From the NCBI GenBank assembly GCA_017621035.1, contig JAGATY010000021.1, forward strand, positions 1 to 44,674: a stretch of 44,674 nucleotides of DNA. Reading direction: 5' to 3'. Of the stretch, positions 1 through 44,674 are shown piece by piece; the stretch's first letter is position 1; each line of letters opens with the position of its first letter. Both the position numbers and the translations under genes were made by a program. This DNA comes from Bacteroides sp. GTDB lineage: Bacteria > Bacteroidota > Bacteroidia > Bacteroidales > Bacteroidaceae. The notes beneath the pieces were generated by a model. The model did not search any database. It was not told where the DNA came from and saw nothing but the letters and a program-made list of their open reading frames with translations.

Positions 1-1
1 G

Positions 2-244
2 TTCGGACAGATGAAATACAACATGCAGTACAAACGCTTCAGACATATATATAAGGACAAGGTCACGATGGACTTTGTCTTCTTTGCCATAGCCTTCAAT
101 ATAAAGAAAATGTGTGCAAAACTGATGAAGAAGGGTATGAAGCGGACCTTTATACCCCAATCTGGGACTAATAATGTCAAAGTAACGCTGTTTGAGTCCA
201 CTAACGGACATTTTGGGAACGGCAGACTCAAAATCGCGGCATGA
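2..244 (+). CDS. Transposase C-terminal fragment, IS1182-like (partial at window edge)
   Basis: The frame is already open at base 2 and runs to a TGA at 242-244, so the gene starts left of the window. The visible 80 residues contain FGQMKYNMQYKRFRHIYKD followed by VTMDFVFFAIAFNIKKMC. This is the C-terminal end of DDE transposases of the IS1182/IS5-type group common in Bacteroides, where it carries the last part of the catalytic domain. The N-terminal and central catalytic residues are outside the window, so activity cannot be judged. The lemA terminator starts only 20 bp downstream, so the right end of the insertion sequence probably lies between about 245 and 270. I could not identify its terminal inverted repeat. 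Confidence 0.75.
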   Translation, partial: FGQMKYNMQYKRFRHIYKDKVTMDFVFFAIAFNIKKMCAKLMKKGMKRTFIPQSGTNNVKVTLFESTNGHFGNGRLKIAA

Positions 245-263
245 CCATAGAAAGGAAGAACGA

Positions 264-304
264 TGAAATAAAAAGAGGGCGCGCCGATTTTTGACACGCC
301 CTCT
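264..304 (-). terminator. Rho-independent terminator after lemA
   Basis: On the minus strand a 12-bp stem (arms 293-304 and 274-285, two G-U pairs) encloses a 7-nt loop and is followed by a T-rich run (CTTTTTATTT). Read on the plus strand the two wobble pairs become A-C mismatches, so the hairpin is built for minus-strand transcripts. It lies 25 bp past the lemA stop. Confidence 0.85.
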
Positions 305-329
305 GATTGTTCATTGCTGTTTGGATGTG

Positions 330-911
330 TCAGAACTCCACTTTCGGTGCTACATCGGCACCCTCTTGAGCCTCGAAATAGGGACGACGGTCGAATCCGA
401 AGAGGCCTGCAAGCAGGTTCTTGGGGAAGCGTCGGATGCCGGTGTTATAGTTTTTGGCGGCATCGTTGAACTCCTTGCGTGCCACAGTGATGCGGTTTTC
501 GGTACCTTCCAGTTGGGCTTGCAACTCCAGGAACTGCTGGTTTGCCTTCAGGTCGGGATAGTTCTCGGTCAGGGCAAGCAGCTTACCCAGCGCACTGGTC
601 ACGGCTCCTTGTGCTTTCTGATACTCGGCCAGCTTCTCAGGAGTGAGGCCTTCGGCGTTGACTGTCAGCTGCGTAGCTTTGCTTCTGGCGGCAATCACGC
701 CCTCCAGCGTCTCCTTTTCGTGAGCGGCATAGCCCTTCACGGTGCTGACCAGGTTGGGGATGAGGTCGGCACGACGTTGGTATTGTGTCTCCACATTGCT
801 CCACTTGTTGTCCACACCTTCTTCCATGCCTACCAGGCTGTTGTAACCACTGATGCCCCAAATGACGATGATTGCGGCCAGCGCAATCCAGATGATTGTT
901 GATTTCTTCAT
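330..911 (-). CDS. lemA: LemA family protein
   Basis: A 193-residue protein with one N-terminal membrane anchor (about residues 5-22), then a helical LemA domain. It carries the family signatures NSLVGMEEGVDNKWSNVE and YQRRADLIPNLVSTVKGY, followed by KNYNTGIRRFP and an FGF segment. Length is normal for the family. LemA proteins are membrane-anchored helical bundles whose molecular role is not settled. In many bacteria they are encoded beside TPM-domain proteins, and here the TPM gene lies immediately upstream (91 bp gap). The gene is last in a minus-strand run and ends at a strong hairpin terminator. Nothing is odd in the reading frame. Confidence 0.92.
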   Translation of the reverse strand: MKKSTIIWIALAAIIVIWGISGYNSLVGMEEGVDNKWSNVETQYQRRADLIPNLVSTVKGYAAHEKETLEGVIAARSKATQLTVNAEGLTPEKLAEYQKAQGAVTSALGKLLALTENYPDLKANQQFLELQAQLEGTENRITVARKEFNDAAKNYNTGIRRFPKNLLAGLFGFDRRPYFEAQEGADVAPKVEF

Positions 912-1002
912 AACTCTTTATCGTTTTAATAAATAATGCTTGTTCAATAAAATATCACTTTCTGCTCTTATAATAACTGATCACTCATAACTAATCACTC
1001 CC

Positions 1003-1908
1003 TCAGAACCTGCTTCCTGCCCCTCCACCGCCGGACATTCCGCCTCCGAAACTGCCACCGGAAAAGCCTCCGCCGCCACCTGAGAAGCCTCCACCACCGA
1101 ACAGAATGGTGCCTCCGCCACCACGGCCACGGTAATTTTCGTCGTAAGTGTTCTGCCGGCGAACCACTACATGACCACACTGTTGGCAGATGTATGTGAC
1201 ATCTTCAGCCTTGATGCCTCCACGACGGTAGACAAGTTGGCTGCTGATGCGCTGTAACTGATGCTTTCCGCAGCGGGGGCATTTGCTGGCATTGCGTGCT
1301 GCAAGCCAACAAATGAGGCAACCCACCAGGATAAAGCCGACGAAGACAAGCGCAAGAATGAGGGTATCATCCTCCTCCGAAGTGGGCGTGTCGTTCTCCA
1401 TGGTGCTGTCCAGACGACCGACAACCGCTTTCACTCCTGCCCACATACCGGCATCCCAGTTGTTTTCGCGCAGGTACGGAATCATGTCTTGCACCTGAAT
1501 ACGCTTGCAAATGGCATCGGGAAGCACTCCTTCCAGGCCATATCCGGTGACAAATTGGATGCAGCGTTGGTCGGTGACAAGCAAAATGACCAGTCCGTTG
1601 TCCTTCTCTCGCTTGCCTACGCCCCACGCATTGAACAGGGTGTGAGCCATGTCGAAACAGCTTTCTTCGCCAATGCTGTTTACAACGATGGGAACGACTT
1701 CGATGCCTGTAGCTTGTTCCAGCAGGTATAGACGGCGGTCGATGCTGTCTTGTACGACGGGAGAGATGATGTCGTCGGGGTTACAGAGATAGCGTCGGGC
1801 ATCTTGTAAGTGCACCTTCGGAATGTTTTCGTGGGTATAAATCTGCTGTGCTACGACCGGTGAAAGGGCTAAGCAGAGCATCAGGAATAGCGTAATGGTC
1901 TGTTTCAT
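1003..1908 (-). CDS. TPM-domain protein with zinc ribbon and glycine-rich tail
   Basis: About 301 residues if translation starts at the second methionine (MKQTITLFLM), which gives a clean signal peptide; an in-frame ATG at 1938 would add ten hydrophilic residues. Order: signal peptide 1-20; TPM domain about 45-165 (motifs GIEVVPIVVNSIG and AWGVGKREKDNGLVILL); membrane helix 183-204; a four-cysteine ribbon (CPRC at 210-213, CQQC at 241-244); then a Gly-rich tail with an SGGSFGGGMSGGG pattern. TPM proteins (YgcG/Psb32-like) are membrane-linked and have been tied to photosystem II repair in plants and to phosphatase-like activity. The bacterial role next to LemA is unknown. It sits between the hydrolase gene and lemA in one transcriptional direction. 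Confidence 0.88.
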   Translation of the reverse strand: MKQTITLFLMLCLALSPVVAQQIYTHENIPKVHLQDARRYLCNPDDIISPVVQDSIDRRLYLLEQATGIEVVPIVVNSIGEESCFDMAHTLFNAWGVGKREKDNGLVILLVTDQRCIQFVTGYGLEGVLPDAICKRIQVQDMIPYLRENNWDAGMWAGVKAVVGRLDSTMENDTPTSEEDDTLILALVFVGFILVGCLICWLAARNASKCPRCGKHQLQRISSQLVYRRGGIKAEDVTYICQQCGHVVVRRQNTYDENYRGRGGGGTILFGGGGFSGGGGGFSGGSFGGGMSGGGGAGSRF

Positions 1909-1953
1909 TGCATGAAAGATTGGAATTGAGTGTGACAATAGATGCTGATGAAG

Positions 1954-2985
1954 TTATCGGCTTCCGTAGGCTGCGTCTGTTTGGAAATCCAATAAGAAGT
2001 TGGGTTCCTGGGGATAGAAATGCTTGTTGATGAAGCTTTCTACCCGCTCAGTGTACTTCTCAGGGTTAGTTTTGTAGGCTTTGGCATGGCCTGCACCATT
2101 GACGAGGTAACGCTCCGATTCCAGTAAACAGTTCTTCTCCAGCTGGTAAAGCATGCGGGTTGGCACGTAATTGTCGTCGGTGCCATGTATCAGCATCACC
2201 GGTAATATGGTATTACTAATGCCTTCGATGGCAGATGCCTGCTTAAAGTCCCACCCATATTCCCATTTGCAGAGGGCATTGGCGATGTGAAGAAGGGGGA
2301 ATGCCGGCAGTGAAAATTGCTCTTTCAGCTGGTGTGCAAACTCATCCCACACCGTGGTATAGGCACAATCGGCCACAATGGCTTTTACATAAGGCAGCTG
2401 GTAGAAGTCATAACCTATCTCTCCGGCAGCCATCAGTGTGGTGGCACCTCCCATGGATACGCCATGTATTACCATCTTAACCGGCTTGTCGCCTCCAAAC
2501 AACTCTTCTGCCTCTTGTGCCCATTGCAGTACATCGAGGCGGTCTTTCCATCCCATACGTATGGCTTCTCCTTCACTCAGTCCGTGTGCATAGAGGTCGG
2601 GCATCAGCACATTGAAGCCCAAAACTTTATTATAAAGGTGTGCGATGTGCAGCATGCTGACGGCATTGTCGGTATAACCGTGCACCAAAACAGCGGTGTT
2701 GCCGGTAGGAACCTCTGCCGGAATGGTGTATGCGTGGAGGCGAGTACCCTCCTTGTTTTCAATGTAGAGGTCACCCATTCGGCCTGATTGCAGCAATGAG
2801 TCGGTCCACTCCACCAGGAAAGGATAATCTTGAAAAGCTTTCAGAAAGGATTGCTCCACGTTTCGACTCTCTTTCAGTGCTTCCGGTTTGAGGGAGTAGT
2901 CAAGAAGGTATTGTCCTCCAAACAGCAATAAAAAGCAGATGAGGAGGGCAAAAATGGAACTTCGTATAAGAATCTTTTTGCTCAT
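1954..2985 (-). CDS. Alpha/beta hydrolase, membrane-anchored
   Basis: 343 residues. A hydrophobic segment at about 10-30 would anchor it or act as an uncleaved signal. The serine-hydrolase core is complete: oxyanion-hole motif VLVHGYTDN (99-107), nucleophile elbow GVSMG with Ser177, acid Asp270 or 271 in HGTDD, and His300 in NGAGHAKAY. This places it with the BEM46/FrsA-like peptidase S9-type hydrolases. The substrate cannot be read from sequence. It lies 15 bp downstream of aroE on the same strand, so it is probably co-transcribed, but no pathway link with shikimate synthesis is evident. Confidence 0.9.
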   Translation of the reverse strand: MSKKILIRSSIFALLICFLLLFGGQYLLDYSLKPEALKESRNVEQSFLKAFQDYPFLVEWTDSLLQSGRMGDLYIENKEGTRLHAYTIPAEVPTGNTAVLVHGYTDNAVSMLHIAHLYNKVLGFNVLMPDLYAHGLSEGEAIRMGWKDRLDVLQWAQEAEELFGGDKPVKMVIHGVSMGGATTLMAAGEIGYDFYQLPYVKAIVADCAYTTVWDEFAHQLKEQFSLPAFPLLHIANALCKWEYGWDFKQASAIEGISNTILPVMLIHGTDDNYVPTRMLYQLEKNCLLESERYLVNGAGHAKAYKTNPEKYTERVESFINKHFYPQEPNFLLDFQTDAAYGSR

Positions 2986-3000
2986 GGGGTGGATAAAGTG

Positions 3001-3747
3001 TTATCTCTGCCAGATTTCCCAACCGGCGAAAGCCTGAAGAAGCAACATCTCGAGGCCGTTCTTCACGGTGGCACCGTACTTCTTGCCTTGTTTCATGAAG
3101 CAAGTCTCATCGGGATTGTAAAGCAGATCGTACAACAAATGGTCGGAGGTGAGACACTTGTAAGGTATATCGGGACACGCATCAACCTTGGGGTACATGC
3201 CAAGAGGGGTGGTGTTGACAATGACGGTGTGCTCACTGATTACCTCCGGAGTCAACTCTTGGTAGGTGAGAGTGTCCGTATTTCTCTTCTCTCGTGACAC
3301 AAAGCGGACGGTGAGACCAAGTTTCTCCAGCCCTCGGTGTACAGCTTTGGAGGCTCCACCCGTACCTAAAATCAGAGCTTTGGTATGATGAGGCTGCAGT
3401 AAAGGCTCGATGGACTGGGTGAAACCGATGATGTCGGAGTTGTATCCTACCAGTTTGACTTTGCCTTTAGCGTTACGTATGACTTTGACAACGTTGACTG
3501 CACCGATTTTCTCTGCGTCTTTGTCCAGCTCATCAAGGTAAGGAATGACTTGCTGCTTGTAGGGAATGGTGACGTTTAGTCCGCGTAGGGTAGGGTTATC
3601 TTCGATTACTGTCTTGAACTCTTCGATGGAAGGAATCTCAAAGTTAAGGTATTCGGCATCGATTTGTTCGGCCGCAAACTTCTCATTAAAGTATCCCTTG
3701 GAGAAAGAGTGCCCTAAGGGGAATCCAATTAGTCCGTATTTATCCAT
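3001..3747 (-). CDS. aroE: Shikimate dehydrogenase
   Basis: Reduces 3-dehydroshikimate to shikimate with NADPH in aromatic amino-acid synthesis; cytoplasmic. 248 residues, slightly shorter than E. coli AroE (272). Visible landmarks: shikimate-binding SFS at 14-16 in GFPLGHSFSK; catalytic Lys64 in LNVTIPYKQQ; Asp105 in GYNSD; and the nucleotide loop GTGGASKAV at 128-136. The C-terminal part ends in NGLEMLLLQAFAGWEIW, typical of the family. The gene lies between purC upstream and the hydrolase downstream. The 144-bp gap to purC contains a stable hairpin (3796-3850). Confidence 0.95.
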   Translation of the reverse strand: MDKYGLIGFPLGHSFSKGYFNEKFAAEQIDAEYLNFEIPSIEEFKTVIEDNPTLRGLNVTIPYKQQVIPYLDELDKDAEKIGAVNVVKVIRNAKGKVKLVGYNSDIIGFTQSIEPLLQPHHTKALILGTGGASKAVHRGLEKLGLTVRFVSREKRNTDTLTYQELTPEVISEHTVIVNTTPLGMYPKVDACPDIPYKCLTSDHLLYDLLYNPDETCFMKQGKKYGATVKNGLEMLLLQAFAGWEIWQR

Positions 3748-3795
3748 GTGTTGAGGGTTGCAAAATACAAATGTCGAGTGGTTACTGGCGGGCTA

Positions 3796-3850
3796 TGAGT
3801 TACGAATCGTGTGTGACTGCATGATGCAATCGTCGACGGTTTGTAACTCA
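3796..3850. repeat. Inverted repeat (hairpin) between purC and aroE
   Basis: TGAGTTAC at 3796-3803 pairs with GTAACTCA at 3843-3850. The next seven bases on each side also pair (GAATCGT with ACGGTTT, using wobble), and an inner TGCAT/ATGCA hairpin caps the structure. Neither strand has a T-run, so it is not a simple terminator. It may be an mRNA processing or stability element, or a degenerate repeat. Confidence 0.55.
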
Positions 3851-3891
3851 CAGTCTGTCGGTCAAAGGAGTATAATCTCTTAGTCAGAAAG

Positions 3892-4842
3892 TCATTGACA
3901 TGCTTTCAGATAGTCGTTGACGTTCTTTTCAATGCGGGCTGATATGTCTTCAGTTGTTTCACGAACAAACTTCTCTCCGGTAATGTGCTCGTATAACTCG
4001 ATATATCGTTCGCTGATGTTGGTCACAATTTCGTCGGTCATTTCAGGCACTTGTTGTCCCTCTTTGCCTTGGAAACCGTTCTCCATCAGCCACTCACGTA
4101 CAAACTCTTTACTCAATTGTTTCTGAGGTTCGCCCTTGAGGAAGCGTTCTTCGTACCCTTCACTGTAGAAGTAACGACTACTGTCCGGGGTATGAATCTC
4201 ATCCATCAGGTAGATTTGTCCGTTGTGTTTGCCAAACTCATACTTAGTGTCTACCAAGATAAGTCCCCTTTCGGCGGCAATTTCTGTACCACGTTTAAAC
4301 AGTTCGAGGGTATATTTCTCCAACAAAGCGTACTCTTCAGGGGTAGCCAGTCCCTTAGCAAGTATTTCTTCTTTGCTGATATCCTGGTCATGTTCTCCGA
4401 TTTCTGCCTTGGTTGTAGGTGTAATGATTGGTTCCGGGAACTTCTGATTCTCCTTCATTCCTTCGGGAAGATGCACACCACATATCTCACGCACACCGCT
4501 CTTGTAGGCACGCCATGCCGATCCACACAGGTATCCACGTACAATCATCTCTACAGGAAAGCCTTCACACATTACTCCGATGGTCACCATTGGGTCAGGA
4601 GTAGCCAGTTTCCAGTTAGGGCAGATGTCGGTTGTAGCATCCAAAAACTTGGAAGCAATCTGGTTCAGCATCTGACCTTTAAAGGGTATGCCTTTGGGTA
4701 AGATTACGTCGAAGGCTGAGATACGGTCTGTTGCAACCATAATCAGTTTGTCACCCATGTTATACACATCACGAACTTTACCGTGATAAACTCCTACCTG
4801 TCCGGGGAAGTTGTACTCTGTTGCAGTCAATGCTTTGTTCAT
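3892..4842 (-). CDS. purC: Phosphoribosylaminoimidazole-succinocarboxamide synthase (SAICAR synthetase)
   Basis: Joins CAIR with aspartate using ATP to make SAICAR in purine synthesis. 316 residues, in the long single-domain class. Landmarks: [29 protein letters not shown] near the N-terminus; WRAYKSG and [17 protein letters not shown] in the substrate-binding region; [41 protein letters not shown] near the active site. It lies 27 bp downstream of phoH on the same strand, so phoH-purC probably form an operon. The start ATG at 4842 gives the usual N-terminus. Confidence 0.96.
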
Positions 4843-4869
4843 AAGTTTATGCTTTAGTTTATATTAAAT

Positions 4870-5832
4870 TTACTTGGATGAGCGAAGGAGCTTCTGTTCT
4901 TTCTCGTACTTCTCATAAGCATCCACTATTTGAGTGACAAGCTTATGCCGAACGATGTCCTTCTTGTTCAGTTCAATGAAGCTGATTCCTTTCACTCCTT
5001 TCAGTATCTTCAGAGCCTGAATCAGGCCTGAGGTTTGTGATAAGGGCAAGTCAATCTGCGTCATGTCGCCGGTTACAATCATTTTCGTATTGGTTCCCAT
5101 ACGGGTCAAGAACATCTTGATTTGTGCCGAAGTGGTATTCTGTGCTTCATCCAGAATGACCACAGCGTCGTTCAACGTACGACCACGCATAAAGGCAAGG
5201 GGAGCTATCTGTATGATGTTCAGCTCCATATACTCTTTCAACTTGGCGGCAGGAACCATATCTTGCAGGGCGTCATACAGAGGTTGCAGATATGGATCTA
5301 TCTTCTCCTTCATGTCACCGGGCAGAAAGCCGAGTTTTTCTCCTGCTTCCACTGCCGGACGACTTAGTATGATCTTCTTGATTTCTTTGTTCTTAAGGGC
5401 ACGTACTGCCAGTGCTATGGCTGTATAGGTCTTACCCGAACCGGCCGGACCTATGGCAAAAACCATGTCGTTTCTATGGAAAGCCTCTACTAATTTCTGC
5501 TGATTGTCGCTGCGAGGAATGATGGGTTTGCCGGTTACGCTGAATACGATAACCTCTCCGTTCTTCTCTGCCTGCGGTTTGTTGCCCTTGATGATGTCGA
5601 TGATAACCTCTTCTTTCAGCGAATTGTACTCCACGCAGTACTTCTCAAGTTTGATGATATTCTCTTCAAAGGCGCACATCTCCTCCTCGTCACCCAGCAC
5701 TTTGATGATATTACCGCGCGCCACAATGCGTAACTTGGGGTACAGTGCTTTTATTAACTGCATGTTGGCATTGTTCACGCCATAGAAGATGACGGGATCA
5801 ATGTCTTCCAGAACAATCACTTTCTCTATCAT
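4870..5832 (-). CDS. phoH: PhoH family ATPase
   Basis: 320 residues. An N-terminal KH-like segment (about 1-80) is followed by the PhoH P-loop domain with Walker A GPAGSGKT (128-135), Walker B VVILDEAQN (224-232) and the downstream TGDMTQIDLP motif. PhoH proteins are cytoplasmic RNA-linked ATPases/helicases related to phosphate starvation and ribosome quality control; the exact role here is inferred from family only. The gene precedes purC by 27 bp. Upstream, the 266-bp gap to the DUF3256 gene is mostly a long inverted-repeat element ending about 30 bp before the start codon, which may influence expression. No promoter was recognised in the remaining bases. Confidence 0.92.
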   Translation of the reverse strand: MIEKVIVLEDIDPVIFYGVNNANMQLIKALYPKLRIVARGNIIKVLGDEEEMCAFEENIIKLEKYCVEYNSLKEEVIIDIIKGNKPQAEKNGEVIVFSVTGKPIIPRSDNQQKLVEAFHRNDMVFAIGPAGSGKTYTAIALAVRALKNKEIKKIILSRPAVEAGEKLGFLPGDMKEKIDPYLQPLYDALQDMVPAAKLKEYMELNIIQIAPLAFMRGRTLNDAVVILDEAQNTTSAQIKMFLTRMGTNTKMIVTGDMTQIDLPLSQTSGLIQALKILKGVKGISFIELNKKDIVRHKLVTQIVDAYEKYEKEQKLLRSSK

Positions 5833-5862
5833 TCGCTTCTTATAAAAAGTAGTTTCAGGGTT

Positions 5863-6043
5863 TTAAGAAGTTGCTTTGATTTTATTTAAAAAATGGTCTT
5901 TCTGCTTCTTTGAAGTTTCTTTTCGGTCTCTTTTTCTCCTCTTCTTCGTTACATAGCCCGCTATGCTCCTCAGAAGAGAATAAAAACATCCTCGAAAAGA
6001 TTCCTTAAAAGAATGCAGAAATAAAATCGAAGCTACTTCTAAG
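5863..6043. repeat. Long imperfect inverted repeat (about 180 bp), candidate miniature element
   Basis: Bases 5863-5887 match the reverse complement of 6019-6043 at about 20 of 25 positions (shared core GATTTTATTT). The pairing continues inwards with CTTTTCGG / CGAAAAG and CTCTTCT / AGAAGAG blocks, and the centre is CATAGC-CCGC-TATG. The direct repeat TAAGAAGTTGC occurs at 5864-5874 and 6040-6050, at the two edges. No ORF fits. It could be a non-autonomous miniature transposon or a large RNA hairpin in the phoH leader. Confidence 0.6.
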
Positions 6044-6098
6044 AAGTTGCAAAGTTAGTGAAAGGTTCGGATTGTTATGCGGAAACGGATTGCTTTTT

Positions 6099-6752
6099 TT
6101 ACTCTTTCGGTAGGAACTTTTTCTTCATCCATTGGTAAGTGAGCTGTTGCTTCAGGTAGGGACGAAGTTTGTCTGCCTGACTTTTCTCCATATAATCGGG
6201 GGTAGTGAGGATGAAGTGGAGGCTGTTTTCATGGGCACTCAGTTCCGCTTTCAGCAGGGTGATGTCGGCCTGTCTGCGGCTCTCTTGGTAGGGAGAGGTG
6301 GCTACCGTATCGGACGGGACATGCAGAAAATCCTCTACTGTAGGCAACTCGGAAAGATACTTTTGCGCATTCAGTTCCTGCCAGTCGGTGGAATAGAAGC
6401 GGATGTGACTGTCGCAAGCCGGTGCACAAGCAGTACTTATCACACAAATCACCTGCTTCTTCTTGCTCACCGGAAGTAACTTCATCTGCCATGTACTCTG
6501 AGGGGTAGACTGAAGAAGTATGTAACTCTCTGTCAATACCTTCATCTCCGACTTGCTTCCCAAGCGATTGGTTACTTCTGCCTTCATCTTGTTTTCCAGG
6601 AAATCGATACAATCGGCTCGGCTTACAGCGCTAAGCAGTGATAGTGAGTCGGGCATCTCCAGGAAACAGGTTTTGGCGTCTTGTGCCGAAGAAGTTACTG
6701 CACAACCCGGCAGGAACAGTAACGAAAGTAGCAGTGAAGATATTCTATTCAT
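6099..6752 (-). CDS. DUF3256 family exported protein
   Basis: About 217 residues from MNRISSLLLS (in-frame ATGs at 6770 and 6758 would add a few residues). The N-terminus is a signal sequence. FLPGC resembles a lipobox, although cleavage after SSAQ by signal peptidase I is also possible. The mature part shows the DUF3256 pattern: F.EMPDSL, followed by RADCIDFLENKMKAEV.NRLGSKSEMKVLT. Function is unknown; the family is restricted to Bacteroidetes. The end of the protein is basic (QLTYQWMKKKFLPKE). It lies 72 bp downstream of the EamA gene on the same strand. Confidence 0.8.
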   Translation of the reverse strand: MNRISSLLLSLLFLPGCAVTSSAQDAKTCFLEMPDSLSLLSAVSRADCIDFLENKMKAEVTNRLGSKSEMKVLTESYILLQSTPQSTWQMKLLPVSKKKQVICVISTACAPACDSHIRFYSTDWQELNAQKYLSELPTVEDFLHVPSDTVATSPYQESRRQADITLLKAELSAHENSLHFILTTPDYMEKSQADKLRPYLKQQLTYQWMKKKFLPKE

Positions 6753-6824
6753 AATCATTTCTTTTATCAATATACTGTTGAACAGAGGAGAGGCATTTCT
6801 TGAGCCGGTCTCACACCGCTCTGT

Positions 6825-7724
6825 CTATTTGGTTCCCAAATATAAGAAGAACATTCCAATCAACACTAAAACCAGGTCGATGGCTTTACTTTTTAAATTC
6901 TTTTCACGGAAAAAGAGTGCCCCGCAGGCAAACGATACCACCACACTGCCCCTCCGAATCATGGAAACCACACTGATGAGCGAATCTTCATAACTCAGCG
7001 CGTAGAAGTAAGCAAAGTCTGCAGCACAGAGGAATAGGGATATCAGCACGATGCTCCAGCGCCATCGGAAAGGGGTACTGCCTTTTCGTTGCGGATACCA
7101 AAGCAACAAAAGGATGGGACACATGATGATGAGCTGATACAGATTGTACCACGATTGCACCAGCATTGGGCTGAGCTCTCGCATCAGGTACTTGTCATAC
7201 AGTCCGCTAATGGCTCCCATTACAGCTGCCATCACGAGCAGAACAATCCAACGGTTGTGCCTGAAGTCGATGCCTTCACGTTTGCCGGACCTGCTCAGTA
7301 GAAACAGGGAGACGATTGCCAACGTCACTCCCACCCACTGATAGAGGTTCAGACGCTCACCAAACAGTAACATTGCTCCCAGTAACACCATCACCGGACG
7401 TGTGGCATTGATGGGACCGACCAGAGTAAGTGGCAGATGTTTCATGGCAAAGTACCCCAGAATCCAAGACGAGAGTACGATGAAAGCCTTTAGTACAATC
7501 CATCGGTGCTCCTCCCAACCCGCCACGGGCATCTCAAACAGGGTGCCGGAAAGCACATCGGGAGCAGTTATCGACAGCAGAATGAAGGGTAGAAACACCA
7601 AGCTGCAGAACACCGTATTGAGGAACAGTACCGGCAGTACGGCATTCCCCTTGAGCGACTGCTTCTTGCAGGTGTCGTAGAAACCCAGTAAGGCAGCCGA
7701 AAGAAAAGCAAGTAATAACCACAT
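6825..7724 (-). CDS. EamA/DMT-family membrane transporter
   Basis: 299 residues made almost entirely of hydrophobic helices (about ten predicted by eye) in two similar halves, the layout of the drug/metabolite transporter superfamily. Recognisable features are LPLTLVGPINATRPVMVLLGAMLLFGERLNLYQWVGVTL in the first half and SVVSMIRRGSVVVSFACGALFFREKNL in the second, the usual ends of EamA repeats. The substrate cannot be predicted. It starts 30 bp after truA on the same strand and is probably co-transcribed with it. Confidence 0.88.
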   Translation of the reverse strand: MWLLLAFLSAALLGFYDTCKKQSLKGNAVLPVLFLNTVFCSLVFLPFILLSITAPDVLSGTLFEMPVAGWEEHRWIVLKAFIVLSSWILGYFAMKHLPLTLVGPINATRPVMVLLGAMLLFGERLNLYQWVGVTLAIVSLFLLSRSGKREGIDFRHNRWIVLLVMAAVMGAISGLYDKYLMRELSPMLVQSWYNLYQLIIMCPILLLLWYPQRKGSTPFRWRWSIVLISLFLCAADFAYFYALSYEDSLISVVSMIRRGSVVVSFACGALFFREKNLKSKAIDLVLVLIGMFFLYLGTK

Positions 7725-7754
7725 GAGGCAGAACCGTTATCTGTTTTATACACC

Positions 7755-8513
7755 TTATATATATATGTCCTCCGGATATTCAACCCCCACCAAGAACAAC
7801 GCCTCTCCGGGAACAGAGGTACCTGCACGGCAGCGATCTTTCTGCTCGATGACCTTCCGGAATCCGTCGATGGAGAGCTTTCCGCGACCCACCTCCAGCA
7901 ACGTGCCCACAATGGCGCGTACCATGTTGCGGAGGAAGCGGTCGGCTTCGATGGTGAAGACCCACGTTTCCGCATCCACCTGCGTCCATTGTGCGTGTCT
8001 GATACGGCAGTTGTTGGTTTTTACGTCGGTATGAAGCTTGCTGAAGCTGGTGAAATCGCTGTACTCAAACAACGTCTCTGCTGCACGGTTCATGGCCTCG
8101 AAGTCCGGCTTCTGAAACAGTCGGCAGCGGTATTGCCGGTTGAAAGGCGACTTGGCTGTGGTGACGAAGTACTGATAACGACGTGCCGTGGCGCTGAAAC
8201 GAGCATGCGCATCGGGCCTGACCGGCCGCAAGTAGTAGACCGAAATGTCCGGCGGCAGCAACCTATTCAGCTTGTCTGCCATAAACGTACAGTCCAGCAG
8301 CTCCGTGTGGTCGAAGTGTGCCACCATCATTCGGGCATGCACACCGGCATCGGTACGTCCCGCGCCTACCACCTCAACCTTGCGTCGCAGTAATGTGGAC
8401 AACGCCTGTTGCAGGCACTCTTGCACGCTGATGCCGTTTGGTTGCACCTGCCAGCCGTGGTAAGCCGCGCCGTCATAGGCCATGAAGATAAAATAACGAT
8501 ACGTCGATTCCAT
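7755..8513 (-). CDS. truA: tRNA pseudouridine(38-40) synthase
   Basis: Converts uridines 38-40 of tRNA anticodon arms to pseudouridine. 252 residues from [15 protein letters not shown]. An in-frame ATG at 8543 would add ten residues but lies inside and upstream of the predicted promoter, so 8513 is preferred. Catalytic Asp55 lies in GRTDAGVHA (52-60), and [10 protein letters not shown] precedes it. Later motifs are [17 protein letters not shown] and the [19 protein letters not shown] region near the C-terminus. A Bacteroidetes promoter ends 20 bp upstream, so truA heads the truA-EamA transcription unit. Confidence 0.96.
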
Positions 8514-8532
8514 CACAAAACTAATTTTCGTG

Positions 8533-8563
8533 CAAAGGTACAAAAAGTTGGGTTACCTCCAAT
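8533..8563 (-). promoter_or_regulatory. Promoter of truA
   Basis: On the minus strand TACCTTTG (8533-8540) matches the Bacteroidetes -7 box TAnnTTTG. ATTG (8560-8563) lies 19 bp upstream, where TTTG is expected. The predicted start is about 10-15 nt before the truA ATG. Confidence 0.75.
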
Positions 8564-8676
8564 CTTCCGCTTCTCCGTCTGCCCATTCTAGCTTCTTTGT
8601 TTTCTCATCTCTGCTTCTTTGCCTACTCATCCTACATCAAATTACCTTTCATGAAAACAAGTAAGCCTTTTAATTG

Positions 8677-8721
8677 AAAGAAGAAAGCCTTTCTTTTAGT
8701 ATAAGAAAGCCTTTCTTCTTT
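8677..8721. repeat. Nested palindromic hairpin (AAGAAAG / CTTTCTT)
   Basis: AAAGAAGAAAG (8677-8687) and CTTTCTTCTTT (8711-8721) are perfect complements. Inside them CTTTCTT (8689-8695) pairs with AAGAAAG (8703-8709), with one C-C mismatch between the two stems and a 7-nt loop. On the plus strand the stem runs straight into CTTTTTAT, like a terminator, but no plus-strand gene ends here. Confidence 0.65.
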
Positions 8722-8842
8722 TTATCAGTCGTTATATGACCTGGGAACACTCCTGGAGTGGGTGCAGATGAGTGGTGATTTCATCCGGCATGAGGAGGGA
8801 ATGTGTCTGACTTATGGAGGGGAGGAGGAGGAAACCGGACAC

Positions 8843-8878
8843 AAAAAAGCCTACCATTACCGGAGCAATAGCAGGCTT
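8843..8878 (-). terminator. Rho-independent terminator after the 8906-9352 gene
   Basis: On the minus strand AAGCCT...AGGCTT forms a 12-bp stem (inner part with wobble pairs) and is followed by TTTTTTGTG. It lies 27 bp past the stop codon at 8906. Confidence 0.88.
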
Positions 8879-8905
8879 ATATATGAGTAAGGTGTTGTTC
8901 TGAGT

Positions 8906-9352
8906 TTACTTTTCCAACAGTTCTTTGAGGAATGCGTCCAGCTCTTCATCCAGGCCTTTCAGCAGCTCGTTGCTCAGCAGGAGGGTGTCATCATCCATCA
9001 GGAGTAGTTCTGAGATGGTTTCTTTCTCCTCATCGACCAGTACAAAGGAGTAGGGCTTGAGGATGGTGAGGGCATCGAAGGCGGCTTCGTCTTTCAGCTT
9101 TTCCAGCAGGGTGCTGAGGATTTGCTCGGCTTCGGAATAGAAATGCTCGTCGTCTGCGTTCTCCCACTCTTCGATGTGGGCGGTTGCCAGTTCGTTATCT
9201 TCATCGTCGTAGATGGCCAAGAGACCGGACTTGGCATCCGGTTGCAAATGGATGTCGGTAACGGCAGAACCGTTGCTATCGTTGCTGAACTTGCTGATTG
9301 CTTCTCTGATGGCCTGTTCAATGAGGCGGATGGAAGATTGATTGAGTTTCAT
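8906..9352 (-). CDS. Conserved hypothetical acidic protein
   Basis: 148 residues with no signal peptide and no membrane segment, so probably cytoplasmic. It is very acidic, rich in Asp, Glu and Leu, with a helical C-terminus (LLSNELLKGLDEELDAFLKELLEK) that may form coiled-coil contacts. I do not recognise a named family. The gene stands alone: its own promoter (9379-9408) and its own terminator (8843-8878) bracket it, so it is a single-gene transcription unit. Base composition and codon use look like its neighbours. Confidence 0.75.
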   Translation of the reverse strand: MKLNQSSIRLIEQAIREAISKFSNDSNGSAVTDIHLQPDAKSGLLAIYDDEDNELATAHIEEWENADDEHFYSEAEQILSTLLEKLKDEAAFDALTILKPYSFVLVDEEKETISELLLMDDDTLLLSNELLKGLDEELDAFLKELLEK

Positions 9353-9378
9353 ATTCTATTGCATTCTTTTAGAGCGCT

Positions 9379-9408
9379 CAAAGATAAGGAAAAATATTGG
9401 TAGCCAAT
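9379..9408 (-). promoter_or_regulatory. Promoter of the 8906-9352 gene
   Basis: Minus strand: TATCTTTG (9379-9386) fits TAnnTTTG, with ATTG (9405-9408) 18 bp upstream. Predicted leader about 20 nt. Confidence 0.7.
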
Positions 9409-9428
9409 GAAAATAGTAGGAAAAACTC

Positions 9429-10526
9429 TTAGTTCCCCTCTGTGAAGCGGCTCATTTGGGCTTTCAGGCGGGGCAGTTGTGTCTTTCGTTGTTCTAATTC
9501 TGCCTTGTATCGGTGCGTCAGCAGGGAGTAGGAGAGGGTGTTGCCCAGTCTGACGTCTTGCTCGGCGGTGCGTTTGTCTACCTCTTTGGCCAGCTGTTCG
9601 GCTCGAATGATCCACTCGAGTGAGGCTTCTATGTTGTCCAGCATCTCATGCCCCAGGGCCAGATTGTAGGCTGCCCAGAGTCTCTTCTTGGGTTTCTTCT
9701 CGCTGTTGTAGAGCTGTTCCCAGAGGGTGATGGCCTTTTCCCACTCTTCTTCTCTGACATAGTGGTAGGCATCGCGCATGGTGGTGGAGCCGTTGGTGAA
9801 GATGACGCGGTTGCTTTTTCGCCATGTGGGGAGCAGTTGCTTGACGGGAAGCGTACCGGCAAAGTCGGATGCCTCTTTTACCATGTCGGCATCATTGATG
9901 AGTCCTTCCAGTACTCTGCTGCCATCGTAGGTCATCTGGTCCCAATCGATACTGTCGTTGCAGGTCAGTGTTGTCATGGCAGTCCGTCTGCCGGGCAGAT
10001 ATACTTTGATGGTGGGGTAGACTGATGCGGTTACCAGTCCCTGGAATCCTGCCCTCCAGTAGTAAATCACTTGGCGGGTGGATTTTACTAACACGTTTTC
10101 GATGGATATCAAGAAGTCCACATCCAATGCTTCGGTCAGCTCCTCCACTTCGGTTTGTGTGAGGGCTGATTCCCGCAGTATGGTGTCTTGGTAGCGAAGG
10201 GCTGAGTCGCAGATTACCACTTCGTCGAAGAAATTCTCGTCCGCAATTGTCTCGGCTAAGGCTTCTGCAGCGTAAATAGCATTTCCGTGGTGGAACTTTA
10301 CCGTCCGCTCGCCACCTCCTTTAAAACGCTCGTGCCGCTCACTGATTAGGGCACTGTCGGCATTTACAAAGGGCATATTGTTTACAATGGCTACTCTTCT
10401 GAGGGCTGAAGGAAAGCTGATTTCGGCCGGAAGCATGTAGTCGATGGAGAGCTGCTCAGCATTGAAACAGCCGGTAAGTAGCATCAGCAGGCCTCCCAGT
10501 ATGTATTTACAATATCGATTTCTCAT
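9429..10526 (-). CDS. DUF6340-like lipoprotein with TPR-like C-terminal half
   Basis: 365 residues from MRNRYCKYILGG. The frame is open upstream to 10766, but that extension crosses the promoter and is rejected. Lipobox LLTGC at 16-20 predicts acylation at Cys20. The N-terminal half has the DUF6340 pattern: PAEISFPSALRRVAIVNN, then IYAAEALAETIADENFFDEVVICDS and EALDVDFLISIENV. The C-terminal half (about 230-345) looks like tetratricopeptide helices: DAYHYVREEEWEKAITLWEQLY, then AAYNLALGHEMLDNIEASLEWIIRAEQLA. Function unknown; it should sit in the periplasm or outer membrane. The DUF assignment is from memory of the family pattern. Confidence 0.78.
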   Translation of the reverse strand: MRNRYCKYILGGLLMLLTGCFNAEQLSIDYMLPAEISFPSALRRVAIVNNMPFVNADSALISERHERFKGGGERTVKFHHGNAIYAAEALAETIADENFFDEVVICDSALRYQDTILRESALTQTEVEELTEALDVDFLISIENVLVKSTRQVIYYWRAGFQGLVTASVYPTIKVYLPGRRTAMTTLTCNDSIDWDQMTYDGSRVLEGLINDADMVKEASDFAGTLPVKQLLPTWRKSNRVIFTNGSTTMRDAYHYVREEEWEKAITLWEQLYNSEKKPKKRLWAAYNLALGHEMLDNIEASLEWIIRAEQLAKEVDKRTAEQDVRLGNTLSYSLLTHRYKAELEQRKTQLPRLKAQMSRFTEGN

Positions 10527-10545
10527 GTTTATCTCTGTTAGACGG

Positions 10546-10576
10546 CAAAAATACACTTTTACTACTGATAAACAAA
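10546..10576 (-). promoter_or_regulatory. Promoter of the DUF6340 lipoprotein gene
   Basis: Minus strand: TTTG (10573-10576), 19 bp, TATTTTTG (10546-10553). This is an exact match to the Bacteroidetes consensus TTTG-N19-TAnnTTTG, 20 bp upstream of the ATG at 10526. Confidence 0.85.
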
Positions 10577-10763
10577 AGAATCTCTCTCCAAAATAAAGAT
10601 TGCTTACTTTTTGACATGAAAACGGGAGGAATAACACCACAAAACCTTGCCGCCTGCTGCTTTCTGAGCAAACACAGACGCTGAGTAGGGAGGTGACAGA
10701 AACTGAAACCAAGTCTGGCTGAGGCACAAACGGGACAGATAAGGAGCAGAATCGGGAGAACGG

Positions 10764-10809
10764 CAAAAAAAGAAAGAGGATACATCAGCATCCTGACGCA
10801 TCCTCTTTC
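10764..10809 (-). terminator. Rho-independent terminator after secA
   Basis: Minus strand: GAAAGAGGAT pairs perfectly with ATCCTCTTTC. The stem continues by seven further pairs (two wobble) to a GATG loop, giving a 17-bp stem, and the stem is followed by seven T. It begins 30 bp past the secA stop. Confidence 0.92.
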
Positions 10810-10838
10810 AATCTTAAAAAACAAAAATCTACAATATG

Positions 10839-13800
10839 TTACATGTTTTTGCCGTGGCAATGCTTGAACTTCTTGCCGCTACCGCAGGGACAGGGGTCAT
10901 TACGTCCTACCGTCTTCTCGGCACGCATCGGTTCCCGACGTGGCTGCTCTCGGGTATCACGTGCAGCTGCTGCCTGCTGATTCGGGTCATTCAAGTCGGC
11001 CTTTTGCTCACGATACTTGCTCATGTCTTGACGTTGTTCGGGAGCTGCCTGGCGCACTTCTACTCTGCGTTGTGGCTGCTGTGCGGCTTGTTGCTGTGCT
11101 TCGGCAGGGGCTTCCTGTACCGGAATCTGTCCACGCATCAGGATGGCAATGGTTTGGTTGTTGATCTTTTCAACCATGGCATCGAACAGATTTACAGACT
11201 CTAACTTGTAAATCAACAACGGGTCTTTCTGTTCGTAGCTGGCGTTCTGTACCGAATGTTTCAACTCATCCAGTTCGCGCAGGTTTTCTTTCCATGCTTC
11301 GTCAATCACGTGCAGCAGAATGCTCTTCTCGAAAGCCTTAACAACCTCTTTACACTCACTCTCATAAGCTGCCTTCAGGTTGCAGGAGATGTTGTACACA
11401 CGCTTGCCGTCTGTGATAGGAATCAGAATATTCTCGTACATATGGCCTTGTGTCTCATACACTTGTTTGATAACCGGATAGGCTATCTGTGCCATGCGTT
11501 CTGTCTTGCGCTTGAAGCTTTCCATGGCTGCTTCGAAGGTCTTCTCTGCCAGTTCCTCGCCTTTGGCGTCTCTGAACTCAGCTTCAGTGAAGGGTACTTC
11601 CATAGCCAGAGTCTGCAATGTATCCATCTTGCAGTTCTCATAATCGGGAGCAGATACGGCGGCAGCACTTCTGTCCCACACCATGTTTACGATGTCCATA
11701 CCGATACGTTCACCCATCAAGGCGTGGCGACGCTTGGTGTAGATGACGGTACGCTGCTTGTTCATCACGTCGTCATACTCCAACAGACGCTTACGGATAC
11801 CGAAGTTGTTCTCTTCTACCTTCTTCTGTGCGCGTTCGATAGACTTGGAAATCATGCTGTGCTCAATCATCTCTCCCTCTTTAAAGCCAAGTCTGTCCAT
11901 AACGCTGGCGATTCTGTCTGAGGAGAAGAGACGCATCAAGTCGTCTTCCAATGAGACAAAGAATACAGAAGAACCCGGGTCTCCCTGACGTCCGGCACGA
12001 CCACGAAGCTGACGGTCTACACGGCGGCTCTCGTGACGCTCGGTACCAATGATAGCCAAACCACCGGCAGCCTTCACTTCTGGACTCAGCTTGATGTCGG
12101 TACCACGACCTGCCATGTTGGTAGCAATGGTAACAGTACTGCTCTGTCCGGCCAGTGCAACGATGTCTGCCTCCTTTTGGTGTAACTTGGCATTCAATAC
12201 ATTATGAGGAATCTTACGCATGGTAAGCATCTTACTCAGCATCTCTGAGATTTCTACAGAGGTAGTACCCACCAGTACAGGACGACCGGCTTCTACCATC
12301 TTCTCAATCTCTTCAATCACCGCTTTGTACTTCTCGCGTTTTGTCTTATAGACGCGGTCGTTCATGTCATTGCGGGCAATGGGGCGGTTGGTAGGAATCA
12401 CTACCACATCCAGCTTGTAGATGTCCCAGAACTCACCGGCTTCTGTCTCAGCCGTACCGGTCATACCAGACAACTTATGATACATGCGGAAGTAGTTCTG
12501 CAGGGTAATGGTGGCAAAGGTTTGTGTGGCAGCCTCAATCTTCACACCCTCTTTGGCCTCTACTGCCTGATGCAGACCATCACTCCAGCGGCGACCCTCC
12601 ATAATACGTCCTGTCTGCTCGTCTACAATCTTCACCTGTCCGTCCAAGATTACATAATCTGTATCCTTTTCAAACATGGTGTATGCTTTCAGCAACTGAT
12701 TGATGGTATGTACGCGCTCACTCTTGATGGCATAGTTGGTCATCAGGGCATCTTTCTTCTCCAGACGCTGCTCATCGGTCAGGCCTTTCTCATTTTCCAG
12801 TTCAGAAAGCTGTGCAGCAATGTCGGGCAGCACGAAGAATGTGGGGTCGGAAGAGTTACCACTAATCAAATCAGTACCCTTGTCGGTCAGGTCTGCACTC
12901 TTCATCTTCTCGTCGATGACAAAGTAGAGCGGCTCGGTAACCTCGGGCATACGTTTGTTGTTCTGCTCCATGTAAATCTCCTCAGTCTTCAGCATGCCGG
13001 CCTTAATTCCCGGTTCACTCAAGAACTTGATGAGGGCTTTGTTCTTCGGCATACACTTATGACTGCGGTAGAGGGCAAGGAAACCTTCGTTAACCTCATT
13101 CTTATCTTCCGACGCAATCAAACGCTTAGCATCTGCCAGATACTGTGTAGCCAGTTTGCGTTGAGCTTCTACCAGTCTCTCAACTTGCGGCTTCAGCTGC
13201 TCAAACAACTGGTCGTCTCCTTTGGCTACGGGGCCTGAAATAATCAGCGGTGTACGGGCATCGTCAATCAATACCGAGTCTACCTCATCCACAATGGCAT
13301 AGTTGTGCTTGCGTTGTACCAAGTCTTTGGGACTGATGGCCATATTGTCGCGCAGGTAGTCGAAACCAAACTCATTGTTGGTACCGAAAGTAATATCTGC
13401 CAAATAAGCCTTTCTGCGGGCTTCAGAGTTAGGCTGATGCTTGTCGATGCAGTCTACACTTAAGCCGTGGAACATATAAAGCGGTCCCATCCACTCAGAG
13501 TCACGCTTGGAGAGGTAGTCGTTCACGGTAACCACATGCACACCGTTTCCTGTCAATGCGTTCAGGAACACGGGCAGTGTAGCCACCAACGTTTTACCTT
13601 CACCGGTTGCCATTTCGGCAATCTTACCTTTGTGCAGTACCACACCACCAAACAGCTGCACATCGTAGTGCACCATGTTCCAGGTCATCTCGTTACCACC
13701 TGCCTGCCAATGGTTCTGATAGATGGCTTTGTCACCCTCAATGCGTACAAAGTCCTTGCAGGTAGCCAGGTAGCGGTCAAAGTCGGTAGCAGTCACTACA

Positions 13801-14180
13801 ATCTCCTCATTCTCAGAGAAGCGGCGAGCTGTATCTTTTACAATGGCAAAGGCTGTCGGCAATACCTCGTCCAACGCCTTTTCGTAGATGTCCAGTATCT
13901 CTTTCTCTATCTTGTCTATTTGATTGAACAGCTCCTCGCGTTTCTCCAGTTCTGTCTCTTCAACGCGGGCTTTCAATTCTTCTACTTTGGCTCGTTGTTC
14001 GGTAGCAGAGCTGCGGATGTAGGCTTTCAATTCTTCTGTTTTGGCGCGGAGGCCGTCATTATCCAACTTGGCTACTTCCGGATAGGCTGCTTTGACCTTG
14101 TTTACCCACGGCTGTATCTCTTTCATGTCGCGGGAGGACTTGTTGCCGAAAAGCGAGCTTAAAAATTCATTAAATCCCAT
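10839..14180 (-). CDS. secA: Preprotein translocase ATPase subunit SecA
   Basis: Cytoplasmic motor that pushes unfolded precursors through SecYEG. 1113 residues, longer than E. coli SecA (901) because of an N-terminal coiled-coil stretch (about 45-100) and an insertion after the [19 protein letters not shown] motif, both usual in Bacteroidetes. Walker A is ATGEGKT at 191-197. Later landmarks are [52 protein letters not shown] and [13 protein letters not shown]. The tail after about 1020 is Gln/Arg-rich and ends in the zinc-binding [14 protein letters not shown], which contacts SecB or ribosomes. secG is also in this window (30947). A terminator follows and a -7 box lies upstream. Confidence 0.98.
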
Positions 14181-14222
14181 TCTATATTGTTTTTAATTAT
14201 TGCTGATTTGAAAAATTTCGCG

Positions 14223-14230
14223 CAAAGTTA
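14223..14230 (-). promoter_or_regulatory. Probable -7 box of secA
   Basis: Minus strand TAACTTTG fits TAnnTTTG, 43 bp before the secA ATG. The -33 position holds only an A/T-rich stretch (TATT/TTTT), so the match is partial. Confidence 0.55.
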
Positions 14231-14336
14231 CTGATTTTGCAGCAGATAAAATAATATACATGCCATTATTTCGCGATACCCATCTTTCTCTATAGGGTAG
14301 AGAACACGTGCCGGAATACCTGCAGAGGGGGAATGT

Positions 14337-15908
14337 TTATCGCAAATCCAGAGCGGTTGCTGCACAGCCATTGGGGGCGCGTATGTGCATGATGCCGGAC
14401 AAGGTGGGTGCGACGCACTCCATGCTGACCGGTGTACGCACAACGGTAGGGCGTATTCCGGAACCTAACAAGATGAGGGGGGCGGGAATATGTGCCGAGC
14501 GTACAATGCGGTTGTCGCTACTGTTCTCGTGTACAATAGTCCAACCGGGAAGTATATTGATGAGCAGGTCACCCGAACGCTTGGGGTGAAAACTCTTTCT
14601 GACAAGTTCTTTCTGCGGCGACCACGAGCCGATTAGCAGGTCGTTGGCATAGTGTACCTCGGCCACACCGCTGAACTGAGCCAGAAATTCTGCCGACTTT
14701 TGCTGAATCTCTGCCAGGCTTAACTGCTTCCGCTCAATCAGTTTGTGGTTGAGGTAGATGTGCCGGTTGTAGCTGGCTTCTACATATTGCCCCTCTCCGT
14801 AGCTGGCCATCAGGAACATGTTCAGCAACGTGGTGCAGCGGTTCATGTGGAACTCTCCACCCGGTATGCGGTATAACTCCTGGTCCGGCTTCTCAGGATC
14901 TGTATATCCCGTGGAGGCAATGCAGAGCAACGTGTTCTCCAACCCGACTTTCAGTTCCAGCAGTTCCAGTAGTGAGGCGATGCTTTTGTCTAACCGTACA
15001 TAGGCGTCTTGCACCTCCATGGCACACTCTTGAGTGCCCATGTGGTTATAGTTGCCGGCATAATAGGTCAGTGAAAGCAGGTCTGTGACCTCATCTTGCC
15101 CGATGGTGCTTTTGCTTAGCAACTCTCCTACCAGCCTGTTAATCTCTTCATTGATGAAGGGAGTGGTAATCAGCCGGCGATATTTGTTGGTCTTGTCGCT
15201 GTCGGGTTTGTGCTTGAATGGCTCTGTACGTCCCTCCGGTAGGAAAGTGTAGCTGCTTACCGGCAGGCTGGGTGTCCAAATCATCTCCTTGATGCGGAAG
15301 TCGGGAGATTGTCGCTCGTTGTACTGACTGAGCCACCAGGGAAACTCTTGATAGTAGGTAGTGCTACACCATTTTCCGGTGTACTCATTCAGCCAGAAAG
15401 CACCGTTTCCCGCATGTCCGGCGCCAATGAGGGCGGCATCGCGGAAAGGAGCCACGGCATAGACAATGCCCTTGTTGCGAGTGGCAATCTTAAGCTCGTC
15501 GGCAAAGGTAGAGGTGAGCAAGGCTGCGGGTGAACTGCTCTCGTGTGTATAGTTCCCCATAAAAGCGGGGTCGTCCATGCTGTTGACCGGACGCAGTGTC
15601 TCTCGGCTCAACCAATTTTCTGCGATGATGCCGTTGATGGAGGGAGTGGTACCCGTGTAGAGAGTAGCTATGGCGGAAGAACGATCCGTACCACAGAAGG
15701 GATACTCTGCTTGGGTGTAGACTTTGCCCTCACGCATCAGTCGCTTGAACCCCTTTTCGCTATAGAGGGATGAAAAAGCTTCCATGTAGTCTGTGCGCAA
15801 CTGGTCGATAGTCAGTGTCACTACCAACTTGGGGGAGCCGGGTTGCGGTTGTGCCTGCAAACCGGTAAATGTCAGTGCCAGAATGGAAGTTATCAGTCCT
15901 TTTCTCAT
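14337..15908 (-). CDS. PafA-like alkaline phosphatase-fold protein, metal site degenerate
   Basis: 523 residues with a signal peptide (about 1-19, ending LQAQ). The fold is recognisable as the PafA branch of the alkaline phosphatase superfamily: VTLTIDQLRTDYM (Asp35 at the first metal-ligand position), GTDRSSAIATLYTGTTPSINGIIAENW (Thr74 at the nucleophile position, Asn98), EVQDAYVRLDKSIASLLELL, and C-terminal APTLSGIMHIRAPNGC. Aligning by eye with active PafA proteins, several zinc ligands are missing: the Asp of D-x-x-x-H is Gly285 (His289 is kept), the Asp-His pair of TADHG is Ser332-Thr333, and the late His of THG is Ser. It is therefore probably not a normal phosphatase. Its start overlaps the Lnb-type gene stop by 4 bp (ATGA), indicating translational coupling. 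Confidence 0.85.
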   Translation of the reverse strand: MRKGLITSILALTFTGLQAQPQPGSPKLVVTLTIDQLRTDYMEAFSSLYSEKGFKRLMREGKVYTQAEYPFCGTDRSSAIATLYTGTTPSINGIIAENWLSRETLRPVNSMDDPAFMGNYTHESSSPAALLTSTFADELKIATRNKGIVYAVAPFRDAALIGAGHAGNGAFWLNEYTGKWCSTTYYQEFPWWLSQYNERQSPDFRIKEMIWTPSLPVSSYTFLPEGRTEPFKHKPDSDKTNKYRRLITTPFINEEINRLVGELLSKSTIGQDEVTDLLSLTYYAGNYNHMGTQECAMEVQDAYVRLDKSIASLLELLELKVGLENTLLCIASTGYTDPEKPDQELYRIPGGEFHMNRCTTLLNMFLMASYGEGQYVEASYNRHIYLNHKLIERKQLSLAEIQQKSAEFLAQFSGVAEVHYANDLLIGSWSPQKELVRKSFHPKRSGDLLINILPGWTIVHENSSDNRIVRSAHIPAPLILLGSGIRPTVVRTPVSMECVAPTLSGIMHIRAPNGCAATALDLR

Positions 15909-17095
15909 GAGGGTCGTTTATACGTGATAATAAGATTGTTTAAGCTTCGTGCCCACAAACAAAGCGTCAAAGGTAACACTGTCAGCGGAAATCTCTGAGG
16001 AATTACGCTCCAAAACAGTATAAAAAACGTTAAAACAATAAGATTCAGCATTAGGTAGCGGCTTCTTTGACCCCGTTTGAGCCGTTTTACCACCCAGGGC
16101 AGACAGAATAGGTGCAGCGGATGGAATACCAGCAACAGGTAGTTTTGTCCCACGGCCGGATGTTGGGAAAAGAGTGCCAAGAAAGCTAAAATGCAACCGG
16201 CCAGCCCTGCTGCGGTCAGCAGAAGGAGGTCAACGCCCCAAAGCATTCTTCTGCTGCGGATGCCATAGATGGTGCATCCCAGGGTGAGGATGAGTAGCAA
16301 CAGAGCTGCTTGCAGTGGAGTGAATGTTTTGCCATCGGGAAGGACGGAGGGTGGGGTGACCAACTCTTCGGATGCTCCCGCCAATGGGCGTGTATTTCCT
16401 TGATTGTCAATAATCTCAGCCTTACTGAAAAACTCTTCCACACAGAATGGTACGAACATCATCTGTCGGCGGCTGATGGGCTTGTCTGCCTCTACCCCAA
16501 GGCAGAGGTCTACCCCAAAGCGTGACCACGGATTGTTGCTGTTGTACTGATGCAACATGCTCCGGAAAGTGTTTCCGGTATTCAGGCTCGTCATGTCGTC
16601 GGCATAGCGAAGCTCTCCGGACACGGCACGCTCTACCTGGTCGCGTGGTCGGGTGGCACAATTGTCGTAAAAGAAGTTATAACGATAGGTACGGTTGGCG
16701 GGCAGATAATTCTCCTCCAACTGAGCCACCAGCCTCTCTTTCTCCTCTTGAGTCAGGTTCAATACCTGTTGTCGCACCTCTCTGCCGGCATAATAGTAAG
16801 CTGCGGCAAAGTGACTGAACTTACTCTTGCCGAGCAGGTAATCTGTCTCCCCTAACGTGAAACGCCAGATGAAATTGGGCGCATCGAAATCAAACACACC
16901 ATAGTTGTAGACCACGTCGGTACCCCGCGTAAAGTTCTCGCAACGGATGGCTGTGTGCCCATAGAGAGAATAAACCTCTTGGCCGGCACCGCAGGTCAAC
17001 AGACTGAGGCGTATGGAATCATTCCCCAGAAGCTGTGTCGGCAACAGACTGCAGAACAATAATATATATATAAGGTGTAAATTCATTCTTTTCAT
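15905..17095 (-). CDS. DUF4105 / Lnb-type periplasmic-domain membrane protein
   Basis: About 396 residues from MKRMNLHLIY; ATG at 17086 is an alternative. Signal segment 5-24. The periplasmic DUF4105 domain (about 28-250) has YSLYGHTAIRC with His47, VVYNYGVFDFDAPNF, and FFYDNCATRPRD with Cys146; this His and Cys are the likely catalytic pair. Four membrane helices follow (from about 270 on). DUF4105 proteins with this layout have been reported as the Bacteroides lipoprotein N-acyltransferase Lnb, which adds the third acyl chain to lipoproteins. I take that from memory and cannot prove orthology here. It is the first gene of a unit with the PafA-like gene (ATGA overlap). A -7 box TATCTTTG lies at 17100-17107, so the leader would be very short or absent. 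Confidence 0.82.
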   Translation of the reverse strand: MKRMNLHLIYILLFCSLLPTQLLGNDSIRLSLLTCGAGQEVYSLYGHTAIRCENFTRGTDVVYNYGVFDFDAPNFIWRFTLGETDYLLGKSKFSHFAAAYYYAGREVRQQVLNLTQEEKERLVAQLEENYLPANRTYRYNFFYDNCATRPRDQVERAVSGELRYADDMTSLNTGNTFRSMLHQYNSNNPWSRFGVDLCLGVEADKPISRRQMMFVPFCVEEFFSKAEIIDNQGNTRPLAGASEELVTPPSVLPDGKTFTPLQAALLLLILTLGCTIYGIRSRRMLWGVDLLLLTAAGLAGCILAFLALFSQHPAVGQNYLLLVFHPLHLFCLPWVVKRLKRGQRSRYLMLNLIVLTFFILFWSVIPQRFPLTVLPLTLCLWARSLNNLIITYKRPS

Positions 17096-17099
17096 GCGG

Positions 17100-17107
17100 C
17101 AAAGATA
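17100..17107 (-). promoter_or_regulatory. -7 box of the Lnb-type gene, near-leaderless
   Basis: Minus strand TATCTTTG fits TAnnTTTG but ends only 4 bp before the ATG at 17095. Transcription would begin about at that ATG, giving a leaderless mRNA or favouring the second ATG at 17086. No well-placed TTTG was found upstream. Confidence 0.5.
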
Positions 17108-17386
17108 GCCTTTTCTCACTGTAATCTGCTTCTGTTGGCAGAACAAAATTGTCAGAGACCCGAAAACGCTCCCTATCCTCTCCCTACCTTCTCCATTATA
17201 CCTTCACTACCTATTTGATATTGCTTCGATATATATTCGATAAAGTGTTGATATTTCAGGTAGATAGCATAGGGAAATCGAAGCAATACCAAATGGATAA
17301 CGGGGGTGGTACGGTTTCGGTACCTCGAAATAATGCTTGCGGTATGCTAGCGAAAGGTGAATTAGGATTATCGGGATTTATTTTTG

Positions 17387-17394
17387 TACCTTTG
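17387..17394 (+). promoter_or_regulatory. -7 box of coaX
   Basis: TACCTTTG fits TAnnTTTG; TTAG at 17362-17365 is a weak -33 candidate. It decides the coaX start: the frame opens at 17384, inside this box, so translation must begin downstream, at GTG 17417. Confidence 0.65.
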
Positions 17395-17416
17395 CGGCAA
17401 TTATCAAAAGTGTACA

Positions 17417-18148
17417 GTGAATCTGATTATAGACATAGGGAATACGGTTGCCAAAGTGGCGGCTTTTTGCGGGGATGAACTGCAAGAAGTGGTCTATACT
17501 TCCAATCAGACGTTGGAGGATTTGGAAGCTTTTGTCCGGAAATATACCTTCGAACAGGCCATTGTGGCCACGGTGGTGGATTTGTCGGCTGAGGCTTCGA
17601 AGGTGTTGGAACGTCTCTCCATTCCTCTCCTCTGCCTGGACAGAAGTACTCCGCTGCCAATTGAGAATCTCTATGAAACCCCACACACGTTGGGTTATGA
17701 CCGCATCGCGGCTGTAGTCGGTGCGCAAGCCTCTTCTCCGGAACGGGATTTGCTGGTGATTGATGCCGGAACCTGTATCACTTATGAGTTTCTGGATGCT
17801 GCCGGTCGCTACCACGGTGGAAACATCTCGCCCGGCATGCAGATGCGTTTCACGGCTCTTCACCGCCAGACAGCCCGCCTGCCGCTGGTGGCTCCGGAGG
17901 GACGTCTGCCTGAGATGGGGAAGGATACCGAGACGGCTATTCGTGCAGGGGTACTTCTGGGCTTGAAGTATGAAATTCAGGGGTATATAGAGGCGATGAA
18001 ATATAAATATCCTCAACTTTTGGTTTTTTTAACGGGCGGGACTGATTTTTCTTTTGATACCAATTTAAAAAGTATCATCTTTGCAGACAGATTTTTAGTG
18101 TTGAAAGGATTGAATAGAATTTTAAACTATAATAATGATAAAGCATAA
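17417..18148 (+). CDS. coaX: Type III pantothenate kinase
   Basis: Phosphorylates pantothenate, the first step of coenzyme A synthesis; cytoplasmic. 243 residues starting with GTG so that the protein begins [17 protein letters not shown], the usual CoaX start. The further-upstream start at 17384 overlaps the -7 box. Motifs: phosphate loop DIGNT (6-10), [10 protein letters not shown], the Asp-containing [12 protein letters not shown], and [16 protein letters not shown]. It needs no feedback-regulated CoaA. The last 14 bp overlap the start of the outer-membrane protein gene, so the two are translated from one mRNA. Confidence 0.93.
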
Positions 18149-19394
18149 GCAGACACTTTTGTTACTCTTGCTCACCATGTTTGCCGGAGTAGCAAGCGCC
18201 CAAAATAATACAAACTCCCCTTATACACGTTATGGATATGGCCAGTTGGCTGATCCCGGTTCCGCTAACAGTAAGGCAATGGGCGGGGTAGCATATGGTC
18301 TTCGGGACAAAAATCATGTAAACTTTGCCAATCCGGCAGCATATACAGCAGTAGATTCGCTGACTTTTATCTTTGATGGAGGCGTATCGCTGCAGAATAC
18401 TAACTTCAGTAACGGGACTTTGAAGCAGAATGCCAAGAACTCTAGCTTCGACTATGTGACCATGATGTTCCGGGCATCGAAGTGGGCGGCTGTCAGCTTG
18501 GGCGTTATACCCTATTCAAATGTAGGTTATAACGTGGGTAAGACCACTGAGGCAACAGACAATGTACCGGAAAACGTACTGACCTACTCGGGAGAAGGCG
18601 GTTTGCATCAGGTTTATTTGGGAGCAGGATTTAAAATTATTAAAAATCTTTCTCTGGGAGCAAATATTTCATACCTTTGGGGTGATATTGATAGAGTACT
18701 GACGGAAAACTTTACTTCAGATACTCAGTTCTATAACTTTGTGAAGTCGACAAATGTCTCAGTCAAGAGCTATAAGCTGGACTTTGGTGCGCAATATACC
18801 TTGGAATTTGCCAAGAAACATGCGCTGACATTGGGAGCTGTATTCTCTCCGGGACACGACTTGAGCAATGTGTCGACGGTTTATACACAGTTGGGTAACA
18901 CGACAGATGGCTATACTACTTCTACCAAAGATACGGTTGTAGCTTGCAGCATACCTACCACTTGGGGATTTGGAGCCACTTATGTGTACGACAACCGTTT
19001 GACTGTGGGGTTGGATGCAATGTTCCAGAATTGGGCTGATGCTTCCTATATGGGTGATTCAGAGGCGCTTTGCAAGCGTGGCAGAATCTCACTCGGTGCA
19101 GAATATATGCACAACCCTATGGCAAGAAACTATTTAGGACACGTGAAGTACCGTTTGGGAGCTTTCTATTCCAGACCGTACTATAAGATAGACGGAGAGC
19201 GTGCGGCTGACGAATTCGGTATTACTGCCGGCTTGGGATTGCCGATTCCGCGTACTCGTTCTATAGTAAGTTTGAGCGCACAGTATGTACAGACACAGGG
19301 AAAGAAGGAGTCATTCTTGGATGAGAAGACATTCCGCGTGTGTGTAGGAATCACGTTTAATGAGCGTTGGTTCTTTAAACGCAAGGTACAATAA
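18135..19394 (+). CDS. Outer-membrane beta-barrel protein, FadL/PorV-like
   Basis: 419 residues. Signal peptide [22 protein letters not shown] (1-22). The mature protein starts [19 protein letters not shown], followed by [29 protein letters not shown], a pattern seen in Bacteroidetes outer-membrane proteins distantly like FadL/PorV. The rest alternates aromatic and polar residues as beta-strands (for example [27 protein letters not shown] and [15 protein letters not shown]). Ligand unknown. It overlaps coaX by 14 bp and is followed after 50 bp by the TPR protein and then lptC, a run devoted to the envelope. Confidence 0.82.
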
Positions 19395-19444
19395 GGAGAG
19401 AATTGAAATATTGATTGTAATAATAACTAATAAATTTGAATACG

Positions 19445-20773
19445 ATGAGAATTAAGACGCTTGTGGCTGCAGTGCTCCTTTCTAGTGGAGTATCTGGCGT
19501 TTATGCCCAGACAGACAAATGTAACACTAACAGCAGTATCTCTCACGAGGCTGTAAAGGCAAGAAACTACAAGGATGCTTACGAACCTTGTATGGCAGTA
19601 TTGAAAGATTGCCCGACATTGAAGTTCTACACCTACACAGATGCAGAGAAAATCTTGGAGGCTTTCTTGGGTGAGATTAAAGATCGTAACAGCGCAGATT
19701 ATCAGAAGTATTTTACTGAGTTGATGGATATGTTCGATCAGAGAATTAAGTATCTTCCTGAACTGAACAAGAAATTGAAGCCTACTCAGCAACGTTCTGC
19801 TACTGCCGAGTTGGGTTCTAAGGCTGTTGCTTACTTGCAGTTTGCCCCGAAGGCTGACTTGAATCAGGCTTATGCTTGGTTGAAGGAGTCTGTTGACGCA
19901 GAGAAGGGTGAGTCTAAGGGTGAAGTGTTGAACGCCTTTATGGATGTAACCATGAAGAAGGTACAAGCTGACAAGGCTCATACTGAGGCATTCTTCCAAG
20001 ACTATCTGAATGCTACAAAGTACATTGAAGAGGCTATTGCAGCTGCTACTAAGCCCAATGTGAAGAACTATTTGGAGGCTTTGAAGGGTAACTTCGTAGC
20101 TATGTTTATCAATAGTGGTGTTGCTGACTGTGAGTCTTTGCAAAACATCTATGGCCCTCAGGTAGAAGAGAATAAGGCTGACTCTACTTTCTTGAAGAAG
20201 GCTATCTCTGTATTGAAGATGATGAAGTGTACTGAAAGCGAGGCATACTTCAAGGCTTCTGACTATATGTACCGCATTGACCCGACTGCTGATGCAGCTG
20301 TAGGTGTGGCTATGATGCAATATAAGAAAGGTAACTATGTGGATGCTGTTAAGTACTTCGACGAGGCTCTGACCATGGAAACTGACGATGCTAAGAAGGC
20401 TGAGATTGCTTACGCTGCTGCAGGTTCTCTGTTGGCTGTGAAGAAATATGCTCAGGCTAAGAGCTACTGCCAAAAGGCTATCAGCTTCAACGATAAGTTT
20501 GCTCAGGCTTACATTCTGTTGGCTCAGGCATATGGTTCTAATCCTAACTGGAGTGATGAAGCTGCCTTGAACAAGTGTACTTATTTTGTAGTTCTTGATA
20601 AGCTGGCTAAGGCTAAGTCTGTTGACCCCTCTGTAGCTGAGCAAGTGGATGAACTGATGGCTACTTACCGTCGTCACACTCCGGAAGCTAAAGATTTGTT
20701 CATGTTGGGTATCAAGTCTGGCGACCGTGTTACTGTAGGTGGTTGGATTGGTGAATCTACAACAGTTAGATAA
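19445..20773 (+). CDS. Exported tetratricopeptide-repeat protein
   Basis: 442 residues from ATG 19445 (MRIKTLVAAVLLSSGVSGVYA, a signal peptide ending about residue 21). Helical repeats fill the mature part; the clearest TPR units are at about 280-360 (AAVGVAMMQYKKGNYVDAVKYFDEAL, IAYAAAGSLLAVKKYAQAKSYCQKAI, FAQAYILLAQAYGSNP). The C-terminus (SGDRVTVGGWIGESTTVR) is not helical. Codon use is narrow (GCT, AAG, CTG, TCT repeated), unlike neighbouring genes, which suggests high expression and explains the long stop-free frame on the opposite strand. It lies 3 bp before lptC, so a role in envelope assembly is possible but unproven. Confidence 0.85.
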   Translation: MRIKTLVAAVLLSSGVSGVYAQTDKCNTNSSISHEAVKARNYKDAYEPCMAVLKDCPTLKFYTYTDAEKILEAFLGEIKDRNSADYQKYFTELMDMFDQRIKYLPELNKKLKPTQQRSATAELGSKAVAYLQFAPKADLNQAYAWLKESVDAEKGESKGEVLNAFMDVTMKKVQADKAHTEAFFQDYLNATKYIEEAIAAATKPNVKNYLEALKGNFVAMFINSGVADCESLQNIYGPQVEENKADSTFLKKAISVLKMMKCTESEAYFKASDYMYRIDPTADAAVGVAMMQYKKGNYVDAVKYFDEALTMETDDAKKAEIAYAAAGSLLAVKKYAQAKSYCQKAISFNDKFAQAYILLAQAYGSNPNWSDEAALNKCTYFVVLDKLAKAKSVDPSVAEQVDELMATYRRHTPEAKDLFMLGIKSGDRVTVGGWIGESTTVR

Positions 20774-20775
20774 CA

Positions 20776-21408
20776 ATGTTGCTGCAACATACAGACTGCG
20801 GCTTAAAAAATAAGAGCATAACCATTGTCCAAGTGGCAGTGGTTATGCTTATTTTATGTGCATCTTGTTCCGGAAAGAAGAAAGAGTTGGGCGAGGCTAT
20901 CACAGAACGTGACTCCATGGCGGTGATGACCACACGGGGTGTCACGACTTTGGTGTCCGATTCCGGTATCACCCGCTACCGCATTAAGGCAGAAGAATGG
21001 CAGGTTTTTGACCGAAAGAAGCCACCCTATTGGGCTTTTGAAAAGGGTATCTATCTGGAGAAATTTGACTCTTTGCTGAATGTAGATGCCAGTATTGAGG
21101 CAGATACAGCCTACTACTATAACAAACAAGAGTTGTGGAAGCTGGTGGGAAATGTCGAGATTGAGAATTTGAAGGGAGAAAGGTTTAATACAGAACTGCT
21201 CTACTGGGATCAGAAGAAACAGAAGGTCTACTCGGATAAGTTTATCCGGATAGAGCAACCCGACAGGATTATTACCGGCAGAGGATTTGAGTCTAACCAA
21301 CAGATGACGGTCTACACGATACATAAGCCGGAGGGAATCTTCTATGTAGAGGATGAGGCAGCCTCGGCTACCCCCTCAGACTCATTGGCTACCACTAATC
21401 AGGAGTAA
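20776..21408 (+). CDS. lptC: LPS export protein LptC (lipoprotein-type)
   Basis: Periplasmic LptC takes LPS from the LptBFG transporter and passes it to LptA. 210 residues. A hydrophobic segment with LILCASC (Cys31) predicts a lipoprotein, as in Bacteroidetes LptC, instead of the single-pass anchor of E. coli. The beta-jellyroll domain shows SGITRYRIKAEEWQVFD, PPYWAFEKGIYLEKFDS, DTAYYYNKQELWKLVGNVEIENLKGERFNTELLYWDQ and IITGRGFESNQ, the standard family signatures. The C-terminal 20 residues are a Ser/Ala-rich tail. It is 3 bp from the preceding TPR gene and 6 bp before the CorC/HlyC gene. lptE is at 29597. Confidence 0.9.
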   Translation: MLLQHTDCGLKNKSITIVQVAVVMLILCASCSGKKKELGEAITERDSMAVMTTRGVTTLVSDSGITRYRIKAEEWQVFDRKKPPYWAFEKGIYLEKFDSLLNVDASIEADTAYYYNKQELWKLVGNVEIENLKGERFNTELLYWDQKKQKVYSDKFIRIEQPDRIITGRGFESNQQMTVYTIHKPEGIFYVEDEAASATPSDSLATTNQE

Positions 21409-21414
21409 GCACTT

Positions 21415-22671
21415 ATGGATATTATTGTCTATGTCTTAATCACGATGGCTTTCTCTGCATTCTTTTCAGGAATGGAGATTGCTTTTGTGTCGCTGGATAA
21501 GTTGCGTTACGAGATGGAGAAGAAGCCGGGGGTTACCACGACAATCTTGTCCTACTTCTTGCGCAATCCGAATAACTTCATTTCTACCATGCTGGTTGGA
21601 AACAACATAGCACTGGTAATCTACGGTATCTTTATGGCGCAGATTATAGAGGGGCAACTGCTGGCAGGAATCATAACTAATGATTTCTTGCTGGTACTGG
21701 TGCAGACCATTATATCCACGTTGATTATTTTGGTTACCGGTGAGTTTCTTCCTAAGACGCTGTTTAAGATAGATCCAAATCTGATGTTGCGGATTTTTGC
21801 CTTGCCGTTGTTCATCTGCTATGTGGTGCTATTCCCCATTTCCAAGTTAGCTTCCGGACTGTCTGCCATCTTCCTACGGTTGTTTGGTATGAAGCTGAAT
21901 AAGGATGCCTCTGCAAAGGCTTTCGGAAAGGTGGACTTGGACTATTTCGTGCAGACGAGTATAGAGAATGCGGATAATGAGGAGGAACTGGATACAGAGG
22001 TGAAGTTTTTTCAGAATGCACTGGACTTTTCCACCATCAAGATACGTGACTGCATTGTGCCCCGCACCGAGGTGGTGGCAGTGGATGTGACGACTCCTTT
22101 GGAAGATTTGAAAAATCTTTTTGTGGAATCGGGTATCTCTAAGATTATAGTCTACGAAGGGAATATTGACAACGTGGTAGGATATATTCACTCTTCTGAG
22201 ATGTTTCGTAATCCGACAGACTGGAGGAGCAATGTTAAAGATGTGCCAATCGTTCCGGAAACAATGGCGGCACATAAGCTGATGCAGTTATTCATGCAGC
22301 AGAAGCGTACCATTGCTGTGGTGGTGGATGAGTTTGGCGGTACGGCAGGAATTGTCTCTATGGAGGATTTGGTGGAAGAAATCTTTGGGGATATTGAAGA
22401 TGAACATGACAATACATCATATGTATGCAAGCGGTTAAGTGAAAATGAATATGTTTTGTCTGCCCGTCTGGAGATAGAAAAGGTAAATGAAAACTTTGAT
22501 TTAGAACTGCCGGAGTCGGATGAATATTTGACGGTTGGCGGACTGATTTTGAATGTTTACCAGAGTTTCCCGAAGCTGCATGAAGTGGTAACAATCGGGA
22601 AGTATCAGTTCAAAATAATTAAGGTTGCATCTACAAAAATTGAGCTGGTACGTTTGAAAGTACTTGAATAA
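21415..22671 (+). CDS. CNNM/CBS-domain transporter of the HlyC/CorC family
   Basis: 418 residues. The N-terminal CNNM (DUF21) membrane domain (about 1-190) has three to four helices and the motifs FSGMEIAFVSLDKLR and LVTGEFLPKTLFK. A CBS pair follows at about 205-330 (IVPRTEVVAVDV, ISKIIVYEGNIDNVVGYIHSSEM, AVVVDEFGGTAGIVSMEDLVEEIFGDIEDEHD). A C-terminal CorC/HlyC transporter-associated domain ends the protein (LPESDEYLTVGGLILNVYQSFPKLHE). Family members transport or sense Mg2+ or Na+ or affect envelope integrity. The substrate here is not predictable. It is the third gene of a tight TPR-lptC-CorC/HlyC run. Confidence 0.9.
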   Translation: MDIIVYVLITMAFSAFFSGMEIAFVSLDKLRYEMEKKPGVTTTILSYFLRNPNNFISTMLVGNNIALVIYGIFMAQIIEGQLLAGIITNDFLLVLVQTIISTLIILVTGEFLPKTLFKIDPNLMLRIFALPLFICYVVLFPISKLASGLSAIFLRLFGMKLNKDASAKAFGKVDLDYFVQTSIENADNEEELDTEVKFFQNALDFSTIKIRDCIVPRTEVVAVDVTTPLEDLKNLFVESGISKIIVYEGNIDNVVGYIHSSEMFRNPTDWRSNVKDVPIVPETMAAHKLMQLFMQQKRTIAVVVDEFGGTAGIVSMEDLVEEIFGDIEDEHDNTSYVCKRLSENEYVLSARLEIEKVNENFDLELPESDEYLTVGGLILNVYQSFPKLHEVVTIGKYQFKIIKVASTKIELVRLKVLE

Positions 22672-22726
22672 TGCCGCTTAAATGCATTTTTTTTGGAAAT
22701 AAGTAGAAGCGTATTTACATTTTTTG

Positions 22727-22734
22727 TATCTTCG
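22727..22734 (+). promoter_or_regulatory. Possible -7 box of the PpiD-like gene
   Basis: TATCTTCG differs from TAnnTTTG at one position and lies 63 bp before the ATG. No TTTG is found at the right distance. Confidence 0.4.
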
Positions 22735-22797
22735 TGCGCTAAAAATAAAACGTAGGTTTAGAAAGTAAATAATAAACAATAAAACATAGTAACTAAA

Positions 22798-24936
22798 ATG
22801 GCAACATTACAAAACATTCGGTCTAAGGGACCCTTATTAGTGATTGTTATTGGTTTGGCGCTGTTTGCCTTTATTGCAGGCGATGCCTGGAAGGTTCTCC
22901 AGCCGCACCAATCACAGGATGTTGGTGAGGTAAATGGTGAAACACTCTCGGCACAAGAGTATCAAGCTTTGGTTGAAGAGTACACAGAAGTAGTGAAGTT
23001 TACCAGTGGTACATCCTCATTGAATGAAGAGCAAAATAACCAAATCAAAGATGAAGTGTGGAAGGCTTATGTTAACAATAAGTTGATTGAAGCAGAAGCT
23101 GCAAAAATTGGCTTGACTGTGTCTAAGGCAGAGATTCAGGCAATTATTGATGCAGGCGTACATCCGTTGTTGCAACAGACTCCTTTCCGCAATCCGCAAA
23201 CCGGAGCATTTGACAAGGATATGTTGAAGAAGTTCTTGGTGGACTATGCAAAGATGGCTAATGCACCCATGTCTTCTCAATATGCAGAATACTATCAATC
23301 TCTGTATAAGTTCTGGTCTTTCGTTGAAAAGACTTTGCTGCAGAGTCGTTTGCAAGAGAAGTATCAGGCATTGATTACCAAGTCACTCTTGTCAAATCCG
23401 GTAGAAGCAAAAGAGGCTTTTGAGGATCGTGTTAATCAAGCTGATTTGATGTTGGCTGCTGTTCCTTATTCTTCAGTAGTAGACTCTTCTATCACTGTAA
23501 CTGATGCAGATTTGAAGGCTGCCTATGAAAAGAAGAAAGATCAGTTTAAGCAATATGCAGAAGCTCGTAACATCAAGTTTATCGATGTGCAAGTTACTGC
23601 CAGTGCAGAAGATAAGGCTGCTCTGCAGAAAGAAATGGAAGAGTTTACAGCTCAGTTGGCTGCCGAACCTACAGACTATACAGCATTTGTTCGTTCTACA
23701 GGTTCTGCTGCTCCCTATGTAGATTTGTTCTATACTACCAAAACTTTGCCCGCTGATGTTGTAGCTCGTCTGGACTCTGTAGCAGTGGGTGGCGTGTTTG
23801 GTCCTTACTATAATGCTGCTGATAACACTTTGAACTCTTTCAAGAAGTTGGCAAAGGCAACGATGGCTGACTCTGTAGAGTATCGTGCTATCCAAGTTGT
23901 TGCAGAAAATGCTGAAAAGACTAAGACATTGGCCGACAGCATCTACAAGGCAATCAAGGGTGGTGCCAAGTTTGAAGAGTTGGCTAAGAAGTATGGTCAG
24001 ACCGGTGAACCGGTATGGATTTCTTCAGCCAATTATGAAGGTGCTCAGATTGATGGTGACAACTTGAAGTACATTGAGACTGTAACCTCTCTGCCGTTGA
24101 ACGAGTTGAAGAACTTGGAACTGGGTCAGGCAAACATTATCATGCAGGTGACTAACAAGAAGGCTACTACTCCTAAGTATAAGGTTGCAGTGGTTAAGCG
24201 TCCGGTTGAGTTTAGCAAAGAGACTTATAATAAGGCATACAATGAGTTCAGTCAGTTTATTGCAACCAATAATACATTGGAAAAATTGACTGCTAACGCT
24301 GAAGATGCCGGTTATCGTTTACTGGATAAGTATGAACTGTACAGCTCTGAGCATGGAATCGGTGGCGTAAGTGGCACTAAGGATGCTTTGCGTTGGGCAT
24401 TTGATGCAAAGGCCGGAGAAGTTTCTGGTCTCTATGAGTGTGGCGAGAGTGACCGTATGATGGTTGTTGCTGTATCTAGCATCATTCCTGAAGGTTACCG
24501 TCCTTTCTCTTGGGTAAAGGAACAATTGCGTTACGAAGTGTTGCGTGATAAGAAGGCAGAGAAGATTATGGCAGACATGAAGGCTGCCGGTGCCAAGACT
24601 TTTGCACAGTATAAGGATTTGAATCATGCGGTTAGCGACTCTGTAAAGCACGTTACTTTTGCAGCTCCTGCTTATGTTCCTGCTTTGCGTACCAGCGAAC
24701 CTTTGGTTAGTGCCTTTGCTTCAGTAGCTGAACTGAATAAGTTGAGCGCTCCGATTAAGGGTAATGGTGGTGTGTTTGTACTGCAAGCTTATGCAAAGGA
24801 GAAGACAAACGACACCTATGACCAAGCATCAGAAGAGGCTACATTGGAAAATATGTATGCACGTATGGCATCACAAACGCTTAGTGATCTTTACCTGAAA
24901 GCAGCTGTAAAAGACAATCGTTATCTCTTCTTCTAA
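22798..24936 (+). CDS. PpiD-like periplasmic peptidyl-prolyl isomerase/foldase
   Basis: 712 residues, one N-terminal membrane anchor (GPLLVIVIGLALFAFIAG, about 11-28) with the rest periplasmic. A SurA-N/PpiD-type chaperone region follows (VGEVNGETLSAQEYQALVEEYTE, about 41-65, through LLQSRLQEKYQALITK). A parvulin-like domain lies near 340-450 (GAKFEELAKKYGQTGEPVWIS). PpiD proteins sit beside the SecYEG exit and help outer-membrane proteins fold. The length is near that of E. coli PpiD (623) with extra C-terminal sequence. Codon use is biased as in highly expressed genes. A terminator follows at 25000-25038. I leave the symbol empty because the orthology is not one-to-one. Confidence 0.88.
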   Translation: MATLQNIRSKGPLLVIVIGLALFAFIAGDAWKVLQPHQSQDVGEVNGETLSAQEYQALVEEYTEVVKFTSGTSSLNEEQNNQIKDEVWKAYVNNKLIEAEAAKIGLTVSKAEIQAIIDAGVHPLLQQTPFRNPQTGAFDKDMLKKFLVDYAKMANAPMSSQYAEYYQSLYKFWSFVEKTLLQSRLQEKYQALITKSLLSNPVEAKEAFEDRVNQADLMLAAVPYSSVVDSSITVTDADLKAAYEKKKDQFKQYAEARNIKFIDVQVTASAEDKAALQKEMEEFTAQLAAEPTDYTAFVRSTGSAAPYVDLFYTTKTLPADVVARLDSVAVGGVFGPYYNAADNTLNSFKKLAKATMADSVEYRAIQVVAENAEKTKTLADSIYKAIKGGAKFEELAKKYGQTGEPVWISSANYEGAQIDGDNLKYIETVTSLPLNELKNLELGQANIIMQVTNKKATTPKYKVAVVKRPVEFSKETYNKAYNEFSQFIATNNTLEKLTANAEDAGYRLLDKYELYSSEHGIGGVSGTKDALRWAFDAKAGEVSGLYECGESDRMMVVAVSSIIPEGYRPFSWVKEQLRYEVLRDKKAEKIMADMKAAGAKTFAQYKDLNHAVSDSVKHVTFAAPAYVPALRTSEPLVSAFASVAELNKLSAPIKGNGGVFVLQAYAKEKTNDTYDQASEEATLENMYARMASQTLSDLYLKAAVKDNRYLFF

Positions 24937-24999
24937 TGAGAGATAACCGTTTGAATCTTACTTAGGAAAAGGAAAACTGGTTTTTATTCGTTATACGTT

Positions 25000-25038
25000 G
25001 GAGGGGTCGTCCGGTTTATCTCGGGCGGCTCCTTTTTT
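25000..25038 (+). terminator. Terminator after the PpiD-like gene
   Basis: GGAG pairs with CTCC and TCGTCCG with CGGGCGG (two wobble pairs, a 3-nt bulge), loop GTTTATCT, followed by TTTTTTG. The last bases of the T-run are also the -33 box of rlmN. Confidence 0.82.
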
Positions 25039-25066
25039 GTGGATTGCAACTTTATTCATACCTTTG
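25036..25066 (+). promoter_or_regulatory. Promoter of rlmN
   Basis: TTTG (25036-25039), 19 bp, TACCTTTG (25059-25066): an exact match to the Bacteroidetes consensus. The -33 box is shared with the end of the preceding terminator. Confidence 0.85.
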
Positions 25067-25091
25067 CAATCCTAATTGATAAGACTTGCTT

Positions 25092-26126
25092 ATGCAGAAA
25101 CAATCTCTTTTGGGTTTGACCCTGTCGGAATTGCAGCAGGTGGTAAAGAATCTGGGAATGCCCGGGTTTACTGCCAAGCAGATAGCTTCATGGCTTTATG
25201 GGAAACGAATAACTTCCATTGATGAGATGACCAATCTCTCTTTGCGCCATAGAGAGTTGTTGAAAGAGTCTTATGTCATTGGTGCTGAACCTCCGGTTGA
25301 TGCCATGCGCTCTGTTGATGGTACAGTGAAATACCTTTATAGAATTGGTGAAAATCATTTTGTGGAGGCGGTATATATTCCGGAAGAAGATCGTGCTACG
25401 TTATGTGTATCTTCTCAGGTGGGTTGTAAGATGAACTGTAAGTTTTGTATGACCGGTAAGCAGGGATTCACGGCAAACCTAACAGCATCCCAGATTATCA
25501 ATCAGATAAATTCACTTCCTGAGCGTGACAACCTCACCAATGTGGTAATGATGGGGATGGGAGAGCCCTTGGATAACCTGAATGAGGTGTTGAAAGCCTT
25601 GGAAATCATGACCTCTGCTTATGGGTATGGCTGGAGCCCCAAACGTGTTACCCTCTCTACGGTCGGATTGCGGAAAGGTTTGCAACGCTTTATCGAAGAG
25701 TCTGATTGTCATTTGGCCATCAGTTTGCACTCACCTATACCTCAACAACGACGTGAGTTGATGCCGGCAGAGAAAGCTTTCTCAATCACAGAAATCGTGG
25801 ATTTGTTAAGAAACTATGATTTTAGCAAGCAGCGTAGACTTTCTTTTGAATATATTGTTTTTAAAGGTGTAAATGATTCATTGCTTTATGCAAAAGAGTT
25901 GTTGAAACTGCTTCGGGGTGTAGATTGCCGGATTAACCTGATTCGGTTTCACGCAATCCCGAATGTTGATTTGGAAGGGGTGAGCATGGAAGAGATGATA
26001 AAGTTGAGAGATTACCTGACTTCTCATGGCTTGTTTACCACCATCAGAGCATCTCGCGGCGAAGATATTTATGCGGCCTGCGGAATGCTTTCTACAGCTA
26101 AACAAGAGGCAGAAAGTAATATTTAA
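25092..26126 (+). CDS. rlmN: 23S rRNA (adenine2503-C2)/tRNA methyltransferase, radical SAM
   Basis: Methylates C2 of A2503 in 23S rRNA and A37 in some tRNAs. 344 residues from ATG 25092 (a TTG two codons upstream is not needed). N-terminal accessory domain about 1-80. The radical-SAM cluster motif is CKMNCKFCMTG with Cys112, 116 and 119. GMGEPLDNLNEV and HLAISLHSP are the SAM and substrate motifs. The late catalytic Cys lies in YAACGML near residue 331. The gene has its own promoter directly after the PpiD-like terminator and is followed by the DUF4837 gene 74 bp on. Confidence 0.96.
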   Translation: MQKQSLLGLTLSELQQVVKNLGMPGFTAKQIASWLYGKRITSIDEMTNLSLRHRELLKESYVIGAEPPVDAMRSVDGTVKYLYRIGENHFVEAVYIPEEDRATLCVSSQVGCKMNCKFCMTGKQGFTANLTASQIINQINSLPERDNLTNVVMMGMGEPLDNLNEVLKALEIMTSAYGYGWSPKRVTLSTVGLRKGLQRFIEESDCHLAISLHSPIPQQRRELMPAEKAFSITEIVDLLRNYDFSKQRRLSFEYIVFKGVNDSLLYAKELLKLLRGVDCRINLIRFHAIPNVDLEGVSMEEMIKLRDYLTSHGLFTTIRASRGEDIYAACGMLSTAKQEAESNI

Positions 26127-26147
26127 TATTTATTATAGCTGTCAAGA

Positions 26148-26178
26148 GTTGTTTTATTACTTTTAATTCGTAAGTTTG
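26148..26178 (+). promoter_or_regulatory. Promoter of the DUF4837-pdxA-lptE-secG run
   Basis: TAAGTTTG (26171-26178) fits TAnnTTTG, with GTTG (26148-26151) 19 bp upstream in place of TTTG. The leader is about 20 nt. Seven close-packed genes follow without another clear promoter. Confidence 0.7.
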
Positions 26179-26200
26179 CGGAAAATAAAATAATTGCGAT

Positions 26201-27259
26201 ATGAAAAAGCATTTGTATTTCTTTAGTATGCTTCTTATGGTAGCACTTCTTTCCGGTTGTGAGAGCAAAGGAAAGAAGGGTGTGTTCACTCCGACTTCAA
26301 GCGGTCGTGCGTATGAAATTCTTGTAGTAGTTCCCCAAGGAGTGTGGGAACGTCCGGCCGGTAGAGCCTTGTATGATGTGTTGGACACCGATGTGCCCGG
26401 TCTTCCACAGTCGGAGCGCTCTTTCCGTATTATGTTTACCTCTCCGGAGAATTATGACGGTGCTCTGAAGATTGTCCGCAATATCATTATCGTTGATATT
26501 GACAAAAACCGTTACACTCAGCCTAAGTTCAGATATGCAAAGGATGTCTATGCCGCTCCCCAATCTATATTAACTATCCAGGCTCCTGATGAGTCCTCTT
26601 TTAAAGAGTTTGTTACCGAGAACAGACAAGCAATTATAGACTTCTTTACCCATGCAGAAATGAATCGTCAGATTGCTGTGCTAAAGGATAAGCATAGTGA
26701 TTATGTAGAGACAAAGGTAAAGAGCATGTTCGATTGCGATGTTTGGGTTCCGGGCGATTTGGCTTCAACCAAGCAAGGGGAAGATTTCTTCTGGGCAGGA
26801 ACCAATGCGGCAACCGGAGACCAGAATTTTGTCATCTACTCATTCCCTTACACTGATAATAATACTTTTACCAAGGAGTACTTTGTACACAAGCGTGACT
26901 CTGTGATGAAAGCTAACATTCCTGGCGCTAAACCAGGCATGTATATGGCTACTGATTCTTTAATGACAGATGTCCGTAACATAAGTGTGCTGGGTGAATA
27001 TGCGTTGGAGGCTCGTGGCTTGTGGCGCATAAAGGGCGATTTCATGGGTGGCCCGTTTGTCTCTCATATGCGTCTGGACAGAGCAAACCGCCGCATTATT
27101 GTATCTGAAATATTTATTTACTCTCCGGATAAATTGAAACGCAATCTGGTGCGTCAGATGGAGGCATCATTGTACACGTTGAAGTTACCCGGTACAAAAA
27201 CAGAAAAAGTAGAAATTGCCACAGAATCCGTTTCAGACGAAACACAAAACAGCAAATAA
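26201..27259 (+). CDS. DUF4837 family lipoprotein
   Basis: 352 residues with lipobox LLSGC (Cys20), so a predicted lipoprotein. The DUF4837 pattern is clear: GRAYEILVVVPQGVWERPAGRALYDVLDTDVPGLPQSERSF, then MFTSPENYDGALKIVRNIIIVDID and WRIKGDFMGGPFVSHMRLD. Function unknown; the family is confined to Bacteroidetes. The stop is separated from the pdxA start by one base, so translation is coupled. The C-terminal tail is charged and Ser/Thr-rich. Confidence 0.85.
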   Translation: MKKHLYFFSMLLMVALLSGCESKGKKGVFTPTSSGRAYEILVVVPQGVWERPAGRALYDVLDTDVPGLPQSERSFRIMFTSPENYDGALKIVRNIIIVDIDKNRYTQPKFRYAKDVYAAPQSILTIQAPDESSFKEFVTENRQAIIDFFTHAEMNRQIAVLKDKHSDYVETKVKSMFDCDVWVPGDLASTKQGEDFFWAGTNAATGDQNFVIYSFPYTDNNTFTKEYFVHKRDSVMKANIPGAKPGMYMATDSLMTDVRNISVLGEYALEARGLWRIKGDFMGGPFVSHMRLDRANRRIIVSEIFIYSPDKLKRNLVRQMEASLYTLKLPGTKTEKVEIATESVSDETQNSK

Positions 27260-27260
27260 A

Positions 27261-28358
27261 ATGGAAGATAATAAAATCAGAATAGGTATAACCCAAGGAG
27301 ATATAAATGGGGTGGGCTATGAAGTCATCTTGAAGACTTTCGCCGACCCTCTGATGCTGGAACTTTGTACTCCCATTGTGTATGGCTCTCCAAAGGTTGC
27401 AGCCTATCATCGCAAAGCTTTTGATTTACCAACCAATTTCAGTATCATCAACTCGGCCTCGGAGGCAGGAGATAATAAACTCTATATTGTGAATTGTGCC
27501 GATGATGAGATAAAAGTTGAGTTCTCAAAGGCAACAGAAGAGGCCGGTAAAGCAGCATTCTGTGCATTAGAGAAAGCGGTGGAGGAGTATAAAGAGGGAC
27601 TGATTGACGTAATCGTTACAGCTCCAATTAACAAGCATACCATTCAATCAGAGGAGTTTGCCTTCCCCGGTCATACAGAATATATTGAGCAGAAGTTGGG
27701 CGATGGCGAGAAAGCTTTGATGATACTGATGCGCAATGATTTGCGGGTTGCTTTGGTGACAGGACATCTGCCGGTTAACAAAGTATCTTCTGCCATTACC
27801 AAAGAGGCTATCCAAGAGAAGTTGGCTATCTTCAACCGTTCTCTGAAGTTAGATTTCGGTATTGCTGCACCCCGTATTGCCGTATTGGCTTTGAATCCCC
27901 ATGCCGGTGATGAAGGCTTGTTGGGAGATGAAGAACAGAACATCATCATTCCCGCAATGAAAGAGATGATAGACAAGGGCATTATCTGTTATGGCCCTTA
28001 TCCTGCCGATGGTTTCATGGGTTCCAATAATTATACCCATTTTGATGGTATCTTGGCTATGTACCACGACCAGGGACTAGCACCGTTTAAGGCGTTGGCT
28101 ATGGACGAAGGTGTCAACTTTACGGCCGGTTTGCCCGTGGTACGTACCTCTCCGGCGCATGGAACAGCTTATGATATAGCCGGAAAGGGTATTGCTTCAG
28201 AAGACTCTTTCCGCCAGGCTGTCTATGTAGCGATAGATGTTTATCGGAACAGACAATCGGAACAGATGCTGCATGCCAATCCCTTGCGTAGACAGTATTA
28301 CGAGAAACGTGACGACAGCGATAAACTTAAACTGGATAGTGTAGAAGAGGAGCTGTAG
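27261..28358 (+). CDS. pdxA: 4-hydroxythreonine-4-phosphate dehydrogenase
   Basis: NAD-dependent oxidation of 4-phosphohydroxy-threonine in pyridoxal phosphate synthesis. 365 residues from MEDNKIRIGITQGDINGVGYEV (the open frame to 27216 overlaps the DUF4837 gene and is rejected). Family motifs: GDINGVG at the N-terminus; TAPINKHTIQ; FPGHTEYIEQ with a metal-binding His; YHDQGLAPFKAL with the second metal region; and RTSPAHGTAYDIAGKG. Length is slightly above the usual 330 because of a C-terminal extension (about 25 charged residues). One base separates it from the sigma-54 activator. Confidence 0.94.
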   Translation: MEDNKIRIGITQGDINGVGYEVILKTFADPLMLELCTPIVYGSPKVAAYHRKAFDLPTNFSIINSASEAGDNKLYIVNCADDEIKVEFSKATEEAGKAAFCALEKAVEEYKEGLIDVIVTAPINKHTIQSEEFAFPGHTEYIEQKLGDGEKALMILMRNDLRVALVTGHLPVNKVSSAITKEAIQEKLAIFNRSLKLDFGIAAPRIAVLALNPHAGDEGLLGDEEQNIIIPAMKEMIDKGIICYGPYPADGFMGSNNYTHFDGILAMYHDQGLAPFKALAMDEGVNFTAGLPVVRTSPAHGTAYDIAGKGIASEDSFRQAVYVAIDVYRNRQSEQMLHANPLRRQYYEKRDDSDKLKLDSVEEEL

Positions 28359-28359
28359 A

Positions 28360-29610
28360 ATGACAAAGGCGGAAGTACAACAAGTAAAGCTTCGTTTTGG
28401 TATTATAGGAAATAATGAGGCGCTCTTGCGTGGCATAGATATAGCCATGCAGGTGGCGCCTACTGATTTATCTGTACTGATTACCGGAGAAAGCGGTGTC
28501 GGTAAAGAGAGTTTCCCGCAAATCATCCACCAGTACAGTCGGCGCAAGCATGGGCAGTATATAGCGGTGAACTGTGGTGCTATTCCGGAAGGAACCATCG
28601 ACTCAGAATTGTTTGGTCACGAGAAGGGAGCCTTTACCGGTGCAATCGGTGAACGTAAGGGCTACTTTGGTGAAGCAGATGGTGGTACCATTTTTTTGGA
28701 TGAAGTTGGTGAACTTCCTTTGTCTACCCAGGCTCGCTTATTGCGTGTGCTCGAGTCCGGTGAGTTTATCAAGGTAGGTTCTTCCAAAGTAGAAAAGACC
28801 GACGTCCGGATTGTGGCAGCCACCAATGTTAATCTGCTTCAAGCCATTGCCGACGGTCGTTTCCGAGAAGATCTTTACTACCGCCTGAATACGGTGCCGA
28901 TTCAGATTCCCCCTCTGCGTGAGCGTGGAGAAGATGTAGTCCTGTTGTTCCGCAAATTTGCTTCAGACTTTGCCGAGAAATATCGTATGCCTGCCATCCA
29001 GCTGACTGAGGAGGCCAAACAACTACTGATGGCTTACCCTTGGCCGGGCAATGTGCGTCAGCTTAAAAACATCACCGAACAGGTATCTATTATTGAGACC
29101 AATCGGGAAATTACCCCCTCCATCTTGAAGATTTACTTGCCCGAACAGGTTAACAGACAGCATCTGCCTGCACTGTTTGGCGTGAAAGAGGGGAAGAGTT
29201 TTGAAAGCGAGCGGGAAATTCTTTATCAGGTGTTGTTTGATATGCGTAAAGATGTTACAGAACTGAAGAAACTGGTACACGACATCATGAGCGAGAGGGG
29301 AACAACTGCTGCCCAGGTGGTAACCACTCCCTATTATACAACACCCTCTCCTGCTATCGTCACTTCACCGGTCTCTCCCGATGTGCCTACCATCATCCAT
29401 CCCTCCATTAAACCGGCTGCTCCGATGGACGATGACATTCAAGACACAGAAGAGTATGTGGAAGAAACTTTGTCGTTGGATGAGGTAGAGAAAGAGATGA
29501 TTCGCAAGGCTTTGGACAAACACCACGGCAAGCGTAAGGCAGCCGCACAAGATTTAAATATTTCAGAAAGAACATTATACCGAAAAATAAAAGAATATGG
29601 TTTGGATTAA
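28360..29610 (+). CDS. Sigma-54-dependent transcriptional activator without sensor domain
   Basis: 416 residues. The AAA+ domain starts almost at the N-terminus: Walker A GESGVGKE (43-50), sigma-54-contacting GAFTGA (90-95), Walker B TIFLDEVGE (110-118), and RLNTVPIQIPPLRERGED. A linker rich in Thr and Pro (about 310-360) leads to a Fis-type HTH at the C-terminus (AAAQDLNISERTLYRKIKEYGLD). There is no receiver, GAF or PAS domain, so activity must be set by abundance, by a partner or by the linker region. The last 14 bp overlap lptE. Its place inside an envelope operon suggests it acts on envelope genes, but no -24/-12 site was found nearby. Confidence 0.92.
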   Translation: MTKAEVQQVKLRFGIIGNNEALLRGIDIAMQVAPTDLSVLITGESGVGKESFPQIIHQYSRRKHGQYIAVNCGAIPEGTIDSELFGHEKGAFTGAIGERKGYFGEADGGTIFLDEVGELPLSTQARLLRVLESGEFIKVGSSKVEKTDVRIVAATNVNLLQAIADGRFREDLYYRLNTVPIQIPPLRERGEDVVLLFRKFASDFAEKYRMPAIQLTEEAKQLLMAYPWPGNVRQLKNITEQVSIIETNREITPSILKIYLPEQVNRQHLPALFGVKEGKSFESEREILYQVLFDMRKDVTELKKLVHDIMSERGTTAAQVVTTPYYTTPSPAIVTSPVSPDVPTIIHPSIKPAAPMDDDIQDTEEYVEETLSLDEVEKEMIRKALDKHHGKRKAAAQDLNISERTLYRKIKEYGLD

Positions 29611-30121
29611 GAAAGTTGTCTGCCTACTGTTACTGATGGCTGCTTTGGCTCTGCTGCAAGGTTGTAAAATCTCTATGGGGTTGGCTCCAATCACTTCCAT
29701 TGATTATACAAAGGTGAAAACCATCTCTATTGCCGATTTCCAGAACCGAGCAGAGTATGTCTATGCTCCCTTGGCAACCGAGTTCAACCAGAAACTGAAG
29801 GATATGTTTATTCAGCAGACCCGCTTGTCGCTGGTCAACTCCGGGGGTGACTTGGAGATTGACGGTGAGATTACCGGCTACAACCAATACAACGAGGCGG
29901 TAGATGCCAGCGGTTACTCATCCAAAGTGAAGCTGACACTCACGGTAAAGGTGCGCTATGTAAACAATACCAATCACGAAGAAGATTTCGACCAGCAATT
30001 CTCTGCCTTCCAGACCTATGACTCTTCTCAACTACTGACAGATGTTCAGGACCAGCTGATTACGCTGATGGTTAAGGATATTGCCGAACAAATCTATAAC
30101 GCAACGGTGGCAAACTGGTAA
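29597..30121 (+). CDS. lptE: LPS-assembly lipoprotein LptE
   Basis: Plugs the LptD barrel in the outer membrane so that LPS reaches the cell surface. 174 residues with lipobox LLQGC (Cys23). Bacteroidetes LptE signatures: KISMGLAPITSIDYTKVKTISIADFQNRAEYVYAPLATEFNQKLKDMFIQQTRLSLV, then GDLEIDGEITGYNQYNEAVD and FDQQFSAFQTYDSSQLL. Length is typical. It overlaps the sigma-54 activator by 14 bp, and the TPR-like gene follows after 3 bp, so it is translated within one polycistronic message. Confidence 0.9.
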   Translation: MVWIKKVVCLLLLMAALALLQGCKISMGLAPITSIDYTKVKTISIADFQNRAEYVYAPLATEFNQKLKDMFIQQTRLSLVNSGGDLEIDGEITGYNQYNEAVDASGYSSKVKLTLTVKVRYVNNTNHEEDFDQQFSAFQTYDSSQLLTDVQDQLITLMVKDIAEQIYNATVANW

Positions 30122-30124
30122 GCT

Positions 30125-30940
30125 ATGAACCCTTCTTCATTACAACAGTGGATTCAGCATCCCGAGCTTCTGAATCGGGAAACCTTGTACGAGTTGCGTA
30201 CCTTGGTGGCACGTTACCCCTATTTCCAGTCTCTTCGCCTGCTTTATCTGAAGAATCTCTACCTGCTACATGACGCAGATTTCGGGGCAGAATTGCGAAA
30301 CTCAGTACTTTATGTCTCCGACAGACGTATGCTTTTTTACCTGATTGAGGGAGGAAAGTATGTCTTGGAGGCTAAGAAAACAACCCTTTCTAACATAGCC
30401 AATGCTGCACAAGAGCCGGATGTCGACCGTACTCTCTCCCTGATTGACGCTTTTCTCTCTACTGTTCCCGAGGAGCAGACCTCTCCCCACATGCCTTTGG
30501 ACTACAGCATGGATTACACTGCCTACCTGATGAGTGAGGAGTACCGGACGGAAACAGCCTCCTCTGATACCTCCTCTACCGAGACAGATGTGCCCAAACT
30601 GAGAGGGCAGGAGCTGATTGACGGCTTCATTGAACGGGCAGAAACAGCAGAAGTGGGTGAATCGCAGGCAGAAGAAACTGTCAAGATTGAAGAAAATACT
30701 TTGGAAGAAGAGGAAGAGGAACCTGCAGAAGCAAGCCCAGCTTCTGAACCGACAGGAGAAGACTTGGATAATACCTATTTCACAGAAACATTGGCTAAAA
30801 TCTATGTCAAACAGCAACGATATGAGAAAGCGCTTGAAATTATCAAGAAATTAAGTTTGAATTATCCAAAAAAAAATGCTTACTTTGCAGACCAAATAAG
30901 ATTCTTAGAGAAATTGATTATTAACGCTAAAGCAAAATAA
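30125..30940 (+). CDS. Conserved hypothetical protein with C-terminal TPR-like helices
   Basis: 271 residues, no signal peptide. The N-terminal third (LQQWIQHPELLNRETLYELRTLVARYPYFQSLRLLYLKNLYLL) is helical and conserved in Bacteroidetes as far as I recall. The middle (about 140-225) is low-complexity, rich in Glu, Thr and Ser. The C-terminus (about 228-265) resembles a TPR: FTETLAKIYVKQQRYEKALEIIKKLSLNYP. A run of nine A lies in frame at 30868-30876, a possible slippage point. Function unknown; it always reads as part of the lptE-secG unit here (3 bp and 6 bp gaps). Confidence 0.8.
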   Translation: MNPSSLQQWIQHPELLNRETLYELRTLVARYPYFQSLRLLYLKNLYLLHDADFGAELRNSVLYVSDRRMLFYLIEGGKYVLEAKKTTLSNIANAAQEPDVDRTLSLIDAFLSTVPEEQTSPHMPLDYSMDYTAYLMSEEYRTETASSDTSSTETDVPKLRGQELIDGFIERAETAEVGESQAEETVKIEENTLEEEEEEPAEASPASEPTGEDLDNTYFTETLAKIYVKQQRYEKALEIIKKLSLNYPKKNAYFADQIRFLEKLIINAKAK

Positions 30941-30946
30941 CGAAAA

Positions 30947-31306
30947 ATGTACTTATTATTGATTATTTTAATGTTGATTGCATCGGTATTGATGTGCTTC
31001 ATTGTACTGATTCAAAACTCTAAAGGTGGCGGTTTGGCTTCAGGTTTCGCTTCATCAAATCAGATTATGGGTGTACGCAAAACAACAGACTTCTTGGAGA
31101 AGGCTACTTGGTCATTGGCTGCTGCTATGGTAGTATTCAGCGTGGTTGCTGCTTACACTTTGCCTACTACAGTAGAAAAAGAAGGTAACATCATTCTCGA
31201 ACAGGCACAGAAGGAAGAGGCAACCAATCCTTATAACATGCCGCTCGGTACATCGGCTCCGCAGGCTGAAACTCCTGCTGCCCCCGCTGCTCCGCAGGCT
31301 GAATAA
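30947..31306 (+). CDS. secG: Preprotein translocase subunit SecG
   Basis: Small membrane subunit that assists SecYEG. 119 residues: helix 1 (MYLLLIILMLIASVLMCFIVLIQNSKGGGLASGF) with the classic QNSKGGGL motif, then helix 2 (ATWSLAAAMVVFSVVAAYTL, about 50-69). The tail after 75 is acidic and ends with repeated APQAE and PAAPAAPQAE units, longer than in E. coli SecG (110). It is last in the tightly packed run from the DUF4837 gene. The next gene is 277 bp away, after a hairpin-rich stretch. Confidence 0.93.
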   Translation: MYLLLIILMLIASVLMCFIVLIQNSKGGGLASGFASSNQIMGVRKTTDFLEKATWSLAAAMVVFSVVAAYTLPTTVEKEGNIILEQAQKEEATNPYNMPLGTSAPQAETPAAPAAPQAE

Positions 31307-31372
31307 TATCGGGAATGCTCCTTGGAGGATAAATATGAAAGGGGAGATAGGCGACGTTACCCCTTTTACAGA

Positions 31373-31440
31373 ACACGGATTATACGGTTGAAACTCGGAC
31401 AAGATGAAAACTTTCCGGGATTTCCCCGTGTAGTCCGTGT
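31373..31440 (+). repeat. Inverted repeat with ACACGGATTATAC / GTGTAGTCCGTGT arms
   Basis: Thirteen bases at 31373-31385 pair with 31428-31440 (two wobble pairs) across a 42-nt loop; TTGGTTTATT follows. It may be the secG-side terminator or a dispersed repeat. Closer to secG, AAAGGGG (31338-31344) and CCCCTTT (31360-31366) form another weak hairpin. Confidence 0.5.
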
Positions 31441-31493
31441 TTGGTTTATTCCCATTCTCTTTCACTTTTGAATTTTCAATCTTATTTTAACCC

Positions 31494-31566
31494 TAGTTTC
31501 GCAGGCGCGATGCCGGCAAGAAACGGAAGCTACTTCTCCCCACACCGGAATGAGCTTGCGAGGCTA
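31494..31566 (+). promoter_or_regulatory. Structured leader upstream of the MFS transporter gene
   Basis: TAGTTTCGCAGGC (31494-31506) pairs along all 13 bases with GCTTGCGAGGCTA (31554-31566), including wobble pairs. Inside, ATGCCGG (31510-31516) pairs with CCGGAAT (31545-31551) with one mismatch, and GGAAG-CTA-CTTCT forms an inner hairpin. The base of the structure is 17 bp before the ATG. I do not recognise a known riboswitch class. Confidence 0.5.
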
Positions 31567-31583
31567 AAACATCTACTATCATA

Positions 31584-33245
31584 ATGGTTTCTACAGACAA
31601 ACTTCAACAGACGTTGCGCGATTCAGCTGCCATGCGTTGGACCGCCTTGTTGCTATTGGCTTCGGCCATGTTCTTCAGTTACATTTTCATGGATATTCTT
31701 TCCCCTATCAAGGACCTGATGCAGTCTACCCGTGGTTGGGACTCTACTGCTTTCGGTACCATGCAGGGTTCGGAAACCTTCCTGAATGTGTTTGTGTTCT
31801 TCCTCATCTTTGCCGGTATCATTCTCGACAAGATGGGTGTACGCTTTACTGCCGTACTCTCGGGTGTGGTAATGCTGATTGGTGCCACCATTAACTGGTA
31901 TGCTGTTACAGAGGGCTTTATGGGCAGCAGCTTGGAAGCCTGGTTTACCAACAACCTCAATTACATTCCCGGTTTCGACGAGCTGGGCATCTCACCCTTC
32001 TATCAAGGCATGCCTGCTTCTGCCAAGTTTGCAGCCGTGGGCTTCATGATTTTTGGTTGTGGCGTTGAGATGGCGGGCATCACCGTCAGCCGTGGTATTG
32101 TGAAGTGGTTCAAAGGACGCGAAATGGCTTTGGCCATGGGCTCTGAAATGGCACTGGCACGTCTGGGTGTAGCCACTTGTATGATATTCTCACCCGTGTT
32201 TGCTAAGTTGGGTGGCGACATTGATGTTTCTCGCTCAGTAGCCTTCGGTGTGATTCTTTTGCTCATTGCTCTGATTATGTTCATTGTTTACTTCTTCATG
32301 GATAAGAAGTTGGATGCACAGACCGGTGAGGCAGAAGAGAAAGATGACCCCTTCAAGATTTCCGACCTGGGCACCATTCTTACCAGCAGCGGCTTCTGGT
32401 TGGTGGCTTTGCTCTGTGTGCTCTACTACTCGGCCATCTTCCCCTTCCAGAAGTATGCCGTAAACATGTTGCAATGTAACCTTACCTTTACCGAAGTATC
32501 TCCCGACTCCTTCTGGGCAACCAATACAGTGACCATCATTCAGTACATCATCATGCTGGTTGTGGCTGCTGCAGCCTTTGCCAGCAACTTCTCTAAGCAG
32601 AAGAGCATGAAGAACGGATTGTTGGTTGTGGCCGTTGCTGCACTGGTTGTCTTCTGCTACATGGGTTACATGCGTCAGAGTGCCGAAACCGTCTTTGCCG
32701 TATTCCCGCTGTTGGCGGTGGGCATCACTCCTATCCTGGGTAACTATGTAGACCACAAGGGTAAGGCAGCTTCTATGCTTATCCTCGGTTCGTTGCTTCT
32801 TATTGCTTGCCACCTGACGTTTGCCTTCGTGCTTCCCCTCTTCAAGGGCAATGCAGTGGGCGGTATCATTGTGGCCTACCTTACTATTCTGGTGTTGGGT
32901 TCCAGTTTCTCTTTGGTACCGGCATCGTTGTGGCCCAGTGTTCCCAAGCTGGTAGATGCTAAGATTATCGGTAGTGCTTACGCCCTCATCTTCTGGATTC
33001 AAAACATCGGTCTCTGGCTCTTCCCCTTGCTCATCGGTAAAGTGCTCGACAAGACCAATCCCGACCTGGTAGCCGGCTTGCAGAACGGAACCATCACTCC
33101 CGAGCAGGCAGCCGTCTCCTACGACTACACGGCACCTCTCGTCATGCTCGCCTCTTTGGGTGTGGCAGCCCTGGTGCTCGGCTTCATCCTGAAAGCAGTA
33201 GACAAGAAGAAAGGTTTGGGACTGGAAGAACCGAATATAAAGTAA
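31584..33245 (+). CDS. MFS transporter
   Basis: 553 residues with about twelve hydrophobic helices. The first (ALLLLASAMFFSYIFMDILSPI) begins near residue 19. The A-motif-like loop after helix 2 reads GIILDKMGVRFTAV, typical of the major facilitator superfamily. A charged central loop (DKKLDAQTGEAEEKDDPFK, about 235-255) separates the two six-helix halves. The overall sequence recalls the MFSD1-like or nitrate/sugar-type MFS groups, but the substrate cannot be assigned. It has its own structured leader and is followed by an inverted repeat that overlaps its stop codon. Codon use is biased towards frequent codons, suggesting decent expression. Confidence 0.88.
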   Translation: MVSTDKLQQTLRDSAAMRWTALLLLASAMFFSYIFMDILSPIKDLMQSTRGWDSTAFGTMQGSETFLNVFVFFLIFAGIILDKMGVRFTAVLSGVVMLIGATINWYAVTEGFMGSSLEAWFTNNLNYIPGFDELGISPFYQGMPASAKFAAVGFMIFGCGVEMAGITVSRGIVKWFKGREMALAMGSEMALARLGVATCMIFSPVFAKLGGDIDVSRSVAFGVILLLIALIMFIVYFFMDKKLDAQTGEAEEKDDPFKISDLGTILTSSGFWLVALLCVLYYSAIFPFQKYAVNMLQCNLTFTEVSPDSFWATNTVTIIQYIIMLVVAAAAFASNFSKQKSMKNGLLVVAVAALVVFCYMGYMRQSAETVFAVFPLLAVGITPILGNYVDHKGKAASMLILGSLLLIACHLTFAFVLPLFKGNAVGGIIVAYLTILVLGSSFSLVPASLWPSVPKLVDAKIIGSAYALIFWIQNIGLWLFPLLIGKVLDKTNPDLVAGLQNGTITPEQAAVSYDYTAPLVMLASLGVAALVLGFILKAVDKKKGLGLEEPNIK

Positions 33246-33354
33246 GTTGACGAGTTAACAAGTTGACGAGTTGACAAGGAGGGTGAAAAGGAAGTGGTAA
33301 ACTTGCCTCCCTTGTCCACTCGTTAACTTGTCTACTCGTCTCCTTGTCAACTAA
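33244..33354. repeat. Inverted repeat built of GTTGACGAG-type units
   Basis: The left arm (33244-33283) consists of reiterated AAGTTGACGAGTT(A/G)ACAAG units. The right arm (33306-33354) is their imperfect inverse (for example ACAAGTTGACGAGTTGACAAG against its complement at 19 of 21). The loop is about 22 nt. It overlaps the MFS stop and ends 5 bp before the PqqD ATG. Confidence 0.7.
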
Positions 33355-33358
33355 AATA

Positions 33359-33709
33359 ATGAAAGTAAACCTCCTACAAGCCATCCCTATACGGGCATCG
33401 CATGTGCAGACCGCTTACGAGGCGGACTGTGCCGTGCTTCTCTATCCCCGCTTCAAACGGGCCTGGATGCAACGCTTCCTCCTCCCCAAAGGCATGTCTC
33501 CTTACATACGTGTTCGCCTGGAACAACACGGCACGGCAGTTTGGAACCTGATAGACGGTCGTCGCACCGTAGCAGACATCATCAACCTGTTTACCGCCCA
33601 GACCGCTGAAGCAGACTACCCCTCCCGCATCGCCACCTACCTGATGCAGTTACAGAAAGATGGCTTCATCCGTCTTTTAGGAAGTGATATTTCTAAGCTT
33701 GAGGGCTAA
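33359..33709 (+). CDS. PqqD-like (RiPP recognition element fold) protein
   Basis: 116 residues, cytoplasmic. The core fits PqqD: RFKRAWMQRFLLPKG, then YIRVRLEQHGTAVWNLIDGRRTVADIINLF and DYPSRIATYLMQLQKDGFIRLL. PqqD domains bind the leader peptide of ribosomally made, modified peptides and present it to a radical-SAM or other enzyme. No precursor peptide, radical-SAM maturase or exporter specific to such a pathway is visible nearby, so here it may have another, still unknown role. The ATG at 33359 is preferred to a TTG at 33344 within the repeat. It is bordered by repeats on both sides. Confidence 0.82.
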   Translation: MKVNLLQAIPIRASHVQTAYEADCAVLLYPRFKRAWMQRFLLPKGMSPYIRVRLEQHGTAVWNLIDGRRTVADIINLFTAQTAEADYPSRIATYLMQLQKDGFIRLLGSDISKLEG

Positions 33710-33794
33710 CGCGAAGTGAGCGTTGCTTGTGGCGACGGAGCCTTTCAACTCCCCGAGGGCGCTTAGGCAGTGCAAGGGCATAAAGGAATGGTAA

Positions 33795-33992
33795 CTGAAG
33801 TCCCCCTCATAGAGGGGGTGGCACGCAGTGACGGGGGAGGTGTACCGGCACAAAGTAAAGTAAACTTTCTTAAGAGTTCAACTTTATTTGCTTATGCTCA
33901 TCAGCTTCGCAGTCAACTATCATCTTTCATCTTTTAACTACTTCAACCTCCCCCGTCACGTTGTGCCACCCCCTCGTAGAGGGGGACTTCAG
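33795..33992. repeat. 47-bp inverted repeat flanking 104 bp
   Basis: 33795-33841 and the reverse complement of 33946-33992 agree at 41 of 47 positions. Each arm also contains its own small hairpin, CCCCCTC...GAGGGGG, and the shared motifs GGTGGCAC and GTGACGGGGGAGGT. No ORF lies between the arms. Confidence 0.85.
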
Positions 33993-34033
33993 CAACTTCT
34001 GTTTACACTTACTATCCCTCCCTTCCCACATCG

Positions 34034-34077
34034 TAAATCGTCAAGTCATAAACTATAAATCATCAAGTTATAATCCA
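34034..34077. repeat. Two 22-nt tandem copies (TAAATCRTCAAGTYATAA)
   Basis: 34034-34055 and 34056-34077 agree at about 17 of 22 positions; A/T-rich. Confidence 0.55.
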
Positions 34078-34108
34078 AAGAACATAAAAACTTGTTTCTC
34101 CCTTGTAC

Positions 34109-34174
34109 AAGATGCCGACTTGTGTTGCATAAGATGCCATCTTGTGCAGCATAAGATGGCATCTTGTGCAACGT
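34109..34174. repeat. Three 22-nt tandem copies (AAGATGCCATCTTGTG core)
   Basis: Copies at 34109-34130, 34131-34152 and 34153-34174. AAGATG(C/G)CATCTT is itself nearly palindromic, so copies two and three can form hairpins or pair with each other. Confidence 0.75.
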
Positions 34175-34297
34175 TACTTCCTTTCTCCCGCTTCTGCTCT
34201 ACTAATGAAGAGTTCTTCCGGATACGTGGTGAGACAATGCCGTATCTTTTCAGCGTCTCCGTCAAGATTCGGGTAGGAAGTGTCGGGCAGCAGGCTT

Positions 34298-34999
34298 TTA
34301 TTTCCGGTACTTCGCTTCTTCTGATTGCTTGTACAAGTCCACTTCGATGGCTACTTTCTTCTTGGAACTCTGCTTCTTAGTAGTGTCTATTGCTTGTACA
34401 TAGCCATCATTCTTATTGCCTCGCGGTTCCATTTTGCTCACCAGACGGCCGTTTTTGTAAAGGAAAGCACGTTGAATGTTTCCGTTCAATGATGAAATCA
34501 GGGTAACTCCATTGAATCTGATTTTGTATGCGTCATACATGGTGTCAAAGAATTGAGAATGATTCTTGGCATACTCTTCTTCAGGGAGATAGGTGATTAC
34601 ATCGGCTCGCATGAATTCTCCAAACTGACGCAGTATCAGTTTTGAGATGGCTTGGGTGTGGTGAGTAGTCAGTTCTCCGTTAAACAACAGTCGTAAGCGT
34701 GCCTTTATTTCTTCCTCAGGTTTCATAGGAACCACCACTATGTGCTGATTCATATGTTCCACATTGTAGGCTTCTTCCCACACCGGTACTACTTTGGAAA
34801 GAGCACCGGCTCTGGTTGTTGCCGACTTGTTTACCTTTGGCAAGGCGAGTACCTTTTCGTACTTCTCTTTTACGGACTCTATTCTGCCCATGAACTGGGC
34901 ATTCTTCATCTCTTCCTCAGTGGGTTGCGTCTTATTGTCCTGACAAGATGCAAGCAGGCAAACGGAGGTGAGAATTATTAGTTTGATAAGGTTGTTCAT
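34298..34999 (-). CDS. Exported lipoprotein of unknown function, paralogue 1
   Basis: 233 residues from MNNLIKLIILTSVCLLASC; Cys19 is the predicted acylation site and an ATG at 35023 is less likely. The body shares an ordered set of motifs with two genes upstream in the cluster (36951-37613 and 37615-38304): LPKV, then W/KENAY-like (VWEEAYN), PMKPEEEI, VITYLPEEEY, GVTLISSLNGNIQRAFLYKNGRLVSKMEP, and the ending QSEEAKYR. That order argues for one family. I do not recognise it. It is the last gene of the cluster. A long repeat-rich gap follows and I see no clear terminator. Confidence 0.78.
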   Translation of the reverse strand: MNNLIKLIILTSVCLLASCQDNKTQPTEEEMKNAQFMGRIESVKEKYEKVLALPKVNKSATTRAGALSKVVPVWEEAYNVEHMNQHIVVVPMKPEEEIKARLRLLFNGELTTHHTQAISKLILRQFGEFMRADVITYLPEEEYAKNHSQFFDTMYDAYKIRFNGVTLISSLNGNIQRAFLYKNGRLVSKMEPRGNKNDGYVQAIDTTKKQSSKKKVAIEVDLYKQSEEAKYRK

Positions 35000-35024
35000 A
35001 ATCAATTTTATTGTCGAGTACAAA

Positions 35025-35480
35025 TTATCTGGTCCTATATGTCAACTTAGACCATGCAGCAGCTTTGTGTTTTACATTTTGTATTACGAGCTTAGTCTCG
35101 GTTAGTTCCAGAATTTCACAAACACCGGCAGTTTTTGTTTCTTTTCCGTTCTTATCTACTATTGTTATGGGGTTTATAATATACTTTCCGTTTACATTCT
35201 TTCCTAGTTTGGATTCGTCAAATGTTGTCTCTATAGTATCAGATAAATAGAAGTAACCGTAATATATTTTGCGCCCCTCCGAATAGTCTGTGAAGTAAGT
35301 AATCTTTTCTGTCCCGAAAATCTTACCTTTATTGGGTTCAATACCTTGACTTCCTTCGTAGTCGAAGTACCATTCTTTGTTCATCAGCTTCTCTAGTGTA
35401 GAGGATTCTTGTGCAAAAACACTTGTAGATAACAGTAAAAAGCTGATGCAAAGCGTTATAAAAGTTCTTTTTGATTTCAT
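35025..35480 (-). CDS. Small exported protein of unknown function
   Basis: 151 residues with a signal peptide (MKSKRTFITLCISFLLLSTSVFA, 1-23). The mature part looks beta-rich: LMNKEWYFDYEGSQGIEP, IFGTEKITYFTDYSEGRKIYYGYFYLSD, KYIINPITIVDKNGKETKTAGVCEILELTETKLVIQNV. This resembles the lipocalin-like small proteins common in Bacteroides, where a W near the start and a closing LTETKLVI strand recur, but I would not assign it. It lies 25 bp before paralogue 1, so the two are probably co-transcribed. The 213-bp region upstream carries an opposing small-RNA candidate. Confidence 0.75.
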   Translation of the reverse strand: MKSKRTFITLCISFLLLSTSVFAQESSTLEKLMNKEWYFDYEGSQGIEPNKGKIFGTEKITYFTDYSEGRKIYYGYFYLSDTIETTFDESKLGKNVNGKYIINPITIVDKNGKETKTAGVCEILELTETKLVIQNVKHKAAAWSKLTYRTR

Positions 35481-35559
35481 AGTAATATGTTGTTTTAATG
35501 CTATGATTACTATTCCAGCCTTTTAGAAGTATCTATCCTTTCAACTTCTTGGCAGACTG

Positions 35560-35591
35560 TTTGCCTACTTCAATTTAAAACTTTACTTTTG
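35560..35591 (+). promoter_or_regulatory. Plus-strand promoter inside the exported-protein cluster
   Basis: TTTG (35560-35563), 20 bp, TACTTTTG (35584-35591): both boxes match the Bacteroidetes consensus, yet no plus-strand gene follows. It points at the hairpin terminator 35 bp downstream. Confidence 0.65.
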
Positions 35592-35597
35592 CGGCAC

Positions 35598-35677
35598 CAT
35601 CCTTTCTTTTAAGGTTAGGAAATAGGGAGCGGGAAGAATCAGTCGGCAAAACAGTATTCATGACCTGCTCCTTTTTT
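35598..35677 (+). ncRNA. Candidate small RNA antisense to the 35025-36152 message
   Basis: About 80 nt between a consensus promoter and a terminator: GGAGCGGG (35626-35633) pairs with CCTGCTCC (35664-35671) and is followed by TTTTTT (35672-35677). A small CCTT...AAGG hairpin lies near the 5' end. All neighbouring genes run the other way, so the RNA would be complementary to the 5' leader of the 35025-35480 gene and to read-through from the upstream gene. Confidence 0.5.
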
Positions 35678-35693
35678 CGTTTACTAAATCTAA

Positions 35694-36152
35694 TTACACA
35701 CTCATTGCAAAACCTATGTAGGTAATGTTGTTATCAGAGAATCCTATCTCTATGGGGTTATCCCAATGTTTCAGGTAGAGGTGGTAGCATCCTTCTTTCT
35801 TTAAGACCAGTCGGGTATCGGGAATGGAAGTAAGCTTTGAAATGTTGTCTCCCACTTTTATGATGCAACTGTTTATTCCGCTGACTGAATAGCGTGGAGA
35901 GGTCAGGCGAAAAGAGGTGAACCCATTGCCGGTGTCGAAGTGAAAGACATCTTCTCCATACTCCAGGTAGTGCACGGCTCCTAACTCGTTGGTGTCGGTT
36001 GCCTCTTTTGTGGGGTCATTGCCCAACTCAGCTTTGATTTGGCTGAGAGAGTAACACTTCCCAATCTCCAGTTTGTTTACTTGAATGCTTTGTGCTTGCG
36101 ACAAAGAGCAAAGCGAAATTAAGAGTGTAATAAGAGAAAGTTTTGTTTTCAT
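35694..36152 (-). CDS. Small exported protein, possible BamE/BLIP-like fold
   Basis: 152 residues from MKTKLSLITLLISLCSLSQA (signal peptide 1-20); the frame is open to 36200 but overlaps the upstream gene. The mature part contains two look-alike units, LEIGKCYSLSQIKAELGNDPTKEA and IIKVGDNISKLTSIPDTRLVL, of the K-x-G-x-S-x-x-x-(I/L) type seen in BamE/SmpA and beta-lactamase-inhibitor-like domains. This is an inference from spacing, not a firm family call. The stop of the preceding gene is 10 bp upstream. I do not know its function. Confidence 0.72.
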   Translation of the reverse strand: MKTKLSLITLLISLCSLSQAQSIQVNKLEIGKCYSLSQIKAELGNDPTKEATDTNELGAVHYLEYGEDVFHFDTGNGFTSFRLTSPRYSVSGINSCIIKVGDNISKLTSIPDTRLVLKKEGCYHLYLKHWDNPIEIGFSDNNITYIGFAMSV

Positions 36153-36162
36153 ATGTAGTAGT

Positions 36163-36906
36163 TTATAGGTGAGTACTAATGATTTCTCCTCTACTAGCAA
36201 TGCGTGTCTTCTTGTCCAGTAACGTTTCCGGAGAATAGGACTGCGATTTGTAATGTTTCTCTTCTGTCAAGAGAAACTTTCCCTCTTGGGTTATCTTGTA
36301 GGATGCATCGATACGTGCTCCTTGTAAGTTTTCTATCGGGCGGGAGTTTTGTATGATGTAGTCGTTGTGCGGAAAGGTTAATCTCTGAACATTGATTGTT
36401 AGGTTGCTGTTGAGCTGAGCTTCAATGGTAGTTACCAGATTGCCATATACTTCTCTGATAGGAAGATAGTCTATGATGTCACCATTGAAAGCAAATGAAA
36501 CAAGCCAATCTTTGTAGGCATTATGGTCGGGAGACTTTGCTCGGATTATGCCTAATATATACTTTCCATTGCTTTTGTTGAAAAGGTATAATAGACTAGT
36601 TTCTGCATCGTTACGGCTTTTGTCGTGCTTGTTCACATTGACGTAAAAGGGCGCATAATTGTTTCTGTAGAAGTGAGAAAAAGTTCTTATTCGCTTTGTC
36701 CTTAAATTCTCGAAGAAGCTTTCATCGTATGAGATGGGAAACTCCAAGAATCCATACTTCTCAGTAACTCTGTAAACGTTTTGCAGATATTCGTCACTGA
36801 GGTCGTTTAGAGAAACCGTTTGTTTTTCTAAAGCTATGTTGTTTTGTGCCGAGGTGAATGAGACAACGGCAAACAACAGAAGTAATGAGATTAAATAGCT
36901 TTTCAT
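36163..36906 (-). CDS. Exported protein of unknown function
   Basis: 247 residues with a signal peptide (MKSYLISLLLLFAVVSFTSA, 1-20). No motif I recognise. Features are an aromatic-rich beta-like core (FSHFYRNNYAPFYVNVNKH, TSLLYLFNKSNGKYILGIIRAK, WLVSFAFNGDIIDYLPIREVYG) and a polar C-terminus. GDIIDYLPI loosely recalls the TYLP motif of the three paralogues, but the order of motifs is different, so I keep it separate. It sits between paralogue 2 (44 bp upstream) and the BamE-like gene (10 bp downstream). Confidence 0.72.
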   Translation of the reverse strand: MKSYLISLLLLFAVVSFTSAQNNIALEKQTVSLNDLSDEYLQNVYRVTEKYGFLEFPISYDESFFENLRTKRIRTFSHFYRNNYAPFYVNVNKHDKSRNDAETSLLYLFNKSNGKYILGIIRAKSPDHNAYKDWLVSFAFNGDIIDYLPIREVYGNLVTTIEAQLNSNLTINVQRLTFPHNDYIIQNSRPIENLQGARIDASYKITQEGKFLLTEEKHYKSQSYSPETLLDKKTRIASRGEIISTHL

Positions 36907-36950
36907 ATCTGCAGGAATTAGTTGGTTAAGTGTTACTTCTAAGATTTTCC

Positions 36951-37613
36951 CTAATTTTTTAGTTCTCTATAATTAGCCTCTTTCGATTGGGCATAGATGT
37001 TGATAATGAGATTGATGTCCCTATCTTCCCCTTTCAGAATAATAGTTTGGATGTCTGAGTTTAGTTTTCGGGGAATCAATTTTTCAATAGGTCTTCCATT
37101 CTCCCAAATATATCCTAGGACGATTCCTCCCCTCTTGGTTGAGAGAATTGTGATGCCGCTATATCCACAATGTGCCGGTATGTAGAATCCCATTTTATCA
37201 AGGATATGTTTGTTATCATCCCAATACTGCTTTTGAGGTAAATAGGTAATGATGCTATTATTAGTCTTGCCACCATTTCTTCTTATAAATAACTTGGCTA
37301 GTGCCTTTGTGTATTCCACGGTGCTTTCTCCGTCTTCTACATATACAATACGTGCCCCTAATTCTTCTTGGGATTTTAAAGGGATGGCTGTTATTTCCTG
37401 ATTATCTTTGGAGGCATCGTATGTGTTTTCTTTATCTTCGGTAATATCACTATAGTCCATGCCACGAAATTCGCGTGAAAAAGTATCAAACTTAGGAAGT
37501 GATACTGTAACTCTCTTCTTTTTAGGACGAACCTCTTGTGCTTTGGTCAATACCCAAGATGGCGACAATAAGAAGCAGCCGACAATCAGTAATATATAAT
37601 GGAAACCTTTCAT
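36951..37613 (-). CDS. Exported protein of unknown function, paralogue 2
   Basis: 220 residues from ATG 37613 (MKGFHYILLIVGCFLL), which follows the preceding TAG by one base; a GTG at 37655 would overlap that gene. A signal sequence occupies about 1-24. Motifs in family order: VSLPKFDTF, DKENTYDAS, AIPLKSQEELGARIVYVEDG, SIITYLPQKQY, YSGITILSTKRGGIVLGYIWENGRPIEKLIP and the ending QSKEANYREL. It is closest to paralogue 3 in the middle and to paralogue 1 at the C-terminus. Function unknown. Translation is likely coupled to paralogue 3. Confidence 0.75.
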   Translation of the reverse strand: MKGFHYILLIVGCFLLSPSWVLTKAQEVRPKKKRVTVSLPKFDTFSREFRGMDYSDITEDKENTYDASKDNQEITAIPLKSQEELGARIVYVEDGESTVEYTKALAKLFIRRNGGKTNNSIITYLPQKQYWDDNKHILDKMGFYIPAHCGYSGITILSTKRGGIVLGYIWENGRPIEKLIPRKLNSDIQTIILKGEDRDINLIINIYAQSKEANYRELKN

Positions 37614-37614
37614 A

Positions 37615-38304
37615 CTAATATGGAGTTTGTTCTTGATTATTTTCTTCTTCTTCACTAGTTACGTGTAGCTTTATTTTAGCAGTTATACCATCTTTTCTTC
37701 CTCTAAATACAATGTCTCGTGTTTCTTTATCAGTTTTGGGATATAATTTTTCTATTAGTAGACCGTCTTTCAATATCGCAACAACTTGTATCTTCCCATT
37801 TAATCCGGAAGTAATAGCTATTCCGCTGAAGGCATACCTTTGAGGATTGGTGATTCTTTTTAAAACATCTTTGTTTTCTGTTAGATAGGTTATATCGGGT
37901 AAATAAGTTAATACGGATGCTTTCATCTGTTTGTGTAAGTTGGAGTAGCGAACACTGATATATGAAAAGAACTGTGTTGAAAATTGTTTTGTTTTTCCAT
38001 CTTTTGTAATGAAAATATCTGCATCAAGAATCTTTTCACTTTTTAAGGGTATCCTTGTTTCTTCTATGAAAGAACTTGTTGCATCATAAGCATTTTCCCA
38101 ATCAATCATTACATCGGTAAGGTCTATGGATTGTTGGTTGCTATTAGATTTGCAAACTTTGGGTAAGGATACTTTGGTATAGCTATATGTTATATAGTGC
38201 TGGGCTGTTAAAAGCTGACTTTTCCAATCTCTGGCAAAACAAAGGAATGAAGTCCATAGTAGAAGAACTATGGTAGTGATAATTTTATAAGAAGTATGCT
38301 TCAT
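37615..38304 (-). CDS. Exported protein of unknown function, paralogue 3 (first gene of the cluster)
   Basis: 229 residues with a signal sequence (MKHTSYKIITTIVLLLWTSFLCFA, 1-24). Family motifs: KVSLPKVCKS, MIDWENAYDATS, RIPLKSEKILDADIFITKDG, ASVLTYLPDITYL, FSGIAITSGLNGKIQVVAILKDGLLIEKLYP. The C-terminus is acidic and Gln/Glu-rich and lacks the EA-x-YR ending of the other two. It heads the six-gene run of exported proteins. A -7 box and two GTAC palindromes lie upstream (38369-38453), the same arrangement as before the TPR regulator gene. Confidence 0.75.
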   Translation of the reverse strand: MKHTSYKIITTIVLLLWTSFLCFARDWKSQLLTAQHYITYSYTKVSLPKVCKSNSNQQSIDLTDVMIDWENAYDATSSFIEETRIPLKSEKILDADIFITKDGKTKQFSTQFFSYISVRYSNLHKQMKASVLTYLPDITYLTENKDVLKRITNPQRYAFSGIAITSGLNGKIQVVAILKDGLLIEKLYPKTDKETRDIVFRGRKDGITAKIKLHVTSEEEENNQEQTPY

Positions 38305-38368
38305 GGCTAAACGTATTTAAATTACAGTCGTTTTAAAGTTTAAAATTTCTTTTGAGGAAAACTTTTTG

Positions 38369-38453
38369 CAAATATAGGCTGTGGCAAATCTTTCTTCCTA
38401 ATAATTTGGTACTGAAAAAGTACTAATTTTCATTGTCGGTACTGGAAAAGTAC
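38369..38453 (-). promoter_or_regulatory. Promoter A with paired GTAC-N7-GTAC sites
   Basis: Minus strand, upstream to downstream: palindrome at 38439-38453, 15 bp, palindrome at 38409-38423, 32 bp, -7 box TATATTTG at 38369-38376. The ATG of paralogue 3 is about 65 bp downstream. The position where TTTG (-33) belongs reads AGGA. The sites are GTAC-TTTTCCA-GTAC and GTAC-TTTTTCA-GTAC. The pattern suggests an activator-dependent promoter. Confidence 0.72.
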
Positions 38454-38479
38454 TAATAAACTATGCCCCATAGCGATTC

Positions 38480-40900
38480 CTACTTTACGGTGAATTGCTT
38501 TTGTGCATGAATGATTTGGCCGTCGATGGTTACGCCTTGTATAAGGATGGTGTAAGTGCCTTCTCTGTCGCCGGTATAGAATTGGAAAGAGGCTTTCCCG
38601 TCCGGAAGGAAACGTACGCAAGGCTCCCAGTGGAGAGTGCGACGTTGGTCACGCTTGACAAGCGTATTGGGAGTGTACTTGGGGGAGTAGAATGCAACGG
38701 GCTTTTGATATCCTAAGGGAGTATAGCCGGCTATATTGACCTTCTCGAAAACATTGCGCCCTCTGCTTCCGGGTTTGGTCTGTATGATGATGAGGGTACC
38801 GATGTTGCGGAAGCCCCACTGGGTGTTGGTAGCATTCTTCATTACCGTGATGCTTTCCACATCGGCAGCACGCATTTGTAGTACCTCATTGATGGAACGC
38901 TCTTCTCCATTGACGACGGTGGCTACATCTGATTTCTTCATGCGCATGTTGGAACCATAGGAAGAACCGCCACGCACACCGATAGTGCCGTTGACAACAG
39001 AGACACGGGGAATACTGTTTAGCAATTCATACATATCGTAGGCATGTTTCTTGGCAATAAAGTCCGGCCCATAGGTAGTACTGCTGGCATTGTTGGGGAT
39101 GATGTTCTTGGGTAATCGTCTTCCCACGATGTTTACTTCTTCCAAGGCTATGACTCGTATAGTGCTGTCGTTAAGAGCGTTGATGTTTAGCTCCCGCTCT
39201 ACTTCACTACGATTTAGTAGGTTGTAGTGGGAGGCGTATGCCGGAATGCCTGGAAAAGACTCTTGTTGGAGAGTTATCTCAATGTCGTGGCTTCGGCCTC
39301 GGCGACTGAGTCCTCTGACAATGTATCGGGTACTGTCCGGAAACTCTAAATGGGTAAAACTGAAGCGACCCAGTGAATCGGCTACCTTCTCTTCATAAAA
39401 ACGAATGCCGGATATAATCATCAGCACAGGTGATTGCGGACGAGGCTTGCGACTGAACTCACTGATGACTTGCCCGTGTATTTCTTGTCCGATTTCTGGG
39501 CGAGTATGGGGATGGCGGTATTCTCCTTGCGCTACTTGAGGAATGTTATACCGTCGCCAGCCTTGTGTCATCATCAGTAAGTCGAGGTTTTGTTCTGCTT
39601 CTTTGTCATTGTTCTTGAAATAGGTCTCGGGTAGTTCAATGTTTCCTTGTAGTTCGGAAGTCAGTAATAGGTAAGTGTAAATGCTTGCGGGAGAGGTTGC
39701 TCGGGCATCTTCTTCCAAACAAACGGAGACAGAGAAGTTCCCCGGTTCCAAAGTGTCTGTGAGTTGGGCGTTGAGCATAGCCTGAACGGTTACAGCTTCC
39801 CGATTACTGTACTCCTCCTTGTCGGTTTGCAGTATGGTTTGTAATTCTTTGTCCGGGCGGTTGAAAACGAGACGTTCACTGAGTATTTGGTTCAGACTGT
39901 CGGCAAGCAGAACTTGTATGATACCGGCGGGCATCTGCTCTTTATTTATATATAAGGTGGATTGGTTAGGATTCCAAGGCCGGTTATAGAATATCAGGCC
40001 TCGACTATGCAAAATCAGTTGCATACCGGCCTTGTGTGGTGTGGAAGATGTGATGGCCAGCTTTCCTTTCACCCAATGGGTGGATAATACCGATGCATTG
40101 TCTATAGCAAGCGGTAGTTCGAATTCCTGATAACGATTCTGGGAGTTAAACACTTGTGCTACATACTCTTTTCCACTTTCTGCTTTCATTAGAAAGGTTC
40201 CCATGCCCCGATGGCTGTGAGTAAAGGTGGCAACGGTATCGCCACTTTCACGTTCAATAACTTGCCCGTAGACTTGGTCACTCCATCCTTCGTGATTGAT
40301 ACCCTTGAAAGCAACACGCCACGGAAGGCCGGCAGGAAGATAGCCTCCTTCGGGAAAGAATCCGACATCAAAATGTGAGGAGGTGTACATGGTAGTAGCT
40401 TCATTCACAGCTTTACCAATGGGATTGACGATGGCAATGGTGCTATGGAAGAAATAGTTCTCGGGCATGCTTTCCATCAGTCGTGTATAAGCACGCAGGG
40501 TGTAGTAACCTTGTGGAAGCATATCGTCCAATCTTATGTATCCATGATAAGAGTCTTTTTCCGGTCGAAGCTTAATACGGGTTTGTAATTTGTTTTGGGT
40601 ATTGATAAGTTCTACATAGATGTAGCGACTGACGGTTAGTGCATGGTGGGTGGCTGCATCTACCAAATGGGCACGTAACCAGATGGTATCACCGGCAATG
40701 TAACAGCTACGGTCGGTATGTAGAAATATCTTCTCTTGTGGGAAAAGTAAGAGTTGCTTGCGGAAACGTTGTGTGATGGAATCTGTTATTACATCTGTTG
40801 CAAAAGAGACAGTAGGAAACAGCATCTCTAGGCAGGTCAATAGCAGAATCAACTTGCAATAGCAGGGTAGAGAATGATATGTACAATTGCTTCTGTTCAT
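38480..40900 (-). CDS. MG2-domain plus TonB-plug protein without a beta-barrel
   Basis: 806 residues with a signal sequence (about 16-36). An MG2-type macroglobulin domain follows: EKIFLHTDRSCYIAGDTIWLRAHLVD (about 54-79) and MLPQGYYTLRAYTRLM. Further beta-domains run through the middle. A TonB-receptor plug domain lies near the end (about 610-700): YELLNSIPRVSVVNGTIGVRGG, VVNGEERSINEVLQMRAADVESITVMK, IGTLIIIQTKPG. The roughly 600-residue barrel of a true receptor is absent; the last 100 residues look like another beta-sandwich. It therefore cannot transport alone. It may serve as a surface adaptor, but that is a guess. It lies 13 bp after the TPR regulator gene and is co-transcribed with it. 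Confidence 0.85.
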   Translation of the reverse strand: MNRSNCTYHSLPCYCKLILLLTCLEMLFPTVSFATDVITDSITQRFRKQLLLFPQEKIFLHTDRSCYIAGDTIWLRAHLVDAATHHALTVSRYIYVELINTQNKLQTRIKLRPEKDSYHGYIRLDDMLPQGYYTLRAYTRLMESMPENYFFHSTIAIVNPIGKAVNEATTMYTSSHFDVGFFPEGGYLPAGLPWRVAFKGINHEGWSDQVYGQVIERESGDTVATFTHSHRGMGTFLMKAESGKEYVAQVFNSQNRYQEFELPLAIDNASVLSTHWVKGKLAITSSTPHKAGMQLILHSRGLIFYNRPWNPNQSTLYINKEQMPAGIIQVLLADSLNQILSERLVFNRPDKELQTILQTDKEEYSNREAVTVQAMLNAQLTDTLEPGNFSVSVCLEEDARATSPASIYTYLLLTSELQGNIELPETYFKNNDKEAEQNLDLLMMTQGWRRYNIPQVAQGEYRHPHTRPEIGQEIHGQVISEFSRKPRPQSPVLMIISGIRFYEEKVADSLGRFSFTHLEFPDSTRYIVRGLSRRGRSHDIEITLQQESFPGIPAYASHYNLLNRSEVERELNINALNDSTIRVIALEEVNIVGRRLPKNIIPNNASSTTYGPDFIAKKHAYDMYELLNSIPRVSVVNGTIGVRGGSSYGSNMRMKKSDVATVVNGEERSINEVLQMRAADVESITVMKNATNTQWGFRNIGTLIIIQTKPGSRGRNVFEKVNIAGYTPLGYQKPVAFYSPKYTPNTLVKRDQRRTLHWEPCVRFLPDGKASFQFYTGDREGTYTILIQGVTIDGQIIHAQKQFTVK

Positions 40901-40913
40901 GGTGAGAAAGTGT

Positions 40914-42677
40914 TTAAAAGTCTCGCATGAATATTTCCCAGTTTCCGGTTTTCTTCTCCATGGTTTCCAGCAGTAGGGAGAGCTTGGCGTTGGTAGAACT
41001 GACGGCTTGCTTGCTACGGTTGGTTACAATGCAGACAAGTTTTTGAGAGAGACCGATACGGTAGAGGCAACAGATGCGTAACTCTTGTTCGCCAAGCTTG
41101 CCGCAGTAGCAGTAGAGACGGTCAACAAAGTTGTCGCACACTTCGTTGAGCATGAGGTAGAGCTCTTCCCAGTCATCATCGCTGAGGGAGGTTTTGTTGG
41201 AGGCATACTTATAGCCGGCTACTCCTGCTATGTGGTAGATGTCTTTATAGATTTGTCTGGTGCCCAGTCTCTCTTGTGTAAGGCGTTGGATGGTTCGCCG
41301 TTCGTTGGCTAAGAGGACTTTAAGGTTCTCTATCTTGGTTTGCTGCTCTTGTTGGTGTGTCAGCATTTGGGCGAGTTGTATGTCGCTCTCTTCCATCTGT
41401 CTCCTGATTTGGATGAGTTTGCGTTCATTCTCGGTGATGTGTTGTTCGCAACGTAGGTACTCTTTGCTGCAGATGCGCTCTAGGGTTGCGTGGATGCGGG
41501 CAACCTCGTTTTGCTTCTTCCGGAAGATGTAGAGAAGGAATAGTGCGATGATGATGGCAATGGTGAGCGAGATGGAGATGAGGGTAATCTTCTGTTGCTC
41601 TTTTTGTTGTAGGCGAAGTGTCTCTTTCTCACGCTCTTGGTAGTGGTAGAAAGCGTTTACTCGTTGCTGAGATTCGTTTTCGCTCTTTTGACGTACGGAG
41701 TCGCTGTAGAGTTGATACTGTTCCAGGTATCGGAAGATTTTCTCTTGATTGTTTTGTTGCTTGGCTATGTTCAGCAGACGCCCGTAGGCTTCTTGTTTTT
41801 GGCTGTATGTTCCAAAGTGGCTGACCAACTGGTAGAAATGTTGGGCAGAGTCGTTGCGTTGGAGGGCATAGTAGTATTGTGCCAGACTGATGTAGTAGTC
41901 GGTAATGTCGGAAAGAGAGTAAGGTGTGGACTTCTTCAGTAGTTGGCATGCCTTGGCATAATTGCCGGTACGGCGATAGACTTCGGCAGCTTCGCGCCCT
42001 GCTATGTGGGAGAGATAGCTGTCGGAGAGTTTCTCGGCATACTCTAGGGAGAGGTTGTAGTAGAGCAAAGCACTGTCCGGACTGTTTGTTGCTGCATAGC
42101 CTTTGCCTAAGTCGCGTGCACTGTAGGCCATCATCAGGGAATCGTTGGCCAGGGTAGAGTAGTGGTAGGCATCTTTATAGAGGTCGAGGGCATCGACAAA
42201 CAGGTTCTGGCTGTGAAAGATAAGCCCCAAGTGGGTATGCAGGTCGGCCAGCAGGCGATTGTTGGATTGCTCTATGGCCAGGCGGTAAGATTTGCTGAAG
42301 CAGTCCATGGAACGAGGTGTATCTCCCAAGTTGTAATAGACCTTTCCGGCATGGTAATAGGCTTCTGCCAGTTGGGGAAGTTTGGGATGCTTCTGGTAGA
42401 AACTCAGTACGGTTAAGGCTGTTGAGTCGTCTTGATAACCGTAGCCGGCTTTGAAGTTGGCTCTTATTGTCAGCAACTGGTAGTAGTTGCTGTTGGTGGG
42501 GGAGACTTCTTTCAGCTGAGGAAGAAATTCTTCTAGCAGAAGGAGGGCACTGTCCGACTGTACATACGTCAGGCTATCTACCCGGACAAGGGTAGGGTGG
42601 AGCGTGTGAGAGTGGCAGCCAAGGAGGCAACAAACCAAACCTATAATCCAGATGATATTCGTACTGCGCATTAACAA
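40914..42677 (-). CDS. Membrane-spanning TPR regulator with C-terminal HTH-like domain
   Basis: 587 residues. The N-terminus is lipoprotein-like (VCCLLGC near residue 20). About ten TPR-type helical pairs follow (about 40-330; for example AEAYYHAGKVYYNLGDTPRSMDCFSKSYRLA and ADLHTHLGLIFHSQNLFVDALDLYKDAY). One membrane helix (about 364-386, ITLISISLTIAIIIALFLLYIF) is followed by a long coiled coil (387-480). The C-terminal domain (about 525-587) reads LGEQELRICCLYRIGLSQKLVCIVTNRSKQAVSSTNAKL, the shape of a LuxR-like helix-turn-helix. Bacteroides encode many such periplasm-sensing, DNA-binding single proteins. It is the first gene of its operon and has a paired GTAC promoter upstream, so autoregulation is likely. 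Confidence 0.82.
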   Translation of the reverse strand: MLMRSTNIIWIIGLVCCLLGCHSHTLHPTLVRVDSLTYVQSDSALLLLEEFLPQLKEVSPTNSNYYQLLTIRANFKAGYGYQDDSTALTVLSFYQKHPKLPQLAEAYYHAGKVYYNLGDTPRSMDCFSKSYRLAIEQSNNRLLADLHTHLGLIFHSQNLFVDALDLYKDAYHYSTLANDSLMMAYSARDLGKGYAATNSPDSALLYYNLSLEYAEKLSDSYLSHIAGREAAEVYRRTGNYAKACQLLKKSTPYSLSDITDYYISLAQYYYALQRNDSAQHFYQLVSHFGTYSQKQEAYGRLLNIAKQQNNQEKIFRYLEQYQLYSDSVRQKSENESQQRVNAFYHYQEREKETLRLQQKEQQKITLISISLTIAIIIALFLLYIFRKKQNEVARIHATLERICSKEYLRCEQHITENERKLIQIRRQMEESDIQLAQMLTHQQEQQTKIENLKVLLANERRTIQRLTQERLGTRQIYKDIYHIAGVAGYKYASNKTSLSDDDWEELYLMLNEVCDNFVDRLYCYCGKLGEQELRICCLYRIGLSQKLVCIVTNRSKQAVSSTNAKLSLLLETMEKKTGNWEIFMRDF

Positions 42678-42749
42678 TCCTTATTCTTAGCTAGTGTCTT
42701 AAAAAGCAGGCGCATGAAACACAAAGGTGGATGCGGAGGCTTTTTGCGG

Positions 42750-42835
42750 CAAATATAGGAGAGTATTTCCTTTCAGTTGCTATTTGTGAGTACGGAAAAA
42801 GTACTATTTTTCTTTTTTGAGTACTAAGAAAGTAC
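42750..42835 (-). promoter_or_regulatory. Promoter B with paired GTAC-N7-GTAC sites
   Basis: Minus strand, upstream to downstream: palindrome at 42821-42835, 16 bp, palindrome at 42790-42804, 32 bp, -7 box TATATTTG at 42750-42757. The regulator ATG is 73 bp further on. Sites: GTAC-TTTCTTA-GTAC and GTAC-TTTTTCC-GTAC. No TTTG stands at -33 (GCAA there). The geometry is the same as promoter A. Confidence 0.72.
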
Positions 42836-42967
42836 GAAAAGTGTGGTTTCTGTTTGTTTTAATCTGTTGTATAGTAATGGTTTAACTCTTATTCGCCGGA
42901 GAAGTGTCGTCAGCATGCTTTTTACTCCCTTAAAATAGGAAAAGGGTTGTTATGTACCGATGGTTAC

Positions 42968-44038
42968 TTACTGCTCTCCTCGGTCAATCTTGAGAAGCGC
43001 ACCGGTATGAGTGTCGAACAACACCTTGATGACGCTGTTTTTGTTGAACAAGATAGGAGCCAGGAACTCGGTACATCCGAACTGAGTGATGGGAATCTCA
43101 GCTTCATACAACGTTTCGTTGTTGTGGGTTAAGGTAACCTTACCTCTGCCGGGAACGTTGTACACTACACCTTCCAACTCTTTCTTCTTCTCGCCGGCAT
43201 CGATAGCCGGTATCTGTGGGACATGCTGATTGACAATGGTGATGAAGTAAGGCTCTCCGGCCAGGTTGTCTTTCGATACCACACCCAGTTTCTTGGAGAA
43301 GCGGAAAGCAACGTTGTTTTTCATCTCTTTGGGAGTGATGCGGATGGTGAAGTTCTCGGTACTGTTGCTGGTACTTCCGGCAAACATCTCTGTCATGGCC
43401 TTTTCCTGCATGGTAAGGTTGTCAATCATCAGTTTCAGTTGTTCGCCATCTTTGGGCATGTTGTCTGCCTCGCCACGGAGTAAGGCATTCTTGCTTTCGC
43501 GAATGGTGTAGATTTCTTTGGCAATCAGTTCTGCCATCTTGGCACTGGAGTTGGCCATTAGAATTTCTTCGGTGAGGAAGTTTCGTGGGTCAATACTCTC
43601 TGTTACTTTCTTTGAAGGAGCAGGGGAAGAGGAAATCTCAGTCTTCTTTCCGCTGTAGGGCATGTTGATGGAACGCACAATACCATCTTCCGTCAGTTCC
43701 ATCAGTGGGGCAGCGGTTTTATCTTTCAACTTAACAAAATAGACGTTGGCTTTGTCGGGAATGCCAAACGAACGTGTTTCTATTTTATCCAGAGTCCAAT
43801 ACTCTTGTGGATCGGCAGAAACGTTGTTCAGTCGCAAGTAACGGTCGGCATATTTACAGAACTCACCCGGCGTGTAGGTATGCTTGGTGGCATGCAATAC
43901 AATCTCTATTTCAGTCTTAGGAAGTAAGTAAGTAACTCCATAATCTTTTCCCCGCATTACACCTGCGGTAACTTCGGTTTGTGCCATTGCTCCTGTTGTA
44001 AACAGCAGGGCAGTTATTGCAATAATTGCTTTCTTCAT
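42968..44038 (-). CDS. DUF4831 family exported protein
   Basis: 356 residues with a signal peptide (MKKAIIAITALLFTTGAMA, 1-19). The mature protein follows the DUF4831 pattern: GVTYLLPKTEIEIVLHATKHTYTPGEFCKYADRYLRLNNVSADPQEYWTLDKIETRSFGIPDKANVYFVKLKDKTAAPLMELTEDGIV, with VRFDTHTGALLKIDRG-like closure. Function unknown; a Bacteroidetes family. It has its own promoter (-7 TATATTTG at 44074-44081) with no GTAC sites, so it is not part of the GTAC-regulated set. Confidence 0.86.
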   Translation of the reverse strand: MKKAIIAITALLFTTGAMAQTEVTAGVMRGKDYGVTYLLPKTEIEIVLHATKHTYTPGEFCKYADRYLRLNNVSADPQEYWTLDKIETRSFGIPDKANVYFVKLKDKTAAPLMELTEDGIVRSINMPYSGKKTEISSSPAPSKKVTESIDPRNFLTEEILMANSSAKMAELIAKEIYTIRESKNALLRGEADNMPKDGEQLKLMIDNLTMQEKAMTEMFAGSTSNSTENFTIRITPKEMKNNVAFRFSKKLGVVSKDNLAGEPYFITIVNQHVPQIPAIDAGEKKKELEGVVYNVPGRGKVTLTHNNETLYEAEIPITQFGCTEFLAPILFNKNSVIKVLFDTHTGALLKIDRGEQ

Positions 44039-44073
44039 TCTTAATACTTATTTAAGTCATCAGATTTTGGGAA

Positions 44074-44081
44074 CAAATATA
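44074..44081 (-). promoter_or_regulatory. -7 box of the DUF4831 gene
   Basis: Minus strand TATATTTG, 36 bp before the ATG; TTAG lies 20 bp upstream as a weak -33 box. Confidence 0.6.
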
Positions 44082-44121
44082 GGGAAAAAGCAGTGAATGA
44101 ACTAAAAACTCTCCATATTCG

Positions 44122-44205
44122 TTTTAGAATGATGAAAAAGAGTTATCTTTGTGCGCTATTTCACGCAGTCTGATAGCAATTCGTTTTGGGGTTGACTGGA
44201 TTTGA
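44122..44205 (+). other. Plus-strand promoter followed by a tmRNA-5'-end-like segment
   Basis: TATCTTTG at 44144-44151 with a T-rich -33 region at 44122-44125. At 44188-44205 stands GGGGTTGACTGGATTTGA, which resembles the first bases of Bacteroidetes tmRNA (GGGGCTGA...GGATT(C/T)GACAG), but the similarity stops after 18 nt and no 3' half (tRNA-like CCTCCAGCTCC end) is in the window. Confidence 0.35.
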
Positions 44206-44250
44206 GATAAATAACGATTTTTCAAGGGGAAACAAAAGAAAATAAAATAA

Positions 44251-44288
44251 GGCAAATGCTTAAAAATTAAGTGTTTGCCTATTTTGTT
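44251..44288 (+). terminator. Hairpin terminator, possibly bidirectional
   Basis: GGCAAATGCTTAA (44251-44263) pairs over 13 bases (two wobble pairs) with TTAAGTGTTTGCC (44267-44279), loop AAA. The plus strand continues TATTTTGTT and the minus strand TTATTTTATTTT. It could end a transcript from the 44144 promoter. Confidence 0.7.
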
Positions 44289-44403
44289 ACAATTGACTAA
44301 AAGGGAGATATTTGTCTTTATTTGTCTTTATTTATGCACCTTTTGTTACCAGTTTGTTACTCGTTTTTGGAACTAAATACCTATCTTTGTGGCGGTAACA
44401 AAA
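44282..44403. repeat. TTTGTTAC repeats (three direct, one inverted)
   Basis: TTTTGTTAC at 44282-44290, TTTTGTTACC at 44341-44350, GTTTGTTAC at 44352-44360, and inverted GGTAACAAAA at 44394-44403. TTTATTTGTC copies lie between. Such short repeats recall integrase or regulator binding arms. Confidence 0.5.
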
Positions 44404-44431
44404 TGGTAATTGAAAAATAAAGGTACATAGT

Positions 44432-44542
44432 ATGGCAAGAAAAGTGCAAAAACTCTATCAAACTCCTGCTGAATTGTTGGCAGGTTACTTCCCTGAACAG
44501 ACAAAAGAGGAAAAAGAAAAGCTGAAAGAGCCTATTAAGTAA
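44432..44542 (+). CDS. Small ORF of 36 codons, unknown
   Basis: Encodes MARKVQKLYQTPAELLAGYF and 16 further charged residues (many Lys/Glu), then TAA. A TATCTTTG box (44382-44389) lies 42 bp upstream and a weak AAAGG ribosome site 6 bp before the ATG. No family recognised. The leader, promoter and TTTGTTAC palindrome support expression, but the length is short and it could be a remnant. Confidence 0.4.
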   Translation: MARKVQKLYQTPAELLAGYFPEQTKEEKEKLKEPIK

Positions 44543-44562
44543 TGTTTAAAAAATAAGTTGCA

Positions 44563-44673
44563 TCAGTTGATAGGTTTGATGAGGTAATTCCATTTAGGAA
44601 GTGTTGGTGAGAAAACGACCTGCCACGCGAGTCTCTTTTCATAGGATTCATCAACCGGTCTCTTGATATCATA
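44563..44673 (-). CDS. Possible C-terminal end of a gene running in from the right edge
   Basis: Minus-strand frame open from the window edge for 36 codons to a TGA (44563-44565). It reads YDIKRPVDESYEKRLAWQVV and continues FSPTLPKWNYLIKPIN, plausible protein sequence. A second minus-strand frame is also open here, so the reading is uncertain. No family recognised. Confidence 0.25.
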   Translation of the reverse strand, partial: YDIKRPVDESYEKRLAWQVVFSPTLPKWNYLIKPIN

Positions 44674-44674
44674 A

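Follow-up and report, generated by a model that had tools for sequence, protein, structure and literature searches.

The main finding is a pair of operons on the minus strand of a Bacteroides sp. contig that share a promoter layout, i.e., twin GTAC-N7-GTAC sites at a fixed distance from a -7 element. Judging from sequence comparison, these sites very probably serve as operators for a TPR-HTH protein whose gene lies between the two promoters and which would activate its own operon and the exported-protein operon. The initial annotation of this stretch (44,674 nt; hereafter, the window) had described the paired sites and named no protein for them, and the TPR protein is our best candidate binder.

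Twin sites at two promoters of the window

The window contained six GTAC-N7-GTAC copies, against an average of 0.22 over 100 dinucleotide shuffles, not one of which had as many as six. Four of the six form the two pairs, and the remaining two (17309 and 30187) were unpaired. In both pairs the distance from the proximal site to TATATTTG was exactly 32 bp, and TATATTTG is at both promoters a TAnnTTTG -7 element of the sigma-ABfr type (the Bacteroides -7 consensus quoted in PMC12632263 is TANNTTTGY). The 30- and 31-bp pair spacings given in the initial annotation were confirmed, and so was the missing -33 TTTG: at its position, starting 23 bp upstream of the TA, the exported-protein promoter has AGGA and the regulator promoter has GCAA. 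A TTTG 12 bp upstream of the TA in the exported-protein promoter (promoter 1) is too near to act as a -33 element. Related promoters likewise had no -33 TTTG in 10 of 11 cases.

Table 1 Features of the window that bear on the two promoters.
Feature	Position	Strand	Sequence, evidence or remark
Distal candidate operator, regulator operon	42821..42835	-	GTACTTTCTTAGTAC; pattern search
Proximal candidate operator, regulator operon	42790..42804	-	GTACTTTTTCCGTAC; 31 bp from distal
-7 element, regulator operon	42750..42757	-	TATATTTG; 32 bp downstream of proximal site; no -33 TTTG
TPR-HTH regulator gene, 587 aa	40914..42677	-	Pfam TPR_12, lipobox, AF2 model, hydropathy
Predicted helix-turn-helix, residues 530-573	40959..41090	-	AF2 models
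806-aa exported protein	38480..40900	-	TonB Plug domain (Pfam); MG2-like stretch, below Pfam cut-off
Distal candidate operator, exported-protein operon	38439..38453	-	GTACTTTTCCAGTAC; pattern search
Proximal candidate operator, exported-protein operon	38409..38423	-	GTACTTTTTCAGTAC; 30 bp from distal
-7 element, exported-protein operon	38369..38376	-	TATATTTG; 32 bp downstream of proximal site; no -33 TTTG
First gene of exported-protein operon, 229 aa	37615..38304	-	Related to 234- and 241-aa proteins
Exported protein, 234 aa	36951..37655	-	Paralogue of 229- and 241-aa proteins
Exported protein, 247 aa	36163..36906	-	No family above curated cut-off
Small exported protein, 168 aa from listed start	35694..36200	-	True start probably later
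Small exported protein, 151 aa	35025..35480	-	
Exported lipoprotein-like protein, 241 aa	34298..35023	-	Paralogue of 229- and 234-aa proteins

The copies in the window vary in sequence and keep their half-sites and spacing. They had been described as palindromes, and we rejected this as the operator design: in relatives the same register is occupied by GCAC-N7-GCAC or by other direct repeats that are not palindromic. Because related promoters have such repeats, the operator unit is read from these comparisons as a direct repeat, arranged head to tail and recurring every 11 bp, GTAC being self-complementary by itself.

A search of the source genome (2,635,508 bases in 93 contigs, 91% complete) showed that the pairs are not scattered, in keeping with the promoter link claimed for them. 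Only two twin pairs were found, both at the window locus, and the reversed-pattern control gave none. Single sites were near background (41 vs. 29 for the reversed control), and a single site with TAnnTTTG 25–39 bp downstream occurred at three places, i.e., the two window promoters and one place with a distance of 39 bp. The paralogues of the regulator in the same genome (L137–L139) had no twin GTAC site.

At the family level, a GTAC pair was present in 16 of 301 genomes. Many of these were 11-bp tandem arrays or looked like coding sequence, and a reading of every family GTAC pair as an operator was rejected. Among 12 genomes picked for their regulators, eight had a twin pair (within 8–30 bp), compared with 8 hits in four genomes for the reversed control; in seven of the eight the pair was beside or linked to an already known regulator. 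Four of the eight (G336, G351, G365, and G378) also have GTACGGAGC-like arrays, which we took as unrelated.

A lipid-anchored TPR protein with a predicted DNA-binding domain

The regulator gene sits between the two twin-site promoters, and the 806-aa gene, which lies 13 bp after it, is presumed to belong to the same operon. In the exported-protein operon, the 229-aa protein was assigned to no family by Pfam or NCBIfam under the thresholds applied. The regulator begins with a lipobox (LLGC, Cys21), the Cys of which was kept in all 62 of 62 aligned homologues, followed by TPR helices at residues 28–307 and then one long helix (AF2 model, pLDDT 88.4). Hydropathy gave one strong membrane helix at ~364–385, within that long helix, followed by a coiled coil and the C-terminal HTH. 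The lipobox, together with RKK after the membrane helix, places the TPR domain on the predicted periplasmic side. The AF2 model of the C-terminus (pLDDT 93.8) has helices at 530–540, 545–552, and 556–573 in HTH order, and the last of these, the recognition helix, starts at S555-K556-Q557. A single chain combines the sensor, the membrane helix, and a DNA-binding domain, the last from fold prediction.

The three predicted helices would fit a HTH of the LuxR/NarL type (GerE). Pfam gave no HTH family match in the window regulator, and Foldseek gave nothing below E 0.13 and none at E ≤ 0.001 among the LuxR-type and sigma-region-4 HTH hits; among its weak hits were VraR (C-terminal domain, 7ve4; E 2.1, rmsd 1.8 across 66 columns) and NarL-DNA (1je8). 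The GerE profile had no match in the window regulator and matched 4 of 54 closer homologues at E ≤ 0.1 (best 6.9e-04). Of 10 other proteins scanned, two exceeded the 23.5-bit GerE cut-off (L025, 24.3; L041, 25.7) and three more fell below it. L025 and L041 are flavobacterial homologues.

Of the 119 genus genomes, 104 had homologues of the regulator, in many cases several; homologues were also detected in 166 of 301 family genomes (E ≤ 1e-20), and no close relatives were found in the genome-contig collection scanned. The window regulator aligned with the BT3442 family (NCBIfam NF053779) over residues 3–570 (E 2.1e-21), and because its 76.3 bits are below the curated cut-off of 940, it is by this score a relative and not a member. 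BT_3442 of Bacteroides thetaiotaomicron is a TPR protein heading a lipoprotein and MACPF cluster, a setting that resembles that of the window regulator, and the account of it in PMC2954219 that we drew on describes a TPR protein and mentions no regulatory role or operator.

A match to NCBIfam FimS covered residues 15–391 (E 5.8e-06; 24.9 bits vs. a cut-off of 600). FimS is described as a putative inner-membrane sensor with a periplasmic TPR domain and a suggested polypeptide or other small ligand, and the window regulator likewise has a predicted periplasmic TPR sensor beside a membrane helix. FimS, however, has two membrane helices and is a histidine kinase signalling to a separate regulator, whereas the window regulator has a lipobox, one strong membrane helix, its own HTH, and no histidine kinase domain by Pfam. 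In its working it would resemble the membrane-bound one-component activators ToxR and CadC (periplasmic sensor, one membrane helix, cytoplasmic DNA-binding domain), and like them it may control nearby promoters directly. ToxR and CadC have a winged-helix HTH and a topology opposite to a C-terminal HTH, and the window regulator differs from them in the C-terminal position and predicted LuxR-like type of its HTH, the TPR sensor, and the lipid anchor.

Sites beside homologous regulators

Loci in the genus and family were hand-picked down the hit lists, mostly reaching the C-terminus, and are not a random sample. From 132 regulators (90 genus, 42 family), 125 were kept for the counts of sites, residues, and repeats; L097 and L154 were left out as their frames are too short for the C-terminal alignment, and five others as >80% alike in 3-mers. 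One clade comparison excluded L148 as a duplicate; L153 and L184 represent a single gene.

In the 150 bp after the regulator stop, G[C/T]AC-N7-G[C/T]AC occurred at 2.37 per kb (44 sites in 18.6 kb; 125 homologues), and inside the regulator genes it was 44-fold thinner, at 0.054 per kb (12 sites in 224.2 kb). The motif was found within 200 bp downstream of 28 of 39 regulators scoring >400, 7 of 61 at 250–400, and 0 of 25 below 250. A strict TAnnTTTG lay 10–69 bp past 12 of 48 downstream sites, at 32 bp in eight, 31 bp in three, and 43 bp in one, and with one mismatch allowed 22 of 58 boxes were 31–32 bp from the site. The other 36 of the 48, some of which are distal sites, had no strict box within 10–69 bp, and five top loci (L048, L049, L050, L052, and L055) had no strict box at all. 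The spacing of twin sites is loose in relatives (23–51 bp).

Direct repeats in the same place were also found among 71 further promoter candidates that lie beside regulators and lack the G[C/T]AC motif. A period of 11 occurred in 12 of 71 and a period of 12 in 12 of 71, and each of eleven other periods in 0–6 (mean 2.6). The repeat sequence differs between regulator clades, and other subclasses use other repeats with a period of 11–12 bp. The operator reading does not account for most sites outside the top regulator clades. An order-level set of 29 loci (L199–L227; 26 with ≥100 bp of downstream DNA), which tests absence only, contained neither an [S/T]-[K/R]-Q regulator nor a G[C/T]AC-N7/8-G[C/T]AC site; other period-11 repeats ended 29–34 bp before TAnnTTTG in 4 of the 29.

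Half-sites were compared with the first residue of the recognition-helix region, searching 350 bp downstream plus a stretch around the frame start that reached 250 bp ahead of it and 150 bp past it. Regulators with Q had GTAC in 15 of 24 and GCAC in none of the 24, and those with other residues had GTAC in 3 of 101 (L066, L095, and L165) and GCAC in 17 of 101, such that Q goes with GTAC and S or E with GCAC (Fisher p = 9e-11 for 125 regulators, kinship ignored). No strict GTAC site was present in the flanks searched for 9 of the 24 Q-type regulators; that of L153 is just outside the searched stretch, and none was seen for L067, L078, L157, and L172. On the tree, the residue changes three times and the operator five times. 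The tree-aware test has only 2–3 independent pairs, none opposite and too few for significance, and a proved recognition code is not claimed. These counts suggest that half-site type tracks the recognition-helix residue, with the code itself short of proof.

A blind scan of the genome-contig collection for the full layout returned 29 loci, 24 with Bacteroidota titles, and many of the 29 were tandem arrays (e.g., L020, L023, L029, and L037). At nine, a same-strand gene with the C-terminal domain of the regulators has its end 17–185 bp upstream of the site; eight of these genes encode TPR proteins by Pfam, and the ninth (L019) runs off the end of its locus. The layout also recurred when related genomes were scanned as the initial annotation had proposed: in another genus, Prevotellaceae UBA4361 (G129), the distance between site and TAnnTTTG is exactly 32 bp at three promoters. 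At one of them, where the site is 32 bp before TATCTTTG, an SKQ-type TPR-HTH gene with a lipobox starts just after it; a twin site 32 bp before TATCTTTG lies 2.4 kb downstream of that gene; and a third site, also twin but unlinked, is 32 bp before TATTTTTG. Relatives elsewhere in Bacteroidota use the same predicted layout with other half-site sequences. The comparison spans gut and marine bacteria, and the membrane-anchored regulator family is large.

A link of the sites to exported-protein genes had been put up for testing, and in relatives DUF3244 exported proteins are among the first downstream genes (7 of 10 first-downstream proteins scanned, hand-picked from 28 listed loci). The tie is to the neighbourhood of the regulator more than to exported proteins at large, as first downstream genes also encode a methyltransferase and a C39-peptidase protein (one of the 10).

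Proposed mechanism and alternatives

Sites, spacing, uniqueness, gene order, domain architecture, and the association of site type with clade are read directly from the DNA; we infer DNA binding, activation over repression, the number of dimers, and the signal. The N-terminal lipid would anchor the regulator at the outer face of the inner membrane, where its periplasmic TPR domain would read a signal. The chain would span the membrane once, and the coiled coil would present the LuxR-like HTH to DNA. Two units, probably dimers, would stack on the same face of the DNA at a distance of about three turns, each occupying two GTAC half-sites that follow one another head to tail with an 11-bp offset (one helix turn), and may recruit RNA polymerase to the -7 box 32 bp away without a -33 element. 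The regulator would in this way turn on the operon that encodes it, by positive autoregulation, together with the exported-protein operon next to it. The activator-site reading of the initial annotation is kept in that paired sites, fixed distance, and -33-less promoters fit an activator, with binding and activation predicted; its palindrome is not.

Repression by the same protein, which would leave the sites on a signal, is improbable. It could appeal to autoregulated operators often being repressor sites and to a sequence that would be silent on the sign, but the sites stop 32 bp short of the -7 box on its upstream side and overlap neither this element nor the start, and the lack of a -33 TTTG at both window promoters and at 10 of 11 related ones is as expected for activator-dependent promoters. 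Slightly less probable again is a different DNA-binding protein (e.g., a response regulator) at the twin sites, with the TPR gene merely one target. The window regulator's HTH is only weakly similar to known ones, and TPR sensors such as FimS act via a separate regulator; against this, site type varies along with the clade to which the neighbouring TPR-HTH gene belongs and with its recognition-helix residue, the site closely follows the end of a TPR-HTH gene in distant Bacteroidota as well, and two such distant proteins, L025 and L041, match the GerE HTH above the Pfam cut-off.

A role of the repeats in RNA, or as part of an element for mobility or recombination, is in our view very improbable. 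Some family genomes do have 11-bp GTAC tandem arrays, but no transposase was found among the 20 window ORFs scanned with Pfam, and the copies differ in sequence yet keep half-sites and spacing. An RNA hairpin role was set aside on position, as the window sites are upstream of the -7 box and outside the predicted transcript. Chance GTAC pairs with a promoter-like word nearby are the least probable of all, for although single sites slightly exceeded their control and many family hits are tandem repeats, both genome pairs have the same 32-bp distance, the motif is 44-fold enriched after regulator genes with a 31–32-bp peak in other genomes, and the period-11/12 repeats beside other regulators also disfavour it.

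Beyond operators of the TPR-HTH protein in the window, we lean, with some reserve, towards a large undescribed class of Bacteroidota regulators. These would be lipid-anchored, single-pass TPR-HTH activators, several per genome in the genus, each reading its own head-to-tail repeat (period 11–12 bp) ~32–34 bp upstream of a promoter that adjoins its gene and lacks the -33 element, with a short code of Q for GTAC and S or E for GCAC.

The nearest curated names, the BT3442 family and FimS, do not present the homologues as DNA-binding regulators, and knowing the operator would assign each homologue a target. The candidate targets include DUF3244 exported proteins without known function, and the C39-peptidase kind serves peptide export. 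A switch of surface and secreted-protein clusters in gut Bacteroides becomes testable, and the twin-site layout suggests how Bacteroidota promoters may fire without a -33 box. If the code is true, the operators and targets of orphan regulators would be predictable from sequence alone.

Twin sites at two promoters of the window

GTAC-N7-GTAC occurs six times in the window (0.22 expected), and four of these six sites form two pairs on the minus strand. The initial annotation described four copies as two pairs, each 32 bp before TATATTTG, at promoters lacking TTTG at -33; the sequences of both promoters agree with this layout, and neither has the -33 TTTG. The pairs are also not scattered over the genome (2.64 Mb, 91% complete), as they were found in two places only, promoters 1 and 2, and a reversed-pattern control pair was found 0 times. 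Single GTAC-N7-GTAC sites were near the control (41 vs 29). Given that the pair is confined to two places and single sites are close to control, the twin-site observation is real and specific to this locus.

Twin-site promoters of the window and their layout (5'-3')
Promoter	Coordinates	Strand	Layout
Promoter 1	38453 to 38369	-	GTACTTTTCCAGTAC-N15-GTACTTTTTCAGTAC-N32-TATATTTG
Promoter 2	42835 to 42750	-	GTACTTTCTTAGTAC-N16-GTACTTTTTCCGTAC-N32-TATATTTG

Promoter 2 leads into the gene for a TPR protein (40914-42677, 587 aa) and then that for an 806-aa protein (38480-40900), and promoter 1 into a run of exported-protein genes (38304 to 34298). The TPR protein gene (hereafter, the regulator), first behind promoter 2, is the obvious candidate for encoding the site-binding protein. 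The 806-aa protein has an MG2-like stretch and a TonB Plug domain, with no beta-barrel domain match. Three of the exported proteins (229, 234 and 241 aa) are paralogues, all without a family match in Pfam or NCBIfam at the thresholds applied. The window also encodes, at 33344-33709 and 28360-29610, a PqqD-like small protein, which adjoins an MFS transporter gene, and a sigma-54 activator that has an HTH of Fis type and matched no sensor domain at its N-terminus.

Sites beside homologous regulators

Using a search profile built from four such proteins, homologues were detected in 104 of the 119 genus genomes, and regulator loci were read from the genus (90) and the family (42). GTAC-N7-GTAC lies beside the gene in all 13 best-scoring genus regulators (L047 to L058, L077), downstream of the stop in twelve and upstream in the window. 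The next group (L059 to L064, L080, L081) has GCAC-N7-GCAC or a GCAC/GTAC mixture, and L065, L066, L068, L071, L072, L075 and L076 have TG[C/T]ACAC or AGCACAC repeats of period 12. The elements had been taken for palindromes, a reading ruled out by the GCAC repeats of relatives: GCAC-N7-GCAC is not palindromic, therefore the element is built as a direct repeat, and GTAC merely happens to look palindromic. Downstream of the regulator in L085 and L089, 11-bp GCAC repeats form three or four consecutive half-sites rather than two separated pairs.

For 125 non-redundant regulators, we counted 44 G[C/T]AC-N7-G[C/T]AC sites in the 18.6 kb that extend up to 150 bp past the stop (34 of 124 loci), 4 in 41.9 kb at 150 to 500 bp past it, 3 in 111.5 kb beyond 500 bp downstream, 6 in 37.3 kb around the regulator start (4 of 125 loci), and 12 in 224.2 kb within the regulator genes. 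The first 350 bp downstream contain 48 sites, and a strict TAnnTTTG (the -7 box) follows 10-69 bp beyond 12 of them, at 32 bp (n = 8), 31 bp (n = 3) or 43 bp (n = 1); the remaining 36, which include distal pair members and also several top loci, have no strict box in that range. If the box may deviate by one mismatch, 22 of the 58 boxes are 31-32 bp away, and every other distance has at most 3. TTTG at -33 is missing in 10 of the 11 promoters with the 31-32 bp distance, and present in L058.

Another 71 promoter candidates without the G[C/T]AC motif were profiled for direct repeats (six or more of 7 bases identical, ending 27-40 bp before TAnnTTTG, periods 8 to 20). Twelve repeats had period 11, twelve had period 12 (seven being the TG[C/T]ACAC/AGCACAC group) and 0 to 6 were found for each other period, and in most candidates no repeat was recognised at these periods. 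Other words in the same layout include TTTGTCA, TTGTGAA, TGTAAAT and ATTTGCG, so, given the excess at periods 11 and 12, different regulators use different words in the same layout.

G129, a Prevotellaceae genome of another genus (UBA4361), encodes a TPR-HTH gene with the window's SKQ recognition-helix start and the lipobox LFAC. The promoter of this gene has one GTACTATTTGCGTAC 32 bp before TATCTTTG, and the gene's ATG is 5 bp past the end of the -7 box (L184:1668-1683), which may leave the transcript with almost no leader. Located 2.4 kb past the regulator gene is a twin site (30 bp), 32 bp before TATCTTTG, its target cut off because the contig end is near. At a third, unlinked location (L185:884-929, contig C60), TATTTTTG follows a twin site (31 bp) at a distance of 32 bp, and the reading frame of an exported-looking protein begins ~350 bp further on. 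G129 thus resembles the window, with the site present at the promoter of the regulator itself and at one or more others, and the unlinked twin site with the same 32-bp geometry indicates that these regulons can include unlinked promoters.

A blind scan of the wider contig collection genome_contigs (two pairs, spacer 13-18, 29-35 bp to TAnnTTTG) gave 29 loci, 24 with Bacteroidota titles. Nine (L019, L021, L025, L027, L028, L031, L039, L041, L043) have a same-strand gene with the regulators' C-terminal domain, ending 17-185 bp before the site; Pfam detected TPRs in eight, while the ninth (L019) is truncated by the end of the locus to 194 residues. In L021, and in L025, L027, L028, L039, L041 and L043, which are named or labelled as Flavobacteriia, the spacer is 17-18 and the distance to the box 34-35 bp. 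L031 (JAMPBQ010000012.1) is labelled as a Clostridium sp. MAG and has a promoter and TPR-HTH gene of Bacteroidota type; our guess is a mis-binned contig. Simple tandem arrays account for many of the remaining 20 loci. In family genomes (G023, G049, G062, G197; loci L011-L013, L015), 11-bp GTAC tandem arrays are apparently unrelated to the twin-site promoters. In Maribacter (L043:1836-7574, L025:2-3040), large genes of TPR-HTH type follow one another in tandem, neighbours being separated by a GTACCCY twin site, so each regulator may control the one after it.

Regulator architecture and the recognition helix

Cys21 of the regulator, in the lipobox, is conserved in 62 of 62 aligned homologues, and residues 28-307 are helices, TPR by Pfam. 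Past the signal, the protein has a single strong membrane segment (~364-385), followed by RKK, which by the positive-inside rule marks the cytoplasmic side, then by a coiled coil and the C-terminal domain, whose model (pLDDT 93.8) predicts a helix order as in LuxR-type HTHs. Sequence support for this assignment is uneven: Pfam GerE, the LuxR-type HTH family, did not match the window regulator itself and at E <= 0.1 matched 4 of its 54 close homologues, and the flavobacterial homologues in L025 and L041 exceed Pfam's GerE cut-off. In the PDB profile search, the top match, ribosome recycling factor (E 4.6e-05), aligned to the stretch before the HTH and was taken as chance; next came an archaeal regulator (0.0035) and PdeL (0.016), then, among others, the Bacteroides LuxR-type regulator 3clo (0.078), VraR (0.083) and RcsB (0.11). 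The best Foldseek match had E 0.13. The window regulator falls below the curated cut-offs of the NCBIfam families FimS and BT3442. Its mode of working is clearly like that of one-component membrane regulators, and its place in the LuxR/GerE family is tentative.

At the recognition-helix start (S555-K556-Q557 in the window), regulators with Q after [S/T/A]-[K/R] have GTAC in 15 of 24 cases and GCAC in 0 of 24, vs 3 and 17 of 101 for other residues. Nine Q-type regulators have no GTAC site in the stretch searched; among genus loci, L079 (Q) has GTAC and L078 (Q) has neither GTAC nor GCAC. Among the 41 family rows not used to notice this rule, nine contain a G[C/T]AC site. Eight of these follow the rule, pairing Q with GTAC (L142-L144, L156), S with GCAC (L145, L166) or E with GCAC (L146, L147), and L165 (A with GTAC) goes against it; many S-type family rows have no such site. 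GTAC also occurs, contrary to the rule, in L066 (E) and L095 (S). A tree that leaves out the C-terminal 110 residues places three changes of the residue and five of the operator, with 2-3 independent residue-operator pairs and none in the opposite direction, a number that cannot reach significance. We consider the putative recognition-residue code a lead.

Downstream genes and proposed mode of action

In L058, the gene behind the promoter with the site encodes a C39-peptidase protein (Pfam PF03412, E 3.3e-29), a type that serves the export of peptides or bacteriocins. The first gene past the site in L053, L143 and L062 resembles a SAM methyltransferase (by Pfam for L053 only, the others by eye), and, judged by eye, these proteins lack a signal peptide, in contrast to the DUF3244 proteins found elsewhere. 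The ligand suggested for FimS is a polypeptide (PMC11053733). Titles and abstract openings in the open-access literature revealed nothing on this operator or on these proteins as regulators, and a description elsewhere is possible.

The position of the sites and the missing -33 element argue for activation. The best reading of the sequences is that the TPR-HTH protein would be a membrane-bound one-component activator, which would also positively regulate its own expression.
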